From Marinomonas sp. KMM3893 (lineage in GTDB: Bacteria; Pseudomonadota; Gammaproteobacteria; Pseudomonadales; Marinomonadaceae), in NCBI RefSeq assembly GCF_004352855.1, contig NZ_SJSC01000007.1, forward strand, positions 124,001-188,000: a stretch of 64,000 bases of DNA. Reading direction: 5' to 3'. Below are positions 1 to 64,000 of the stretch, in pieces. The position numbers were made by a program, and so were the translations under genes. Below the pieces are notes generated by a model. The model saw nothing but the letters and a program-made list of their open reading frames with translations. It made no database searches and was not told where the DNA came from. The number at the start of each line of letters is the position of its first letter. Within the stretch, counting starts at the first letter, position 1.

Positions 1-194
1 CGCCGTGCGCTTTTTTTGATCCAATCCCAATGCAGCAGTAAATGAATCGCAAAAGGCACCACAAACAATAAGCTTCCCCACTCATGCAATGGAATGCCTG
101 TCGATTGCGGTGCTGAAATTATCATAAAACTCACAATCAGCAGAACGTCCATAACATAACGCGTTTTCTGCAAGTTTTGCTTCCAATCTGACAT
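1..194 (-). CDS. DUF4405-type membrane cytochrome, N-terminal part (cut by window edge)
   Basis: The start lies at 194 and the gene runs off the left edge, leaving about 64 codons. The visible protein has a short basic N-terminus, a hydrophobic helix with MDVLLIVSFMI, a short HEWG segment, then a second helix ending LLHWDWIKK. Two histidines spaced on successive helices and a terminal HWxWIKK match the DUF4405 family of small four-helix cytochrome-like membrane proteins, which are often tied to flavinylated electron-transfer systems. It is divergent from the MarR regulator that begins near 354, which may control it (inference). Family assignment is from memory of the pattern only, and the C-terminal half cannot be checked. 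Confidence 0.6.
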   Translation of the reverse strand, partial: MSDWKQNLQKTRYVMDVLLIVSFMIISAPQSTGIPLHEWGSLLFVVPFAIHLLLHWDWIKKSAR

Positions 195-353
195 GACTTC
201 ATTAACCTTAAAAAGTAATCATTTTTTTACTGAACAACTGACGTTCTACGCAGTCATAAGTCTTTTACATGCAAAACGCTTGTCTGGCATTTTGGTTGCA
301 TGATTAAGGCCAATAAAATAGAGTTGATAACGTCATATATCCTACCAAAATAG

Positions 354-830
354 ATGATAAAATCAACTAAAACCTTTAACCCACGTGGAGCTTTTGTGAA
401 CTTAAATGAAGCGCTTTTTAGCTTAATACACACTGTTCGTAACACCATGATTCAACAGTTAAAATCATTAGATATGAACTTGTCTCCAATGCATTTAAAG
501 TCATTAAAAGCGGTCTCTAAAATCGAACAATGCACAGGTCAAAAACTGGCGGATTTTATGGGCAGAGATAAGGCACAAGTGAACCGTTTGATTAAAGAGT
601 TGGTGAACCAAGAATTGCTCATCAAGAAAGACAATGAGAAGGACAAACGCAGCCAATTACTCATCTTAGCGGCCAGCGGAGAAGCGTTAATAGAAGAGTT
701 TAACAAGGTGGAAAACGAAGTGTTTAGCGCAATGGCATCAGAACTAGAGCCTGATCAAATTGAAAGTTTTATTCAGATTACGCAAACGTTCAAATCCAAC
801 CTTGATGCCGCTTATGGGAAAAAGAACTAG
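354..830 (+). CDS. MarR-family transcriptional regulator
   Basis: This 158-residue protein has the winged-helix layout of MarR repressors. An N-terminal dimerisation helix is followed by LSPMHLKSLKAV, a recognition region QKLADFMGRDKAQVNRLIKELVNQELL, and a wing DNEKDKRSQLLILAASGEAL ending in the usual T/S-x-x-G element. Such proteins bind palindromic operators and usually respond to small aromatic ligands or oxidants; the ligand cannot be told here. The ATG at 354 has no clear ribosome site. An in-frame GTG at 396 is preceded by GGAG at good spacing, so a 144-residue product is equally possible. It faces the DUF4405 gene across about 160 bp, a usual arrangement for a local regulator. Confidence 0.85.
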   Translation: MIKSTKTFNPRGAFVNLNEALFSLIHTVRNTMIQQLKSLDMNLSPMHLKSLKAVSKIEQCTGQKLADFMGRDKAQVNRLIKELVNQELLIKKDNEKDKRSQLLILAASGEALIEEFNKVENEVFSAMASELEPDQIESFIQITQTFKSNLDAAYGKKN

Positions 831-854
831 CGCTTAAGAGACGACTTTTTAGAC

Positions 855-892
855 ATAGCACCTCACTAAAAGCGATTAGTATGAGGTGCTAT
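855..892. terminator. Strong inverted repeat between convergent genes
   Basis: ATAGCACCTCA at 855-865 pairs perfectly with TGAGGTGCTAT at 882-892, and the loop side extends with CTAA/TTAG. It sits between the MarR gene and the convergent DUF3861 gene. Neither side has a clean T tract, so it could be a weak bidirectional terminator or an mRNA 3'-end stabiliser. Confidence 0.45.
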
Positions 893-931
893 TGGATGAC
901 ATTATTCGATAAAATCGTTTGAATTAAACCG

Positions 932-1216
932 TTAAGATTTTTTCAGAGATTTCATAAACTCGGAAAAATACGGTCTAAACTCTTGAAAAAGTTCATGTTT
1001 TGAGTTTCTCAGCATCACTTCCCCAAACAGCTTAATACCAAGTGCTAACTCCCTGGCATCGCTCTCATCTAGATCGATCTTTCCTTTCATCGTCTCAACG
1101 ATTTTAAAAATATCATCGTGATTACGGGTTTCAAACTCTAATGGGCTGGCTTCCACTGCATTGCCTTTAGGATCCTCAAGATGTTCGATAGTAAATTTGT
1201 ATAAATGACCTTTCAT
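932..1216 (-). CDS. DUF3861 family protein
   Basis: This is a 94-residue soluble protein starting MKGHLYKFTIEHLEDPKG. Features typical of DUF3861 are the N-terminal GHxYKFTIEHL strand, the central FETRNHDDIFKIVE, and ALGIKLFGEVML followed by FRPYFSEFMKSLK. The function of the family is unknown. A longer reading to 1240 exists, but the ATG at 1216 is preceded by GGAGG four bases upstream and matches the family start, so it was chosen. It stands alone between the MarR gene and an ICMT-like gene, and nothing in its surroundings suggests a role. Confidence 0.7.
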   Translation of the reverse strand: MKGHLYKFTIEHLEDPKGNAVEASPLEFETRNHDDIFKIVETMKGKIDLDESDARELALGIKLFGEVMLRNSKHELFQEFRPYFSEFMKSLKKS

Positions 1217-1415
1217 AGTGCCTCCGCTGCGCGTATACATGTTGTCAAATTAAAGGTTGGCGAATCAAATGAACGACAAACAACGCCAACAAATTTTGTC
1301 TTGCCTACTCCCTTGTTAGGTGCAAAAAAATCAAAAACAACGGGCGTGACATTTTTAATCTAAATTGCCAACCTTCATACCATCAACCAAACAGTGGAAA
1401 ATCCAAAGGGGACCG

Positions 1416-1862
1416 TCAAAGCCAACGACGCACTCTGGCGCAATAGTTCTGATACTCTTCTCCGAATTTTTCCGTTAACGCAGCCTCTTCTGGCTTGATC
1501 TGAAAATACGATAAATACACGACAAAACCAACAATGGGCAAAACCACCCACAGCGTATTCAACCAAAATGCACCGCCAACTAAGATCATAGCCAACGACA
1601 AATACATGGGATTACGCGAGTATTGAAACACCCCAGACACCACCAAGACATTAGCCTTGTTGGGCTTATGAGGGTTCACCGTTGTCTTTGATTGGGTAAA
1701 CGACAGAACCGCAGAAACAGCAATGACAGCGGCAAGCAGCCAAATGGCATAACTCAATACCAATGACCAACCAGAAGCCTCAAAATGGAAACCAGATAAG
1801 GCAAGCATGATGACCGCAACAACAAGAAAAATAACAAGAGGAGGGATTTTTAAGGCAAGCAT
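1416..1862 (-). CDS. Isoprenylcysteine carboxyl methyltransferase-like membrane protein
   Basis: This 148-residue protein has about four transmembrane helices and the conserved core of the ICMT/phospholipid methyltransferase superfamily. That core is TTVNPHKPNKANVLVVSG, then GVFQYSRNPMYLSLA, and a C-terminal EExxLxxxFGEEYQNYCARVRRW. The RNPMY and E-E-FG-Y-x-R elements form the S-adenosylmethionine and substrate site in this family. Bacterial members methylate unknown lipid or isoprenoid substrates, since protein prenylation is absent. The ATG at 1862 follows AAAGGA at six bases and is preferred over the upstream start at 1937. It appears to be monocistronic. Confidence 0.75.
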   Translation of the reverse strand: MLALKIPPLVIFLVVAVIMLALSGFHFEASGWSLVLSYAIWLLAAVIAVSAVLSFTQSKTTVNPHKPNKANVLVVSGVFQYSRNPMYLSLAMILVGGAFWLNTLWVVLPIVGFVVYLSYFQIKPEEAALTEKFGEEYQNYCARVRRWL

Positions 1863-2032
1863 AGTCATTCCTTTGAGATCTATTGGCGATAGGAAAAGGA
1901 AACAAAAGACACTGTAAAAGGCGCCTTTATTCCGCAACTAGATCATCACTTTATTCCTGCCATTCATAAAAGCCAAGCGCTATATTTGGCTCTCAAAAAC
2001 GCATTTCTGTGCGCTGAACACTTACCTATTTA

Positions 2033-2323
2033 CTAAGGCGTCAGATGAAGCATTCCACCAACCATTAACATAAAGCCAATCAAAACAGGCGAGGTGACGA
2101 TACCCACAGCAACAAGCACAAACGCAAAAAGGTTGAGGCCAATGCCAGATATATTCATCTGTAAAAGGGCACCCAGTAGGCCGAAAATAGCAATCAAGGC
2201 CGCCAGCGGAACAAACACAACACTCAGCATTAAAATGCCCAACGCAGCAAACACACAAGCAAGGATACCTGCAGTACTGCCCGCGTTATTTGCTTTTACA
2301 TAAACCACTTCTCGCTCAGCCAT
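2033..2323 (-). CDS. Small hydrophobic membrane protein, function unknown
   Basis: This is a 96-residue protein. A charged N-terminus (MAEREVVYVKANNAGSTAG) leads into three hydrophobic segments of about 18-22 residues (near 19-40, 42-62 and 65-90). There are no enzymatic motifs, only many Gly/Ala residues. The start is supported by AAGGA seven bases upstream of the ATG. I do not recognise the family. A cysteine-rich reading in another frame of the same strand is an artefact of the same DNA. The gene is monocistronic, and the 220 bp upstream contain no gene. Confidence 0.65.
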   Translation of the reverse strand: MAEREVVYVKANNAGSTAGILACVFAALGILMLSVVFVPLAALIAIFGLLGALLQMNISGIGLNLFAFVLVAVGIVTSPVLIGFMLMVGGMLHLTP

Positions 2324-2542
2324 GGTGTTTCCTTAAGGTATTGATAGGAAAACCATTGTAGTCAGATCGCAGCCAGATAAGAATCAAACAAGGGTAATTC
2401 CATGTTGTAGAAATGTTAACGCGATCGAAAAAACGATAAGTCGATTGCGCTAGGAATCATAGAAAAAAGCGCGTCTTAAGCCTAGCAGGGAAGCACAAAA
2501 CACTGCGAGTTGGCAGCTTTCAAGTATTGCCACAAACAGGCG

Positions 2543-4063
2543 CTATAAGGCTTTGGATGGGGTATCTTCAGAAAAATAATAGACGCTATTACGACCTTCT
2601 GTTTTTGCCTGATACATGGCTTGGTCGGCACTTTTAAGCAAACCATCAATGCTCACGCCATCATCAGGGTAAAACGCAATGCCGATACTCGCCGTGCAAT
2701 ACACGCTTTCCCCTTGGATCACATAAGGCTCCGCAAGGGCCTGCAGTAAGGTATTGCCAATCATGTCTATTTCAGTCGGCGCGGTGCCAGAAAACACAAT
2801 GATAAATTCGTCTCCACCTAAGCGCGCAGCGATATCACTCTTTCTAATGCACGCTTGAATACGTTTCGAACACTCGACCAACACACTGTCGCCAGCACCA
2901 TGACCTAGGGTGTCATTCACATGTTTAAACTTATCAAGATCCAACATAGTGATGGCCAGCTGCCTCTTCTCTCGCTGGGCGGCATTGATTGACGCAGCCA
3001 GGTGCTCTTGAAGCAGGTTGCGGTTAGGCAAACCGGTTAAGTTGTCGTAATTGGCTTGCCGCCAAATTATTCTATCTGCTTTTTCTCGTTCAATGGCAAT
3101 ACGAGCAAGATTGACAAACTGCTCAATCAATTTAAATTCAGAGGCTTTGGGGGTGAGCTGTTTACGATAAAAAATATCGAAGCTGCCCAGCACATTACCC
3201 TGATTGCCTAATATAGGCTCAGACCAACACGATGCTAATTGCGCCGACTTCGCCGCCTTTTGCAAAGTGGGCCAATCAGAATGAGCCGCTATGTCTTCGA
3301 TAATAACGCGAGCGCCTGTCGCGGCGGCATAACCTGCATCAGGGCGAATCTCCAACTCTTTTATCGCGTTATGATAAGCCTCTGGCAAGCTCGGCGCTGC
3401 CCCTAAGGTTAAGCGTTTGCCGGTTTTATCAAGCAATAAAATGCCACATCTGGCGTCAGGAAATTCGTTTTCAATGGCTTTTACTATGGAGGAAAGCACC
3501 TTGGATAACGTGCTGGAGCTGGCAATCAACTCGAGAATCGTATTGTGATGTTGGTTGATTTGGTCTTTTTCCAATAGTTGACGGTTTTTATTTTGCATAA
3601 AAACCGAAAAGATTAGCGCAAATATATTGGTCACGATAAAGGCCGCGACCAAACGAGGCAGGGTAAAGCTGTCAAACTGCTCATAAATTAAGAGACAGCC
3701 TATTGTGATCAATAGAAAGTTAAACACACCAGCAATCAGAGTCGGCAGTAAGTAAAAGCTAGCGATTATGATAGGAAATAACCAATAAATTAACGCCACA
3801 CCTTTTATATAAATACCGATTAAGATAGTGACTTGCGCAAGAATGGCAAAAATGGCGCTAAAAAGTGGCACATTGCTGGTAAACCAAACGCCTAAAAAAA
3901 TGGCAAAAATACCGCCTACCGCAGCAAAATCAACCGCTATATGCGCTGTATCCCCAGCCATCATACTCATGATCAGAAAAGGCGATAGAACCAAGGTCGC
4001 TGTCGCCGTAATGGCAAGCAAGATCTTATCTTCTAGAGTGCGGTTCTCCATTTTGACGGTCAT
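2543..4063 (-). CDS. Membrane diguanylate cyclase with GAF and GGDEF domains
   Basis: This 506-residue protein makes cyclic di-GMP from two GTP at the inner membrane. The first ~165 residues hold about six hydrophobic helices with short loops. Next comes a GAF domain (about 180-335), starting after a helical linker and containing CGILLLD and CWSEPILGNQGNVLGSFDIF. The cyclase domain begins DNLTGLPNRNLL and carries LDLDKFKHVNDTLGHGAGD and an intact GGDEF near residue 416. RKSD lies five residues before GGDEF, which is the RxxD inhibitory site, so product feedback is expected. The ATG at 4063 has AGGAAG upstream; a TTG at 4093 is the longer alternative. There is no EAL domain. The ligand of the sensor part is unknown. 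Confidence 0.92.
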   Translation of the reverse strand: MTVKMENRTLEDKILLAITATATLVLSPFLIMSMMAGDTAHIAVDFAAVGGIFAIFLGVWFTSNVPLFSAIFAILAQVTILIGIYIKGVALIYWLFPIIIASFYLLPTLIAGVFNFLLITIGCLLIYEQFDSFTLPRLVAAFIVTNIFALIFSVFMQNKNRQLLEKDQINQHHNTILELIASSSTLSKVLSSIVKAIENEFPDARCGILLLDKTGKRLTLGAAPSLPEAYHNAIKELEIRPDAGYAAATGARVIIEDIAAHSDWPTLQKAAKSAQLASCWSEPILGNQGNVLGSFDIFYRKQLTPKASEFKLIEQFVNLARIAIEREKADRIIWRQANYDNLTGLPNRNLLQEHLAASINAAQREKRQLAITMLDLDKFKHVNDTLGHGAGDSVLVECSKRIQACIRKSDIAARLGGDEFIIVFSGTAPTEIDMIGNTLLQALAEPYVIQGESVYCTASIGIAFYPDDGVSIDGLLKSADQAMYQAKTEGRNSVYYFSEDTPSKAL

Positions 4064-4254
4064 ATTTGATTCGCTTCCTATGCGGGGGCACAACGATGCC
4101 TACTTTTCACTCAATAAATACTCCATTCTTCACCAGTGGCTACTGTCCGTCAATCCTACTATGGGAGATATAGCAGGAATATAGCGCGAATACCCAAAAG
4201 AAAAGACGCTATACCTGACTAGGATCTACTTTCTAGAACAGGCTTTATTGGTTA

Positions 4255-4269
4255 TGATAATCATTATCA
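4255..4269. promoter_or_regulatory. Perfect 7-1-7 Fur/Mur-type operator
   Basis: TGATAAT at 4255-4261, a single C, and ATTATCA at 4263-4269 form a perfect 7-1-7 inverted repeat identical to the published Fur heptamer consensus. It lies 19 bp before the ATG of the metal exporter gene. Control by iron- or manganese-loaded Fur/Mur is inferred. Confidence 0.85.
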
Positions 4270-4288
4270 AAAATAGACCAATCCTATT

Positions 4289-5491
4289 ATGCCTATGATG
4301 AGCGCCGCAGTCTTAACAAAACATTATTACTTTGTGCACAGTGCGTTTGCCAACAAACGCATGATACTTCCGTTGCTGTTGTGCGTGCTTTGGCTCATAC
4401 CAGAAGGTCAAAGCTTGGTAACTTCGGTGTTGGCCGAGGCCTTCTTGCAAGTCTCAGCGTTTGTGGCCTTTACCTTGGCCCTGTATTACGGGCTCAGTCA
4501 CCACTTTGACTCTTCTCGACTACAAGGTTGGATGCAACAAAAACCCTATCGTGAAGTCTTTTTCGCAGGCCTAATGGGAGTGTTACCAGGATGTGGTGGT
4601 GCGATTGTCATTATCACCCAATACACGCAAGGTAAAATCGGCTTCGGTGCCGTGGTCGCGGTACTGACCAGCACCATGGGCGATGCGGCTTTTCTACTGA
4701 TTAGCCAAAGACCAGAAGACGCTGCCATAGTGCTCCCTATCAGCATAGTGGTTGGTATTGTTTCAGGCTTAATCACCAATGCGTTTCTGCCTGCGCCAGC
4801 ATTAGAATGCAAGCAAACAGGCTCAGCATGGTCGCCAAATACAACGCCTGAGCCGAATCCATTTGAGCTTTGGGTGAGTCGCTTAAGCGTGGCCTTTTGG
4901 TGTCTGCTCATTCTACCAGCCAGTGCGGTCGCCCTATTGATTGCCATGCAATACGATGCGAATACCCTCCTGAGATTACCAGAGCAATCCATTGAATTAT
5001 TTGGCAGCGTGGCAGGCTTTATCTGCCTTTTGCTTTGGGCATTAAGCGCAAAAACAGATCGCTACTCAGAACTCGCCAAAGAAAATGATAACCCATTGCC
5101 AAAGCACTGGATTCGAAAAGTCGCCCAAGACACTCAATTTGTCACCAGCTGGGTGGTGGTCGCCTTTGTCGTTTTTGAAGTGGTGTTGCGCTATTTCGGA
5201 GATGGTATGCTGCAGTCACTACAAGAATGGGGCAGCGCGTCTGTCTTCTTCGCAGCCATGATTGGTCTACTACCAGGGTGTGGCCCGCAGATCATGGTGA
5301 CTGGCTTGTACTTACAAGGAGCGATTCCACTTTCCGCGCAACTTGCCAACGCCATTAGTAACGATGGTGACGCCCTATTCCCTGCCATTGCCTTGGCCCC
5401 AAAAGCGGCACTACTTGCAACCCTCTACTCGACCGCACCTGCGCTTGTTGCGGGCTATGGGTATTATTGGCTTATTGAAAGCAGTGTTTAG
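4289..5491 (+). CDS. Putative manganese/heavy-metal transporter (10-TM ArsP_2-like)
   Basis: This 400-residue integral membrane protein has two homologous halves, each with a hallmark motif: MGVLPGCGGAIVIITQY in the first half and GLLPGCGPQIMVTGLY in the second. Each is followed by a conserved acidic patch (STMGDAAF; ISNDGDALFPAIALAP). This matches the family annotated as a putative manganese transporter or 10-TM heavy-metal exporter. About ten hydrophobic helices can be drawn. The duplicated PGCG loops probably line the permeation path (inference). Comparative-genomics work has linked relatives called MntX to Fur/Mur-type boxes, and a perfect box lies just upstream here. The start has alternatives (ATGCCTATGATG) and no strong ribosome site. 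It is monocistronic. Confidence 0.78.
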   Translation: MPMMSAAVLTKHYYFVHSAFANKRMILPLLLCVLWLIPEGQSLVTSVLAEAFLQVSAFVAFTLALYYGLSHHFDSSRLQGWMQQKPYREVFFAGLMGVLPGCGGAIVIITQYTQGKIGFGAVVAVLTSTMGDAAFLLISQRPEDAAIVLPISIVVGIVSGLITNAFLPAPALECKQTGSAWSPNTTPEPNPFELWVSRLSVAFWCLLILPASAVALLIAMQYDANTLLRLPEQSIELFGSVAGFICLLLWALSAKTDRYSELAKENDNPLPKHWIRKVAQDTQFVTSWVVVAFVVFEVVLRYFGDGMLQSLQEWGSASVFFAAMIGLLPGCGPQIMVTGLYLQGAIPLSAQLANAISNDGDALFPAIALAPKAALLATLYSTAPALVAGYGYYWLIESSV

Positions 5492-5522
5492 CGCGCCCTT
5501 TTACCGCGTTCAAACAAGCTTG

Positions 5523-5840
5523 CTAGCAACCGTAATCCCGCTCTACCTTTGAGATGCGCACTTTAAACGACGCATACCAAGATTCACGACCGTTTTTTTG
5601 CGCGGCCAAATGCTCTGCATTCGCTTTCCAGCGCTTAATAGACGCTAAATCTGCCCAGTAAGAGACGGTTATTCCTACTTCTTCCCGCGCTGATTCAACC
5701 CCTAAAAAGCCCGGCTGCTGCTGCGCGAGCTCGACCATTCGCATCGCCATTTCACCATAACCATTTTCCCCTTCGGTGCGTATCGAAGTGAAAATCACCG
5801 CATAGTAAGGCGGCTTGGGAGTACTCGCTATAAAAGACAT
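5523..5840 (-). CDS. Antibiotic biosynthesis monooxygenase (ABM) domain protein
   Basis: This 105-residue single-domain protein has the dimeric alpha/beta ABM fold: YYAVIFTSIRTE opening strand, GYGEMAMRMVELAQQQPGFLGVES, and ITVSYWADLASIKRWKANAEHLAAQ. The PGFLGVES and YWxDxxxIxxWK elements are diagnostic. It resembles the YqjZ-like branch, whose substrates are largely unknown; heme or quinone chemistry is known in other branches. The ATG at 5840 follows AGAGAAG and is preferred to the upstream start at 5873. It converges on the metal exporter with a 31 bp gap. No operon partner is visible. Confidence 0.8.
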   Translation of the reverse strand: MSFIASTPKPPYYAVIFTSIRTEGENGYGEMAMRMVELAQQQPGFLGVESAREEVGITVSYWADLASIKRWKANAEHLAAQKNGRESWYASFKVRISKVERDYGC

Positions 5841-5906
5841 GCATACTTCTCTTGTTGGATTAAACACAGGCAATCCGCCTCACCACCTAGTGAGAATGCC
5901 CTAAGA

Positions 5907-6155
5907 TCACGACTGAAAACTCACTTCCGTAAAGTGTGGGTTATCTATGGTTATCGCAAGCTTAACCAACGCCGCGAGTACCACCAACTGAACCCCATTA
6001 TCCGTCTGTATTTTTATACACTCGGCACGGTTTTCATTGCGCGCCGTATCCAACGCAACACCCTCTATCCATCCCCCTGAGGCCATCGTTAACCTAATCG
6101 GGTAATGGAATAAGCAAACGATCTCAACATAATCGTATTCGTGGCAAGTAATCAT
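5907..6155 (-). CDS. rof: Rho-binding antiterminator (Rof-like)
   Basis: This 82-residue protein matches E. coli Rof (YaeO) in outline: ITCHEYDYVEIVCLFHYPIRLTM corresponds to the conserved INCDDYDNLELACQH opening. It is followed by a beta-rich Sm-like core with G-x-x-x-x-G-VALDT, ECIKIQTDNGVQLVVL and a final LAITIDNPHF strand. Rof binds Rho and inhibits Rho-dependent termination in the cytoplasm. Sequence identity is limited to the opening motif and overall pattern, so the call is moderate. The start has only a weak AGAG upstream. It lies next to the ABM gene on the same strand (66 bp gap). Confidence 0.7.
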   Translation of the reverse strand: MITCHEYDYVEIVCLFHYPIRLTMASGGWIEGVALDTARNENRAECIKIQTDNGVQLVVLAALVKLAITIDNPHFTEVSFQS

Positions 6156-6504
6156 AAGGAGTCTCTAATAAAATGCATGATCGTAAAACCATAATGCACC
6201 ATACGAAAAAAACGACCAAAAGCTTATCCAGCCTTATCACCAAATCATTGACTATAAGCAAGCTTATAAAACTAGCCAGGCACTTATTAAAACTAATAAA
6301 AACAGAGCTTTGGATAATTTAATCAAAAAGTGGCAGCCAATCTAGTCGTTACTAATGAATAAGGTATAAACGATAATAAGCAGGAATCGAAACTCAATAG
6401 CTCAATATTCTTTATTGAAGATTTTTACGGCTTTTACCGCTTTTTGGCTCATGAGAACGACTCAGAAATACACTGATAAGCAATAATTTAATCCGCAATT
6501 CAGC
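6156..6504. other. Gene-free AT-rich spacer
   Basis: About 350 bp between the Rof-like gene and the transposase 3' end. It is AT-rich with short direct repeats of the ACTAATAAAA/AAAACTA type. I see no open frame with coding character, no hairpin terminator and no recognisable transposon end. Confidence 0.5.
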
Positions 6505-7470
6505 TCAGGCGAGTCGCTGAGCGCTTTTTCGATTGCGTCTGCGATGGTGCGATTCGCAGTACTGGTCAATGGACGATGCCTGCCCGACGACTCTTCCTGT
6601 TCTGGCTTCGAACTCGGTTGCAATACACATCCAATTGTCAGATGAAATATGCAATCGCTGTAGAATGGGAAGTAAGGAGGCATCAATCGAGCCTTTTTTG
6701 CCCTCTTTCACTATGCGCCCTGTCATATCGACCAGCTCTAAATAATCCGCCAGTTTAAAAGGTAAACCGTTGGGCATGTCTTTTCGTGGATGACCGACAA
6801 AAGGATGCAGCGTCTTGGGCTGGCTGTTTTCTTTCACGGCAAGCACGCGCTTCTTGATGCTGGTGAAATCGGAGCTTTCTGGAGTGTCACTAATACCCGA
6901 CCTGACTGGATTTAGATCCACATAGGCCATGCAAGCGATCAGCGCCGCTTCGTCCAATAAAGCCTGGGATTTAAAGCGTCCTTCCCAGAAATGGCCGGTG
7001 CATTCGTCTTCTAGATTGGCTCGCCGTGCAATCGGCTCGTTAAGCTCTTTCATAAACCAGCTAATGTCTGTTAAGCGTGCTCGGTAGGTTTCTGCCGCCG
7101 CTTCTGCGAGCGTAATGACATAAGCTGGAAGCGTGCCGCCAAGCAGGTATTGCTGAGTAAAGGTCGTGCCTTTATGAAGCTTATGCCAGCGTTCTAACAC
7201 CTCCACGACAGACCAGTTTTTCACAGTCTCTGAATCGATATGCAGCACAACATGAAGATGGTTACTCATCACCGCATAGGCACACACATCGATCGAAAAG
7301 ATACTGGTGAGGAACAGCAAACGGCGCTCGACCCAACTGCGTCTATGTTCGTAGCTCGCACCTGTAAATGGATCCTCACCGCACAAAAAAGCACGACGAA
7401 CGCATCGGGCCACGCAGTGATAATAAGGGGTATCGTCTAAGCATACTTGCTGACTTCTGGGCATTGGCAT
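6505..7470 (-). mobile_element. Y1 (IS200/RAYT-like) transposase gene
   Basis: This 321-residue protein belongs to the HUH single-tyrosine transposase superfamily. The N-terminus has the strand CLDDTPYYHCVARCVRRAFLC. The metal-binding HUH appears as SNHLHVVLH. The tyrosine region is around residues 190-235 (WFMKELNEPIARR, GHFWEGRFKSQ, ACMAYVDLNPVRSGI), the pattern typical of REP-associated tyrosine transposases. The C-terminal extension of about 100 residues is usual for the longer marine gammaproteobacterial group. The ATG at 7470 is preceded by GAGGAG at seven bases and is chosen over 7551. There are no IS200-type partner genes, no recognisable ends and no target duplication. It appears intact. 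Confidence 0.85.
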
Positions 7471-7809
7471 AATCCCGCTCCTCTTCCTTGAGAAAACAAA
7501 AATTAAGTATAGAAGAAGTCTGAAAAATAAACCGAAAAGAGCGCTAAGCACCGTGGTTACTGGCTTTTTCGTATGCCTGTCTTGGAATGTCTTTCGCGGT
7601 AATCACCCGATGTATTTATAAAATGTTTAGCCTCTAAGAAAATCCGTTCGATGCAACCAAGTTGCGCGACTTGAGAATGTTTCTGAGGCAGTGTTTGATG
7701 ATGTATTTCAATCTAATAAAGCGCTAAACACCTTCCTTAAACGATCGACATACAAACGTTTTTATGTGCCACGGAAACGATACGCTAAAGATCTTAAAGA
7801 GCCCTTTTG

Positions 7810-7854
7810 GTTACTTTTGTGGCTCAGGACAAAAGTTACACGCTCAGCAGAGCG
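7810..7854. repeat. Tandem hairpin, likely interspersed repeat remnant
   Basis: GTTACTTTTGT (7810-7820) pairs with ACAAAAGTTAC (7829-7839) with one mismatch. It is followed at once by CGCTC-AGCA-GAGCG (7841-7854), a perfect small hairpin. Motifs of the GTTACTTTTG...CAAAAGTAAC type recur in many Pseudomonas and marine gammaproteobacterial genomes. That this is one of them is recollection and inference. Confidence 0.5.
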
Positions 7855-7954
7855 GAATAAAGGCCGGGAAAACAAAGTGGTTCAATGGAACTTACAAAAC
7901 CAATAAAACCATCTTCCGTCTTGTATCAAGCCTGCTCCGTTGTGATAGAACCCT

Positions 7955-7985
7955 TAAAACAAAAAACCGCTGAGGTCAGCGGTTT
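7955..7985 (-). terminator. Rho-independent terminator of hisC
   Basis: AAACCGCTGA (7964-7973) and TCAGCGGTTT (7976-7985) form a perfect stem. Read on the minus strand it is followed by a T-rich stretch, 24 bp past the hisC stop. Confidence 0.85.
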
Positions 7986-8008
7986 GTCTTTGTTCACGGC
8001 CCAAATAC

Positions 8009-9076
8009 TTATGAAAGCAGGGCTTTCAATGCCGTGGCTAATGCGGCCATTTCAGCGTCTGTACCTATGGTGATGCGTAGGTAGTTGCCGATGCGTGGTT
8101 TGTTGCTACCAAAGAAGCGAACTAGGATGCCCTGCTCTTTTAAAGCGAGGTAAATTTGTTCGGCGTTTTTCTTTGGGTGTGTTGCGAAGACGAAGTTGGT
8201 CGCCGATGGCAAGACACTAAAGCCAAGCGCTTCTAGCTCTTTCACAGACTGCTCGCGTGTGGCGATGGTTTTGTCGCAGATTTCTTTTAGGTAGGTTTCG
8301 TCTTCTACCGCTGCGGTTGCGCCTGCTAAAGCAATACGGTCGATTGGGTAGGAGTTGAAGGAGTTCTTCAAACGCTCTAGCCCTTCGATCAAGTCTGAGT
8401 GCCCCAATGCATAGCCCACTCGAATTCCGGCCAAGGCGCGGGATTTCGATAACGTCTGTACCACCAATAAGTTCGGGTACTGGTTCACCAGTGTCACCGC
8501 ACTTTGTGCGCCGAAGTCCACGTAGGCTTCGTCCACCAGCACAACCACATCTGGATTCGCATTTAGAATCGCTTCAATATCCGATAGCGGCAAAGCTTTA
8601 CCCGTAGGCGCATTCGGGTTGGTTACGACCACACCGGATACGTCTAGATTCTCGTAATCCGTCGGTACAATATTAAAATCATCGTCCAATGGAATCAGCT
8701 TAGGCTCGATGCTGTACAAGCCTGCGTACACTTTATAAAAGCTGTAGGTAATATCAGCAAAGGCTAACGGTTTGCCGCCCGCAAAATAGCCCATAAAAGC
8801 CAAGGCCAGTACTTCATCTGAACCGTTGCCGACAAACACTTGGTCTGTGTTTAGTTGGTAACTTTTAGCCAATGCTGTTTTTAGTGTCACACAGTTTGGA
8901 TCAGGATAAAGACGTAAACGCTCACTTACTTGCTCTTGCATGGCTACTAAGGCTTTAGGAGATGGCGCGTAAGGGCTTTCGTTGGTATTTAGCTTGATGT
9001 ACTTTTTGTCTTGCGGTTGCTCACCTGGCACATAAGGGTCAAGAGAAGCGATTTTATCTGTCCAAAAACGACTCAT
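8009..9076 (-). CDS. hisC: Histidinol-phosphate aminotransferase
   Basis: This 355-residue, PLP-dependent class I/II aminotransferase converts imidazole-acetol phosphate and glutamate to histidinol phosphate. Visible landmarks are LNTNESPYAPSP near the N-terminus, YPDPNC, GNGSDEVL, NPNAPTGKALP, VLVDEAYVDFG, and the PLP lysine in TLSKSRALAGIRVGYALG. A C-terminal arginine is in GNYLRITIGT. The length equals the family norm. It is monocistronic here, away from other his genes. The start is preceded by GGAGAG about 11 bases upstream. A pair of perfect palindromes (9102-9181) begins only 26 bp upstream of the start, so its leader or promoter has been remodelled. Confidence 0.95.
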   Translation of the reverse strand: MSRFWTDKIASLDPYVPGEQPQDKKYIKLNTNESPYAPSPKALVAMQEQVSERLRLYPDPNCVTLKTALAKSYQLNTDQVFVGNGSDEVLALAFMGYFAGGKPLAFADITYSFYKVYAGLYSIEPKLIPLDDDFNIVPTDYENLDVSGVVVTNPNAPTGKALPLSDIEAILNANPDVVVLVDEAYVDFGAQSAVTLVNQYPNLLVVQTLSKSRALAGIRVGYALGHSDLIEGLERLKNSFNSYPIDRIALAGATAAVEDETYLKEICDKTIATREQSVKELEALGFSVLPSATNFVFATHPKKNAEQIYLALKEQGILVRFFGSNKPRIGNYLRITIGTDAEMAALATALKALLS

Positions 9077-9101
9077 ATCAATTATCTCTCCACTACTTAT
9101 T

Positions 9102-9181
9102 TTAAAGGGGTCAGAGCCCTTTAAAAGTAGATGTTGGATAAGTAAATTTTGTCATAAGTTAAAGGGCTCTGACCCCTTTAA
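9102..9181. repeat. REP-like palindrome pair (inverted, 23-bp arms)
   Basis: Two 23-bp units lie at 9102-9124 and 9159-9181 and are exact reverse complements of each other, separated by 34 bp. Each unit is itself a palindrome: TTAAAGGG, a seven-base centre GTCAGAG (or its complement), and CCCTTTAA. This nested symmetry is the layout of paired REP elements mobilised by RAYT transposases, and a RAYT-like gene lies 1.6 kb away. Mobilisation by that gene is inferred. Confidence 0.75.
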
Positions 9182-9219
9182 CTCCTAGCTGTCATCAAAA
9201 TTAGATTATGGAAACAAAA

Positions 9220-9241
9220 TAAGGCCTCAATTGAGGCCTTA
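9220..9241 (-). terminator. lysS terminator
   Basis: TAAGGCCTCAA/TTGAGGCCTTA forms a perfect 22-bp palindrome at 9220-9241. On the minus strand it is followed by ATTTTG. It lies 40 bp after the lysS stop. Confidence 0.8.
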
Positions 9242-9281
9242 TAAACACATTACAAATTGTCAGTCACTGTCCGGCCTAGGA

Positions 9282-10787
9282 TCAGTCCTGAGGCTTCATA
9301 TGAGGGAACAACAATACGTCACGGATAGACGGCGCATCAGTGAACAACATCACCAAACGGTCGATACCGATACCTTCACCAGCGGTTGGTGGTAGGCCGT
9401 ATTCTAGGGCGTTGATGTAGTCTGCATCGTAATGCATGGCTTCATCATCACCCGCGTCTTTCTCTGCCACTTGGCGTTTGAAGCGTTCAGCTTGGTCTTC
9501 TGGGTCGTTAAGCTCCGAGAAGCCGTTGGCGATTTCACGGCCACCTACGAAGAATTCAAAACGGTCTGTAATGAAGTCGTTGTCGTCGTTACGACGTGCA
9601 AGTGGTGATACTTCCGCAGGGTATTCTGTGATGAAAGTCGGCTGATCCAATTTGTGTTCAGCGGTTTCTTCAAAGATTTCCGTCCATAGCTTGCCAAGAC
9701 CCCAAATCGGTTTCACATCGATTTTCAGTGATTTAGCAACTGCTGTCGCTTTTTCCAAGGTGCTTAGGTCGTCTGCGGTCAACGTTGGGTTGTAGTGCAG
9801 GATAGACTCAAGCATGGTCATGCGAACAAACGGCGCGCCGAAGTCGTATTCAGACCCTTGGTAGGTCACTTTAGTGGTGTTCAACACTTTTTCAGCCACG
9901 GTGCGCAACATGTCTTCTGTTAGATCCATAAGATCTTTGTAGTCGGCGTACGCTTGGTAGAATTCGATCATGGTGAATTCTGGATTATGGCGAGTCGAGG
10001 TTCCTTCGTTACGGAAGTTACGGTTGATCTCGAACACACGCTCAAAGCCACCCACAACCAAACGCTTCAAGTAAAGCTCAGGGGCGATACGCAAGTACAT
10101 GCTCATGTCCATGGCATTGTGATGCGTCACGAAAGGACGCGCCGTCGCACCACCAGGAATGGTTTGCAGCATTGGCGTTTCCACTTCCATAAAACGACGA
10201 TCTTCTAGGAAGCGACGAATCGTAGAAATGATTTTTGAGCGCATTTGGAAAGTATCACGAGAATCTTCATTCACGATCAAATCAACGTAGCGCTGGCGGT
10301 AACGCATTTCCATGTCAGACAAACCGTGGTGTTTATCTGGCAATGGACGCAAGGATTTGGTTAGCAATTGCGCTTCGTGCATGTCGATGTACAAGTCGCC
10401 TTTACCTGACTTGTGAACAGGACCAGAGATACCAATGATATCGCCCAAATCCCATGTTTTTTGTTCAGCAAGCAATTCAGGGCTCAACACTTTGCGGTTG
10501 ATGTAGGCTTGAATCTGACCAGACATGTCTTGTAGCAACATGAAAGCGCCACGGTTACGAACGATACGACCGGCGATGCTAACCACGTGGTTCTTTTCTT
10601 CTAATGCTGGCTTTTCAATCTCGCCAAATTCTGCTTGCAAGTCTGCCGCGTACGCATTGCGACGGAACGCATTAGGGAAAGCATTACGCTGCTCACGGAT
10701 CGCCGCCAATTTACCGCGACGTTCTGCCACTAAACGGTTGTCTTCAGATTGTGCTGTGGATTCTGTGCTGTTTGCTTCGTTAGCCAT
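9282..10787 (-). CDS. lysS: Lysyl-tRNA synthetase, class II
   Basis: This 501-residue enzyme charges tRNA-Lys in the cytoplasm. An OB-fold anticodon-binding domain (about 60-165, [20 protein letters not shown]) precedes the class II catalytic core. Motif 1 is [10 protein letters not shown], motif 2 includes [15 protein letters not shown], and motif 3 is [40 protein letters not shown] lies between motifs 1 and 2. The acidic, Ser/Thr-rich first 20 residues are an unremarkable extension. It follows prfB with a 37 bp gap, the conserved prfB-lysS operon of gammaproteobacteria, and ends at a clear terminator. Confidence 0.97.
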
Positions 10788-10824
10788 GATTTGCTATCTA
10801 CTCTTTAAAATGGGTTCTGGCGCT

Positions 10825-11920
10825 TTACAGGCCTTGTTTTAAGCTTGCGACGATAAATTGATCTAGGTTGCCATCCAACACGGCGCCCGTGTTTGAGGAT
10901 TCCACACCGGTGCGCAAATCTTTAATACGTGACGCATCGAGAACATATGAGCGAATCTGGCTGCCCCAACCAATATCGGATTTACTGTCTTCCACTGCTT
11001 GCGCGGCTTCGTTACGTTTCAGCATTTCAAACTCGTACAATTTGGCACGAAGTTGTTTCATGGCGAAATCACGGTTAGCGTGCTGCGAGCGCTGGTTTTG
11101 ACATTGCACAACGATACCCGTTGGTACGTGAGTAATACGTACCGCGGAATCTGTGGTGTTTACGTGCTGACCACCCGCACCAGATGAACGGTAGGTGTCG
11201 GTGCGAATATCGGCAGGATTGATCTCGATATCCACATTGTCGTCCACTTCTGGAGACACAAACACAGACGCAAAGGAAGTATGTCGGCGGTTCCCTGAGT
11301 CAAACGGTGACTTACGCACTAGACGGTGAACACCGGTTTCAGTGCGCAACCAACCAAACGCGTATTCGCCTTCAAAGCGAATCGTTGCCGATTTAATACC
11401 TGCCACATCACCGGCAGACACTTCCATCAACTCGACTTTAAAGCCCTTGTCTTCACCCCAGCGTAAGTACATGCGCAATAGGATATTGGCCCAATCTTGT
11501 GCTTCGGTACCACCAGAGCCAGATTGAATATCAAGGAAAGCGCTGCTTTCGTCCATTTCCTTGGAAAACATACGACGAAACTCAAGCTTGGCCAACAGAT
11601 CTTCAAGGTCTGCCAATTCCAGCTTCACCGCTTCCACGGATTCTTCATCGTCTTCTTCTACGGCAAGGTCCAAAAGCTCTTTGGCATCTTCTAAACCGCT
11701 TTCCATACTCTCTAGAGTATCGACCACTGCTTCTAGAGCAGAGCGTTCTTTACCTAGTTTTTGAGCATAATCTGGGTCATTCCAGACATCAGGATCTTCA
11801 AGTTCTCGGTTGACTTCTTCTAGGCGCTCTTTCTTTGACTCGTAGTCAAAGATACCCCCGAAGGGTTAAAGCACGTTCAGACAGGTCTTTTATCTTAGAA
11901 AGTATCGGGTTGATTTCCAT
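10825..11920 (-). CDS. prfB: Peptide chain release factor 2 (programmed +1 frameshift)
   Basis: RF2 recognises UGA and UAA and triggers peptide release on the ribosome. The gene starts at ATG 11920 and reads 24 codons ending ...LRGYL, where an in-frame TGA occupies 11848-11846. The slip site reads CGGGGGTATCTTTGAC, with a Shine-Dalgarno-like GGGGG upstream of CTT-TGA, as in E. coli. A +1 shift skips the T at 11848 and continues GAC TAC GAG to 10825, giving 364 residues. The main frame carries the stop-codon-reading SPF motif (KSPFDSG) and the catalytic GGQ (GAGGQHVN). The frameshift autoregulates RF2 level. It is followed by lysS. Confidence 0.97.
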
Positions 11921-12065
11921 ATTGGCGTCAATTTGCTATAAACAGTGTGGATAAAGTTAATCCGGAATTGTAACGAATTTACCCGCAGCATAAAATGCCA
12001 TTCGCTACCTAATGATGGAAAAACAGACCATTTTTTTGTGGGCCTTGCTATCAACTGGAGTCTAT

Positions 12066-12359
12066 ATGGATAAGCCAACCGTTTCAGTCAACATTCTGGG
12101 ACAAACATTTAAGATAAATTGCCCTAAAGGGCATGAGGCGGATTTGAAAGAAGCCGCTGAATACCTCAACAATCAAATGCGGGAAATCAAAGCCGGTGGA
12201 AAAGTCATCGGTCTTGAAAAAATTGCCGTATTGGCTGCGTTGAATATTACTCACGATATGCTTTCTGGGCAAAAATACGCACGAGCGAACGAGCAACAAT
12301 TGCGAGAACTGACTTCGCAGCTGGATGCCGCGTTAACACATCAAACAAAAGCCGGTTAA
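12066..12359 (+). CDS. zapA: Cell division protein ZapA
   Basis: This 97-residue cytoplasmic protein cross-links FtsZ filaments at the division ring. The N-terminal globular part (VSVNILGQTFKINCPKGHEADLKEAAEYLNNQMREIK) is followed by a helical, coiled-coil-prone tail (EKIAVLAALNITHDML onward), as in ZapA. The ATG at 12066 is preceded by TGGAG at five bases; an upstream ATG at 12012 lacks a ribosome site and was rejected. It is divergent from prfB and lies just upstream of the 6S RNA, the conserved zapA-ssrS-ygfA order. Confidence 0.93.
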   Translation: MDKPTVSVNILGQTFKINCPKGHEADLKEAAEYLNNQMREIKAGGKVIGLEKIAVLAALNITHDMLSGQKYARANEQQLRELTSQLDAALTHQTKAG

Positions 12360-12460
12360 ACAATAACCTAAGCCGTTTATTCTTTAACCTGTTTTTTGTT
12401 GATGCAAGCTCGCAACACGAATTTTCTTCATACAACCCAGAAAACATCAGGGAAGTAAGG

Positions 12461-12489
12461 GTGATTTCTCAGAAGAGTTACTCTATACT
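12461..12489 (+). promoter_or_regulatory. Likely sigma-70 promoter of 6S RNA
   Basis: TATACT at 12484-12489 forms a -10 box, with GTGATT at 12461-12466 as a weak -35 at 17 bp spacing. The predicted start is about seven bases after the -10, matching the 5' end of the folded RNA. Confidence 0.55.
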
Positions 12490-12495
12490 GCGCTT

Positions 12496-12671
12496 GTTTC
12501 CTGGGTTGTTCGAAGCGGCTTAACGCCCTTGAGCCTATGAGTAATACCCCGGAAGGAGACTGTGAGTTTGGTGTGCATGTCCGTGCGTCGGAAAGCCTAA
12601 AAAACTTCAGATCCCTCCACCTTGAACCACTGGGTTCAAGGCCAATAGTCGAAACGGCAACTTGGGAAACT
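12496..12671 (+). ncRNA. ssrS: 6S RNA
   Basis: 6S RNA mimics an open promoter and sequesters sigma-70 RNA polymerase in stationary phase. The ends pair (GTTTCC at 12496-12501 with GGAAAC at 12665-12670), giving about 176 nt. Recognisable conserved pieces are the CCCTTGAGCC strand on the 5' side, GTGTGCATGTCCGTGCGTCGGAAAGCC on the 3' side of the bubble, and the apical CCTTGAACCACTGGGTTCAAGG hairpin. It sits between zapA and the 5-formyl-THF cyclo-ligase gene, as in most gammaproteobacteria. A short T run follows the 3' end. Confidence 0.95.
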
Positions 12672-12677
12672 CTTTTT

Positions 12678-13265
12678 ATGCCTTCTCCATCCAGTTCTAG
12701 AGAAATACTCAGACGTCAACTTCGTCAAACCAGACGACACCTATCCAATGAAGAACAAGCACTTGCTGCTGAGCAACTTACGACTCAGTTCGTTTCAAGT
12801 CCTTTATCCAATACGTTAACTCAAAACACTCGCGTTGCCCTTTACCTAAGCAACGACGGGGAAATCTCGCCGAATTCTTTATGCGAATACCTTTGGCAAC
12901 ATGACGTTGACCTTTACTTGCCCGTTCTAGATGGCAAAGCGCTCAGATTTGCACGCTATACATCTACCTCAAAATGGGCCGAAAATCGCTTTGGCATTAA
13001 AGAGCCTGTCGCTTCAGAAACAATCGATGGCCTTGAGCTGGATGCGGTCTTTTTACCCTTGGTCGGCTTTGATATCGAAGGTGGCCGCTTAGGCATGGGG
13101 GGTGGTTTTTATGATCGTACTTTCGAGCACAAGCAAGCCAATCAACCCCCTATTCTGATTGGTCTGGCCCACGATTGCCAAGAAGTGGCTAAACTGCCGA
13201 TCGAAAGCTGGGATGTGCCATTGGATAACATACTGACGCCTTCAACCTTCATTCAGCTCACCTGA
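12678..13265 (+). CDS. ygfA: 5-formyltetrahydrofolate cyclo-ligase
   Basis: This 195-residue ATP-dependent enzyme converts 5-formyl-THF to 5,10-methenyl-THF. The N-terminal basic stretch REILRRQLRQTRRHLS binds the phosphate, and the C-terminal signature LVGFDIEGGRLGMGGGFYDRTF is intact. The chosen ATG is only seven bases past the 3' end of 6S RNA. A longer frame from 12537 would run through the 6S RNA and is rejected. There is no free ribosome site: the only purine run (GGGAAA) lies in the closing stem of 6S RNA. Translation may therefore depend on a precursor transcript and on opening that stem (inference). Confidence 0.93.
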   Translation: MPSPSSSREILRRQLRQTRRHLSNEEQALAAEQLTTQFVSSPLSNTLTQNTRVALYLSNDGEISPNSLCEYLWQHDVDLYLPVLDGKALRFARYTSTSKWAENRFGIKEPVASETIDGLELDAVFLPLVGFDIEGGRLGMGGGFYDRTFEHKQANQPPILIGLAHDCQEVAKLPIESWDVPLDNILTPSTFIQLT

Positions 13266-13297
13266 TTAAGACCCTCACAAGAGGCTCACGAATACAG

Positions 13298-13335
13298 AAA
13301 AGGCCGATATGAGATCATCGTATCGGCCTTTTTAC
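13298..13335 (+). terminator. ygfA terminator
   Basis: AAAAGGCCGATA (13298-13309) pairs with TATCGGCCTTTT (13321-13332) and runs into a T tract, 33 bp after the ygfA stop. It can also serve the convergent gene at 13397, since the other side begins with an A run. Confidence 0.85.
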
Positions 13336-13396
13336 TGTTTGCTCTTTTTGCTACTTCTATTGCTCGGCTTACTTATGCTCTGCCGTTTAACACGCC

Positions 13397-14701
13397 TTAA
13401 AACGCCATGTCATACCCTACCGACAAGGCCATGCTACGTGGCAACACACTGTCTCCTTCGATCTTTTGTAGGCCATAAGCAAGGTCTACATTTAAACGTC
13501 GGAATAAGGTCAGTCCAGCGGTGACATAACTTAACTGGGTCCCGGCAAAATTCTCCCGATACCCCACTCGAAGCCCTGGCGACAAGACTGAATCACTAAA
13601 GTAGGCTAGCGACACCACGCCCCATTGGTAATCATCACCGACTGGGTCTTTTACGCCGTTCACATCGTACGAAGCCGCTAAAATCCACTGACGGTTACGA
13701 GAAGTAATCGCGCCATCAATGGTGCCTTGCGCTTCCATTTTATAGGTGTCAGACAAGGACAATTTACCGTCACTCGCTAACGCATTGGCCGCATTGCAAC
13801 TGGTCAGAGAAGAGCCTGATAACCCAGAACAATTCCCTAGGTCGCCAAAATCAAAGGTTGGCTGATTAATATTCGCCAACGTCACCCCAAGCTGATACTG
13901 ATGGCTCACCCAAATCGCGCCAAGGTCAATACCCACGCCCGATGACGCCTTTTTGCCAGCGGTTAAGGAATCAATAAAAACCTCTTCTGCGTCGTCACTT
14001 TCATCGCTTAAGACCGCCAACGAGCGGCCTAACGAGATCCGATGCACATTGGCTTTAACACCACCAATCAATTCGCCCACTGGGGTTCTTATCACCATTT
14101 GGCTGTAGCCTAATCCCACCCGCACATCGGTTGCCGACGCAACATAAAGTGCGCTGTTTGAATTCAGTTCATAGTCTGAGCCCGACCCTGTAACGCTGAT
14201 GTCATCGGACAAGATATTGGCTTTACCGACAAAAGACGCACTGGCGTCCAACATAAAGGCGCCTCGTGTTCGCGTTTTATAAATAATCGGCATAAAAGGC
14301 ACTTGAGTGCTGCCAGACAGCTTTACATAGGCGCTCTCAGACAAATCACTCAGAATCGAGTTTGCATCGTCTACAGCGGCATTGGCTTCTGCCGAAGAGG
14401 CGTAATCTGTTTTCCCCAAAATATCCGCCAGATCATCCACTCGATCGCTGAAATCATCCACTTTCCCCACTTCGTAAGACACTCCGATGGGGCCTAAAAA
14501 GCCCGCTCGCCAGCTTTTGCCAGCTGACGTACTTGCCATTACATAGGGAGCCGCAGGGTTCGCCAGCGACGTGGATAAAGCACGAGGATTCACTACGCCG
14601 CTTAACGTATAGCTAGAACCAACCGGCAGATAGACCGGCATGGCGGCCATTACAGAGCCGCTAAATAAACACAGCGCAGACAGAGTCAAAGATGTCTTCA
14701 T
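13397..14701 (-). CDS. Outer-membrane protein of the TraF_2 (conjugal transfer TraF-like) family
   Basis: This 434-residue exported protein has a clear signal peptide (MKTSLTLSALCLFSGSVMAA) and ends in alternating hydrophobic strands with a terminal phenylalanine (SVGYDMAF), the outer-membrane barrel signature. The early segment (NPRALSTSLANPAAPYVMAS) and overall length fit the chromosomal TraF_2 family. That family is named after plasmid TraF but occurs widely outside conjugation loci. An Asp/Ala-rich helical insert (about 80-120) is predicted before the barrel strands. A CSGLSGSSLTSC segment could form a disulphide. There are no conjugation genes nearby, so no transfer role is implied. It is monocistronic. 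Confidence 0.55.
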   Translation of the reverse strand: MKTSLTLSALCLFSGSVMAAMPVYLPVGSSYTLSGVVNPRALSTSLANPAAPYVMASTSAGKSWRAGFLGPIGVSYEVGKVDDFSDRVDDLADILGKTDYASSAEANAAVDDANSILSDLSESAYVKLSGSTQVPFMPIIYKTRTRGAFMLDASASFVGKANILSDDISVTGSGSDYELNSNSALYVASATDVRVGLGYSQMVIRTPVGELIGGVKANVHRISLGRSLAVLSDESDDAEEVFIDSLTAGKKASSGVGIDLGAIWVSHQYQLGVTLANINQPTFDFGDLGNCSGLSGSSLTSCNAANALASDGKLSLSDTYKMEAQGTIDGAITSRNRQWILAASYDVNGVKDPVGDDYQWGVVSLAYFSDSVLSPGLRVGYRENFAGTQLSYVTAGLTLFRRLNVDLAYGLQKIEGDSVLPRSMALSVGYDMAF

Positions 14702-14840
14702 GTTGTCACCAAGCCTTCCTTTGGAAAAATGTGCAAAACCGAATCATGAGTATTCATAATATAGAAGAAAATATGAACATCAACTGACACTGTATTGACA
14801 CAGTCATAATGGCGTAAGACTCAACCATTTAGGCACAAAA

Positions 14841-14874
14841 AAACCGCTTAACGCGCAGTGGCATTAAGCGGTTT
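14841..14874 (-). terminator. kds operon terminator
   Basis: AAACCGCTTAA (14841-14851) pairs with TTAAGCGGTTT (14864-14874). Read on the minus strand the stem is followed by seven T residues, 80 bp after the kdsB stop. Confidence 0.9.
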
Positions 14875-14953
14875 TAGCAAGGCACAAGAAGCGGCGGCGC
14901 TCTCTTCAAAATGGCCTTTAAAAAAAGCGATGACAACACACCATTAAAAAACG

Positions 14954-15730
14954 CTATGGCAATAAACGGCGCAATGCCTCTAGATCTTCTTCGGTATCGA
15001 CCCCGTGTGGCGGCAAACCATCGGCTTTGGCCACTTGAACCTTAATACCTTGATGCAAGAAGCGCAGTTGCTCTAGTTTTTCCCATTGCTCTAGTGGCGA
15101 CATAGGCAAGCTGGCGTACTTGGCTAATAGGCTAGCGCGATACACGTACAAGCCGATATGACGCAACGCTGGAAAATCAGCAGGCAACGGCTGGTGTTCA
15201 GCACGCGCCATAAAGCCATTTCGATCCCAAGGCATTGGAGCACGGCTAAAATACAAAGCACGCTGTTTTTCATCGCAGACAACTTTCACCACGTTAGGGT
15301 TAAACAGTTCATCGGCGTCGTCAATGCCACACGCGATGGTGGCCATTTCAGATTCCGCGTCATCGGCCAATGCTTTGACAGTCGCATGGATCAAGGCCAC
15401 CGGTAAAAACGGCTCATCGCCTTGCACATTGACGATAATCTCGTCTTGTTGCCAGCCCATAATAGACGCGACTTCGGCCAATCGTTCGGTGCCATTTTCA
15501 TGGTCATCACGCGTCATCACCACAGGCGCGCCAAAGCCTTTGGCGGCGCTCTCAATCACCTGATGGTCCGTGGCGATAGTGACCGATTTTGCCCCTGCGT
15601 GAAGCGCAAGTTCATACACCCACTGCAAAACAGGCTTGCCACCTAGATCAGCCATCAATTTTTGCGGAAAGCGTTGAGACGCATAGCGCGCAGGAATCAC
15701 GATGTGAAAGTCAGGTAAAGATACACTCAT
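14954..15730 (-). CDS. kdsB: 3-deoxy-manno-octulosonate cytidylyltransferase (CMP-Kdo synthetase)
   Basis: This 258-residue cytoplasmic enzyme activates Kdo with CTP for lipid A-Kdo assembly. The nucleotide-binding start IVIPARYASQRFPQKLMADLGGKPVLQWVYE is clear (RFPQK replaces the commoner RLPGK), followed by VTMTRDDHENGTERLAEV and NVQGDEPFLP. A later PMPWDRNG and HIGLYVYRASLL complete the active-site and dimer regions. It overlaps the kdsC stop by four bases (ATGA), so the two are translationally coupled. It is the last gene of the kdsD-A-C-B operon. Confidence 0.96.
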   Translation of the reverse strand: MSVSLPDFHIVIPARYASQRFPQKLMADLGGKPVLQWVYELALHAGAKSVTIATDHQVIESAAKGFGAPVVMTRDDHENGTERLAEVASIMGWQQDEIIVNVQGDEPFLPVALIHATVKALADDAESEMATIACGIDDADELFNPNVVKVVCDEKQRALYFSRAPMPWDRNGFMARAEHQPLPADFPALRHIGLYVYRASLLAKYASLPMSPLEQWEKLEQLRFLHQGIKVQVAKADGLPPHGVDTEEDLEALRRLLP

Positions 15731-16311
15731 TTTTTCTCGAACTCCGGTTTTTGAGCCAATGCGTACGCGTCTTCTAATGCCATTCGTGTTGCTAAAATCA
15801 CATCCGCTACTTCTCTTGCTACGCCCTGTCCTGCCGATTTATTCAAGGTGAAATGACAATGACGTTTCACCAAAACATGGGCATCGCTTGGGCAGAAAGA
15901 CACGCCGACTTTAGGCATCACTTGCAGATCAATGACATCGTCTCCCACATAAGCGCAGTGCTTAGGGGATATTTGCAATGTGTCGACCAGCTCATCAAAG
16001 GCCGCGGCTTTATCATGACAGCCTGGGTAAAAGTGTTTCACCCCTAGATCCTCCATGCGACGGCGCAGTGGCGCGGAATCTTTGGCGGTAATCACAGCGA
16101 CCGTTACTCCCCATTTAGGCAGCAACTTCATCGCTACGCCGTCTTTGACGTTAAAGCGTTTCACTTCTTCACCGGCGGCGGAATACAGCAAACCGCCATC
16201 GGTTAATACACCATCCACATCAAAGACCACCAGCTTAAGTTCCGCCAGCTTGTTTTGAAGCGCGTCTGCGGCCATTAACGAGGGATAAGACGCAAGAAAA
16301 TCCACATCCAT
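15727..16311 (-). CDS. kdsC: 3-deoxy-manno-octulosonate-8-phosphatase
   Basis: This 194-residue HAD-superfamily phosphatase removes phosphate from Kdo-8-phosphate. Motif I is VFDVDGVLTDGG with both catalytic aspartates, motif II is the VITAKDS threonine region, motif III includes HDKAAAFDEL, and motif IV is YVGDDVIDLQVM. It belongs to the cap-less tetrameric C0 type. The start at 16311 comes three bases after the kdsA stop; a start at 16275 (MAADALQNK) is possible and closer to the usual length. The VITAKDS segment differs slightly from the usual VITGRxS but keeps the Thr. Confidence 0.95.
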   Translation of the reverse strand: MDVDFLASYPSLMAADALQNKLAELKLVVFDVDGVLTDGGLLYSAAGEEVKRFNVKDGVAMKLLPKWGVTVAVITAKDSAPLRRRMEDLGVKHFYPGCHDKAAAFDELVDTLQISPKHCAYVGDDVIDLQVMPKVGVSFCPSDAHVLVKRHCHFTLNKSAGQGVAREVADVILATRMALEDAYALAQKPEFEKK

Positions 16312-16314
16312 TGG

Positions 16315-17175
<861 letters not shown>

Positions 17176-17243
17176 TCACTCCAGTTAATAGGTTGATTGT
17201 GCGCTCCATCTTTTTTCTAAGAAGCGCTAAGTAAGTCATCTGC

Positions 17244-18254
17244 TTATCGATCGTAAATTTCTAACACGCCCGTCAATGCATTTTCATTATCTGTGACCAC
17301 TAATAAGGTGATCTTGTCGCGTAGCATCTGCTCTTCTGCTTCCACTATCATGACATTTTCATTGATGGTTTTTGGGTTTGGTGTCATTAATTCCGACATT
17401 TTTTTGTCGATCATACCCACGCTGTCTTTCAGCATGGCACGACGTAAATCACCATCGGTAAAAATCCCCAACAGATGCCCCTTGTCTTGAATCAAGACCA
17501 CCCCCATGCGTCCGTGAGTCATCACTGTGATGGCCTCTTTTAACGACGCTTCTGGGGCACAAACAGGCAGATTTTTGCTGTGCATTAAGTCTTTAACACG
17601 GGTCAGCAATTTGCGGCCTAAGCTACCGCCAGGGTGGAAACGAGCAAAGTCTTGCGGTTGAAAATGTCGGCACTCCATTAAAGCCACGGCCAGCGCGTCC
17701 CCCATGGCAGTGGTCATAGTGGTCGATGTGGTAGGCGCCAGATTATTAGGGCAAACTTCACGATCCACCGAGATATCCAACACACAATCACAATGTTTGG
17801 CGAGCGAAGAGTTCATGTTGCCGACGATGGCAATGCTGGGGTTCCCAAAATTTTTGAGCGACGGCAGTAAACGCATCAACTCTTCGGTTTCACCAGAATA
17901 GCTGATTAAAATAAGCGTATCTTGAGCTTGGATCATACCCAGGTCGCCATGAAAGGCTTCGCCTGGGTGAAGGAAAAAACTTGGCGTTCCCGTTGAGGCC
18001 AAAGTCGCGGCGATCTTTTTACCAATCAGACCAGATTTGCCCATACCACAAATAATGGTACGGCCTTCGCTCGCGAGTATCATGCGGACCGCTTTAGCGA
18101 ACTCCTCCGTCACTTGATTGGCAAGACTTGCTAAGGCTTTGGCTTGTGTCGATAAGGTATTACGGGCACTTTCTATCAGCACCTCAGAACGAATATCCTG
18201 AGCATTTGAAGAAGTAGGGATAGAAGATGGACTAGTAGAAGACGGATCGCTCAT
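17244..18254 (-). CDS. kdsD: Arabinose-5-phosphate isomerase
   Basis: This 336-residue isomerase converts ribulose-5-phosphate to arabinose-5-phosphate, the first step of Kdo synthesis. A Ser/Thr-rich N-terminal extension of about 22 residues precedes the SIS domain (ICGMGKSGLIGKKIAATLASTGTPSFFLHPGEAFHGDLGM, STTMTTAMGDALAVALM). Two CBS domains follow (about 215-336; VKDLMHSKNLPVC..., MSELMTPNPKTI...). HPGEAxHGDLG carries the catalytic histidine. It heads the four-gene Kdo operon. The capsule paralogue KpsF is the alternative, but the neighbours make the lipopolysaccharide role most likely. Confidence 0.94.
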   Translation of the reverse strand: MSDPSSTSPSSIPTSSNAQDIRSEVLIESARNTLSTQAKALASLANQVTEEFAKAVRMILASEGRTIICGMGKSGLIGKKIAATLASTGTPSFFLHPGEAFHGDLGMIQAQDTLILISYSGETEELMRLLPSLKNFGNPSIAIVGNMNSSLAKHCDCVLDISVDREVCPNNLAPTTSTTMTTAMGDALAVALMECRHFQPQDFARFHPGGSLGRKLLTRVKDLMHSKNLPVCAPEASLKEAITVMTHGRMGVVLIQDKGHLLGIFTDGDLRRAMLKDSVGMIDKKMSELMTPNPKTINENVMIVEAEEQMLRDKITLLVVTDNENALTGVLEIYDR

Positions 18255-18370
18255 AAGACATCTCTGAATAATTAAGTGAAATGATTATACAGAGGTCAAA
18301 GCAGGTCGCCTACTGCAGAGCGAACTTTCCCGCTCACTCTGCAGTGACTCAACCGCTGTACGCTAGCAAT

Positions 18371-19372
18371 TTAGCGTAGGCAGCTCATAAATTGACCACT
18401 TACTTCAGATAAGAAGGCAAGGTAGGCACCACGATTAATTGTGATATCGGTCCCTAGTGGGTCTAAAGGAACCGAATTCACCTTGCTGCCGTCCAACAAG
18501 GTTTTGACGATCGCAGGGCTAAACTGTGGCTCACTAAACACACACTGCACTTTATTGTGATTAATCATTTCACGGATTTCGGCGATTTTCTTCGCACCAG
18601 GTTTGCGCTCAGGACTCACCGTCACTTCGCCAACATGATCCAAACCGTAATGCTGTTCAAAGTAGCCATAGCCATCGTGAAAAACAATATAAGGCACGTC
18701 TTTAACGGTCGATAAAGACGCTTTCAGTTCGGCGTCTTTAAGCGCTAGGCCTTTTTCAAAATCGGCTAGATTATGCTGATAAACACTGGCGTTCTCAGGG
18801 TCTAACAAGACCAAACGTTGCGCTACCGCAACCGCCAATACTTTCGCGTTGTCTGGGGATAACCACACATGAGGGTTCACACCATCGTGGTGATGACCTT
18901 CATGACCTTCATGTTCCTCGTGATCTTCATCATGATCTGCATGCTCGTTATGATGGTCGTCATGATCCGCGTGGTCTTCATGATGTTCGTCGTGGTCATC
19001 GTGATCCGCATGGTCGTCGTGATCGGCATGATCTTTTGAAAACTCTTGTAGGGTCATGCCTTTAAGCGCTAACCATTCAATCGACGAATCTTCTTTACCC
19101 GCATTTTCGAGTGGCTTTTCTAAAAAACGCTCTAGCGCCTCCCCCACCCAAACAACGGTATCGGCTTGATCTATTTTGCGAAGATCAGACGGGCGCAGAG
19201 CAAAATCGTGAGGAGAAGCGGTGCTAGAGACAATTTGTTCAATCTTAGCGTGATCGCCAGCGATGGCAGCCACCACCATAGAAACAGGCTTAATACTGGT
19301 GACAATAACCGGCTTAGCAAACAGAACCGGTGACAATACGGACGCACCCAAGGCAACTAACAACTTATTCAT
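18371..19372 (-). CDS. znuA: High-affinity zinc-binding periplasmic protein ZnuA
   Basis: This 333-residue solute-binding protein of a zinc ABC importer has a signal peptide (MNKLLVALGASVLSPVLFA). Zinc ligands are expected at the histidine of SPHDFALRPSD, in NPHVWLSPDN, and in the VFHDGYGYFEQHYGL segment. Between them (about residues 113-167) lies a long His/Asp/Glu loop built of HADHDDH-like repeats, the mobile zinc-gathering loop of ZnuA. A C-terminal Cys pairs with the conserved VQCVFSEPQF cysteine. No znuB or znuC is adjacent, so the permease and ATPase must be elsewhere. A Zur-type box lies upstream. Confidence 0.95.
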   Translation of the reverse strand: MNKLLVALGASVLSPVLFAKPVIVTSIKPVSMVVAAIAGDHAKIEQIVSSTASPHDFALRPSDLRKIDQADTVVWVGEALERFLEKPLENAGKEDSSIEWLALKGMTLQEFSKDHADHDDHADHDDHDEHHEDHADHDDHHNEHADHDEDHEEHEGHEGHHHDGVNPHVWLSPDNAKVLAVAVAQRLVLLDPENASVYQHNLADFEKGLALKDAELKASLSTVKDVPYIVFHDGYGYFEQHYGLDHVGEVTVSPERKPGAKKIAEIREMINHNKVQCVFSEPQFSPAIVKTLLDGSKVNSVPLDPLGTDITINRGAYLAFLSEVSGQFMSCLR

Positions 19373-19395
19373 TATCGTTAAACCACTCTCTTAAT

Positions 19396-19416
19396 AAATG
19401 TTATAACGTAACAATA
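19396..19416. promoter_or_regulatory. Zur-type operator
   Basis: TGTTATAACGTAACA at 19399-19413 has the dyad TGTTA-N5-TAACA and is preceded by AAA, close to the gammaproteobacterial Zur consensus (AAATGTTATAATATAACA). It lies 27 bp upstream of znuA, where zinc-loaded Zur would block transcription. Confidence 0.75.
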
Positions 19417-19482
19417 TAAAATTACCGCGCAACTTTCAAGCCCGCATTTAGCAAGCTTGTCGAAAATTGCGTCCTAGGTGGG

Positions 19483-20514
19483 TTACTTAAGCGTTAAAGC
19501 GCTCAACGAAATTGGGCGAACTACTAACCCTGCGCGCTGCCCTATCGGCACATTCGCGTTTGGAAAGATAATGGCGTCGCCACTGGCTTTCACCAGATAT
19601 TGACTCTGTGAAGAGCGCGCTAATTCATACCCTTTCTCAAACCCGGTAAAGTTTTTCACGTCGTCGGAGATGGTTAGTTGATAATCATCGTGATCTTTTA
19701 CTAACGCATCCTGCACCGCAAAGAGCTTTAAGCTGTCATCTATTTGTTGGTGGTCTAAAACAGGAAATTTGGCTGTGCTAATCAGCGACATTAGAGTCTG
19801 GTTAATCGCCTCAAATCGAGACAAGTCATTCTCACCAAAAGGGTAGACTTTACCGAGTTCTACCGTAAATCCATGGGCGCCATGTTCGGCTGAAGAGTAA
19901 TAAGAAAAGGTTGTGGTTGGCTGATGTGACAACAAAACAGCGTCGATGCCAGACGCCGCTAAAAAGCCCAGCTGTTGTTGATCATAAGGCGCATCGCCAA
20001 TAAATGGGTGAACTACAAATTTTTCGTATTCAGAGCCGCGAATTGCAGTATGCAAATCATAATGAAAACGCTGACTGCCTTCTTTGCTGGCGGCGTAAAA
20101 CGTTGTCACCGCTTGCTCTAAGCATTGCGCCCGTGGCACTTCAATGCCCTCATAATGACACCATGCACCGCTAAACAGTCGATTTAGATTTACATCGCAA
20201 AAGCGCTCTGCTCGATTAGCCGCTATCGGGTTGCCAATGATCACTAACAGACGAACGTTTAAGGCTAAACGATCCTCCAAAATGGCCTTCAATAACTGAT
20301 TGACCAATTCAATGGGCCCAGTTTCATTCCCATGAATCCCCACTGAGAGTACGAGATTGATGTCAGTTGGGCACTTTGGTTCCAACCTTAACACCCCGGT
20401 TTCTTCGACAAAGCCCACCCCACTGGCAAACGCCACCTGAAAAGGCGCAAGCGATTCTGGGTGATTGAGCGTCAGGGCAAGAAAATCATTATCTGGGATC
20501 ATCATAGTTTCCAT
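19483..20514 (-). CDS. astE: Succinylglutamate desuccinylase
   Basis: This 343-residue zinc enzyme releases glutamate and succinate in the last step of the arginine succinyltransferase pathway. Metal ligands are the His and Glu of GIHGNETGPIELV and the later His of DLHTAIRGS. NPIAANRAERFCDVNLNRLFSG carries substrate-binding residues, and FTVELGKVYPFG contains the conserved ELGK. It resembles E. coli AstE along its length. Other ast genes are not adjacent here; an AstC/ArgD-type aminotransferase lies 13 kb away. Starts at 20514, 20505 and 20502 are close together; GGAAAC favours the inner pair. Confidence 0.9.
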   Translation of the reverse strand: METMMIPDNDFLALTLNHPESLAPFQVAFASGVGFVEETGVLRLEPKCPTDINLVLSVGIHGNETGPIELVNQLLKAILEDRLALNVRLLVIIGNPIAANRAERFCDVNLNRLFSGAWCHYEGIEVPRAQCLEQAVTTFYAASKEGSQRFHYDLHTAIRGSEYEKFVVHPFIGDAPYDQQQLGFLAASGIDAVLLSHQPTTTFSYYSSAEHGAHGFTVELGKVYPFGENDLSRFEAINQTLMSLISTAKFPVLDHQQIDDSLKLFAVQDALVKDHDDYQLTISDDVKNFTGFEKGYELARSSQSQYLVKASGDAIIFPNANVPIGQRAGLVVRPISLSALTLK

Positions 20515-20773
20515 TACAGCGATTTATTAAATGACAGCGGCTATGTTATGAGTGTGTGTGGCGCGCCAAACAGCCCCAGTACGGGCCTCATTATCATACC
20601 TTTTTTTCGCCGCGATATACCTTACTCGACTTTGTAAGGGAGCAGATAGAAAAGTTCTGGTCGCCTTTTGGATAACCCAGGAGGCAACAAGCCTTTTCTT
20701 TCACGATAAATGCCGATACCCTTTGTGCCATATTTCATTCCAGCTTCTTAGCTTGTTAACTTTCGAGACTTTT

Positions 20774-21307
20774 ATGCCCACCGAAGAAATCATCACCCTA
20801 GTGGATAAACACAACACCGTCATTGGTGAAATTCCTCGTCGCTTGATGAACTTTGGTGAAGATTACCACCGCGTAACCTACATCCTAGTCTTTAATAACA
20901 ATGGCAACTTGATCGTGCAAAAACGCACAGACAACAAGGCCTTTTGCCCAGGTTATTACGGTGTGTCGACTGGCGGTGTTGTCGACAGTGGCGAATCCTA
21001 TTTGGAGTCAGCCCACCGTGAGCTACAAGAAGAACTGGGGGTGGATCTAACATTGACCTCACAAGGGGTTTTTTGCACCGAAGGCGAAGGGTTTAGAATC
21101 TGGGGGAAAATTTACACCTGCCATTATGATGAACAGCGAGACGGCGCATTGAGCTTGCAGGCAAAAGAAGTGGCATCGATTCATGAAATGAGTATAAATT
21201 ACATACTAGAGAACACAGATAATTTGCTTTTTACGCCAGACTCTTTGGATGCCTTACGCCATTATGCCAACAAGCTTACTCAGCCGCTGCCAAGCGATCC
21301 TAGCTAG
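20774..21307 (+). CDS. Nudix hydrolase, YfcD-like
   Basis: This 177-residue protein has an intact Nudix box, GGVVDSGESYLESAHRELQEELGV, with all catalytic glutamates. It is flanked by the YfcD-type framework: an N-terminal ITLVDKHNTVIGEIPRR, then VTYILVFNNNGNLIVQKRTDNKAFCPGYY. Relatives resemble isopentenyl-diphosphate isomerase in fold but hydrolyse nucleoside diphosphate derivatives; the substrate is unknown. The ATG at 20774 begins the conserved region; a longer frame from 20552 has no family support. It overlaps the next gene by about 44 bases. Confidence 0.87.
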   Translation: MPTEEIITLVDKHNTVIGEIPRRLMNFGEDYHRVTYILVFNNNGNLIVQKRTDNKAFCPGYYGVSTGGVVDSGESYLESAHRELQEELGVDLTLTSQGVFCTEGEGFRIWGKIYTCHYDEQRDGALSLQAKEVASIHEMSINYILENTDNLLFTPDSLDALRHYANKLTQPLPSDPS

Positions 21308-22073
21308 TTTTATACTTGCCTTAGCTCTCTTTAGCGGTCAGGCCAGCGCCCTAGAACGCTGGCAGACAGACGCCTACATACAGCAAAGTTTCATCAAAAT
21401 CGCGCTGGAACGTGAGTACAAAGAATCCAAACACCCCAAGTTGATTCGCTGGGAAAAGCCCATCAAGGTGTATTTTAAAAGCGACATGGGCGATGCCACC
21501 TTGCAGCACGACCTCCTCGACGTACAAATCAAACATCTCGCCTATATCACCGGCCAACCTATCGACTTCACGACAAACCCCAAAGAGGCTGGCATCTTTA
21601 TTATCTTCACCGCCTATAAGACCCTAGAAGACAAAGTCAGACGCTATATTGGTAATCCAGATAAAATCCGTAAAGCGATCAATGAAGCGGTCTGTTTAGG
21701 CAACTTTCGCCTCAATAAACGCTCCGAAATCACGCGAGCTGTGATCATCATCCCTGTGGATTACGCCAGAGAAAAAGCCCGTTTGCTCGATTGTGTGGTA
21801 GAAGAAATCACCCAAACACTGGGCTTGCCTAATGACTCTAACGATGTTTTCCCTTCTGTGTTCAATGATGTCAGCGTCGATACTTACTTAAGTCCATTGG
21901 ATTATATTTTGCTCAAAGCACTGTATTCAAAGCACCTTACTCCAGGAATGACAGTGCCTCAGACCAAAGCGGCCTTTCCCAAAGTCCTCAAAGATCTGCA
22001 CGCTTCTGGCGACATTGAAAACGCCGTCCAACGAGTTCAAATAAAAAGTTTACGACGTTATGTAGGCGACTAG
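21264..22073 (+). CDS. Exported DUF2927 family protein
   Basis: This 269-residue protein has a signal peptide (TSLLSRCQAILASFILALALFSGQASA). The mature part has RWEKPIKVYFKSDMGD, HLAYITGQPIDFTTNPKEAGIFIIFTAYKTLED, CLGNFRLNKRSEITRAVIIIPVDYAREKARLLDCVVEEITQTLGLPNDS. This is the DUF2927 pattern, whose EEITQxLGLPNDS element recalls zincin-like proteases but lacks a clear HExxH. The role is unknown. The start was taken at 21264, which gives the best signal peptide; 21249 is possible. It overlaps the Nudix gene and is probably translated from the same mRNA. Confidence 0.78.
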   Translation: MPTSLLSRCQAILASFILALALFSGQASALERWQTDAYIQQSFIKIALEREYKESKHPKLIRWEKPIKVYFKSDMGDATLQHDLLDVQIKHLAYITGQPIDFTTNPKEAGIFIIFTAYKTLEDKVRRYIGNPDKIRKAINEAVCLGNFRLNKRSEITRAVIIIPVDYAREKARLLDCVVEEITQTLGLPNDSNDVFPSVFNDVSVDTYLSPLDYILLKALYSKHLTPGMTVPQTKAAFPKVLKDLHASGDIENAVQRVQIKSLRRYVGD

Positions 22074-22257
22074 CTAGGTTGCTGACGGCGCTTGTTCGCC
22101 ATCCGTAATATTATCGAATGCCATCAAAAAGAATGAGATAAATCAATGTCCTTGCCGTTTTTTAGGTAAGTTGTCATAAATTGTATTTATTGGATCTGCT
22201 TTTACCGATCAAGTTAGGTAAAATGTTTTCCAACAAAGAACTAATCGGAGAGTCTGA

Positions 22258-23361
22258 ATGTTTCCTGAGCTCAAAAATGATCGCTTCTTGCGTGCTCTAC
22301 TCAAGCAACCTGTTGATACAACACCTGTATGGATGATGCGTCAAGCGGGTCGCTACTTACCTGAGTACCGCGCAAGCCGTGCCACTGCTGGCGACTTTTT
22401 GAGTCTCTGCAAAAACGACGCCTTCGCCTGTGAAGTTACCCTGCAGCCTCTTGAACGCTACGATCTTGATGCCGCCATTCTCTTTTCAGATATTTTGACC
22501 ATCCCTGACGCAATGGGATTGGGCCTGTACTTTGAAACGGGCGAAGGGCCGAAGTTCAAACATACGGTTCGCTCCAAAGCCGATGTCGATGCCCTGCCAA
22601 TCGCCACGGCCAACGATCTCGATTACGTAATGAAAGCCGTGACTACGATTCGCCATGCGCTAAACGGTCGAGTGCCTCTGATTGGCTTCTCCGGCAGCCC
22701 ATGGACTCTGGCGACTTATATGGTTGAAGGCGGTTCTAGTAAAGATTTCCGTCATATCAAGGGCATGATGTACAAAACACCAGACGTGCTTCATGCCTTA
22801 CTAGACAAGCTTGCCAAATCGGTTATTGACTACCTTAATGGTCAAATCAAAGCCGGTGCCCAAGCCGTACAGATCTTTGATACTTGGGGTGGCGTATTAA
22901 GTGGCCCTATGTACCAGCAGTTTTCATTGATGTACATGAAGCAGATCATGGATGGTTTGATCCGCACCCACGAAGGGCGAAAAGTGCCGGTGATCATGTT
23001 CACTAAAAATGGTGGTCAATGGTTGGAAAACATGGCGGCCACGGGTCCTGACGCTCTCGGTCTAGATTGGACAACAGACATGGCAGAAGCGCGCGCTCGC
23101 GTTGGTGATAAAGTCGCACTGCAAGGCAACGTTGACCCATGCGTTTTGTACGCAGACAAAGCGGTGATTGAACGCGAAGTAGAAAATGTACTCGAAGGCT
23201 TTGGCCATGGCACAGGTCATGTCTTCAACCTAGGTCACGGTATTCATCAATTTGTGGACCCTGAGCAACCTAAGTACCTGATCGATGCGGTCCATGAGCT
23301 TGGTGCTAAATACCATGAACAGAGCTTTTCAGACCTAGACTCACTCAACGATCTCGACTAA
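22258..23361 (+). CDS. hemE: Uroporphyrinogen decarboxylase
   Basis: This 367-residue cytoplasmic heme-biosynthesis enzyme converts uroporphyrinogen III to coproporphyrinogen III. Landmarks are [17 protein letters not shown] (conserved arginines), [15 protein letters not shown] with the catalytic aspartate, [29 protein letters not shown], and FNLGHGI near the end. The C-terminus is about a dozen acidic residues longer than usual ([10 protein letters not shown]), with no obvious function. The ribosome site CGGAGAG is seven bases upstream. It is monocistronic with a strong terminator after it. Confidence 0.97.
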
Positions 23362-23384
23362 ACCACTACCTTGATCGTCTTCTA

Positions 23385-23426
23385 AAAAGGCACCCGCGTT
23401 GATTAACCTCGCGGGTGCCTTTTTTA
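23385..23426 (+). terminator. hemE terminator (bidirectional)
   Basis: AAAAGGCACCCGCG (23385-23398) pairs perfectly with CGCGGGTGCCTTTT (23410-23423), followed by more T. It also lies just beyond the convergent gene ending at 23446. Confidence 0.93.
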
Positions 23427-23445
23427 TTGCGTAACCTTGTATTTA

Positions 23446-23817
23446 TTAAGCGGTTTTTATTTCTTGTAAACGCCTAAGACAAGCCTCCCCTACGGGCTTT
23501 TTCTGCTCTCGCCAAAGGCCATTTTTCTTACGAGAGACGCACTGAAAGTCGTCGTTCACGTAGCAACAGACATGATCATGACCTTGTTGATCGAGCCAAG
23601 ACAAACGCCCTAAAGCCCTATTACTACCCAGTCCCACCACCACAAACCTTAGCTGGAGCGCAATGTCGCGATCCCAGGCTGAGAAGCTAATCACATTTTG
23701 CGGCGTTGATATTTTTCTAAAATGTAACCCCGCCGCTTGCCAAAGACTCTGCTTTAATCCCTTCATAAAACGGTCTATTTTGGCTTCAAAGACGAGAAAA
23801 TACTCATTGTCTTGCAT
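23446..23817 (-). CDS. Hypothetical protein next to glnK
   Basis: This 123-residue soluble protein has no family I recognise. It begins MQDNEYFLVFEAKIDRFMKGLKQSLW and contains FSAWDRDIALQLRFVVVGLGSNRALGRLSWLDQQ and a Cys-Cys pair (HVCCYVNDDFQC). The tail is basic (VSRKKNGLWREQKKPVGE) and helical (ACLRRLQEI). The ATG at 23817 has GAGGTG upstream and is preferred over 23838. It is divergent from glnK with a 128 bp gap and converges on hemE. It could share promoter control with glnK, but no function can be given. Confidence 0.5.
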   Translation of the reverse strand: MQDNEYFLVFEAKIDRFMKGLKQSLWQAAGLHFRKISTPQNVISFSAWDRDIALQLRFVVVGLGSNRALGRLSWLDQQGHDHVCCYVNDDFQCVSRKKNGLWREQKKPVGEACLRRLQEIKTA

Positions 23818-23858
23818 ACCACACCTCGAAAAATCCATCTTCAGAATAACAAATATAG

Positions 23859-24284
<426 letters not shown>

Positions 24285-24332
24285 AGCTTCTTAGCGTTTA
24301 GCATAGCCCATAAAAACACGCTTAAAAGACAC

Positions 24333-24361
24333 AAAAAAAGAGGCCGAAGCCTCTTTTTTTT
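24333..24361 (+). terminator. glnK terminator
   Basis: AAAAAAAGAGGC-CGAA-GCCTCTTTTTTT forms a stable stem with a tetraloop and a T tract. It can act in both directions and also closes the aot operon, which ends at 24412. Confidence 0.93.
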
Positions 24362-24411
24362 ACCCTACTATCAGCCCTTTAGCAGCTAAATAATAAAGCG
24401 TAACCCTGGCA

Positions 24412-25122
24412 TTAGCCTTTATCTGGCACCTTAATTGAAACGGACCCCAAATAACGGTTTTGACGTTTTTCAACCTGACGGAAGATGGCAATAATCACCA
24501 TACTAATCACCAAATAAATCGCCCCTGCCGCCAAAAAGATTTCGATTGGCGTGTACGTTCTCGCAATGATGGTTCGCGCCATACCAGTAAGATCCAAAAT
24601 CGTAATGGTACTGGCTAAGGCACTGCCTTTGAGCATCAAAATGATTTCATTTCCGTAAGCTGGCAACACGATGCCGAATGCACGAGGCAATAAAACACGG
24701 CGGTACATTTGCGCTTTAGACATGCCCACGACTTTACAGGCTTCCACTTCACCTGGCGGAATCGCCTGAATCGCGCCTCGGAATATTTCAGCTGTATAAG
24801 CAGATGTATTCAAGGTAAACGCAATGATGGCACACCAAAATGGCTCACGCAGAATCGGCCAGAGAAAACTCTCACGAACGACCTCAAATTGTGACGCACC
24901 GTAGTACACCAAAAATATTTGCACTAGCAAAGGCGTACCGCGAAAGAAGAAGATGTAAGCAAAGGGAAACGATCGAATCCAAAGCACTGGCGAAATACGC
25001 GCCAGAGCGATAGGCAAAGCAATGATGCCCCCCAATACAATTGATAAAACAACCAACTGCAGGCTAACCCAAGTCCCTTCTAATAAACGAGGGAAGTATT
25101 CTACAACTACTGAGAAATCCAT
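24412..25122 (-). CDS. aotM: Basic amino-acid ABC transporter permease (ArtM/HisM/AotM-like)
   Basis: This 236-residue inner-membrane permease has five to six helices and the EAA loop that contacts the ATPase (AEIFRGAIQAIPPGEVEACKVVGMSKAQM). FFFRGTPLLVQIFLVYYG is the usual first-half motif of polar amino-acid permeases. It starts three bases after the stop of the partner permease and is the last gene of the operon. Arginine/ornithine specificity is inferred from the regulator and neighbouring genes, not from this protein. Confidence 0.88.
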   Translation of the reverse strand: MDFSVVVEYFPRLLEGTWVSLQLVVLSIVLGGIIALPIALARISPVLWIRSFPFAYIFFFRGTPLLVQIFLVYYGASQFEVVRESFLWPILREPFWCAIIAFTLNTSAYTAEIFRGAIQAIPPGEVEACKVVGMSKAQMYRRVLLPRAFGIVLPAYGNEIILMLKGSALASTITILDLTGMARTIIARTYTPIEIFLAAGAIYLVISMVIIAIFRQVEKRQNRYLGSVSIKVPDKG

Positions 25123-25125
25123 CGT

Positions 25126-25815
25126 TTACCCTCTTGTTAAGCCACGGCGAGCGCGCTTTTCTAAATACGACACCACACCCATGGAGACAACGGTTAGTGC
25201 CAAATACATAATCGCTGCCACAAGGTAAAACAAGAAAGCTTCTTTTGTGCTACTTACAGCAATGTTTGCTTTACGCATAATATCTTCTAAACCTACCACA
25301 GAGACTAATGCGGTATCTTTCAGCAGTACCAAAAACAAGTTGCCTAAACCGGGCAAGGCGATGCGCCAAACCTGTGGCAAAATAATTCGATAGAACTTGT
25401 GAAATGTGCCCATTCCTAACGCCACAGCCGATTCATGCTGCCCCTTAGGAATAGATTGCAAAGCACCTCGAAATACTTCTGTTGCGTACGCACCAAAAGT
25501 TAGCCCCAACGCCGTCACACCCGCAGCAAAAGCACCAATTTCAATATATTCATCATACCCAAACAGACTCGCAATCGACATTAAGACGGTGGTCGCCCCA
25601 AAATAGATAATCAGCACTGTCAATAATTCAGGAAGCCCCCGAATCAAGGTGGTATAGATATTCGCAATCCATTGCAGAGGTTTTATTGACGATAATTTAG
25701 CGGCGGCGCCCAATAAACCGAGCACAAGACCAACAACTAAAGAGGCAAGAGCAAGCTCTACGGTAACCAATGCGCCTTGTAACAGCTGATGACCGAATCC
25801 ATGAAGATCAATCAT
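25126..25815 (-). CDS. aotQ: Basic amino-acid ABC transporter permease (ArtQ/HisQ/AotQ-like)
   Basis: This 229-residue partner permease contains TTLIRGLPELLTVLIIYFG and an EAA loop ATEVFRGALQSIPKGQHESAVALGMG. About five transmembrane helices are evident. The start MIDLHGFGHQLLQGALVTVELALASL is typical of HisQ-type proteins. It follows the binding-protein gene by about 80 bp, in which a stem-loop occurs, and is nearly contiguous with aotM. Together with aotM it forms the heterodimeric membrane channel. Confidence 0.88.
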   Translation of the reverse strand: MIDLHGFGHQLLQGALVTVELALASLVVGLVLGLLGAAAKLSSIKPLQWIANIYTTLIRGLPELLTVLIIYFGATTVLMSIASLFGYDEYIEIGAFAAGVTALGLTFGAYATEVFRGALQSIPKGQHESAVALGMGTFHKFYRIILPQVWRIALPGLGNLFLVLLKDTALVSVVGLEDIMRKANIAVSSTKEAFLFYLVAAIMYLALTVVSMGVVSYLEKRARRGLTRG

Positions 25816-25846
25816 ATTTTTTTCTCAGAATTAAACAGGAAACAAC

Positions 25847-25875
25847 CCCTTTAGCTCAGCAAATGAGCCAAAGGG
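25847..25875 (-). promoter_or_regulatory. Intercistronic stem-loop after the binding-protein gene
   Basis: CCCTTT-A-GCTCA (25847-25858) pairs with TGAGC-C-AAAGGG (25864-25875) with one mismatch and a five-base loop. It has no T tract. Its position between aotJ and aotQ suggests an mRNA-stabilising or partial-attenuation hairpin that favours the binding protein (inference). Confidence 0.5.
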
Positions 25876-25894
25876 TATGTCGACTTTCTACCGA

Positions 25895-26650
25895 TTAATA
25901 GATAGAAAATGGGAAGTATTTAGCGTTGATTTTTTGATAAGTACCATTTGCTAAAATTTCTTTTAGGGCTTCGTTTAACTTATCTTTCAACTTATCGCCT
26001 TTGCGTACAGCAATACCGATATTGTCGTTTTTCATGAAAGCAGCGCCTTTAAACTCAAACTTATCGCCATTACCGGACGTTTTAAGCCAGTTATAAGTCG
26101 GCAACTCATCCGACAACACAACATCAAGACGACCAGAAACTAGATCCAAATACACGTTGTCTTGGTTATCGTAGAATTTCAGTTTGGCCTTGCCTGCATA
26201 ATTGTCTTCTAGGTACTGAGCACCCAAGGTTGCACGCTGTGCACCAATGGTTTTGCCATCTAGATGCTTAAGATCTACTTTCTCACCAGTACGGCCTAGG
26301 AAGCGCAAACCGCCTGAGTAGTATTTGTTAGTGAAATCTACCACTTTCTCACGCTCTGGAGTAATAGACATAGACGCAATAATGGCGTCGAATTTACGTA
26401 CTTTCAGACCAGGAATAAGACCATCCCAATCCTGCGTAACCACTTCACAATCTGCTTTCATTTGCGCACACAAAGCGTGCGCAATATCCACATCAAAACC
26501 CTGTGGTTTACCTGAAGAGTCGATGTAATTGAAAGGCGCCCAAGCACCTTCTGTCGCGAAACGAATTTTGTCAGCTGCTTGTGCAGAAGCGCCAGTCAGT
26601 GCTGCGCCAACAAAAAGAGCCGAACCCATTATAATAGTTTTTAATTTCAT
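25895..26650 (-). CDS. aotJ: Periplasmic basic amino-acid binding protein (AotJ/HisJ-like)
   Basis: This 251-residue protein has a signal peptide (MKLKTIIMGSALFVGAALTGASAQA) and a two-lobed binding fold. IRFATEGAWAPFNYIDSSGKPQGFDVDIAHALC, DWDGLIPGLKVRKFDAIIASMSITPEREKVVDFTNKYY, and IGAQRATLGAQYLEDNY are standard for the lysine/arginine/ornithine-histidine group. The aspartate in the GFDVDIA region and the S-x-T-R-like SMSITPER bind the amino-acid backbone. It follows the ATPase gene by 66 bp. Ligand specificity among Arg, Orn, Lys and His cannot be read from the sequence. Confidence 0.9.
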   Translation of the reverse strand: MKLKTIIMGSALFVGAALTGASAQAADKIRFATEGAWAPFNYIDSSGKPQGFDVDIAHALCAQMKADCEVVTQDWDGLIPGLKVRKFDAIIASMSITPEREKVVDFTNKYYSGGLRFLGRTGEKVDLKHLDGKTIGAQRATLGAQYLEDNYAGKAKLKFYDNQDNVYLDLVSGRLDVVLSDELPTYNWLKTSGNGDKFEFKGAAFMKNDNIGIAVRKGDKLKDKLNEALKEILANGTYQKINAKYFPFSIY

Positions 26651-26716
26651 GAAAGATTCCTTAGTGAACAGTTATTTTTTTACTTTATTTAAACCAAGCA
26701 CAGTCTTAACGATTAC

Positions 26717-27484
26717 CTAAAACACACTAGATAAGAATGCCTTACAACGCTCAGACTCTGGAGATCCAAACACTTTACTTGGAGCGCCTTGTTCTTCAAC
26801 GACTCCCTGATGAAGAAACACAACATCGCTGGATACTTCACGAGCAAAGTTCATCTCATGAGTAACAATCAGCATCGTTCTACCTTCGTCAGCCAGTTTA
26901 CGCATTACACCTAATACTTCACCTACTAACTCAGGGTCAAGCGCTGAGGTAGGCTCATCAAACAAGATGACCTGAGGGTCCATCGCTAACGTTCTCGCAA
27001 TGGCGACACGTTGTTGTTGGCCACCAGAAAGTTGGTTTGGGTACATGTCTTTTTTGTCCGCTATCCCTACTTTATCAAGAAGATGTTCAGCGTACGCTTT
27101 AACTTCATGCTTTGGACGTTTAAGAACATGAGCTGGCCCTTCCATAACATTTTGCAAAATAGTCATGTGTGGCCATAGATTAAAGCTTTGAAAAACAAAG
27201 CCAATCTGCTGACGCATCTTGGTCAGCTGCTTCATATTACCGGAAACCAAATCGCTACCATCAGGAACCAAATTCAAAGATTCACCATTAAAGATGATTT
27301 CCCCTTTGGTTGGATTTTCTAGCATATTAATACAACGTAAAAATGTGCTTTTTCCTGAGCCACTTGATCCAAGAATAGAAATAACATCCCCGTCATAGGC
27401 TTTTAAGGAGATACCCTTAAGCACCTCTACATTCCCAAACGTTTTATGAATGTCTATTAGCTCTAGAGCCGGGACTTTCGACAT
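26717..27484 (-). CDS. aotP: Basic amino-acid ABC transporter ATPase (HisP/ArtP/AotP-like)
   Basis: This 255-residue cytoplasmic ATPase has Walker [10 protein letters not shown], the Q-loop [21 protein letters not shown], signature [15 protein letters not shown], Walker [15 protein letters not shown] and the H-loop TLIVTHEM-like segment ([10 protein letters not shown]). The ATG at 27484 is preceded by AAAAAGG at eight bases; a longer frame to 27547 is unsupported. It is the first transporter gene after the AraC-type regulator (135 bp gap) and precedes aotJQM. Confidence 0.93.
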
Positions 27485-27619
27485 GTTGATTACCTTTTTA
27501 TATATCATTTTTATTTTCGTGTACGAAAATAGAACCTGAGAAAGCACGCCCTGCCGCTATTAGAGCAGGAAAAAGCAGCGCACTCATAGATCAAAATAGC
27601 TCGTAAAGCGTATTTTAAA

Positions 27620-28639
27620 TTATTTTTTCCATAATTGTCTTTTTTTCCTGTCTGTTTGATCAGGTTGAGCCACCTTAATTTGCAGATTTTTCCGTTCTGC
27701 TCTGGGTGAGAGCCCAAAAAACCCCTTATAAGTGGTACTAAAATGTGGCGCCGTCGTGAATCCACACTCCAACCCAACCTCTGTAATCGACTTATCCGTT
27801 TGCAATAACATCTGTTTAGCATGCTGAAGACGCAGTTCCAGATAGTAGCGAGAGGGCACAGAACTCAAGTTCTGCTTAAACAAACGCTCTAAATGACGGC
27901 GAGAAACACCAACATGATAAGCAATATCATCAGACGACAAAGGTTCGCGGATGTTCGCTTCCATTAATTGAACCGCTTCAACCAATTTCGGCTGGCCAGT
28001 TCCTATCCGCGCCTGCAGTGGAATCCGCTGCGGGTCGTCGTGAGTACGAATACGTTCACAAACAAACTGTTCTGAGATGGTGCTAGCAAGCGTCATGCCA
28101 TGCTGTTTACCAATTAGAAACAACATCATATCCATTGCCGCGGTGCCACCACTGCACGTAAAACGATCACGATCCACTTCAAATAAGTGACTCGACACAA
28201 TCGTATCGGGAAACTCGTCCCGTAAATTGGCAATATTCCACCAATGTATGGTCGCACGATAGCCATTTAACAGCCCTGCTTTGGCCAATAAATAGCTCCC
28301 TGTGCAAAGACCGCCGAGATGAATCTGCTTTTGCGCCTGCTTCTTCAACCAATTTTCTAAAGTTTGACTTTCGTTTTGTGTCACTGGCGAGGCACCACAC
28401 ACAAAAATGGCATCAAGATCCTTAGGTGCATCCATGGTGGAGTAGTCAGTATGCGTTGTTACCCCTGTATTTGAAGAGATTTCACTCTCCCCATGACCAA
28501 TGGTACAAAAACGATATAGCTCTTTTCCTGTCACCCAATTCGCCATGTGCAAGGTTTCTATTGCAGATGAAAAACCCAACATTGAATAGTGAGGTAGAAG
28601 CAAAAAACCGTATTTTTGAGGTTTTTTGCTCGCCTGCAT
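27620..28639 (-). CDS. argR: ArgR/GlxA-type AraC-family regulator of arginine metabolism
   Basis: This 339-residue protein has an N-terminal DJ-1/PfpI-like domain (YGFLLLPHYSMLGFSSAIETL, GGLCTGSYLLAKAGLLNGYRATIHWW) and a C-terminal AraC DNA-binding domain with two helix-turn-helix units. The C-terminal half (IPLQARIGTGQPKLVEAV, MEANIREPLSSDDIAYHVGVSRRHLERLFK, CGFTTAPHFSTTYKGFFG) closely resembles Pseudomonas ArgR, the arginine-responsive activator. That protein is likewise encoded with aot transport genes and controls the NAD-glutamate dehydrogenase gene. The ATG at 28639 has AGAGAAA upstream. It heads aotPJQM and is divergent from gdhB. A GbdR/CdhR-type relative is the alternative. Confidence 0.82.
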   Translation of the reverse strand: MQASKKPQKYGFLLLPHYSMLGFSSAIETLHMANWVTGKELYRFCTIGHGESEISSNTGVTTHTDYSTMDAPKDLDAIFVCGASPVTQNESQTLENWLKKQAQKQIHLGGLCTGSYLLAKAGLLNGYRATIHWWNIANLRDEFPDTIVSSHLFEVDRDRFTCSGGTAAMDMMLFLIGKQHGMTLASTISEQFVCERIRTHDDPQRIPLQARIGTGQPKLVEAVQLMEANIREPLSSDDIAYHVGVSRRHLERLFKQNLSSVPSRYYLELRLQHAKQMLLQTDKSITEVGLECGFTTAPHFSTTYKGFFGLSPRAERKNLQIKVAQPDQTDRKKRQLWKK

Positions 28640-28792
28640 GATTTCTCTCGATGCAAATTCACTCTTGTACAAATTATTATCCTGCGATCAATGAGTAAAA
28701 AAGAAGTTTATTTCGTTTAAAATGGATAACAAAGGGTTTTCCTGTTTGAATCAAGCTCTTTTTAGGAAAAACCTTCAAATAAGAGAACTAAA

Positions 28793-28808
28793 TGTCGCAA
28801 TTGCGTAA
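28793..28808 (+). promoter_or_regulatory. Candidate ArgR half-site (TGTCGC-N8-AA)
   Basis: TGTCGC (28793-28798) followed by eight bases and AA (28807-28808) matches exactly the half-site reported for Pseudomonas aeruginosa ArgR. It lies in the argR-gdhB intergenic region, about 125 bp before the gdhB start. A good second half-site two turns away was not found. Confidence 0.6.
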
Positions 28809-28857
28809 TTTCAAGCCTTTCAAAGGAGACGAGTTTTCATAATAATCGTTTGGCAGT

Positions 28858-28886
28858 CTTGAAGTAGTACTTTCGTGATCTAACAA
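28858..28886 (+). promoter_or_regulatory. Possible gdhB promoter
   Basis: TTGAAG followed at about 16 bases by TAACAAT resembles sigma-70 -35 and -10 boxes. It is downstream of the candidate ArgR site, the order expected for an activator. This is weak evidence by eye. Confidence 0.35.
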
Positions 28887-28932
28887 TGGCAACTAGTTTT
28901 ATAAAGAACACCACTCATGAGGATGAGTTCTA

Positions 28933-31900
28933 ATGACTGATAATAAAAAATGCGAATTGATCGACCGTATTGAAGCTGAGATACGAGACAACTTCAGTAG
29001 TAGCGAAGCACAAAATCTTGTTCACCTTACCCACCTATACTTCCAGGACTCGCTAACGGAAGACATGGTGAATGAGTCCATTGAAAACCTATATGGCACT
29101 ATCGTATGCCTATGGGATTTCTTACAACAACGCTCAGGTTCACAGCCGAAAGTTCGCGTTTACAACCCTAATTACGAAGAGCATAGCTGGCACTCGACAC
29201 ACACTGTGATCGAGATTCTAACAGAAGACATGCCATTCCTTGTGTCCTCTTTTAACATGGCACTTGTGCGCTTAGGTCACACTATTCACTTGACCGCTCA
29301 CCCGGTCGTCCCTGCAGTACGCAATAAAAAAGGTGAGCTGCAGTCTATTAACCCTAATGGCCCTCTTGAAACGCACGAAGCATTGATGCGTTTTGAAATT
29401 GATCGTCTATCCGACATCAACCTGTTAGACGAAATCAAAGAAGAGCTTTTGTCTAGTTTAGTCGATGTTAAAAAGGCCGTGAAAGATTGGCCAACGATGA
29501 AAAGCAAACTGAGCGAAATTATCGGCGAGTCCGAAAAAATCGCTCATTTAAAAGACAATGCCGAGCACCAAGAGAATCTTGATTTTCTTCGCTGGATCGC
29601 AAACGACCACTTCACCTTCATCGGCTTTCGCGCCTATGATTTGGTCGCAGAGAAAGACGAAGCGCACCTTAAATTGGTAGACGGCTCTGGTCTTGGTACT
29701 TTCCGAGACATCAATGATAAGAAAGTAAAACGCGACATAGTGCTTAACAATCGTTTGGCAGAGTTGGCGGTTGATAACAGCAATGCGCTTATCTTAACGA
29801 AGTCCACTGCTATTTCGACCGTACATCGCCCTGTTCACTTAGATTATCTAGGCGTAAAACGCTTCGACAAAAAAGGCAATGTGATCGGCGAATGGCGTTT
29901 CTTTGGTTTGTATTCTTCGGCGACTTACGTGGCCCGTTTACAAGACATCCCTTTGTTGCGTAAAAAGCTAAACCACATTGTTGAACAAGCAAATGTGGAC
30001 CCAAACAGCCACAAAGGCAAAAACCTTAAGCACATTCTTAACAGCTACCCGCGCGATGAAATGCTGCAAGCGCCTGTGACTGAGCTTTACGATACAATCG
30101 AGAGCATCCTCGCGATTCAAGAACGTCGTCAATTACGTGTATTCTTGCGCAAAGACATTTATGGCCGCTTCTTAAACGCCTTGGTGTACGTGCCTCGCGA
30201 TCGTTACAACACAGAATTGCGTATTCATATGCAAGACATTCTGATGAATGCTTGTAACGGCACAAGCTCTGAGTTCAACGTACAGTTCTCTCAACTTGTG
30301 TTGGCTCGCGTTAACTTTACGATCCAAATCGCTGACCCACAAAACAGCCCTTCCATCGACGAAGAAGACATTCAACGTAAGATGCAAGAAGCCATGAGTT
30401 CGTGGGAAGACAAACTGCTGTCTGCTTTGCATAAGAGCAATGGTGAAGAAACCGGCAATACGCTGTTCGCACAATACGCTCACTACCTACCAGCCGCGTA
30501 CCGTGAAGACTTCTCTCCAAATTCTGCGGTATTGGACATCGAACGTCTTAACTCATTGGCTGGCGAAGGCGACATCAGTACTCATTTGTATCGTCAGGTT
30601 GGTCAAACCAAAAACAACTACTTCTTCAAAGTGTACGGCTCCGGCACGTCCTTGGTGTTGTCAGATGTATTACCGATTCTTGAGTGCATGGGGTTACGTG
30701 TTCTTGAAGCGCGCCCTTATGAGTTAGACAATCACGAAGAAGACATTAAAAACACTTGGATCGTGGAATTTGCGATTTGCGTGGACGCTGACGTTAACCT
30801 TGAGAAGAACGCACAACGTGTGGCCTTCCAAGACGCGTTTAACCAAGTCTTTAGCCGCCGTATTGAAAATGACCGCTTTAACGCCCTTGTATTAGACGCG
30901 TCTTTGACGTGGCGCCAAGTCACTATGCTACGTGCATTAACCAAATACTTGATGCAGTTACAAGTGCCTTTCTCTGTTCAATACATGCAACAGACATTGG
31001 AGAAGAACGCCAATATCGCACGCTTGTTGGTGCAATTATTTGAGCAACGCTTTGACCCAAGCTTAACCGCTAAACGCGATGACAAGGTTCAAAAACTGCT
31101 TGAGAAAATTGATCTAGAATTGGATCAAGTGGCGAATTTGGATGAAGATCGAATCCTCAAACATTACTTGTCTGTTATTCAGGCGATGATTCGTACTAAC
31201 TTCTACCAACCTGATGTTAACGGCGAAATCAAAGATTACGTTTCTTTCAAACTAGACCCATCTTTGATCCCTGCAGTACCACTACCTCGCCCTAAATTTG
31301 AGATCTTCGTTTACGCACCTTGGGTTGAAGGTGTTCACATGCGAGGCGGCAAAGTGGCTCGCGGTGGCTTACGCTGGTCAGATCGTATGGAAGATTTCCG
31401 TACCGAAGTACTTGGTCTAGTAAAAGCCCAAATGGTAAAAAATGCGGTCATTGTGCCATCCGGTGCAAAAGGCGGTTTTGTTGCCAAGCAGCTTAAGAAA
31501 AATGCGTCTCGTGAAGACGTTCAAGCAGAAGTTGTTCGTTGCTACACCACCTTTATCAGTGGCTTGTTAGACATCACTGACAACCTGGTTCAAAACGAAG
31601 TGGTTGCACCTCTTTCCGTTGAGCGTTACGACGAAGACGACCCATACTTGGTAGTCGCCGCCGACAAAGGCACAGCGACCTTCTCAGACCTTGCGAACAG
31701 CATTTCTGAAAAATACGGTTTCTGGTTAGGCGACGCCTTCGCTTCTGGTGGTTCTAATGGTTACGACCACAAGAAAATGGGCATCACAGCTCGCGGCGCC
31801 TGGGAATCTGTGAAACGTCAGTTCCAAGAAATTGGCATTGATTGCCAAACAACCGACTTCACCACAGTCGGTGTTGGCGACATGGCCGGCGACGTATTTG

Positions 31901-33756
31901 GTAACGGTATGCTGCTGTCTGAGCACACTCGCCTGATCGCAGCCTTTAACCATATGCACATCTTCATTGACCCAACACCAGATGTGGCAAGCTCATTTGC
32001 AGAGCGTCAGCGTATGTTTAATCTCCCTCGCTCATCATGGGAAGATTACAACAAAGAATTGATTTCTAAAGGCGGCGGCATCTTTAATCGTTCCGCAAAA
32101 TCCATTCCAATCAATGCTGACATTCGTAAAGCCCTCGGCATCGAAGGCAACATGAAGTCCATGGCACCAACGGACTTAATCAATGCCATTTTGAAAGCAC
32201 CAGTTGATTTGCTTTGGAACGGCGGTATCGGTACCTACGTTAAAGCTGAAAGCGAAACACACGCAGACGTTGGTGACAGCGGCAACAACGCCTTACGCGT
32301 TAACGGTAAAGAACTACGTTGTAAGATTGTTGGCGAAGGCGGTAACCTTGGACTAACACAGCGTGGTCGTATTGAGTTCGCTCAAAACGGCGGCTTAATC
32401 AGCACAGACGCAATCGACAACTCGGCGGGCGTTGACAGCTCTGACCACGAAGTAAACATTAAGATCCTGCTTAACCGTGTTGTTGAAAATGGCGACATGA
32501 CTGAGAAGCAACGTAACACTTTGTTGGCTCAAATGACCGACGAAGTAGGTCGTCTTGTATTGCGCCATAACTTAGGACAAAGTCATGTACTGTCCTTGGC
32601 GAACGCACAATCATCCGAACGTTTGACTGACCACTGGCGCTTGATCTTGTCCTTGGTACGTGAAGGTCGTCTAAACCGTGAAATCGAATTTTTACCAAGC
32701 GATGCGCAAATCAAAAAACGCTTGAACAAAAATCAAGGACTGACTCGTCCTGAGATTTCTGTGTTGCTGGCCTACTCTAAAATCAAGCTTTCTGAGCAAT
32801 TGGTTGAAGACGGCATTGGTGAAGACCCTGATTTAATTACTCAAATTCATCAGTACTTCCCGAAAGAGCTGACCAAACGTTTTGGCGATCAAATGGCGTC
32901 ACACCCATTGGCTCAAGAAATCATTGCTGGCCACGTTACCAACAACCTTGGTAACCGCATGGGCCCAACCTTCAGTACCTATGTACAAGAAGAAACCAGC
33001 GCATCGGCTCTGAACCTAGTTCGTGCTTACATGGCAGCAGAAGACATTTTCGACATTCCTTCTCTTTGGGATTCGATCAACGCTCTGGATTTCCAAGTTT
33101 CTAACCAAGTATCGAACAACCTATTGATTCGCATTCAAGCCTTGCTAGAACGCGCGACGCTTTGGTTGTTACGTAACACTCGTGAGAGCTTGTCGATTCA
33201 ACGTTTGAAAGACACTTACAAACCAGGTGTTGAGATCATTCGCGCTAACATGCAAGCGATCCTAACAGAGCCAAGCCAAGCACACTTAGCCGAAATCAAT
33301 GCAGAGTTGGCTGAACAAGGCATTCCAGCAGAAGTGGCAGAGAAATTGTCTGCACTGCATTACTTATTCTACGGACTGGACATCATTCGTGTGGCCAGCA
33401 ATACCGAGAAAGAAGTATTGGATGTCGCACAGACTTACTTTGCCCTTGAAATGGATCTAGAGCTTCATTGGCTACGTCACAGCGTGTTCGAATTATCGGC
33501 TGACGATATGTGGCAACGCCGAGCGAAAGCCGGCCTTGGTGACGAAGTAGATAACAGCTTAAGAACCCTCACTCAGGAAGTCATTCAATCCAGCTCTGAT
33601 ATCAAAGAGCTTGAAGAAAGACTGACTTTCTGGCGCGAGCAAAATAGCGACAATATCAAGCATTACAGAACCACCTTCGGTGAAATTAAATCTGAAAGTG
33701 AATTGACTCTTGCTATGGTAACTGTGGCTATTCGTGAGTTGAGAAACCTGATATAA
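28933..33756 (+). CDS. gdhB: NAD-specific glutamate dehydrogenase, 180-kDa class
   Basis: This 1607-residue enzyme deaminates glutamate to 2-oxoglutarate with NAD, feeding arginine-derived carbon into the TCA cycle. The N-terminal ~700 residues carry ACT-like regulatory segments. The catalytic core (about 780-1250) shows KVARGGLRWSDRMEDFRTEVLGL, the lysine-bearing VPSGAKGGFV, and the NAD-binding VGVGDMAGDVFGNGML. A long helical C-terminal region follows. Length and order match the large bacterial NAD-GDH typified by Pseudomonas and Streptomyces. It is divergent from argR and followed by an aminotransferase gene 51 bp downstream. Arginine-dependent activation by ArgR is inferred. Confidence 0.96.
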   Translation: MTDNKKCELIDRIEAEIRDNFSSSEAQNLVHLTHLYFQDSLTEDMVNESIENLYGTIVCLWDFLQQRSGSQPKVRVYNPNYEEHSWHSTHTVIEILTEDMPFLVSSFNMALVRLGHTIHLTAHPVVPAVRNKKGELQSINPNGPLETHEALMRFEIDRLSDINLLDEIKEELLSSLVDVKKAVKDWPTMKSKLSEIIGESEKIAHLKDNAEHQENLDFLRWIANDHFTFIGFRAYDLVAEKDEAHLKLVDGSGLGTFRDINDKKVKRDIVLNNRLAELAVDNSNALILTKSTAISTVHRPVHLDYLGVKRFDKKGNVIGEWRFFGLYSSATYVARLQDIPLLRKKLNHIVEQANVDPNSHKGKNLKHILNSYPRDEMLQAPVTELYDTIESILAIQERRQLRVFLRKDIYGRFLNALVYVPRDRYNTELRIHMQDILMNACNGTSSEFNVQFSQLVLARVNFTIQIADPQNSPSIDEEDIQRKMQEAMSSWEDKLLSALHKSNGEETGNTLFAQYAHYLPAAYREDFSPNSAVLDIERLNSLAGEGDISTHLYRQVGQTKNNYFFKVYGSGTSLVLSDVLPILECMGLRVLEARPYELDNHEEDIKNTWIVEFAICVDADVNLEKNAQRVAFQDAFNQVFSRRIENDRFNALVLDASLTWRQVTMLRALTKYLMQLQVPFSVQYMQQTLEKNANIARLLVQLFEQRFDPSLTAKRDDKVQKLLEKIDLELDQVANLDEDRILKHYLSVIQAMIRTNFYQPDVNGEIKDYVSFKLDPSLIPAVPLPRPKFEIFVYAPWVEGVHMRGGKVARGGLRWSDRMEDFRTEVLGLVKAQMVKNAVIVPSGAKGGFVAKQLKKNASREDVQAEVVRCYTTFISGLLDITDNLVQNEVVAPLSVERYDEDDPYLVVAADKGTATFSDLANSISEKYGFWLGDAFASGGSNGYDHKKMGITARGAWESVKRQFQEIGIDCQTTDFTTVGVGDMAGDVFGNGMLLSEHTRLIAAFNHMHIFIDPTPDVASSFAERQRMFNLPRSSWEDYNKELISKGGGIFNRSAKSIPINADIRKALGIEGNMKSMAPTDLINAILKAPVDLLWNGGIGTYVKAESETHADVGDSGNNALRVNGKELRCKIVGEGGNLGLTQRGRIEFAQNGGLISTDAIDNSAGVDSSDHEVNIKILLNRVVENGDMTEKQRNTLLAQMTDEVGRLVLRHNLGQSHVLSLANAQSSERLTDHWRLILSLVREGRLNREIEFLPSDAQIKKRLNKNQGLTRPEISVLLAYSKIKLSEQLVEDGIGEDPDLITQIHQYFPKELTKRFGDQMASHPLAQEIIAGHVTNNLGNRMGPTFSTYVQEETSASALNLVRAYMAAEDIFDIPSLWDSINALDFQVSNQVSNNLLIRIQALLERATLWLLRNTRESLSIQRLKDTYKPGVEIIRANMQAILTEPSQAHLAEINAELAEQGIPAEVAEKLSALHYLFYGLDIIRVASNTEKEVLDVAQTYFALEMDLELHWLRHSVFELSADDMWQRRAKAGLGDEVDNSLRTLTQEVIQSSSDIKELEERLTFWREQNSDNIKHYRTTFGEIKSESELTLAMVTVAIRELRNLI

Positions 33757-35031
<1,275 letters not shown>

Positions 35032-35072
35032 TCCATTTTCGGTCATCGAATGAGATAACGTACTCGCATCAG

Positions 35073-35110
35073 AATCGGGCCTTCACTTTAGTGTCGCGCC
35101 CGATTTTTTT
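35073..35110 (+). terminator. Terminator of gdhB-astC
   Basis: AATCGGGC (35073-35080) pairs with GCCCGATT (35098-35105), followed by a T run of eight, 42 bp after the astC stop. Confidence 0.9.
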
Positions 35111-35355
35111 TATTGATCAAAAAATTTCCTCTCACTCTACATCCTCAATGCGCTTTTTAATCGGCCAATTCTTTGCGTTTAGGAAGTCACGCAGTTTTAT
35201 TCTTTGTTTACAGCTTCTTGAATAGGAGTTTGATTGTTCTTCACTCAGTACTAGTTTAAGCTTCAAACAGGTCTAATTAGACAACTTTTTAGTAGATCAA
35301 TCACTTACCCTATTCAAACTAGGTTAATCCCATTTAGTCAAAGAGAGAACAAAAC

Positions 35356-36639
35356 GTGTTTTTATCCTTCTTCCCAAAACCTAAGTTATTCTTTTTGAGC
35401 TTTGCCTTATGGGCGCTTGTTTGTGTTTTAGGCTGGTATCTTGCGATACAAGATTTAGGCAGCACACTCAGCTTGGCCTCTTTGTTTGGCCTGCATTTTC
35501 CTGAAGCCTTAACTCCAGATGCCGATGCCGCAGCCAAAGCGGCCTTTGCCAGTGCTCAAGAATTTGCAGTCGATGTCTGGCTATACCAATATATGTTGGT
35601 TTGTTATGCCATTTTCATTGGCACTTGGGTGGCTTATGGCGGGCAGAAATGGGCTAAATGGTCTGTTATCGGCTCTGGTTTAATCGTCTTTATCACTTGG
35701 TTCCAAGTACAAGTCAGTGTGATGATTAACGAATGGTATGGCAGCTTTTATGACCTTATCCAAAAAGCACTCAGTGCACCAAACAGCATTACTTTAACGC
35801 AATTTTATTCACAATTATCAACCTTCGCGATCATCGCCCTAGTGGCCATTACTGTGTCTGTATTGAATAACTTTTTTGTCAGTCATTATGTGTTCCGCTG
35901 GCGCACAGCGATGAACGATTACTACACCTCAAAATGGCAGCAGGTTCGCCAAATTGAAGGGGCGTCACAGCGTATTCAAGAAGACACCATGCGCTTTGCC
36001 AATATCGTGGAAAGCCTTGGGGTTCGTTTTCTAGATTCCATTATGACCTTGCTGGCCTTCTTGCCCGTTCTATGGGGATTGTCTTCATACGTCACCACCT
36101 TGCCCTTTATTGGCGAGGTGCCTCAAGCACTCGTGTTTGTGGCCATTTTATGGGCGATCATAGGCACAACGCTATTGGCGGTCGCAGGGATTCGCTTACC
36201 AGGGCTAGAGTTTAAAAACCAACGTGTTGAAGCGGCTTATCGAAAAGAGTTGGTGTATGGGGAAGACTTTGAAGATCGTGCTGAGCCAGCGAAATTAGTA
36301 GAGCTGTTCGCAAATGTTCGCAAAAACTATTTCCGACTGTACTTTAACTACCTGTATTTCAACGTGGTGCGTTATGGCTACCTACAAGCTGGGGTTTTAG
36401 TGCCTTTGATTGCATTAGGGCCTTCTATTGTGGCGGGGGCATTCACGCTTGGTATCATGCAGCGAATTTCAAACGCGTTTGGTCAGGTCGAAAGTTCTTT
36501 CCAATTTTTGGTTAATTCTTGGACCACCATAGTAGAACTCTTGTCTATTCATAAACGTCTAAAAGCGTTTGAAGCCGCCATTAATGACCAGCCTCTGCCT
36601 GCGGTCGATCAAGAGTTTCTGGCCAAACAAGACGACTAA
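35356..36639 (+). CDS. sbmA: SbmA/BacA-family peptide transporter
   Basis: This 427-residue inner-membrane protein drives proton-coupled uptake of peptides such as microcins and proline-rich peptides in E. coli. Family signatures are INEWYGSFYDLIQKAL, NNFFVSHYVFRWRTAMNDYYTSKWQQVRQIEGASQRIQEDTMRFA, and the C-terminal FRLYFNYLYFNVVRYGYLQ. About seven to eight hydrophobic helices can be drawn; there is no ATPase domain. It starts with GTG, preceded by AGAGAG. It is monocistronic, with 325 bp of gene-free DNA upstream and a clear terminator after it. Confidence 0.93.
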   Translation: MFLSFFPKPKLFFLSFALWALVCVLGWYLAIQDLGSTLSLASLFGLHFPEALTPDADAAAKAAFASAQEFAVDVWLYQYMLVCYAIFIGTWVAYGGQKWAKWSVIGSGLIVFITWFQVQVSVMINEWYGSFYDLIQKALSAPNSITLTQFYSQLSTFAIIALVAITVSVLNNFFVSHYVFRWRTAMNDYYTSKWQQVRQIEGASQRIQEDTMRFANIVESLGVRFLDSIMTLLAFLPVLWGLSSYVTTLPFIGEVPQALVFVAILWAIIGTTLLAVAGIRLPGLEFKNQRVEAAYRKELVYGEDFEDRAEPAKLVELFANVRKNYFRLYFNYLYFNVVRYGYLQAGVLVPLIALGPSIVAGAFTLGIMQRISNAFGQVESSFQFLVNSWTTIVELLSIHKRLKAFEAAINDQPLPAVDQEFLAKQDD

Positions 36640-36702
36640 ACGCGCTGCGTATCTTTGTTGCTCAGTCAGTCTTTGTCCTTAGATAGCCAGTACCGCAAAA
36701 GC

Positions 36703-36741
36703 AAAAATGCCTTCAATAGAAACCATTGAAGGCATTTTTTA
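36703..36741. terminator. Bidirectional terminator
   Basis: AAAAATGCCTTCAAT (36703-36717) pairs perfectly with ATTGAAGGCATTTTT (36724-36738) around a six-base loop, with A and T runs at the two ends. It separates sbmA from the convergent small gene. Confidence 0.92.
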
Positions 36742-36783
36742 TGGTTCTGAAAGCGGCATAGCAAAAGGGAAGTCGAATTGAGT

Positions 36784-36996
36784 TTAGACTCGAATATTCA
36801 CACTCTGACCCAAATTATCAGTTGTTGCATGATTACCACTACTAGCAGCAGGGGTAGGATTCACCGAGCTGGCACTTTCTAATAAATCTAACGCTTGTTG
36901 CCCTCTGTGGGCAATAACGTCTTTATTCAAATTTGCGCTGTATGCTTCTTTTGCGTAAGACATTGAAGCGGCGCCGACGCCACTAATCTCAGACAT
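36784..36996 (-). CDS. Small protein, YjfB-like putative motility protein
   Basis: This 70-residue soluble protein reads MSEISGVGAASMSYAKEAY at its start and GQQALDLLESA in the middle. A low-complexity Ser/Ala/Pro/Asn linker leads to the terminal LGQSVNIRV. The LLE...LGQ-x-V/I-N/D-I-R-V ending is the signature I associate with the YjfB_motility family of about 60-70 residues, whose function is undefined. The ribosome site AGGGGAAG before the ATG is excellent, supporting real translation. Upstream lies an unusual cluster of six GATC sites. No flagellar gene is in the window. Confidence 0.55.
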   Translation of the reverse strand: MSEISGVGAASMSYAKEAYSANLNKDVIAHRGQQALDLLESASSVNPTPAASSGNHATTDNLGQSVNIRV

Positions 36997-37087
36997 AACT
37001 TCCCCTCCCTATCTAACCTTTTAGGCTTTTACACCAACAAGGTTACTGTTCAAAAATAAAGCTATTTATGAACTATAGCGAGAATCT

Positions 37088-37191
37088 GATCAATTTACGA
37101 TCAAAAAATAAGGAAATTAGATCAATAAACACTCACAAACAAGCAAAAATGATCAATTAACCACCAAAATGATCACTGCAGTACAATGATC
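37088..37191. promoter_or_regulatory. Phased cluster of six GATC sites
   Basis: GATC occurs at 37088, 37099, 37120, 37151, 37171 and 37188, all within GATCA and four within the palindrome TGATCA. Spacings of 11, 21, 31, 20 and 17 bp are mostly near whole helical turns. The cluster lies upstream of the small gene at 36784-36996. Dam methylation, SeqA-type binding or a TGATCA-reading repressor are possibilities. Confidence 0.6.
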
Positions 37192-37236
37192 AACCAATAG
37201 GTTCGCGACCTCTTCGCGGCCTTTTTTCCTAGCGCT

Positions 37237-40152
37237 TTAGAGATCTGGTGAATTAACAAACTCATCCCAATACCCGCTCACCAACGCTTGGTTCGCCATC
37301 AATGCATCCCCTTGAACCACTCGCCCCTGTTTTTGCAGCGTTAATCTGTGACTGTGCGAGCGATAAAGTGTGTAGGTGTCTATCATCTTCTCGGCTTTTT
37401 CAGAGGAGATCAGACCCACCTTAGAAGCCGCTTCTATCTGGCGCACATTGTCAGAATACGCCATTAACTCTGGGTAACGATGAGACCAAGCCAGCACCAG
37501 GTATTGCACCATGAACTCAATATCTATGATGCCACCAGCACCTTGCTTCAAATCAAAGCCCTTTTCTTTACCGCCCGTGTCCAAGTGTGCGCGCATTTTT
37601 TCACGCATTTTAACCACTTCTGCTTTTAGCTCTTCTCGATTACGTTGAGAGCCAATGATGCTCCGGCGGCAATCTTCAAATTTCGCTTTTAACGCCGCAT
37701 TACCGGCCAGCGCTCGAGCCCGGGTCAATGCTTGATGCTCCCACGTCCACGCTTCTTTTTGCTGATAATCCTGAAACGCTTCTAAACGCGTAACAAGCAG
37801 CCCAGAATTTCCTGAAGGTCGTAACCGCATATCCACTTCATAGAGGCGCCCAGCTGCGGTAAAGCTGGTAATAATGTGAATTAAACGCTGCCCTAAACGA
37901 GTATAGAAGGTGAGATTGTCTATGCTTCGGTTGCCATTGGTGTAGCCGTTGGCTTGCGCATCATGAATAAACACCAAGTCGAGATCTGAATCGTAACCCA
38001 GCTCCCAACCACCTGATTTTCCATAGCCAATAATGGCCAGTTGCGGTCTAGTGGCTTCTTCACCATCACTCACAGGAAAACCATGCTTGGTGGTTAAATA
38101 TCGCCAAGACTGCTGTAACACTTGTTCTAACAGCACTTCCGCTAACCAAGTTAAGTGATCACTCACTTTCATAATTGGCAGTATGTTGGTGATATCGCAG
38201 GCGGCAATGCGCAAAATGATCGACAATCTGAAGCGGCGCATGGCGTCCATTTGAGCTTCTTCATCGTCCTCAGGTAGACGTAATAAAATTTGCTGTAGCT
38301 CGTCTTCGAGCATTTGTTTAGTCGGTGGGCAAAATAACGTGGTGGCATCCAACAACTCATCCAACAAAGAAGGTGTCGCAGAAATTGCCTCACTAAACCA
38401 AGCACTTTCTCGGCATAAACGGATAAGGTGCGTAATCGCGGTGGGGTTTTCACATAACAACACAAGGTAGGCGGTCCGGCGAAGCACGGCTTCTAAAATA
38501 GGCAACACCCTATCCATGACCAAATCAGGCGTACTTTCATGCTCCAATTGGGAGACAAACATCGCCAAGAAGATGGCCAGACGTTCCTGCCCTATAGGTT
38601 GCATAAAGACAATGTTTTTCGACGATAGAAACACGGATATACGCTGTACAGTGGCGTCTTTATCCTGCCAAACAATGCCATCTAAGGCATCACTAATGGC
38701 GTCTTTATCATCAGCATGCTTTAGCAATAGCCGCCATGTGTCTTGGATTTTAATCTCTTCGCTGGTCTCTTCGCCGTCGTCTATTAGCTCTAGAAACAAG
38801 CGATGCACATTACGTCTCACGTCCCACAGCGCACTGTCTAAGCTTTCCCATGAAGCATAGCCTACCATAAGCGCAATGCGTGTTCGCTCAGTTTCATCAT
38901 TTGGTAGTAACTGAGTTTGTTCATCTTTTACCGCCTGCAAAGCGTGCTCTGTGCGTCTTAATAACTGATAGGCATTCGCGAGTTGCTCCACGTCAGTGGC
39001 AGACAAATAATCCTGCTCTGCAAGGTAAGGCAACACTTTTAATAAGGCCGGACGTTGCAATCCACTGTCGCGCCCACCATGAAGGATTTGCAGCGCTTGA
39101 GCAATAAACTCAACTTCTCGAATTCCGCCTTCGCCCAACTTAATATTGTGCTCTATGTCTTTACGGCGCACTTCTTTTGCGATCATTTTTTTCAGGTCTC
39201 GCAATGCCCCAATCGCGCCGAAATCTAAATACTTGCGATAAACGAACGGCTTTCTGAGCATTTCAAACTCTGCAACATCGGTACTATTCCCCGCCATCAC
39301 ACGAGCTTTTATCATCGCATAACGCTCCCAGTCTCGACCTTGATCCTGGTAGTAATTTTCCAATGAATCCATATTTAAGACGAGCGCACCAGACTGACCA
39401 AATGGTCGCAAGCGCATATCAACACGGAACACAAAGCCGTCTGCGGTAATCTGATCTAAATGCTGGATGAGCTTTTGACCAAGCTTAGTAAAGTACTCCT
39501 GATGTGACAGGCTCTTCTTGCCTCCAGACGTCTCACCGTGCTCGCGAAAAGCAAAAATCAAATCGATGTCTGACGATAAATTCAGCTCATTACCACCGAG
39601 CTTTCCCATCCCAATCACAATTAAGGATTGAAGCTCACCCGAAGCGTCTAATGCCTGCCCATAAAGCGCCCTATAATGCTGAGTGGACCACTGTATGCTG
39701 GCATTCACACAGGCATCTGCTAACGCGCTCAACCTCAGCGTCAAATCGGTTAAGCTGATTTTTTGCTGAATATCCAAGGCAATCAGCCGCACCATCCACC
39801 ACTGACGATAAAGACGTAAACGCGCCATCATTGCACTTTCATCAAGCTCACTGATCGTAAGACCATTGGTTGCTACCACAGATTGACCTGAGATCAAATC
39901 TTCCATTGAAGGCAAAGTGGGCAAGGCCTCTAAAACAAGCAAATCATCTAACCAGGCTGGAAAGCGGACACATTGCTGATGAAGGTAATCACTGAGCAAC
40001 CAAAGCGGCTCTAATACCGCCACTTGTTGCTCCGTTAACAGGGTTAATCCACGTTGCTGGCGGGCTTCTTGAATGGCTTCAACAAGCAAGCAACGATTAT
40101 CAAGTTGCGCACAAAAAGCATCATAAACTGGGTTTAAAGCAGGTGGGGTCAA
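37237..40152 (-). CDS. glnE: Glutamine synthetase adenylyltransferase/deadenylase
   Basis: This 971-residue bifunctional enzyme adds and removes AMP on glutamine synthetase under PII control. Two nucleotidyltransferase domains are visible. The first has VIGMGKLGGNELNLSSDIDLIFAF (about 170-195, deadenylase); the second has IIGYGKSGGWELGYDSDLDLVFI (about 690-715, adenylylase). Both keep the GKxGxxE...SDxD metal site. Each is followed by helical domains with KLGEGGIREVEFIAQ and DLKQGAGGIIDIEFMVQY. Length is normal. It follows the ygiF-type triphosphatase gene in the same direction, the enterobacterial order. glnK lies 13 kb away. Confidence 0.97.
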   Translation of the reverse strand: MTPPALNPVYDAFCAQLDNRCLLVEAIQEARQQRGLTLLTEQQVAVLEPLWLLSDYLHQQCVRFPAWLDDLLVLEALPTLPSMEDLISGQSVVATNGLTISELDESAMMARLRLYRQWWMVRLIALDIQQKISLTDLTLRLSALADACVNASIQWSTQHYRALYGQALDASGELQSLIVIGMGKLGGNELNLSSDIDLIFAFREHGETSGGKKSLSHQEYFTKLGQKLIQHLDQITADGFVFRVDMRLRPFGQSGALVLNMDSLENYYQDQGRDWERYAMIKARVMAGNSTDVAEFEMLRKPFVYRKYLDFGAIGALRDLKKMIAKEVRRKDIEHNIKLGEGGIREVEFIAQALQILHGGRDSGLQRPALLKVLPYLAEQDYLSATDVEQLANAYQLLRRTEHALQAVKDEQTQLLPNDETERTRIALMVGYASWESLDSALWDVRRNVHRLFLELIDDGEETSEEIKIQDTWRLLLKHADDKDAISDALDGIVWQDKDATVQRISVFLSSKNIVFMQPIGQERLAIFLAMFVSQLEHESTPDLVMDRVLPILEAVLRRTAYLVLLCENPTAITHLIRLCRESAWFSEAISATPSLLDELLDATTLFCPPTKQMLEDELQQILLRLPEDDEEAQMDAMRRFRLSIILRIAACDITNILPIMKVSDHLTWLAEVLLEQVLQQSWRYLTTKHGFPVSDGEEATRPQLAIIGYGKSGGWELGYDSDLDLVFIHDAQANGYTNGNRSIDNLTFYTRLGQRLIHIITSFTAAGRLYEVDMRLRPSGNSGLLVTRLEAFQDYQQKEAWTWEHQALTRARALAGNAALKAKFEDCRRSIIGSQRNREELKAEVVKMREKMRAHLDTGGKEKGFDLKQGAGGIIDIEFMVQYLVLAWSHRYPELMAYSDNVRQIEAASKVGLISSEKAEKMIDTYTLYRSHSHRLTLQKQGRVVQGDALMANQALVSGYWDEFVNSPDL

Positions 40153-40219
40153 GACATTATCCTTCTGTGTATTATTCTTATTCGTTGTGTCTGATGGGCG
40201 AATGGCAAAGGTTTAATGG

Positions 40220-41179
40220 TTAGTGCGCATCACCATAAGAAGCTTGATTTAACCACTGGCCGATTTCCAGCATGATGATGCCAGTGTCTTTACGCGCGGC
40301 TAAAGCGGAAAGAAGATCCTTGTCTTCAGCTTGTAGAGTTTGCTGATAAATTTCATCAAGACGATCAAGACTTTGTGCGAATGTGGTCGGCAAACAACGG
40401 GCTAATTGTGCCATTGAGTGACGAATCGGTTGTATCAGAATCTCGTCCTTCATAAAAAACATCGCTTCCCAATAGACCAGCCATACTTCATACCAATAAG
40501 CAGACAACGCCAATGTCGATGCCGCCGCATTGGGCTTCTCAGGAAACTCAATAGCCCCTTGTTTTAGACGCACGCCTTTTTGCGCTTTAGACACAGTGCT
40601 GACTTGCAGAGGAAACTGCTTAGCCAGTTTGAGGGCAAAACAATACAGCCCTGTTTCATCGCCTGCTTTGAGTTCCAGCTCTAATTCACTGATCGCATCT
40701 TCACCATAAGGTGAGGTGACTTTACCGGCGTCGCACACCACTTCCATCTGGGTGCCATTTTCTTCTATGAGCCAGACTTGGCGCTCAAAATCCGTACGAA
40801 ACACTTCCAGCAGCTGACGACTCCAAGCCATGTCCGTCAATGACTCAGGCAGAGGCACTTCGCTCAACAAAGACAGATCTAGCTGATCATTCGGAATCAT
40901 CCATTCCCACTCACCACGAGCATGCATGCCTACGCGGTTGCTGCCTCGGGTTTTCACTGTTTGAATAAACTTCTGGTTCACCGCACGAATACGCAGTGCT
41001 ATTCCAGCCTGCATTAACGTCGCGTCTTCTGTATCAAAATACCCATTCATCAAAGACAGCGTTGCTTGACGAGTTGCTGTCTCAGATTTCGAAAGCAGAC
41101 AAAATTCATCCAAAAATTCACTGGCAGACTTGAGATACTCGGACTGAACCATTAACTTAAGTTCTAGCTCGGTAGCCAT
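40220..41179 (-). CDS. ygiF: Inorganic triphosphatase, CYTH domain (YgiF-like)
   Basis: This 319-residue cytoplasmic protein has the CYTH tunnel-fold opening MATELELKLMV, with the metal-binding E-x-E-x-K. It then has NGYFDTEDATLMQAGIALRIR, FIQTVKTRG, GEWEW and ISELELELKAG. E. coli YgiF hydrolyses tripolyphosphate. The last ~90 residues are a short, CHAD-like helical region (HSMAQLARCLPTTFAQSLDRLDEIYQQTL). The ATG at 41179 begins the domain and has AGAGG upstream; a longer frame to 41230 is unlikely. It precedes glnE by 67 bp, as in enteric bacteria. Confidence 0.88.
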   Translation of the reverse strand: MATELELKLMVQSEYLKSASEFLDEFCLLSKSETATRQATLSLMNGYFDTEDATLMQAGIALRIRAVNQKFIQTVKTRGSNRVGMHARGEWEWMIPNDQLDLSLLSEVPLPESLTDMAWSRQLLEVFRTDFERQVWLIEENGTQMEVVCDAGKVTSPYGEDAISELELELKAGDETGLYCFALKLAKQFPLQVSTVSKAQKGVRLKQGAIEFPEKPNAAASTLALSAYWYEVWLVYWEAMFFMKDEILIQPIRHSMAQLARCLPTTFAQSLDRLDEIYQQTLQAEDKDLLSALAARKDTGIIMLEIGQWLNQASYGDAH

Positions 41180-41311
41180 AAATATACGAACCTCTTTTAC
41201 TTCTGGTGTCGACCTAACGCCAGAGACCACATAATCTTGATTATAATTGTATCAGATGCCTAGCCGACAATAGTAATATTAGATCATCACTACTCTGCCT
41301 GAGGAGCCACC

Positions 41312-42505
41312 ATGGCTGCATTACCGTCGCTTATCAGTATGATGTCGCAGCTTATTGCATCGCCATCTATCAGTTCTAGTCAATCAAACTGGGATCAGTC
41401 AAATAAAGGCGTCATTGAATTGCTAGAGAGCTGGCTTTCTTCTCAAGGCTTTCAATGTGAAATCATGCCCATTCCCGGTCGTCCCAATAACGTTAATTTG
41501 ATTGCTACACTGGGCTCCGGTGATGGCGGCTTGGTACTGTCTGGTCATACAGACACAGTCCCTTATGACCCCGGCCGTTGGCACTCTGATCCCTTCAAAC
41601 TGGAAGAACGAGACAACAAATTATATGGCCTTGGTAGCTGCGACATGAAAGGCTTTTTTGCCATTGTGATTGATACGGTTCAGCAAATGGCACTAACAAA
41701 CCTCAAACAGCCTTTGATCGTCCTTGCCACAGCCGATGAAGAAACCTCTATGGCGGGTGCTCGGGCTTTGGTCTCAAACCATAAAATCAAGGCCCGCTAC
41801 GCCTTAATAGGTGAGCCGACCTCGCTCACACCCATACACGCCCACAAGGGCATTTTGATGGAGCGTATTCGAGTAACGGGGCAATCTGGTCACTCTTCCA
41901 ATCCAGCGCTTGGCAACAACGCAATGGAGGCCATGCACGCGGTCATGTCGGAGCTGATGCGGTTCCGTAATCGCTTAAAAGAGCGCTACCGTGACGCGTC
42001 TTTTGTGGTGGATTACCCAACCATGAACTTTGGCTGTATTCATGGCGGCGACAGCGCCAATCGCATCTGTGGAAGCTGTGATATTGATTTTGACTTACGT
42101 GCTCTTCCTGGCATGAGTAATCAATCTCTGATCGAGGAAATTGCCAAGATATTGCCTAATGTCGAACAACAAACTGGCACTCAAATAGAAATAAACAGTT
42201 TATTTCCGGACATTCCTTCTTTCTTCACGCCCACCGAATCGGACATAATTAAGACTTGTGAGAAACTCACGAACAATGCGGCCAGCAGTGTCTCTTTTGC
42301 AACCGAAGGCCCTTTTTTCAACCAATTAGGCATAGAAACGTTAATATTAGGTCCTGGGTCTATCGATCAAGCCCACCAGCCGAATGAATTTATGGCCTTA
42401 GAACAAATTAAACCTATGCAACAGGTACTGCGCGGGTTAATCGAACGCTATTGTGTACAAAGTACCCCATTTAACCAACCAAAAGACGAGGAACAGCGTG
42501 TCTGA
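41312..42505 (+). CDS. argE: Acetylornithine deacetylase
   Basis: This 397-residue M20-family metallohydrolase releases ornithine from N-acetylornithine. Metal and catalytic residues are in VLSGHTDTVPYD, GLGSCDMKGFFAI, ATADEETSMAGA and LIGEPTS, with a late PGSIDQAHQPNEF histidine. The dimerisation lid domain (GHSSNPALGNNAMEAMHAVM) is intact. The ribosome site is GAGGAG, followed by CCACC and ATG. It overlaps argA by eight bases, so ornithine supply and the first committed step are co-expressed. That fits the linear, ArgJ-independent arginine route. Confidence 0.94.
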   Translation: MAALPSLISMMSQLIASPSISSSQSNWDQSNKGVIELLESWLSSQGFQCEIMPIPGRPNNVNLIATLGSGDGGLVLSGHTDTVPYDPGRWHSDPFKLEERDNKLYGLGSCDMKGFFAIVIDTVQQMALTNLKQPLIVLATADEETSMAGARALVSNHKIKARYALIGEPTSLTPIHAHKGILMERIRVTGQSGHSSNPALGNNAMEAMHAVMSELMRFRNRLKERYRDASFVVDYPTMNFGCIHGGDSANRICGSCDIDFDLRALPGMSNQSLIEEIAKILPNVEQQTGTQIEINSLFPDIPSFFTPTESDIIKTCEKLTNNAASSVSFATEGPFFNQLGIETLILGPGSIDQAHQPNEFMALEQIKPMQQVLRGLIERYCVQSTPFNQPKDEEQRV

Positions 42506-43808
42506 CGAGCTAAATTATGTGGACTGGTTTCGCCACTCCTCCCCCTATATTAATGCCCATAGGGGAAAAACCTTTGTTATCTTAATTCCAGGCGAAGCCC
42601 TAGAAAGCACGCATTTTTCTGGCATTATCCATGACTTAACCTTGCTAGACTCTCTCGGCATCCGACTTGTTTTGGTTCAAGGTGCGCGCCCTCAAATAGA
42701 TAAAATACTTTCTAAACGAGAGCACACTAGTGCTTTTGAAGATGGTTATCGCATTACGCCTCAAGATCAACTTATGGACATTATCCAAGCTTCCGCCGCC
42801 GTGCGAGTGCAGCTTGAAGCTCAGCTGTCTATGGGTCTGTCCAATACTCCGATGGCAGGCGCCAGCCTAAAAGTTTGCAGTGGCAACTATGTGATTGCTC
42901 GTCCTCTGGGCGTGGTCAATGGCATCGATTATGGCCATTCTGGGGAGGTTCGTCGTATCGATTCTGATGCTATTTTCAGATTACTCGAAGACGACAACAT
43001 GGTCCTACTTCCCCATTTGGGCTTTTCTCCTACTGGAGAGGTATTTAATCTAAAAGGGGAAGATGTTGCCATCCAAGCCGCCATCCAACTCAAAGCCGAC
43101 AAGCTGATTATCTTCACCGAAGAAGAAGGTATTTTTGACCAGCACGGTAAATTGTATTCCGAATTACTGACCCACGATGCCGACGTTATTTTGAAAAATA
43201 ACACCTTAAACAGCATCACTCATGCCGCACTAGAAGCCTGCGTAGCGGCAGTTCGTCAGCATGTACCTCGTGCTCATATCATTTCATTTAATGAAAATGG
43301 CGGCCTACTCCAAGAGCTGTTTACCCGTGAGGGAGCTGGCACCATGATAGACGAAGACAGCTACGAGCAATTACGCCCAGCGCATATTAATGATGTCGGT
43401 GGCATGATGGCCCTGCTCGCGCCACTGGAAGAAAAAGGTGTCTTGGTGCGCCGCTCAAGGGAATTGCTCGAAAACGAAATTGATCGTTTTATTGTCATTG
43501 AACGCGATGGTGCCATTGTGGCTTGTGCGGCTATTTATCCTTTTGAACAGGAAAACGCTGGGGAACTGGCTTGCTTAGCAGTCTCACCTGACTACCGTGG
43601 CTCTAATCGCGGCGAACGCTTACTCAAAGGCATAGAACAAGCCGCTAAGAGGCTGAATTTAAGCACTGTCTTTTTGCTGACCACTCGCACCGCCCATTGG
43701 TTTATCGAGCGTGGTTTTAGTGAAACCTCACTCGCTTCTTTGCCAGCCAAAAAACAAGCGCTCTATAACTATCAGCGCAATTCAAAAATCTTCTCAAAGC
43801 AACTCTAA
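42498..43808 (+). CDS. argA: Amino-acid N-acetyltransferase (N-acetylglutamate synthase)
   Basis: This 436-residue enzyme starts arginine synthesis by acetylating glutamate. The N-terminal amino-acid-kinase-like domain (about 20-285) has LVLVQGARPQIDKIL and MAGASLKVCSGNYVIARPLGVVNGIDYGHSGEVRRID, the arginine-sensing part. The C-terminal GNAT domain has CAAIYPFEQENAGELACLAVSPDYRGSNRGERLL. The GTG at 42498 with GAGGAAC upstream gives the E. coli-like start (SDELNYVDWFRHSSPYINAHRGKTFV). It overlaps argE by eight bases. Two hairpins follow it. Confidence 0.95.
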   Translation: MSDELNYVDWFRHSSPYINAHRGKTFVILIPGEALESTHFSGIIHDLTLLDSLGIRLVLVQGARPQIDKILSKREHTSAFEDGYRITPQDQLMDIIQASAAVRVQLEAQLSMGLSNTPMAGASLKVCSGNYVIARPLGVVNGIDYGHSGEVRRIDSDAIFRLLEDDNMVLLPHLGFSPTGEVFNLKGEDVAIQAAIQLKADKLIIFTEEEGIFDQHGKLYSELLTHDADVILKNNTLNSITHAALEACVAAVRQHVPRAHIISFNENGGLLQELFTREGAGTMIDEDSYEQLRPAHINDVGGMMALLAPLEEKGVLVRRSRELLENEIDRFIVIERDGAIVACAAIYPFEQENAGELACLAVSPDYRGSNRGERLLKGIEQAAKRLNLSTVFLLTTRTAHWFIERGFSETSLASLPAKKQALYNYQRNSKIFSKQL

Positions 43809-43824
43809 CCAAGAAGTAGTAAAT

Positions 43825-43893
43825 AAAGGCGCACCACTTAGCGCCTTTATGAAACAAAAAAAATGCCGCAAACTTAGTTTGCGGCATTTTTTT
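43825..43893 (+). terminator. Tandem terminators after argA
   Basis: A first hairpin pairs AAAGGCGC (43825-43832) with GCGCCTTT (43841-43848). A second, stronger one pairs AATGCCGCAAAC with GTTTGCGGCATT and ends in a T run to 43893. The second is symmetrical and can also terminate the convergent degP-side operon. Confidence 0.88.
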
Positions 43894-43914
43894 AGAAGGT
43901 AACTCTATTCGTGT

Positions 43915-45342
43915 TTATTTGGTGATTTTGAACGGAATAAACATAGGGTAACCATCACGGATCACTCGCATTGGTACGGAACGATCATTAGGGATTTTCT
44001 TCGCGATTTCTGAGAAATCCTCAGCCCCCTTGATCGCCTGTCCATTAAGCATGGTAATCACATCGCCTTGCGCTAAACCATTGCGAGACGCGGTGCCACC
44101 AATAACTTGCTTAACGATCACACCTCCTTCGATATCCAAGCGTTTGGCAAGCTCAGCAGGCACATCCGCAACCACCATGCCTAAGCGGTTTTCATCTTGT
44201 TTCTTCTGCTCTAGCGTTTTTTGATTGTCTGGACGGGACTCTAAAGACAAGGCAATGGTCTTATCTTTACCATCCCGGAAGATCTCCACATCCACCTTGT
44301 CGCCGGATTTCATTTGACCAACAATATAAGGAAGCTCACCTGAGTGGTTTATCTTATTGCCGTCAAAAGCAAGAATGATATCGCCTGATTTCAAACCTGC
44401 TTTCTTAGCAGGCGAGTCAGGCATGACTCGACTAATAAGCGCGCCATGAGGACGTTTAAGACCAAAAGACTCAGCCAAATCGCTGTTTACATCTTGAATT
44501 AACACACCCAACCAAGCGCGAGACACTTTACCGTTCGCTTTAAGTTGATCTACAACAGACATAGCTACTTTTGAAGGGATCGCAAAAGACACCCCCATAA
44601 AACCGCCGGAACGAGTGTAAATTTGTGAGTTAATACCTACCACTTCACCGTCTAGATCAAACAAGGGGCCGCCAGAGTTACCTGGATTAATTGCCACATC
44701 AGTTTGAATAAAAGGCACGTAGTTATCAGAAGGCAAATTACGACCGGTAGCGCTTACCACACCCGCGGTGACTGTGTAATCAAACCCAAACGGCGAACCA
44801 ATCGCCAATACCCATTGACCCGCTTTTAGCTTGTCCGAATCCCCCATTTTGACCGTTGGCAGATCCTTGGCGTCGATTTTCAGTAACGCTAAGTCCGTAC
44901 GGCTATCAGTGCCAATGACCTTTGCCGTGTATTCGCGGCGATCATTAAGACGCACATGAATAACATCCGCGCCTTCGATAACATGGTTGTTGGTTAGGAT
45001 ATAACCATCTGGGGAAATAATAAAACCTGAACCTAAAGAGCTTCTTTCTCTCTCTTTTGGTGCTTGAGACTCTCCACCATTACCGCCATTAAATGGCTGC
45101 TGACCGAAGAAGTGACGAAAGAATTCATTCAATTCTTGGCTGTTTGGCCCCAATTGCGGGTTGTTGCCTTCTGCCGCCGTTTTAGTCATAACCATTTGCT
45201 CGGTGCTGATATTCACAACAGCGGGGGAAGCTTTTTCCACTAACTTTGTAAAATCAGGCAGTTCAGCAGCATGGGCGAACATAGAAAACATCATAAAAAC
45301 ACTGACGGCTCCTATATTAATTTGCTTAAGCAATCTGTTCAT
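43915..45342 (-). CDS. mucD: Periplasmic serine protease/chaperone DegP family (MucD-like)
   Basis: This 475-residue exported protease has a signal peptide (NIGAVSVFMMFSMFAHA) and a trypsin-like domain with the triad His in ILTNNHVIEGAD, Asp in RTDLALLKID, and Ser in NPGNSGGPLFD. Two PDZ domains follow (about 270-360 and 380-470; AWLGVLIQDV..., GMVVADVP...). A Gly/Asn-rich loop lies near residues 75-90 (FGQQPFNGGNGGES), the LA-loop region. It clears misfolded envelope proteins. It follows rseC by 57 bp and completes the algU-mucABCD order of Pseudomonas. The ribosome site is AAGGAG. Confidence 0.95.
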   Translation of the reverse strand: MNRLLKQINIGAVSVFMMFSMFAHAAELPDFTKLVEKASPAVVNISTEQMVMTKTAAEGNNPQLGPNSQELNEFFRHFFGQQPFNGGNGGESQAPKERERSSLGSGFIISPDGYILTNNHVIEGADVIHVRLNDRREYTAKVIGTDSRTDLALLKIDAKDLPTVKMGDSDKLKAGQWVLAIGSPFGFDYTVTAGVVSATGRNLPSDNYVPFIQTDVAINPGNSGGPLFDLDGEVVGINSQIYTRSGGFMGVSFAIPSKVAMSVVDQLKANGKVSRAWLGVLIQDVNSDLAESFGLKRPHGALISRVMPDSPAKKAGLKSGDIILAFDGNKINHSGELPYIVGQMKSGDKVDVEIFRDGKDKTIALSLESRPDNQKTLEQKKQDENRLGMVVADVPAELAKRLDIEGGVIVKQVIGGTASRNGLAQGDVITMLNGQAIKGAEDFSEIAKKIPNDRSVPMRVIRDGYPMFIPFKITK

Positions 45343-45399
45343 TGATTAGTCTCCTTAAGACGTATCAAGTTTTACTGTGCTAGGTGAAGATTGTTAGGT

Positions 45400-45867
45400 T
45401 CAAGGAGTAAAGACTAAAGGAATTTCACTACCCTGAGTGGTTTCAATGCGTAAAATTTTGGGATAAAAATCGGGGTTATTCTCTTCTTTCTGTGATTTTT
45501 TCTTAGCAAGCCAAAGCCCTGATAGAAAGCCAATCAGTGAGAAAATAACGGAAACACCAGAGCTTGCATGCCAAAGAGAAGGCACGGTTGCACCAGCGAC
45601 CAAGCCTAATAATGGAATAAAATACATCCATAACGACGCCTGTAATAAGGTGTCTTCCGGGATACCAATCACCACTCGTTGCCCCACGCTGACATCAAAA
45701 TTGTCAATTGCCTTCATCCGCATACGGTTGCTAGCAGACACTTGCGCTATCGCGTGATGACCGCAACCGTGTCTGGCTCGACACGAGGTGCAGCTACTTG
45801 TTCGAATGGTTTCTACTTCCGCAAATCCCGTCTCTGTGGAAAGTACCGTACCAGACTCTTCAATCAT
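45400..45867 (-). CDS. rseC: RseC/MucC family membrane protein
   Basis: This 155-residue inner-membrane protein has an N-terminal cysteine cluster (SSCTSCRARHGCGHHA) of the family, then two hydrophobic helices (LWMYFIPLLGLVAGATV and VSVIFSLIGFLSGLWLA) and a basic, Glu-rich tail. RseC takes part in SoxR reduction (Rsx system) and modulates the envelope stress response. It overlaps the rseB stop by four bases (ATGA). Confidence 0.9.
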   Translation of the reverse strand: MIEESGTVLSTETGFAEVETIRTSSCTSCRARHGCGHHAIAQVSASNRMRMKAIDNFDVSVGQRVVIGIPEDTLLQASLWMYFIPLLGLVAGATVPSLWHASSGVSVIFSLIGFLSGLWLAKKKSQKEENNPDFYPKILRIETTQGSEIPLVFTP

Positions 45868-46841
45868 AATCTTGCCTTTGGCATAAATACTGACATTAGT
45901 TTTTCTATGGTGACTTTAGGAACTTCACCCACCATGGTCACTAAATACAATTGTTTACCTACTTTTAACGTTTTTTCTCCCGCGACGGTCGCCCCTATCA
46001 GTAAATAGGACGTTGGCTTTACCTTCATCACAGGTTCAACGAAAACAGAGATGGTCGCCATGCCATCAGACAACAGCAACATGCTGGTCCCATGATTTAA
46101 CGAGCGGGCTTCTGGCCACACTAAAGAAAACCCTTCCGGTAACCAATCAAATTTCCATAAGCTTTTGATTTGCCTAGGCTTGGGCTCTACCATCTGTTTT
46201 GAATAAGATGACTTATTGGGGATGAAGTCTTCCGCTTTCAAGTTTGGATCAAAGGTCACCGACGTAAATTGTATTCTGTCGAGCAGTCCACCGTTTTGAT
46301 CGAGCATATCGTGCTTGAGCAAAAATCGATTGTGCTTATCAAGCCACACTTCATGCGCATAACGGTACTGATCTTTAGGAACCAAACGAAGGTGGTATGC
46401 ATCACGCCCAGCAATACGGCCTATTTTATCGCTAACCACCAGATCATAACCTAATGTTAAACGCTCACTATCCAATCCGATAAAACGTTTGAACGGCGTA
46501 CTCGACATTACTTGTTTGTCTGCAATCGATTCATTGGGATAAACACAAATCACCGTATCATCAATACGAATAACTTGTATTTTATTGCCATCAAGATCAA
46601 CAAGACTTTCGTATTCTTTACCTTTTTTCTGCTGATGCTGCACTCGCATGCTATTCATTCTGGTGTTTTCGGAATGAATGAAAATCCCGTCGTAATCCAA
46701 TTTAGAAAAAGACTGAGACATTTCCTCTAGCAACTGAGCGGCAGTAGGTGTCGTGGGCACAGAATATCCAAAAGGGCTTAGCAATACACTTAGCACCACT
46801 AAGCCTGCACGTAATAATCCAGACAAGGTCATGTCTTTCAC
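45864..46841 (-). CDS. rseB: Sigma-E regulatory protein RseB/MucB
   Basis: This 325-residue periplasmic protein has a signal peptide (LLRAGLVVLSVLLSPFGYS). It binds the anti-sigma factor RseA and senses lipopolysaccharide or lipoprotein intermediates. The large N-terminal LolA-like domain (about 30-220: MSQSFSKLDYDGIFIHSENTRMNSMRVQHQ, DAYHLRLVPKDQYRYAHEVWLDKHNRFLLKHDMLD) and a small C-terminal domain (LPEGFSLVWPEARSL..., LLLSDGMATISVFVEP) are both present. It overlaps rseA and rseC by four bases each. Confidence 0.94.
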   Translation of the reverse strand: MKDMTLSGLLRAGLVVLSVLLSPFGYSVPTTPTAAQLLEEMSQSFSKLDYDGIFIHSENTRMNSMRVQHQQKKGKEYESLVDLDGNKIQVIRIDDTVICVYPNESIADKQVMSSTPFKRFIGLDSERLTLGYDLVVSDKIGRIAGRDAYHLRLVPKDQYRYAHEVWLDKHNRFLLKHDMLDQNGGLLDRIQFTSVTFDPNLKAEDFIPNKSSYSKQMVEPKPRQIKSLWKFDWLPEGFSLVWPEARSLNHGTSMLLLSDGMATISVFVEPVMKVKPTSYLLIGATVAGEKTLKVGKQLYLVTMVGEVPKVTIEKLMSVFMPKARL

Positions 46842-47467
46842 TCTTTTATTGGGTAACTAGCGATGCGTGCCATTGGAATCATCCCTCGTCCAACGGTCAT
46901 AGTGGCTTGCTCTGCATGCTGACGTAAATAATTTTGCAGACGTAAACTGTCTACATCCATCGGTTGTTTTTTCAACTCAGCCAAGGAAGTAACGGGTATC
47001 GCCAAAGAGTGTGTGGTGTCTTGCACGGCCACAGCAGGCGCCGTTTTTGATGCTGGGTTTAACATCAAATTACCACCCACAATGATGACAAAGGCCACAC
47101 TGGCAGCGACCGCAAATCCACTCCAAAAATAACGCTTCTGGGGCATTATTTCGGACACCACATCAGGCGTTAAGGACGTCAACAAAGGCGCCAAAGAAAC
47201 CACTTGTGTAGACGGTTTCTGGCGCTCTTCTCGCTCAATCTGCGCACTGACACGAGCCGCCAAATTAAAACTCGCATCAATATTCACATCAACATCAGAC
47301 TCTTTGCGTAATGTGTGTTGAATAAGATGGAACGCGGTCATTTTTTCATTTAAATCGGTCGAGCTCTGCGCCATTAAATCATGAAGATCTTGTTGATTCG
47401 CTTCATCATCAAACATCGCAGACAAGCTTTCTAATACAGCTTGTTGGCTATCATCAGACGTTGTCAT
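46838..47467 (-). CDS. rseA: Anti-sigma-E factor RseA/MucA
   Basis: This 209-residue single-pass inner-membrane anti-sigma factor has an N-terminal cytoplasmic domain that binds RpoE (VLESLSAMFDDEANQQDLHDLMAQ, then a helical AFHLIQHTLRKE). A transmembrane helix follows near residues 105-125 (FWSGFAVAASVAFVIIVGGNLML), then a periplasmic tail ending PMARIASYPIKE. Regulated cleavage by DegS-type and RseP proteases would release RpoE. It overlaps rpoE and rseB by four bases. It looks full length, with no mucoid-type truncation. Confidence 0.92.
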   Translation of the reverse strand: MTTSDDSQQAVLESLSAMFDDEANQQDLHDLMAQSSTDLNEKMTAFHLIQHTLRKESDVDVNIDASFNLAARVSAQIEREERQKPSTQVVSLAPLLTSLTPDVVSEIMPQKRYFWSGFAVAASVAFVIIVGGNLMLNPASKTAPAVAVQDTTHSLAIPVTSLAELKKQPMDVDSLRLQNYLRQHAEQATMTVGRGMIPMARIASYPIKE

Positions 47468-48057
47468 AAATCATCTCCTCCATCCATAAATGGACGTATT
47501 TGTTTTTCCACGGCTTCTCGTGCGCGGAAAATTCTTGATCGAACCGTCCCAACCGGACAATCCATTATCTGTGCAATATCTTCATAACTTAAACCATCAA
47601 ACTCTCTCAAGCTCAACGCTCCCCGAAGCTCTTCTGGAAGGTTGCGAATCGCCTCATGTATCGCACTTTCTAAACGGTTTCTATTTAAGATTGCGTCCGG
47701 TGTACTTGAATCTAACAGGGCATCATAGGCACTAAATGCTTCGTCGTTATCAAGTTCGACATCGGAACCAGGTGGACGGCGGGAACGACTCACTAGATAG
47801 TTTTTTGCCGTATTCACCGCTATACGATAAAGCCAGGTGTAAAATGCGCTCTCTCCTCGAAAGGAGTCAATTGCACGGTAGGCCTTTATAAAACTTTCCT
47901 GAGCGACATCAAGCACTTCGTGTTTGTCTTGAACATATCGGCCAATCAGCCCTATCACCTTGTATTGATATTTTAGAACCAAAAGATCAAAAGCCTTGCT
48001 ATCACCTTGCTGGACTTTTTGAACTAACGCCTGATCTGAAGACGTTTCGTGCTGCAT
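47464..48057 (-). CDS. rpoE: RNA polymerase sigma factor RpoE/AlgU
   Basis: This 197-residue ECF sigma factor for envelope stress has region 2 (FDLLVLKYQYKVIGLIGRYV, DVAQESFIKAYRAIDSFRGESAFYTWLYRIAVNTAKNYL) and region 4 (LPEELRGALSLREFDGLSYEDIAQIMDCPVGTVRSRIFRAREAV), both intact and close to E. coli RpoE. The ATG at 48057 has AGAGG five bases upstream; a GTG at 48063 overlaps that ribosome site and is rejected. It leads the rseA-rseB-rseC-mucD operon, with ATGA overlaps up to rseC, and is divergent from nadB. Confidence 0.97.
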   Translation of the reverse strand: MQHETSSDQALVQKVQQGDSKAFDLLVLKYQYKVIGLIGRYVQDKHEVLDVAQESFIKAYRAIDSFRGESAFYTWLYRIAVNTAKNYLVSRSRRPPGSDVELDNDEAFSAYDALLDSSTPDAILNRNRLESAIHEAIRNLPEELRGALSLREFDGLSYEDIAQIMDCPVGTVRSRIFRAREAVEKQIRPFMDGGDDL

Positions 48058-48108
48058 AGGCACCTCTTATTAAACCTCATTAGCGCGCCAGTGCTGCTCA
48101 TTTAAAGA

Positions 48109-48135
48109 GAAGACAACAAGACACATAGCGAGTTC
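48109..48135 (-). promoter_or_regulatory. Candidate sigma-E autoregulatory promoter of rpoE
   Basis: On the minus strand GGGAACTC (48137-48130) provides a GAACTT-like -35. After a 16-bp spacer comes TCTTC (48113-48109), a weak match to the TCTGA -10. It lies about 50 bp before the rpoE start. Confidence 0.45.
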
Positions 48136-48253
48136 CCATATAATCTATAGAGACTTTATATTTGCACAGAGTACATATTGTGGAGAAATAAAATACACCT
48201 TCAGAAATTGTTCACTATTTCGTAACAACAATAGTAACATTAATACTTTAGAC

Positions 48254-49867
48254 ATGAATCAGATCAATATTATGAGCCGACACTTTAAACACGATATCGT
48301 CATCATAGGCGCTGGCGCGGCTGGCCTGACTTTGGCATTAGAACTGGCTAACACTCACAGCGTCGCCATTTTAACCAAAGCCGATATTCGCGAAGGCTCT
48401 ACACTTTATGCACAAGGTGGTGTAGCAGCTGTTTTATCGGATGAAGACACTATCGAGTCCCACATTAACGACACCATAGACGCAGGTGTTGAGCTGGGCG
48501 ATACCGATGCCATCCGTTTTACCGTAGAGCACTCTAAAGAGAGCATTAATTGGCTCATTGACCAAGGTGTGCCTTTTACTCGTTACGGCGAAAGTGAAAA
48601 CTACCACTTAACCAAAGAAGGTGGTCACAGCCATCGGCGCATTATTCATAGTGCCGATGCGACCGGCTTGGCCATCTCCAAGACCTTGATTAAAAATGCA
48701 GCCAACCACCCAAACATCTCATTTTTCCCTGATCGAGTCGCCATTGATTTAGTCACCACGCAAAAGTTGGGCTTAGCAGGCGAGAATAAGGTGGTCGGGG
48801 TTTATGCACTCAATTTAGACGATGACGTGATTGAAGTATTCCACGGCCAATCCGTCTCCCTAGCCTGTGGCGGCAGTAGCAAAGTCTACTTATACACCAG
48901 TAACCCAGACACGGCCTCCGGTGACGGCATTGCCATGGCGTGGCGTGCAGGTTGTCGAGTTGGCAATATGGAGTTCAACCAATTCCATCCGACTTGTCTT
49001 TATGACGCCAAAGCCAAAACCTTTCTGATTTCAGAGGCGGTACGAGGTGAAGGCGGTAAACTGCGCCTGCCTGATGGTTCGCGTTTTATGCCTCAATTCG
49101 ATGAGCGAGCGGAATTGGCGCCTCGAGATATTGTCGCACGTGCGATTGACCATGAAATGAAACGCTTGGGGATAAACCACGTACTGTTAGATATCTCACA
49201 TAAAGACGAAGGCTTTATCAAAGAGCATTTTCCAACCATTTATAAACGCTGCTTAGAATACGGCCATGACATGACGAAAAGCCCTATTCCTGTGGTACCG
49301 GCGGCTCATTACACTTGTGGCGGCGTGGTCGTTGACCAGCATGGCTCGACCGATATTCGCAACCTTTATGCCATTGGTGAAACCGCTTACACCGGCCTGC
49401 ATGGCGCAAACCGTTTGGCTAGCAATTCATTGTTAGAATGCATTGTATTCGCGCGATCCGCGGCGCAGCACATCATCAACAGCAAAACACAGAACGACGA
49501 CATCGTCATTCCAGATTGGGATGAAACCAAGGTAACAGACTCAGACGAAGACGTTGTGATCACCCACAACTGGCAAGAGTTACGACGCTTTATGTGGGAT
49601 TACGTCGGCATTGTCAGAACCGACAAGCGCTTATTGCGTGCGAAGCACAGAGTGGATTTATTACGCTCTGAAATTCAAGAATTTTATACCAACTATAAAG
49701 TGTCTAGCGATTTGCTGGAGCTACGGAATCTGGCCGTGGTGGCGGACTTAATTATTCGCTCAGCCATGTCTCGAAAAGAAAGTCGAGGTTTGCATTTCAC
49801 CTTAGACTATCCCGATAAGTTAGCCAACAGCAAACCGACAATACTCAGCCCAGAGACAACAGACTGA
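48254..49867 (+). CDS. nadB: L-aspartate oxidase
   Basis: This 537-residue flavoenzyme oxidises aspartate to iminoaspartate, the first step of NAD synthesis. The FAD dinucleotide motif is [17 protein letters not shown], followed by [15 protein letters not shown]. Active-site elements include [24 protein letters not shown] and [16 protein letters not shown], and [12 protein letters not shown] is near the FAD site. The C-terminal helical domain is intact. The start may be 48254 or the ATG at 48272 (MSRHFKHD); neither has a clear ribosome site. It is divergent from rpoE, as in many gammaproteobacteria. Confidence 0.96.
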
Positions 49868-50311
49868 TCAATGTTTTGATGTTACCTCGCTGCGCTTCAA
49901 CATTTTTTGTTGCGCAGCAAAGGAACGCAACACTCGATAATCATGATAGGACAAACTGTCTCGATAAATGACCTGATATGAAGGCCAAATACGACCTAGC
50001 CAGCCTCCTTCTCGCATCACTTTAGCAATAATCTGTACACCATTGACTCGCACAAAGTCCATCGCGTAAACCTTGCTTCCTTGCTGCCAAAAAGCCCCAT
50101 TTTCATCAATAGTAATAAAAGAAGGGCCCACTCTAACTCGTCGCATTAAACGATAAAAAAGTATCATCAAGACACTTAAGAGCAACATAGCCCAAGTAGT
50201 GGATGGTAACCAAAATAGACGCAATAGAAGTGCACAACACCCTGCAAAAAGAAGCCAGAGCGTCATGCCAATAACAGAAGGCTTAAGCGCGGTAGTTTTC
50301 AGGCTGAACAC
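49868..50311 (-). CDS. ygfX: YgfX-like membrane protein (SdhE partner)
   Basis: This 147-residue protein has two close transmembrane helices near residues 13-50 (GMTLWLLFAGCCALLLRLF and TWAMLLLSVLMILFYRLM). A soluble beta-rich domain follows (VGPSFITIDENGAFWQQGSKVYAMDFVRVNGVQIIAKV), with a final DYRVLRSFAAQQ. This is the YgfX/CptA layout. E. coli YgfX has been described as a toxin affecting FtsZ/MreB and as a partner of SdhE. It starts with GTG at 50311, inside the last 29 bases of sdhE. ATG 50266 would remove part of helix one. Confidence 0.75.
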   Translation of the reverse strand: MFSLKTTALKPSVIGMTLWLLFAGCCALLLRLFWLPSTTWAMLLLSVLMILFYRLMRRVRVGPSFITIDENGAFWQQGSKVYAMDFVRVNGVQIIAKVMREGGWLGRIWPSYQVIYRDSLSYHDYRVLRSFAAQQKMLKRSEVTSKH

Positions 50312-50558
50312 GAGTCAGGATAATCTCAACAATACGAGCAAAATCTGGGTCTTCAGGCACTTCTCTTTGCATAAACCACTCGAACAACTCTTGATCTTCA
50401 CAGGCTAACAAGGTGCTAAAGCGCTGCTGATCTTCTTCAGCTAATGTTAGATACACCTCTTCTAAAAATGGCTCAAGGAGCACATCTAATTCCAGCATGC
50501 CTCGGCGGCATTGCATTTTAAGGCGCCGAAAGGCAATGGAATCCGCAGTATCACTCAT
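50283..50558 (-). CDS. sdhE: FAD assembly factor SdhE
   Basis: This 91-residue soluble protein promotes covalent flavinylation of succinate dehydrogenase. The defining RGMLELDVLLEPFLEEVY (usual RGMxELD motif) and the LACEDQELFEWFMQRE segment are clear. The ATG at 50558 follows AGAGGG at seven bases, so the upstream start at 50588 is rejected. It is paired with ygfX, overlapping by 29 bases. Confidence 0.93.
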   Translation of the reverse strand: MSDTADSIAFRRLKMQCRRGMLELDVLLEPFLEEVYLTLAEEDQQRFSTLLACEDQELFEWFMQREVPEDPDFARIVEIILTRVQPENYRA

Positions 50559-50873
50559 GAAATTACCCTCTATGTAGAATGCGCTCATTATATCGATTTG
50601 CTGCGAAACGGAAAACGTCTTCGTAAGATTCTATGACAATAATCACTAAGTCACTGAAATGTCAGAGTTATGCAAAGAATAAACACGCTTAATACGTATT
50701 TTTTTGACACTTTATCCTTCATATATAGAAAAAAGAAACAAAATAGTACATGTATTGGCGATTTGCGTACTAGAGAGTCAATTCATATCTGCCTATATTA
50801 ATGATTACTTGATAAAAAATTATCAAGACTAGGTACGACTATAAAAACAAAAGCCCCAAATAGGGAGAACCTA
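50559..50873 (+). promoter_or_regulatory. mtl operon leader with a perfect inverted repeat
   Basis: This is 315 bp without a gene, AT-rich. It holds CTTGATAA-AAAA-TTATCAAG at 50808-50827, 47 bp before the mtlE start, which may be an operator or a leader hairpin. The ribosome site TAGGGAGAA precedes the mtlE ATG. No convincing -35/-10 pair was settled on. Confidence 0.45.
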
Positions 50874-52193
50874 ATGAAAAGCCTTTCTAAAAACACGGTT
50901 GCTTGTGCAATATCTTTAGCAACTGCGATCACCACTGCTAACGCTTTCGCTGACACTCAAATCACTGTTGCTACCGTGAATAACGGTCACATGATTGAGA
51001 TGCAAAAACTTACCCCTGATTTTGAAAAAGCTAACCCTGGTATCAAGGTTAAATGGGTAACACTAGAAGAAAGCGTACTACGTCAAAACGTCACCCAAGA
51101 TATTGCCAACAAAAGTGGCCTATATGATGTGATGACCATTGGTATGTACGAAGCACCTATTTGGGGTCAACGTGGTTGGTTACAGCCAATTGACGCAAGT
51201 GGCGATTACGATGAAAAAGACATCCTTCCTTCTATCCGCAGCGGCCTTTCTTACGATGGCACACTGTATGGTGCACCATTCTACGGCGAAAGCTCGATGA
51301 TTATGTACCGTAAGGATTTGGTGAAAAACGCTGGCATGGAAATCCATGACCACGACAGCTGGGACCACATCCGCGATGTAGCAAAAGCAGTAAACGACCC
51401 AAGCAAAGGCATTTACGGCATTTGTTTACGAGGCAAAGCTGGCTGGGGTGATAACATGGCCTTGGTGACAACCATTGCCAACTCGTTCGGTGGACGCTGG
51501 TTTGATGAAAACTGGAAACCTGAAATCAATTCACCAGAGTGGAAAAAAGCGGTTAGCTTTTACGTTGACCTTCTTAGTAAATATGGCCCACCTGGTTCAA
51601 GTTCAAACAGCTTCAATGAAAACCTAGCGTTATTCAATGAAGGCAAATGTGGTATGTGGATCGATGCGACCATTGCCGCTTCATTTGTGACCGACCCAAA
51701 ACAAAGTAAAGTGGCTGACCAAGTGGCTTTCGCCCAAGCGCCACAAGAAGTTACTCAAAAAGGCTCTAACTGGTTATGGGCTTGGGCTTTGGCCGTTCCT
51801 GTTGCCACCAAACATGAAGCCGCTGCACAGAAATTCATTCGTTGGGCTACCTCAAAAGACTACGTAAAACTGGTCGCTAAAGACGCGGGGTGGGCTTCTG
51901 TTCCAACCGGCACACGAGAAAGTACTTATCAAAACCCAGCCTTCCAAAAAGCCGCTGTTTTTGCGAACGCAGAACTCGCTGCGATCAAGTCAGCAGACCC
52001 TAAAGACAGCACACTAAAACCTTCCCCATATGTGGGTGTACAGTTTGCCTCAATTCCTGAGTTCCAAGCCATTGGTACGACGACAGGGCAAATGATTTCC
52101 GGTGCACTTGCTGGAGCGATGACCGTTGAGCAAGCATTAGATAATGCTCAAAAAGCGGCAGAGCGTCAGATGCGTCAAGCTGGTTATTACTAG
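50874..52193 (+). CDS. mtlE: Polyol ABC transporter substrate-binding protein
   Basis: This 439-residue periplasmic protein has a signal peptide (KNTVACAISLATAITTANAFA). The mature N-terminus ITVATVNNGHMIEMQKLTPDFEKANPGIKVKWVTLEESVLRQNVTQDIA is typical of the SmoE/MtlE mannitol-sorbitol group of family 1 binding proteins. It continues with YDVMTIGMYEAPIWGQRGWLQPI and FNEGKCGMWIDATIAASFV. It is the first gene of a five-gene operon ending in a mannitol dehydrogenase. Mannitol, sorbitol or arabitol are the likely ligands; the exact one cannot be read. Confidence 0.88.
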   Translation: MKSLSKNTVACAISLATAITTANAFADTQITVATVNNGHMIEMQKLTPDFEKANPGIKVKWVTLEESVLRQNVTQDIANKSGLYDVMTIGMYEAPIWGQRGWLQPIDASGDYDEKDILPSIRSGLSYDGTLYGAPFYGESSMIMYRKDLVKNAGMEIHDHDSWDHIRDVAKAVNDPSKGIYGICLRGKAGWGDNMALVTTIANSFGGRWFDENWKPEINSPEWKKAVSFYVDLLSKYGPPGSSSNSFNENLALFNEGKCGMWIDATIAASFVTDPKQSKVADQVAFAQAPQEVTQKGSNWLWAWALAVPVATKHEAAAQKFIRWATSKDYVKLVAKDAGWASVPTGTRESTYQNPAFQKAAVFANAELAAIKSADPKDSTLKPSPYVGVQFASIPEFQAIGTTTGQMISGALAGAMTVEQALDNAQKAAERQMRQAGYY

Positions 52194-52204
52194 CCTTTGA
52201 CAAT

Positions 52205-52236
52205 AATAAGGCAGCGGGAAAACCCGCTGCCTTATT
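52205..52236 (+). promoter_or_regulatory. mtlE-mtlF intercistronic stem-loop
   Basis: AATAAGGCAGCGGG (52205-52218) and CCCGCTGCCTTATT (52223-52236) form a perfect 14-bp stem with an AAAA loop and no T tract. It lies 11 bp after the binding-protein stop. It is probably a 3' mRNA stabiliser or partial terminator that raises binding protein over permease. Confidence 0.7.
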
Positions 52237-52291
52237 GATCTATTGGATCTGTCGCACGACGCCCTATTCATTATAATAAGAGACACATACC

Positions 52292-53152
52292 ATGAAGCGC
52301 TCAATCACTCGCTTATTAATGGCGCCATCCGTCATCATGCTTTTAGTGTGGATGATCGTGCCGTTATCGATGACCATCTATTTCTCAACGATTCGTTATA
52401 ACCTCTTGTACCCAGGTCAAAACAATTTTGTTGGCCTAATGAACTATGAGTTTTTCATTACGGATCCAGGATTTATCACGGCGGTTGCGAATACCCTAAT
52501 ACTATTAATATCCGCTTTGTCTATTACCGTCGTACTTGGCGTCATGTTATCGGCCTTAATCGACAAACCTTTTTTTGGGCGCAGCATTGTTCGCGTGCTA
52601 CTTATCTCGCCATTTTTCATCATGCCAACGGTCAATGCCTTGATTTGGAAAAACATGATGATGAATCCGGTATACGGTATTTTTGCTTGGATTTCTCAAT
52701 CTCTCGGTCTTCAACCAATTGATTGGCTGGGCACCTACCCGCTTATGTCCGTGATCATCATGGTCAGTTGGCAGTGGCTACCCTTTGCTATCTTGGTTTT
52801 TGTGACCGCATTACAGTCTCAAGATACCGAACAAAAAGAAGCCGCTCAAATGGATGGCGCAACAGGCTGGCATATTTTTCGCTACCTAACCATTCCTCAC
52901 CTAGCACGTCCGATTGCCGTGGTAGTGATGATAGAAACCATTTTCTTATTGGCTGTATTTGCTGAGATCTTTGTCACGACTGGCGGTGGCCCTGGTTATG
53001 CCAGCACCAACTTGGCTTACTTAATCTACAACCAAGCACTTCTTCAATACGATGTAGGCGTGGCTTCTGCGGGTGGTTTATTCGCGGTATTACTTGCCAA
53101 TATCGTTGCATTCTTCCTAATTCGTGCCGTCGGCAAAAACCTAACGGTGTGA
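52292..53152 (+). CDS. mtlF: Polyol ABC transporter permease, MalF type
   Basis: This 286-residue inner-membrane permease has six helices. Key segments are MIVPLSMTIYFSTIRYNLLYPGQNNFVGLMNYE, FIMPTVNALIWKNMMMNPVYG, and the EAA loop EQKEAAQMDGATGWHIFRYLTIPHL. The TTGGGPGYASTNLAYLIYNQA ending is characteristic of polyol permeases. It has RBS-like AGAGACAC upstream and is followed nine bases later by its partner. Confidence 0.9.
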   Translation: MKRSITRLLMAPSVIMLLVWMIVPLSMTIYFSTIRYNLLYPGQNNFVGLMNYEFFITDPGFITAVANTLILLISALSITVVLGVMLSALIDKPFFGRSIVRVLLISPFFIMPTVNALIWKNMMMNPVYGIFAWISQSLGLQPIDWLGTYPLMSVIIMVSWQWLPFAILVFVTALQSQDTEQKEAAQMDGATGWHIFRYLTIPHLARPIAVVVMIETIFLLAVFAEIFVTTGGGPGYASTNLAYLIYNQALLQYDVGVASAGGLFAVLLANIVAFFLIRAVGKNLTV

Positions 53153-53161
53153 GGTAACAAG

Positions 53162-53992
53162 ATGACTCTTAATCAGCAACGCAAACTTAAAACACTTATA
53201 ACCGGCTTATTTGCTTGGTTTATCGCACTTTTGCTGTTCTTTCCTATTTTTTGGATGTTTTTGACCTCCTTTAAAACAGAATTACAGGCAATTTCGGTGC
53301 CTCCTTCTCTTTTCTTTGAGCCAACGTTAGACAACTTTAAAGTCGTGCAAGAGCGAAGTGATTACTTGCTCCATGCCATGAACTCAGTGGTGACGTCATT
53401 TGGTTCAACCATCATAGCTTTGATCATTGCGGTACCTGCTGCGTACTCAATGGCCTTTTTCCCAAGCAAGCGCACTAAAGACATCTTGTTATGGATGTTG
53501 TCGACAAAAATGCTGCCTGCGGTTGGCGTATTGGTTCCTATTTATATCCTGTTCCGCAACAACGGTCTGTTAGACAGCCGCTTAGGTTTGATCATTATCT
53601 TCACGCTGATGAACCTACCTATCATTATTTGGATGCTGTTTTCGTACTTTAAAGATCTACCAAAAGAGATCCTTGAAGCGGCTCGCATGGATGGCGCCAG
53701 CCCATGGGGAGAAGTGGTTAAAGTTGTGCTTCCTTTGTCTGTCGGCGGTATCGCCTCAACAGCACTGCTGTCTATCATCTTATGTTGGAATGAAGCCTTC
53801 TGGTCGCTCAACTTAACCGCCTCTAACGCAGCACCACTCACCGCTATGATTGCCTCTTATTCAAGCCCTGAAGGTTTGTTTTGGGCCAAGCTGTCTGCTG
53901 CTTCTACTCTGGCATGTGCGCCCATCGTCATATTTGGTTGGTTCTGCCAAAAACAACTTGTCCAAGGCCTTACATTTGGTGCCGTAAAATAA
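53162..53992 (+). CDS. mtlG: Polyol ABC transporter permease, MalG type
   Basis: This 276-residue second permease has LFFPIFWMFLTSFKTELQAISVPPSLFFEPTLDNFKVV near its start and the EAA loop LPKEILEAARMDGASPWGEVVKVVLPLS. CWNEAFWSLNLTASNAAPLTAMIASYSSPEGLFWAKLSAAS near the end is typical of the mannitol/sorbitol group. Six transmembrane helices are predicted. It has a strong GAGGTAAC ribosome site, and its stop is 18 bases before the ATPase start. Confidence 0.9.
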   Translation: MTLNQQRKLKTLITGLFAWFIALLLFFPIFWMFLTSFKTELQAISVPPSLFFEPTLDNFKVVQERSDYLLHAMNSVVTSFGSTIIALIIAVPAAYSMAFFPSKRTKDILLWMLSTKMLPAVGVLVPIYILFRNNGLLDSRLGLIIIFTLMNLPIIIWMLFSYFKDLPKEILEAARMDGASPWGEVVKVVLPLSVGGIASTALLSIILCWNEAFWSLNLTASNAAPLTAMIASYSSPEGLFWAKLSAASTLACAPIVIFGWFCQKQLVQGLTFGAVK

Positions 53993-54010
53993 TTATTAGG
54001 AATTTTAGCC

Positions 54011-55114
54011 ATGAGTTATTTAGTTATTACAGAATTACAAAAACATTACGATAGCTACCATGCCTTGCGTGGCATCAACTTGAACATCACTGAAGGCGAA
54101 TTTATTGTCTTCGTTGGCCCCTCTGGTTGTGGTAAATCCACATTACTGCGTACCATTGCAGGCTTAGAGTCCAGCTCTGGCGGTACTATTGAGCTGGATG
54201 GCAAAGACATTACCGAAGTTGCCTCATCAAAACGTGATTTGGCCATGGTGTTTCAGTCTTATGCTTTGTATCCGCATATGACAGTCGCAGACAACCTTTC
54301 GTTTGCCTTGCGTCTAGCAAAAGTGCCAGACGCTGAAATTCAAGAAAAAGTTCGTTCTGTGTCTGCATCACTGCAACTAGACCCTCTATTGGATCGTAAA
54401 CCTAAAGAGCTGTCGGGGGGGCAACGTCAACGTGTTGCGATTGGTCGCGCCATTGTCCGCCAACCCAAAGTTTTCTTGTTCGATGAACCTTTGTCTAACT
54501 TAGACGCCGCTTTACGTGTACAAATGCGTCTAGAACTCGCTCGTTTGCATAAAAAACTTGGCACAACAATGGTTTATGTAACCCATGATCAGATTGAAGC
54601 CATGACCTTAGCCGATCGAGTGGTCATCCTAAACGCAGGACAAATCGAACAAGTGGGCACGCCTTTAGAGTTGTACCGTCAACCAAACAGTCGCTTTGTG
54701 GCTGAGTTTATCGGCACACCAAAAATGAACCTAATTCCTGTTGATACGTTTGCGGTTAAAGGCGATCAATTAACGCTAAACCTACTCGATAGCAGCGTAC
54801 TTTTCCCTGCGAATCGACTAAGCGGCCCTCTGCCTAAAGCTATGATTATGGGGATTCGCCCTGAACACTTATCTTTGGTTGATGACAATGGCGACTTCAC
54901 CGGTTGTGTCGAGTTGGTGGAACACCTAGGTTCTGAGGCTTACGCTCACATTCAATTAACCAACAGCCAAACTATTATCTTAAAAGCCTCTGCCCGTAGC
55001 ACGTTAAAAGATGGCGACTTGGTTCACATCAAGGTGGATTCCAGCGAAGTCATCTTATTTAACGAAAGCGATCGAGTTGTTTCTGTGATCGCTGAGGAGG
55101 CTAGCAATGACTAG
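54011..55114 (+). CDS. mtlK: Polyol ABC transporter ATPase
   Basis: This 367-residue MalK-type ATPase has Walker A GPSGCGKST, Q-loop MVFQSYALYPHM, signature LSGGQRQRVAIGRAI, Walker B KVFLFDEPLSNLDA and H-loop VYVTHDQIEAMTLADR. The C-terminal TOBE/OB region (about 240-360) has MGIRPEHLSL. It energises the mtlE-F-G importer. It overlaps the dehydrogenase gene by eight bases. Confidence 0.93.
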   Translation: MSYLVITELQKHYDSYHALRGINLNITEGEFIVFVGPSGCGKSTLLRTIAGLESSSGGTIELDGKDITEVASSKRDLAMVFQSYALYPHMTVADNLSFALRLAKVPDAEIQEKVRSVSASLQLDPLLDRKPKELSGGQRQRVAIGRAIVRQPKVFLFDEPLSNLDAALRVQMRLELARLHKKLGTTMVYVTHDQIEAMTLADRVVILNAGQIEQVGTPLELYRQPNSRFVAEFIGTPKMNLIPVDTFAVKGDQLTLNLLDSSVLFPANRLSGPLPKAMIMGIRPEHLSLVDDNGDFTGCVELVEHLGSEAYAHIQLTNSQTIILKASARSTLKDGDLVHIKVDSSEVILFNESDRVVSVIAEEASND

Positions 55115-56537
55115 TTTTCTTGTTGCGACGCGTAATCCTGAGCAGCTCTCTGCTCAGGATTACGCCAGGGAAGACATTCAACCTGGCGTGGTTCATTTAG
55201 GTGTCGGCGCTTTTCATCGCGCCCACCAAGCAATGTATTTCGACCGCCTTTTGGCCCTTCCAGAAGGGAAAAAATGGGGTCTGACCGGAGTAAATATCCG
55301 CCCTCAGGACAGTGCCACCTTCTCTCGTTTTAGCGAGCAGAAGGGGGAATATATTCTCAAAACAATGGCCCCAGATGGCGCCGCTGAATACGAGCATATT
55401 CGCTCCATTATCCACCAAATTGATGGCGCAAAAACCCCCAATGAAGTAGACGCGGCCATTGCTAATTCAGACACACAATTAGTGACTTCCACGGTAACAG
55501 AAGGCGGTTACTATCTAGATGAAAATCGCGTGCTCATGCTAACGCATCCCGCGATAAAGGCTGATATTGAAGGTGCAAGAAACACTTTATACGCTTTCTT
55601 GTACGCCGGATTAAAAATGCGCAGCGAAACCTCTAAAGCGAAAATCACGTTACTCTGCTGTGACAACCTCCGTCATAATGGCGAGCTATTAGAAACGGGG
55701 CTAATGCAATTTTTAATGGCCAAAAACGATCCTTCTCTCGCGGCTTGGGTAAAAGAAAATGTGTCTTTTCCCTGCGCCATGGTGGATCGAATCACCCCGA
55801 AACCTAGCCCTATTCACGTCCAAGATGTGCAAGAGCGATTTGGTATTGATGATGAAATGACCGTCATGGGGGAAGATTTTGTCCAATGGGTTATTGAGGA
55901 CAACTTTGCTGGAGAGAAGCCTGCACTCGACCTTGTCGGGGTTCAATTTGTTGCAAAAGTCGACCCTTATGAAGAAGCTAAAATTCGCATTCTGAACGCG
56001 GGTCACACATGTGTTACCTATCAAGCGGCATTAAAAGGGCTAACCTATTTTGATGAAGCCATGCGTGATGACGAGTTAAAACAATACTTCGCAGACTTCA
56101 TTAAACAAGACGCTATTCCTGCGATCGGAGAATCGATTGTTGATTTGAACGCCTACTTCGAGATCATTGCAGCACGCTTTAGCAACACCAATATTGGTGA
56201 CACTGTCGATCGCATTTGTACCGACGGCTACGCCAAGTTCCCTATCTTTGTTTACCCTTCTCTGGTGGGTGTCTATCGCCTCGGCAAAACGCCGAGCAAA
56301 ACCATTCAGGGTATCGCTTGTTGGTTTGTCTTTATCCACAAAGTCGCGTCAGGACAATTGGATATCCAATATCATGAGCCTAATGCGGCGGCGATGACGG
56401 CCTTCACAAACGATGATAAAGGCATTCATGCTTTTGCTACAGACCCTTATTTATGGGGCACTGTTGCCAAAGATTACCCGAGTTTCGTCACCGACCTGAC
56501 TCAAGCAATACAACAAGCACAATTAACCTATCAGTAA
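55107..56537 (+). CDS. mtlD: Mannitol 2-dehydrogenase family (polyol dehydrogenase)
   Basis: This 476-residue NAD-dependent long-chain polyol dehydrogenase oxidises mannitol or D-arabitol-type polyols to ketoses. The N-terminal Rossmann part reads GVVHLGVGAFHRAHQAMYFDRLL, then ITLLCCDNLRHNGELL and the catalytic-lysine region KVDPYEEAKIRILNAGHTCVTYQAALKG with the Asn and His. It starts inside mtlK with AGGAGG eight bases upstream. Within codons 8-20 the DNA forms a perfect 16-bp hairpin (55130-55165), which is unusual. A terminator follows. A fructokinase is absent, but a xylulokinase is close by, so a D-arabitol-to-xylulose route is possible. Confidence 0.9.
   Translation: MTSFLVATRNPEQLSAQDYAREDIQPGVVHLGVGAFHRAHQAMYFDRLLALPEGKKWGLTGVNIRPQDSATFSRFSEQKGEYILKTMAPDGAAEYEHIRSIIHQIDGAKTPNEVDAAIANSDTQLVTSTVTEGGYYLDENRVLMLTHPAIKADIEGARNTLYAFLYAGLKMRSETSKAKITLLCCDNLRHNGELLETGLMQFLMAKNDPSLAAWVKENVSFPCAMVDRITPKPSPIHVQDVQERFGIDDEMTVMGEDFVQWVIEDNFAGEKPALDLVGVQFVAKVDPYEEAKIRILNAGHTCVTYQAALKGLTYFDEAMRDDELKQYFADFIKQDAIPAIGESIVDLNAYFEIIAARFSNTNIGDTVDRICTDGYAKFPIFVYPSLVGVYRLGKTPSKTIQGIACWFVFIHKVASGQLDIQYHEPNAAAMTAFTNDDKGIHAFATDPYLWGTVAKDYPSFVTDLTQAIQQAQLTYQ
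55130..55165 (+). repeat. Perfect 16-bp hairpin in the start of mtlD
   Basis: GCGTAATCCTGAGCAG (55130-55145), loop CTCT, CTGCTCAGGATTACGC (55150-55165). It starts 23 bases after the A of the mtlD ATG and encodes ordinary residues (RNPEQLSAQDYA). Such long perfect pairing in coding DNA is rare. Confidence 0.85.
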
Positions 56538-56549
56538 TCGATAACCCAT

Positions 56550-56584
56550 AGAGTAAAGTCGCCCAGCTTCTTTACTCTCTTTTC
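56550..56584 (+). terminator. mtl operon terminator
   Basis: AGAGTAAAG (56550-56558) pairs with CTTTACTCT (56570-56578) and is followed by CTTTT. It lies 12 bases after the mtlD stop. Confidence 0.75.
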
Positions 56585-56721
56585 GCTAAATACGCTTTGC
56601 TGAGGCATAATGGTAACTCTGTCAGCCTCAGTAAAATGCACTCAATACTAACGAATGCTTGTAGGCAGCTTTTCTATGCATCATTAAAGCAAGACTTTGA
56701 TTTTTGTTTTAGGTAAACATT

Positions 56722-57624
56722 ATGTCCACAACAACGAAACGCAACACTCCAGAATACGAACTGGTTGATAATGGCATTGAAACCATTCGTTATTTAGAAC
56801 ACGGCTACCCTAGTGACTTAATACGCTGGCATGCCCACGACGATTACGAACTGCACTTCATTGTTGCCACTTCTGGCAAGGTATTTGTTGGCGACTATAT
56901 TGGCAACTACAGCCCAGGGCAGTTAATTTTAACGGGGCCAAGATTGCCTCATAACTGGATTTGTCAACACAACCAAGACCCTGTTCAAGTAAGAGATATG
57001 GTCATTCGCTTTGATCATGAGTCCTTTTCTAATGGCATGAAAATCATTCCTGAGCTGGCCGAAGTGCTGCCTATGTTGCTAAGGGCAAAATCGGGGATCG
57101 AATTCTTTGACCTAGAACTGGATGATCTCAAGAAAACCTTTGAATCCGTGCGTGATAGCAGCGGTTTACAGCGCGTCATCAAGGCTCTCCCTCTGTTAAA
57201 AAGGCTGGCTCAGAGTCAAAACTATCGGTTGCTTTCAACCGTGCAGATTGACTTAAAATCCAATGAAGCCTTACAAAGAAAGATCAATACCGTGGTCGAT
57301 TATGTCTCGCAAAATTACAACCAAGACATCAGCTTATCGAACGCGGCGAACTTAATTAATATGTCAGACAGCCACTTTTCTCGATTCTTCAGAAAGGCGA
57401 CAGGTAACCGCTTTATCGAGTTCGTTAACCGTGTGCGCATCAGCCGAGCTTGCAATCTACTCACAGAAACAGACCAACAAATTGCCAATATTTGCTTCCA
57501 AGTTGGCTTTAATAATGTGGCTAATTTCAACCGACGCTTTCATGAACTCAAAGGCGTTACACCTCGCGATTTTCGTTCACAAAGCAACAAACGTCTGGAA
57601 GGGCAAACACTTACTGCCCATTAG
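56722..57624 (+). CDS. mtlR: AraC-family regulator of the polyol operon
   Basis: This 300-residue regulator has an N-terminal cupin sensor (IRWHAHDDYELHFIVATSGKVFVGDYIGNYSPGQLILTGPRLPHNW) and a C-terminal two-HTH AraC domain (INTVVDYVSQNYNQDISLSNAANLINMSDSHFSRFFRKATGNRFIEFVNRVRISRACNLL, ICFQVGFNNVANFNRRFHELKGVTPRDFR). Its position directly after mtlEFGKD matches Pseudomonas MtlR, a polyol-responsive activator. A 180 bp gap and a terminator separate it from mtlD, so it is transcribed separately. Confidence 0.85.
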   Translation: MSTTTKRNTPEYELVDNGIETIRYLEHGYPSDLIRWHAHDDYELHFIVATSGKVFVGDYIGNYSPGQLILTGPRLPHNWICQHNQDPVQVRDMVIRFDHESFSNGMKIIPELAEVLPMLLRAKSGIEFFDLELDDLKKTFESVRDSSGLQRVIKALPLLKRLAQSQNYRLLSTVQIDLKSNEALQRKINTVVDYVSQNYNQDISLSNAANLINMSDSHFSRFFRKATGNRFIEFVNRVRISRACNLLTETDQQIANICFQVGFNNVANFNRRFHELKGVTPRDFRSQSNKRLEGQTLTAH

Positions 57625-57655
57625 ACCTGTACTATAGAAAATGAGAAAACATAAA

Positions 57656-57692
57656 ACGGGGAAGTGATGAGCAAAAGCGTCAACGTCCCCGT
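57656..57692. terminator. Inverted repeat between convergent mtlR and xylB
   Basis: ACGGGGA (57656-57662) pairs with TCCCCGT (57686-57692). There is no clear T tract on either side. Probable weak bidirectional terminator. Confidence 0.45.
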
Positions 57693-57712
57693 CTATAGTA
57701 AGTGGGCAATAA

Positions 57713-59209
57713 CTAGGTAGGATTCAACAATTCAGATAACGGCTGATTCAAATGCGCCGTAGCCTGATAGAAGGCTTTGTATAAATCGTATTTCTTCTGA
57801 TAATAGCCCGCTTGCGTGGCGTCTGGCTCATGGCTATCCAACACATCCGGTAACTGGCAATAGGTTTCAATTAAGCTTTCTATCTCTTCGCCTGCTTGCT
57901 GTTTATCACCGAGCAATGCCAAACGAGCCGCGCCCAAGCCTGGGCCGACTTCGCCACCATCTCGGTACACCAAACGTTTTGCTAGTACGTTAGACAAGAG
58001 TTGACGCCAAAAAGCGGAACGCGCGCCACCGCCAATCAATGACAAATCGGCCACATCACTGCCTGCCAAAGCCAACGCATTCTGGCAATCTAGCAACGAA
58101 AAGGCGACGCCTTCTAATACCGCAAGCGTCATATCATCAAGCGTGGTTGCGTTATTCAAGCCGACAAATTGCCCTTGAGCATAAGGGTCATTGTGTGGTG
58201 TACGCTCGCCACTTAAATACGGTAGGAAAATAACACTGGTTTGTGTTTTTTCTGAGTGTTCTAACGCTTCCAATAAAGCTTGGACGGAAAGATCCGCTGT
58301 TTTTGCTAGCCAAGAGAGCGAGTTCGCGGCACTGAGCGTCACTCCCATTTGATGCCAACGATTTGGCAATGCATGACAAAACGCATGCACGGTATTATCA
58401 GGGTTGGCTTTATGGGACTCACTGACAGCAAAATACACACCCGATGTACCTAACGAGAGCAAGCCTTGTCCGGGTCGGGTAATCCCCATACCGACAGCGC
58501 CAACAGCATTGTCTCCGCCACCAGCAACCACAGAAATAACGGGCAGTTTTAATTGCTCAGCGACTTCATCAGACAGGCGCCCAATGACATCACAGCCTTC
58601 AAATACAGTCGGCATATTCTGTTGTGTTAAGCCTGTCGCGGCCAACAACACATCATCCCATTGTCGCGTTTTCGGATTCAGCCATAAGGTGCCCGCAGCG
58701 TCTGAGCAATCTGTAGAAAAAACGCCTGTTAAGCGATAAACCAAATAATCTTTAGGCAACAATACATGGCTTATTTGAGCAAAAATATTTGGCTCATTTT
58801 CACGTACCCACTGGACTTTCGGCGCGGTGAATCCTGGCATCACTAAATTGCCAGAGCGCTCAACAAACTCCGGACATTGCGTCATCAAGGTTTGGCACTG
58901 GGACTGACTACGACCATCGTTCCATAACATGCACGGTCGTAATATATTGCCTTGAGCATCGAGCAAGGTTGCGCCATGCATCTGCCCTGATAAGCCGATC
59001 GCGTTTAATTTACTCAAATCTAAACGCTGCTGAAGTAATTCAATTACCTCCACACAGGCTTGCCACCAAGATAAAGGGTCTTGTTCGGACCAAGTCGGCT
59101 GAGGTGTGCTCACGCTCAACTCCGCCGATTCTTGAGCCATCAGATTGCCATTATCATCAATGACAACGCCCTTAAGTCCAGAAGTTCCAAGATCAAGGCC
59201 TAAATACAT
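57713..59209 (-). CDS. xylB: Xylulokinase
   Basis: This 498-residue FGGY-family kinase phosphorylates D-xylulose with ATP. Signatures are LGLDLGTSGLKGVVIDDNG, GLSGQMHGATLLD (substrate-binding Met-His-Gly), PCMLWNDGRSQSQ, the DYLVYRLTG segment, GGGDNAVGAVGMG and LSLGTSGVYF, and SLIGGGARSAFWRQLLSNVL near the ATP site. It is convergent with mtlR on the opposite strand. In Pseudomonas the equivalent mtlY is part of the polyol operon, feeding xylulose from arabitol into the pentose phosphate pathway. Confidence 0.94.
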   Translation of the reverse strand: MYLGLDLGTSGLKGVVIDDNGNLMAQESAELSVSTPQPTWSEQDPLSWWQACVEVIELLQQRLDLSKLNAIGLSGQMHGATLLDAQGNILRPCMLWNDGRSQSQCQTLMTQCPEFVERSGNLVMPGFTAPKVQWVRENEPNIFAQISHVLLPKDYLVYRLTGVFSTDCSDAAGTLWLNPKTRQWDDVLLAATGLTQQNMPTVFEGCDVIGRLSDEVAEQLKLPVISVVAGGGDNAVGAVGMGITRPGQGLLSLGTSGVYFAVSESHKANPDNTVHAFCHALPNRWHQMGVTLSAANSLSWLAKTADLSVQALLEALEHSEKTQTSVIFLPYLSGERTPHNDPYAQGQFVGLNNATTLDDMTLAVLEGVAFSLLDCQNALALAGSDVADLSLIGGGARSAFWRQLLSNVLAKRLVYRDGGEVGPGLGAARLALLGDKQQAGEEIESLIETYCQLPDVLDSHEPDATQAGYYQKKYDLYKAFYQATAHLNQPLSELLNPT

Positions 59210-59601
59210 AATTCATTCTTCTCATATTAATCGCATGTTTCAGCGTTTATTTTTATTCTCTCTTAACGCATATTGGAAACACTTTAGTTATGAGTCAATC
59301 GTAATTTTACATCCTGCATTTTTCGTACTAAAAATGCATAGAATTCATCAAGTTTACGCACTCAGTTAAGGATAAATCCGTTATAGTAATACCACTTTCT
59401 TTTGACTCACCTTCTGGGTTATATCATTCTAGCCTGTTCGCTATTTAAAAAAAGAATGGCTCGTCTAAATATAAATGAATAAACTCTGTACAAGCGATCA
59501 GGTTTCACATTTAGAACATAAGTGTTAAACCACATAATATGACGCATTACCTCACTCGTTAAACGCCAGTTGATCCTAAAAGCATAGGTAAAAATACAAG
59601 T
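59210..59601. other. Divergent intergenic region xylB / sensor kinase
   Basis: About 390 bp, AT-rich, without a credible gene. It contains a perfect inverted repeat, TGCATTTTT (59315-59323), six-base loop, AAAAATGCA (59330-59338). It probably holds divergent promoters; none could be fixed by eye. A minus-strand frame at 59419-59751 overlaps the kinase start and has no coding signs. Confidence 0.5.
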
Positions 59602-62600
59602 ATGACAGGACTGAATACCTTTTTTATCACGCAAATCATCCCTCAAAGCCAACTTATGGCGGGGCATTATGATTATAAGCTGGTGATACTTTCTATTATT
59701 GTTGCCATTGCGGCGTCTTTTTTCACTTTGCACTTTGCGACTGTCGCCCAATACATTCTGTCGCCTACTTATAAAAAAATTGCGCTGTTCTCAGGCTCTT
59801 TTATCATGGCGGGTGGTATCTGGAGTATGCACTTTATTGGCATGCTCGCCTTTCAAATGGGGGGCGCCGTAAATTACGACTTAATCCTCACTCTGATCTC
59901 CCTACTGCCCAGCCTAATTGCCTCTTATGTCACGTTAAGAATTCTTGCTGATAAACAATCACTCACGCCATTAAAACTCATCATTGGCGGCGCCACAGTG
60001 GGAGCAGGCATAGGCGCCATGCATTACATGGGCATGGCGGCAATGGATATGAATGCCACTTTGCTTTATGACCCATTCTGGTTCTTCTTATCGATTGCCA
60101 TTGCCGTGGCATTGGCCATCATTGCGTTGTCCATCCGCCACTACATCACCAGAACCTGGCCTACTTGGAATCTGCACATCATTAATATTATTAGCGCCGC
60201 TATCATGGGGGCGGCCATTTCAGGTATGCACTATGCTGGAATGGAAGGCGCGCGTTTTATTATGCCAGCTGGCCAACATACGATGGGGATAGCAACAAAC
60301 CAACACGACGGCCTGTCACTGACCATTGCCACCATCACCATATTGTTATCCATCTTGGCAACCAACATCACCTCTCAAATACGCTATCGACAACTGTTTC
60401 AGGAAAAAGCGGACAATGAACTGCGTCTGCAAACCACACTAGACACGGCCATTGATGGCATTATTTCTATGGACGCGAAAGGCGTTATTCTTGCGTTTAA
60501 TAAAGCCGCTGAGCAGATTTTCGGATGGACAGAAAGCGATGTGATTGGCAAACGTATTTCAGTGTTATTGCCAAAGTCGAATAATTTGCACAGCCGGAAG
60601 GCCCTCATAAGCTATTTAAAAAATGCGATTCAACAAGGTGAAGGCTCGGATAATGAAATCACGGTACTTCATCGGAATGGGCATATTATCCCTATCCGTC
60701 TGGCCATTGGTCGAGTTGATATAGTGGGACAAAAACCCATGTTTGTGGGGTTTGTAACAGACATTTCTACACGCAAAGAAATGGAAGAAAAAATCAAGAA
60801 AAGCGAAGAACAATACCGCTCTCTTATTAAAAACATCCCAGGTGTCTCTTTTCGCAGTCTATTCCAACAAAACACACCACCTATATTTATCAGTGATGCG
60901 GTAGAACAACTCATCGGCTGGCAAGCTAATGATTTTTATCAAGGGAAAATCTCGGTTGCAGAAGTCATCCACCCTGATGAAGTAGATCGCATACAAGAGA
61001 CGATTAAAACCGCTATTAATGAACGCCGTTCTTACTCTCTCGAATACCGACTCAAGCACAAAGAAGGCCAGACTATTTGGGTGCTGGAAAACGGCACCAT
61101 TGTTTTTAATGAAGACAATATTCCAGAATGGATAGACGGTGTCATGCTCGACATTACTGAGCGTGTGGAAATGGAAAGCGCACTGCGCAAAGCAAAAGAA
61201 GAAGCCGAAGTGGCGGCTGAAAGTAAGGCCGCCTTCCTTGCCAACATGAGCCATGAAATACGCACACCGATGAACTCCATCATTGGTTTTTCAGATCTGT
61301 TGCTCGAAATGAAGAACGAGCCTGAACAGCAAAAATACTTAGATACGATCAGCCAGTCCGCCCGTTCTTTGCTTTATCTACTAAACGACATTTTGGACAG
61401 CGCAAAATTAGAAAAGAATAAACTCGAGCTCGACCTTCAGCCTTTTATTCTCTCCGAGCTCGTCGACTCGTCTATTTCTACCTTGTGGCTACAAGCCAAG
61501 AACAAAGGCATTTCATTGCAGTTCAACATAGATGATACCCTTGCTATTGCTTATCTGGGGGCCGCAGATCGCATTCGCCAAGTGTTGATCAACTTAATGG
61601 GGAACGCCATTAAATTCACCGAGTCAGGTGAAGTCGAGCTAAAGGTTTACCCAATGAAATCTCCTTTCATACGCTTTGAAATAAGCGATACCGGTATCGG
61701 TATCGAAGCTGGCCGTTTAGAGAAGATTTTCGACCCTTTCACTCAAGCCGACGCCTCCATGAGCCGACGCTTTGGTGGTACAGGTCTTGGCACCAGTATC
61801 TCCAAACAACTGGTCTCGTTAATGGGCGGCACAATACACGCCAAAAGCACCCTAAACATCGGCAGTACCTTTTATTTTGACATCCCTCTTGAGGTGACTG
61901 AGCCACCAGCAGAAACTGAAAATAATTCATTAGTGTGCATACCGCCTCAAGATATCTTGGTCGTGGACGATATACCTCAAAATATTACCTTGCTGTCGCA
62001 CCTTCTTTCTCGTCAGGGACACACAGTGTTTACGGCAAGAGACGGGCTTGAGGCAGTGGAAGCCTATAAATCATTGCACCCCAATTTAATCTTAATGGAT
62101 TTGCAGATGCCGAAAATGGATGGCGTAACAGCAACGCAGATTATCCGTACTTACGAAAGTAGCCATGCTATAAACAATGTCCCTGTTATTGCTTTAACCG
62201 CCAGTGTGTTAATGGAAGATCGCCGTGATGCGAAAAAAGCGGGAATGAATGGCTTTGCGACGAAACCCATTGATCGACTTGCATTAAACAATGAAATGGC
62301 TCGTGTGTTAAAAATGACCGATTTACCGTTACAAAGCACGGACAGCAAGGTGGCGTTTTCACCACCCAAACGCAAAGAGATTCATTTTGAAAAGGGGTTA
62401 GATTTGTGGGGCGAACGCAAATTGTATATTGAAGAGTTAGAAAAATTCGCCAAACAAAACGCGAGCATTAGCCAAGAACTTAGAACACTACTTGATGACA
62501 AACAATATCAAAACCTCAGCCAATCGGCACACGCGATAAAAGGCGTGGCCGCTAATTTAGCGCTGGTTAATTTATCACAACAAGCCGGCAGCGTAGAAAA

Positions 62601-62979
62601 TACAGCGCGTACTAAGGCGCATCTAGATTGTGATGAAAATATCATTAAACTAGAGCGCGCTTTTAGCAATTTCTTAAGTGAATTGTCTCGCTTCAGTGTA
62701 CCGAGTGAGAAGCAAGCTTCTCTATTAGAAAACGAAGTGAGCGCAGCACACACATTCAATCAAGAAGCGGCTCTGTCTTTGATGGACGAGATCATAACGC
62801 TTGCCGAGAGCGGTGAATTAGATGATAACAAGATGACACAATTGATTAACTGCTCTCCTGCGTCCTCTAAAAAAGCCGTGATGCAAGCCATCGATCATTT
62901 ATCCAACTTTGATTTCGAACAAGGCACAATAGAACTTGTGCAGCTCAAAAAGTCATACACCGAAGGGGAAACTTTATGA
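59602..62979 (+). CDS. MHYT-PAS hybrid sensor histidine kinase with receiver and HPt domains
   Basis: This 1125-residue inner-membrane hybrid kinase starts with a seven-helix MHYT sensor (about 25-265) showing MHFIGML, MHYMGMA and MHYAGME, proposed copper sites for oxygen, CO or NO. Two PAS domains follow (about 275-385 and 400-520), then HisKA with His551 in NMSHEIRTPMNSIIGF. The HATPase domain has NLMGNAIKFTESGE, DTGIGIEAGRLEKIF and GGTGLGTSI. A receiver domain carries Asp833 (LMDLQMPKMDG), and an HPt domain carries His977 (SAHAIKGVAANLAL). The phosphorelay is therefore complete in one protein. It overlaps the HD-GYP regulator gene by four bases (ATGA), its probable output partner. Confidence 0.93.
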   Translation: MTGLNTFFITQIIPQSQLMAGHYDYKLVILSIIVAIAASFFTLHFATVAQYILSPTYKKIALFSGSFIMAGGIWSMHFIGMLAFQMGGAVNYDLILTLISLLPSLIASYVTLRILADKQSLTPLKLIIGGATVGAGIGAMHYMGMAAMDMNATLLYDPFWFFLSIAIAVALAIIALSIRHYITRTWPTWNLHIINIISAAIMGAAISGMHYAGMEGARFIMPAGQHTMGIATNQHDGLSLTIATITILLSILATNITSQIRYRQLFQEKADNELRLQTTLDTAIDGIISMDAKGVILAFNKAAEQIFGWTESDVIGKRISVLLPKSNNLHSRKALISYLKNAIQQGEGSDNEITVLHRNGHIIPIRLAIGRVDIVGQKPMFVGFVTDISTRKEMEEKIKKSEEQYRSLIKNIPGVSFRSLFQQNTPPIFISDAVEQLIGWQANDFYQGKISVAEVIHPDEVDRIQETIKTAINERRSYSLEYRLKHKEGQTIWVLENGTIVFNEDNIPEWIDGVMLDITERVEMESALRKAKEEAEVAAESKAAFLANMSHEIRTPMNSIIGFSDLLLEMKNEPEQQKYLDTISQSARSLLYLLNDILDSAKLEKNKLELDLQPFILSELVDSSISTLWLQAKNKGISLQFNIDDTLAIAYLGAADRIRQVLINLMGNAIKFTESGEVELKVYPMKSPFIRFEISDTGIGIEAGRLEKIFDPFTQADASMSRRFGGTGLGTSISKQLVSLMGGTIHAKSTLNIGSTFYFDIPLEVTEPPAETENNSLVCIPPQDILVVDDIPQNITLLSHLLSRQGHTVFTARDGLEAVEAYKSLHPNLILMDLQMPKMDGVTATQIIRTYESSHAINNVPVIALTASVLMEDRRDAKKAGMNGFATKPIDRLALNNEMARVLKMTDLPLQSTDSKVAFSPPKRKEIHFEKGLDLWGERKLYIEELEKFAKQNASISQELRTLLDDKQYQNLSQSAHAIKGVAANLALVNLSQQAGSVENTARTKAHLDCDENIIKLERAFSNFLSELSRFSVPSEKQASLLENEVSAAHTFNQEAALSLMDEIITLAESGELDDNKMTQLINCSPASSKKAVMQAIDHLSNFDFEQGTIELVQLKKSYTEGETL

Positions 62980-63983
62980 TACTTGGCGCCATTAACTCCC
63001 CGAGAATTTTATTGGTCGACGATGAACCGACAAATCTTAGGGTACTCAAAAAAGTATTAGAGGATAAATATCGCCTTTCTTTTGCCCGTTCAGGAGAAGA
63101 CGCTTTAAATATCGTCAAAAAAGAGAAAGTCGATCTTATCTTGCTTGATGTTATGATGCCCGAAATGACCGGGTTTGAAGTCTGCGAGAAACTGAAACAG
63201 GATCCAGAAACGGCCCATATTCCAGTTATTTTTGTCACCGCATTGCGCGACACTGTAGACGAAGCGAAAGGCTTTGAAATTGGTGCCGTCGACTACATTA
63301 CCAAGCCCATTACGCCAACCATAGTCTTTGCCAGAGTCAAAACACATCTGTCTTTGATCCAAGCGAACGTACTCAAAGCAACACACATAGATTTAATTCA
63401 GCGTCTAGGCCGTGCCGCTGAATACAAAGACAATGAAACAGGCATGCACGTACAACGCGTTAGCCAGTTTGCCAAGATCATGGCCATGGCTTGCGGCTAC
63501 AATGAACATGTAGCAGATGAACTTATGATGGCGGCGCCTATGCATGATCTGGGTAAAATAGGCATCGCAGACAGTATTCTTCTTAAACCCGGTAAATTAA
63601 CCGAAGAAGAATATGAAATCATGAAAAACCATACTCATATTGGTGCAGAGATTTTGTCTAATCCAAAATCTCATCTGATTGCTTTGGCGCACTCGGTCGC
63701 TATTTCACACCATGAAAAATGGGACGGCAGCGGCTATCCATATGGCTTGTCTGGTGAAGAGATTCCCATCGAAGGACGTATCGTCGCGCTTGTTGATGTG
63801 TTCGACGCCCTCACTTCTGAGCGACCTTATAAGAAGGCGTGGTCTATAGAAAAGACCATCGATTATATCAAAGAGCAAAGCGGCAAACATTTTGACCCTT
63901 ACCTTGTCATGCTACTTATACAGGAGCTTCCTAAGATATTGGTCATCAAAGAAGAGTTTTCAGAAGAGATGCCGGCGAATTAA
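62976..63983 (+). CDS. Response regulator with HD-GYP domain (cyclic di-GMP phosphodiesterase)
   Basis: This 335-residue two-domain protein has an N-terminal receiver (ILLVDDEPTNLRVLKKVL, Asp58 in LILLDVMMPEMTG, VTALRD, YITKPI). A C-terminal HD-GYP domain (about 140-320) has HVQRVSQFAKIMA, HDLGKIGI (His190-Asp191), a KNHTHIGAEIL histidine pair, HHEKWDGSGYPYGLSGEEIP and LVDVFDAL. All metal ligands and the GYP motif are present, so it should be an active cyclic di-GMP hydrolase. It is coupled to the hybrid kinase by an ATGA overlap. The other c-di-GMP gene in the window, the GGDEF cyclase at 2.5 kb, is unlinked. Confidence 0.95.
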   Translation: MILGAINSPRILLVDDEPTNLRVLKKVLEDKYRLSFARSGEDALNIVKKEKVDLILLDVMMPEMTGFEVCEKLKQDPETAHIPVIFVTALRDTVDEAKGFEIGAVDYITKPITPTIVFARVKTHLSLIQANVLKATHIDLIQRLGRAAEYKDNETGMHVQRVSQFAKIMAMACGYNEHVADELMMAAPMHDLGKIGIADSILLKPGKLTEEEYEIMKNHTHIGAEILSNPKSHLIALAHSVAISHHEKWDGSGYPYGLSGEEIPIEGRIVALVDVFDALTSERPYKKAWSIEKTIDYIKEQSGKHFDPYLVMLLIQELPKILVIKEEFSEEMPAN

Positions 63984-64000
63984 TAAAGCCGCCGTTGAAA

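Follow-up and report, generated by a model that had tools for sequence, protein, structure and literature searches.

The six GATC sites that are clustered between glnE and a small gene in Marinomonas sp. KMM3893 most probably (we would put the probability at roughly two in three) belong to the promoter region of that small, YjfB-like gene and do not constitute a methylation switch. As judged from a comparison of related genomes, the core promoter would consist of a TCGTAAA -35 element, a 16-bp spacer that holds a TTGAYCA-like box, and a CTATACT -10 element (here CTATAGT). The GATC sites at 37088 and 37099 would be parts of this core promoter, and the other four would be extra copies of its directional box, present mainly in this species. 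The extra copies may be sites for a protein that reads the spacer box or may be the remains of a 31-bp repeat, and base pairing between the two most distal ones would give a weak hairpin behind glnE that resembles a terminator. Dam methylation would not be required for any step. All positions refer to the window, i.e. the full stretch of 64 kb that was analysed.

Locus and genome sample

The cluster is situated in the gap between the end of glnE (37237..40152, minus strand; Pfam GlnE, 1e-158), which is the upstream neighbour, and an ORF of 70 codons (36784..36996, minus strand) that a profile-profile match relates remotely to YjfB. The ATG of the small gene is preceded by GGAGG, i.e. by the good ribosome site that the initial annotation had assigned to it. 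Within the 48 Marinomonas genomes of our sample (the own genome included) glnE is universally present, the small protein was matched in 47, and the small gene was found behind glnE in 40, the remaining eight lacking it there by the criterion used. The closest glnE ends are those of M. pollencensis (87% identical) and M. flavescens (86%). At the DNA level the gap as such matched in three of 37 genomes, namely in its own, as a 60-bp piece in M. flavescens (G006) and as a 44-bp piece in G035. A known RNA family was considered for 36600-37500 and rejected, as all five matches (E up to 5) remained under their gathering scores. The literature yielded nothing on Dam methylation in connection with GATC in Marinomonas, nor on a Marinomonas glnE promoter. 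On the far side of the small gene, a perfect 15-bp inverted repeat flanked by A and T runs (36703-36739) resembles a terminator working in both directions, placed between the small gene and a convergent gene of the SbmA/BacA family.

A putative core promoter conserved across the genus

In 33 of the 48 genomes, all of them among the 40 syntenic ones, TCGTAAA and a CTATACT-like element were found together in the intergenic gap behind glnE. These 33 genomes were selected by a pattern that was written after the sequences had been seen; the seven syntenic genomes without the element and the eight non-syntenic genomes, 15 in all, fall outside every count of 33 given below. GATC is absent from the gap in six of the seven syntenic genomes without the element and occurs twice in the seventh (G014).

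The -35 element (37094..37100, minus strand) reads exactly TCGTAAA in 31 of the 33 genomes, and its T, C, G and first A are invariant in all of them. The -10 element (37072..37078, minus strand) is CTATAGT in this genome, whereas 22 of the 33 have CTATACT. The -10 hexamer takes the form TATA(C/G/A)T or TACA(C/A)T in 32 genomes and TAAACT in one, with positions 1, 2, 4 and 6 invariant throughout, and the spacer between the -35 element and this hexamer measures 16 bp in 33 of 33, where lengths of 13-19 bp had been allowed with a penalty. Around -45 to -41 the sequence is A-rich in most relatives, whereas M. pollencensis and this genome show a run of T there; an A-rich tract directly upstream of the -35 resembles an UP element. 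The putative core promoter is well supported by this comparison across the genus, and the initial annotation had read the placement well, in that the GATC cluster overlaps and abuts it.

With promoters of the sigma-70/sigma-S type the element shares a TATACT-like -10 hexamer and the 16-bp spacer, and CTATACT is near the preference of sigma-S. It differs from sigma-70 promoters at the -35, where TCGTAAA (taken as TCGTAA or as CGTAAA) fits TTGACA poorly and is yet the most conserved part here; a scan with the sigma-70 consensus missed the promoter of the small gene. The flagellar sigma-28 (FliA) was considered as well. Two flagellin genes of this genome are preceded by TAAA-N15-GCCGATAA and TAAA-N15-GTCGATAT, and the small gene shows the same arrangement of TAAA, 15 bases and an octamer, but the octamer is CTATAGTT and not GCCGATAA or GTCGATAT (all by eye; a third flagellin-family gene of the genome has no such site). 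The promoter of the small gene thus has the spacing of these two flagellin promoters with a different -10, and a sigma-28 promoter was rejected on the latter ground. Three diverged relatives of the small gene (L072, L076 and L078, in G016, G039 and G022) have GCCGATAA upstream and no CTATACT promoter (again by eye). This suggests a promoter swap within the genus, and an older flagellar link is possible because these three genomes show GCCGATAA before the small gene.

Searches for further copies covered 47 of the 48 genomes (G048 was left out). The exact pattern TCGTAAA-N15-CTATAVT occurs in 26 of these, once in each, 24 times at the locus and twice elsewhere; its backward control gave nine matches. 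A 48-nt sequence model, trained on the 33 selected genomes, recovered the locus in 32 of the 47 (E <= 1.3e-4), with the next match elsewhere at E 0.0052. Neither the pattern nor the model, the filters of which are stricter and lose weak matches, yielded a regulon sharing the promoter. As far as these searches reach, the promoter would be specific to this gene and not a regulon motif.

The GATC cluster is real but moderately rare

Six GATC sites do lie within 104 bp (37088, 37099, 37120, 37151, 37171 and 37188), at the spacings of 11, 21, 31, 20 and 17 bp that had been reported; all six read GATCA and four read TGATCA, in agreement with the initial annotation. The gap (36997-37236) is also AT-rich as described, at 36% G+C, and since the plus strand of 37080-37195 consists for 49% of A, GATCA is favoured there. 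The helical phasing is weaker than had been claimed: five sites are at most 1 bp off a 10.5-bp phase, and 37188 is half a turn off; the probability of this phasing is 0.012 with the period fixed at 10.5 bp and 0.087 with the period left free over 10-11 bp.

GATC is common in the window, with 258 occurrences (one per 248 bp) and 204 expected from dinucleotide shuffles. Of 5000 uniform random placements of 258 sites, 1.2% produced a cluster of six in 104 bp (P 0.012 per 64 kb), and none of 4000 shuffles of the gap contained six GATCs. In a 400-kb sample of this genome, 112 bp never held six GATCs, and five fell within 104 bp once. Of the 202 4-mers that occur no more than 320 times in the window, five (GATC included) form a cluster of six within 104 bp somewhere in it, three of them in a His/Asp-rich coding stretch. 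The rarity of the cluster at 37088-37191 is real but moderate.

The His/Asp-rich coding stretch holds a second cluster, of six GATCs in 112 bp (18922-19033), and likewise has same-strand TGATC repeats. The encoded protein is presumably ZnuA-like, and Asp-His codon pairs are able to yield GATC.

Directional boxes and individual sites

In the direction of the small gene five of the six GATCs are part of TTGATC, and the one at 37171 reads GTGATC. The four sites outside the core look like copies of the box, since on the gene strand TTGATC is found at three of them and GTGATC at the fourth. Across 464 kb of the genome, the five same-strand TTGATC in 106 bp are the sole instance of at least four within 110 bp.

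Across the 33 genomes the sites are not conserved as GATC: a GATC is present at the six offsets in 11, 4, 2, 1, 1 and 1 genomes (the own one included), and the gaps contain none (9 genomes), one (15), two (7), three (1) or six (1). The promoters of the relatives have TTGAYCA-like letters in place of a fixed GATC. The spacer box TTGATCA around 37088 (37087..37093, minus strand) has GATC in 11 of 33 and otherwise GACC, AGCC or other letters, and the TTGATC that overlaps the -35 (37099..37104, minus strand) has it in four of 33. Upstream of the core, the TTGATC at 37120..37125 (minus strand) has a counterpart GATC in G054, and M. pollencensis has TTGACC at that place. For the TTGATC at 37151..37156 (minus strand) the other 32 genomes have no GATC at the offset, and for that at 37188..37193 (minus strand) no GATC is found at the exact offset elsewhere; M. 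pollencensis has one 4 bp off, the correspondence of which is uncertain. The outcome that the initial annotation had named as a refutation applies to four of the six sites, in that the relatives keep glnE and the small gene but, at these offsets, not the GATCs; it does not apply to 37088 and 37099.

The leader holds a further box, TTGAACA (37047..37053, minus strand), roughly 12 nt downstream of the predicted transcription start. Of the 33 genomes, 10 carry TTGANCA in the core and 15, this one among them, in the leader, where shuffles give 0.28 and 1.35, and 12 of the 15 leader boxes begin 17-19 nt past the -10. GATC as such is enriched too (15 vs 2.56 in shuffles for the cores, 15 vs 6.34 for the leaders). 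These enrichment tests and the choice of the hexamer were made after the pattern had been seen, in genomes that are related. With this genome left out, the upstream segments show no clear excess of TTGATC (1 seen vs 0.37 expected) or of GATC (4 vs 1.97), so that the array of boxes rests on one genome. The start of the leader (37040-37065) has letters in common with many relatives (ATTGATG, a T run and TTGANCA), and these could represent a DNA or an RNA signal.

The region 37083-37170 is joined by a direct repeat of 31-32 bp, for which the best pair of 25-mers has P 0.005 and the lag identity over the whole region does not exceed chance (P 0.36).

Hairpins behind glnE

The GATCs at 37171 (within GTGATC) and 37188 can pair into a hairpin that is followed by TTTT (37170..37192, minus strand; -11.1 kcal/mol, z -2.9). 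With 0.8 terminator-like hits expected per region in shuffles, this is a possible weak terminator of glnE. A terminator-like hairpin with a T run on the plus strand (37203..37227) points antisense into the 3' end of glnE and sits just outside it; a plus-strand small RNA that ends there, near 37227, is conceivable. By eye, glnE of M. pollencensis is followed by an inverted repeat and a run of T, for which the terminator scanner reported nothing.

Competing explanations for the cluster

As one of two options the initial annotation had offered a Dam/SeqA-type switch. In such a switch, GATCs clustered on one face of the helix would stay hemi- or unmethylated and thereby set whether the small gene is on or off. 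We consider this very improbable, and it is already largely refuted. The density and the partial phasing of the sites would suit it, as would the surplus of GATC that the relatives show over shuffles in core and leader, but the machinery was not found in searches for four families, all with a positive E. coli control: SeqA had no match in any of the 48 genus genomes, and MethyltransfD12 (PF02086, the family of Dam), N6_N4_Mtase (PF01555) and MutH had none in this genome (MethyltransfD12 matched in seven of the 48, in three over nearly the full profile). Moreover, the lack of conservation of four of the six sites, and a promoter box that varies among GATC, GACC and other letters, argue against it. 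In PMC493266, E. coli clusters of this type are defined by a mean distance under 18 bp and are situated in coding sequences. The Marinomonas cluster resembles them in having several close GATCs, most of which face one side of the helix, and differs from them in its mean spacing of 20 bp and its intergenic position, besides the missing matches to SeqA, the D12 methylase and MutH and the four unconserved sites.

Two explanations compete for the four extra sites. They may be neutral remnants within a spacer rich in A, of which two have possibly been retained because they form a weak terminator stem, and we regard this as falling just short of an even bet: they are unconserved in M. pollencensis and M. 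flavescens, one doubtful site apart, and the repeat at a lag of 31-32 bp, the terminator-like hairpin and the A-rich plus strand are all consistent with it, although the gap shuffles that never reached six GATCs and the 400 kb of genome without such a cluster weigh against chance. The other candidate is an array of operators, i.e. a DNA-binding protein that would read TTGANCA/TTGATC boxes at about -28, at about +12 and at the extra upstream positions and exert cooperative control. In its favour are the set of five same-strand boxes, unique in 464 kb, the excess of TTGANCA over shuffles in cores and leaders with its narrow leader placement, the TTGACC of M. pollencensis at the place of 37120 and the helical phase of five of the six sites. 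The directional unit and the TTGAYCA-like boxes also fit that part of the initial annotation in which a protein reading TGATCA was proposed, which is conceivable without methylation. We nevertheless hold the array to be doubtful, given that the box was picked post hoc among non-independent relatives, that the extra boxes occur in one genome only, with no other such array in 464 kb, and that no regulator or binding protein was identified; to our knowledge none of the boxes of FNR, CpxR, TorR, RutR and other regulators fits. A neutral history of the extra boxes is somewhat more likely than an operator function. Still less probable is the fullest version: the genus would share a private promoter with a TCGTAAA that an unusual activator or sigma factor recognises and with TTGANCA operators in spacer and leader, and in this species the operator would have expanded to five or six boxes, largely in helical phase.

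The small YjfB-like protein

The small protein matches no Pfam or NCBIfam family at threshold. For PF14070 (YjfB_motility; curated cut-off 27 bits) the protein of the window gave no match, and none of 47 genomes of the genus reached the cut-off, the best score being 17.5 bits. A remote homology is nevertheless indicated by hhalign, in which a genus profile (built from 14 of the 40 syntenic small proteins) aligned to a YjfB-family profile (8 of 10 loci; L155 and L162 left out) with a probability of 97.1 and an E-value of 6.7e-11 over 41 columns. The likeness to the YjfB_motility proteins lies in the size, in a C-terminal ending of the LGQ-N-I type and in this profile-profile probability; the differences are that the protein falls under the family cut-off, that it is encoded behind glnE and that its promoter is unlike the form before two flagellin genes of the same genome. 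The profile of the small-protein family matched none of the solved structures, and the small protein matched none of the plasmid records. PMC11607428 places YjfB, described there as small and uncharacterised, in one sub-module together with the flagellar sigma-28. The small gene of Marinomonas is possibly linked to motility as well.

Implications

The locus illustrates how a conspicuous set of GATC sites can turn out to be a promoter that carries repeats of a box, in an organism where the methylation machinery that was searched for is not found. The genus would possess a conserved and apparently gene-specific promoter, with an unusual -35, before a member of a little-studied family that is associated with flagella elsewhere. 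If the array of boxes works, the gap behind glnE would be a small system in which the expansion of an operator can be watched between sister species.
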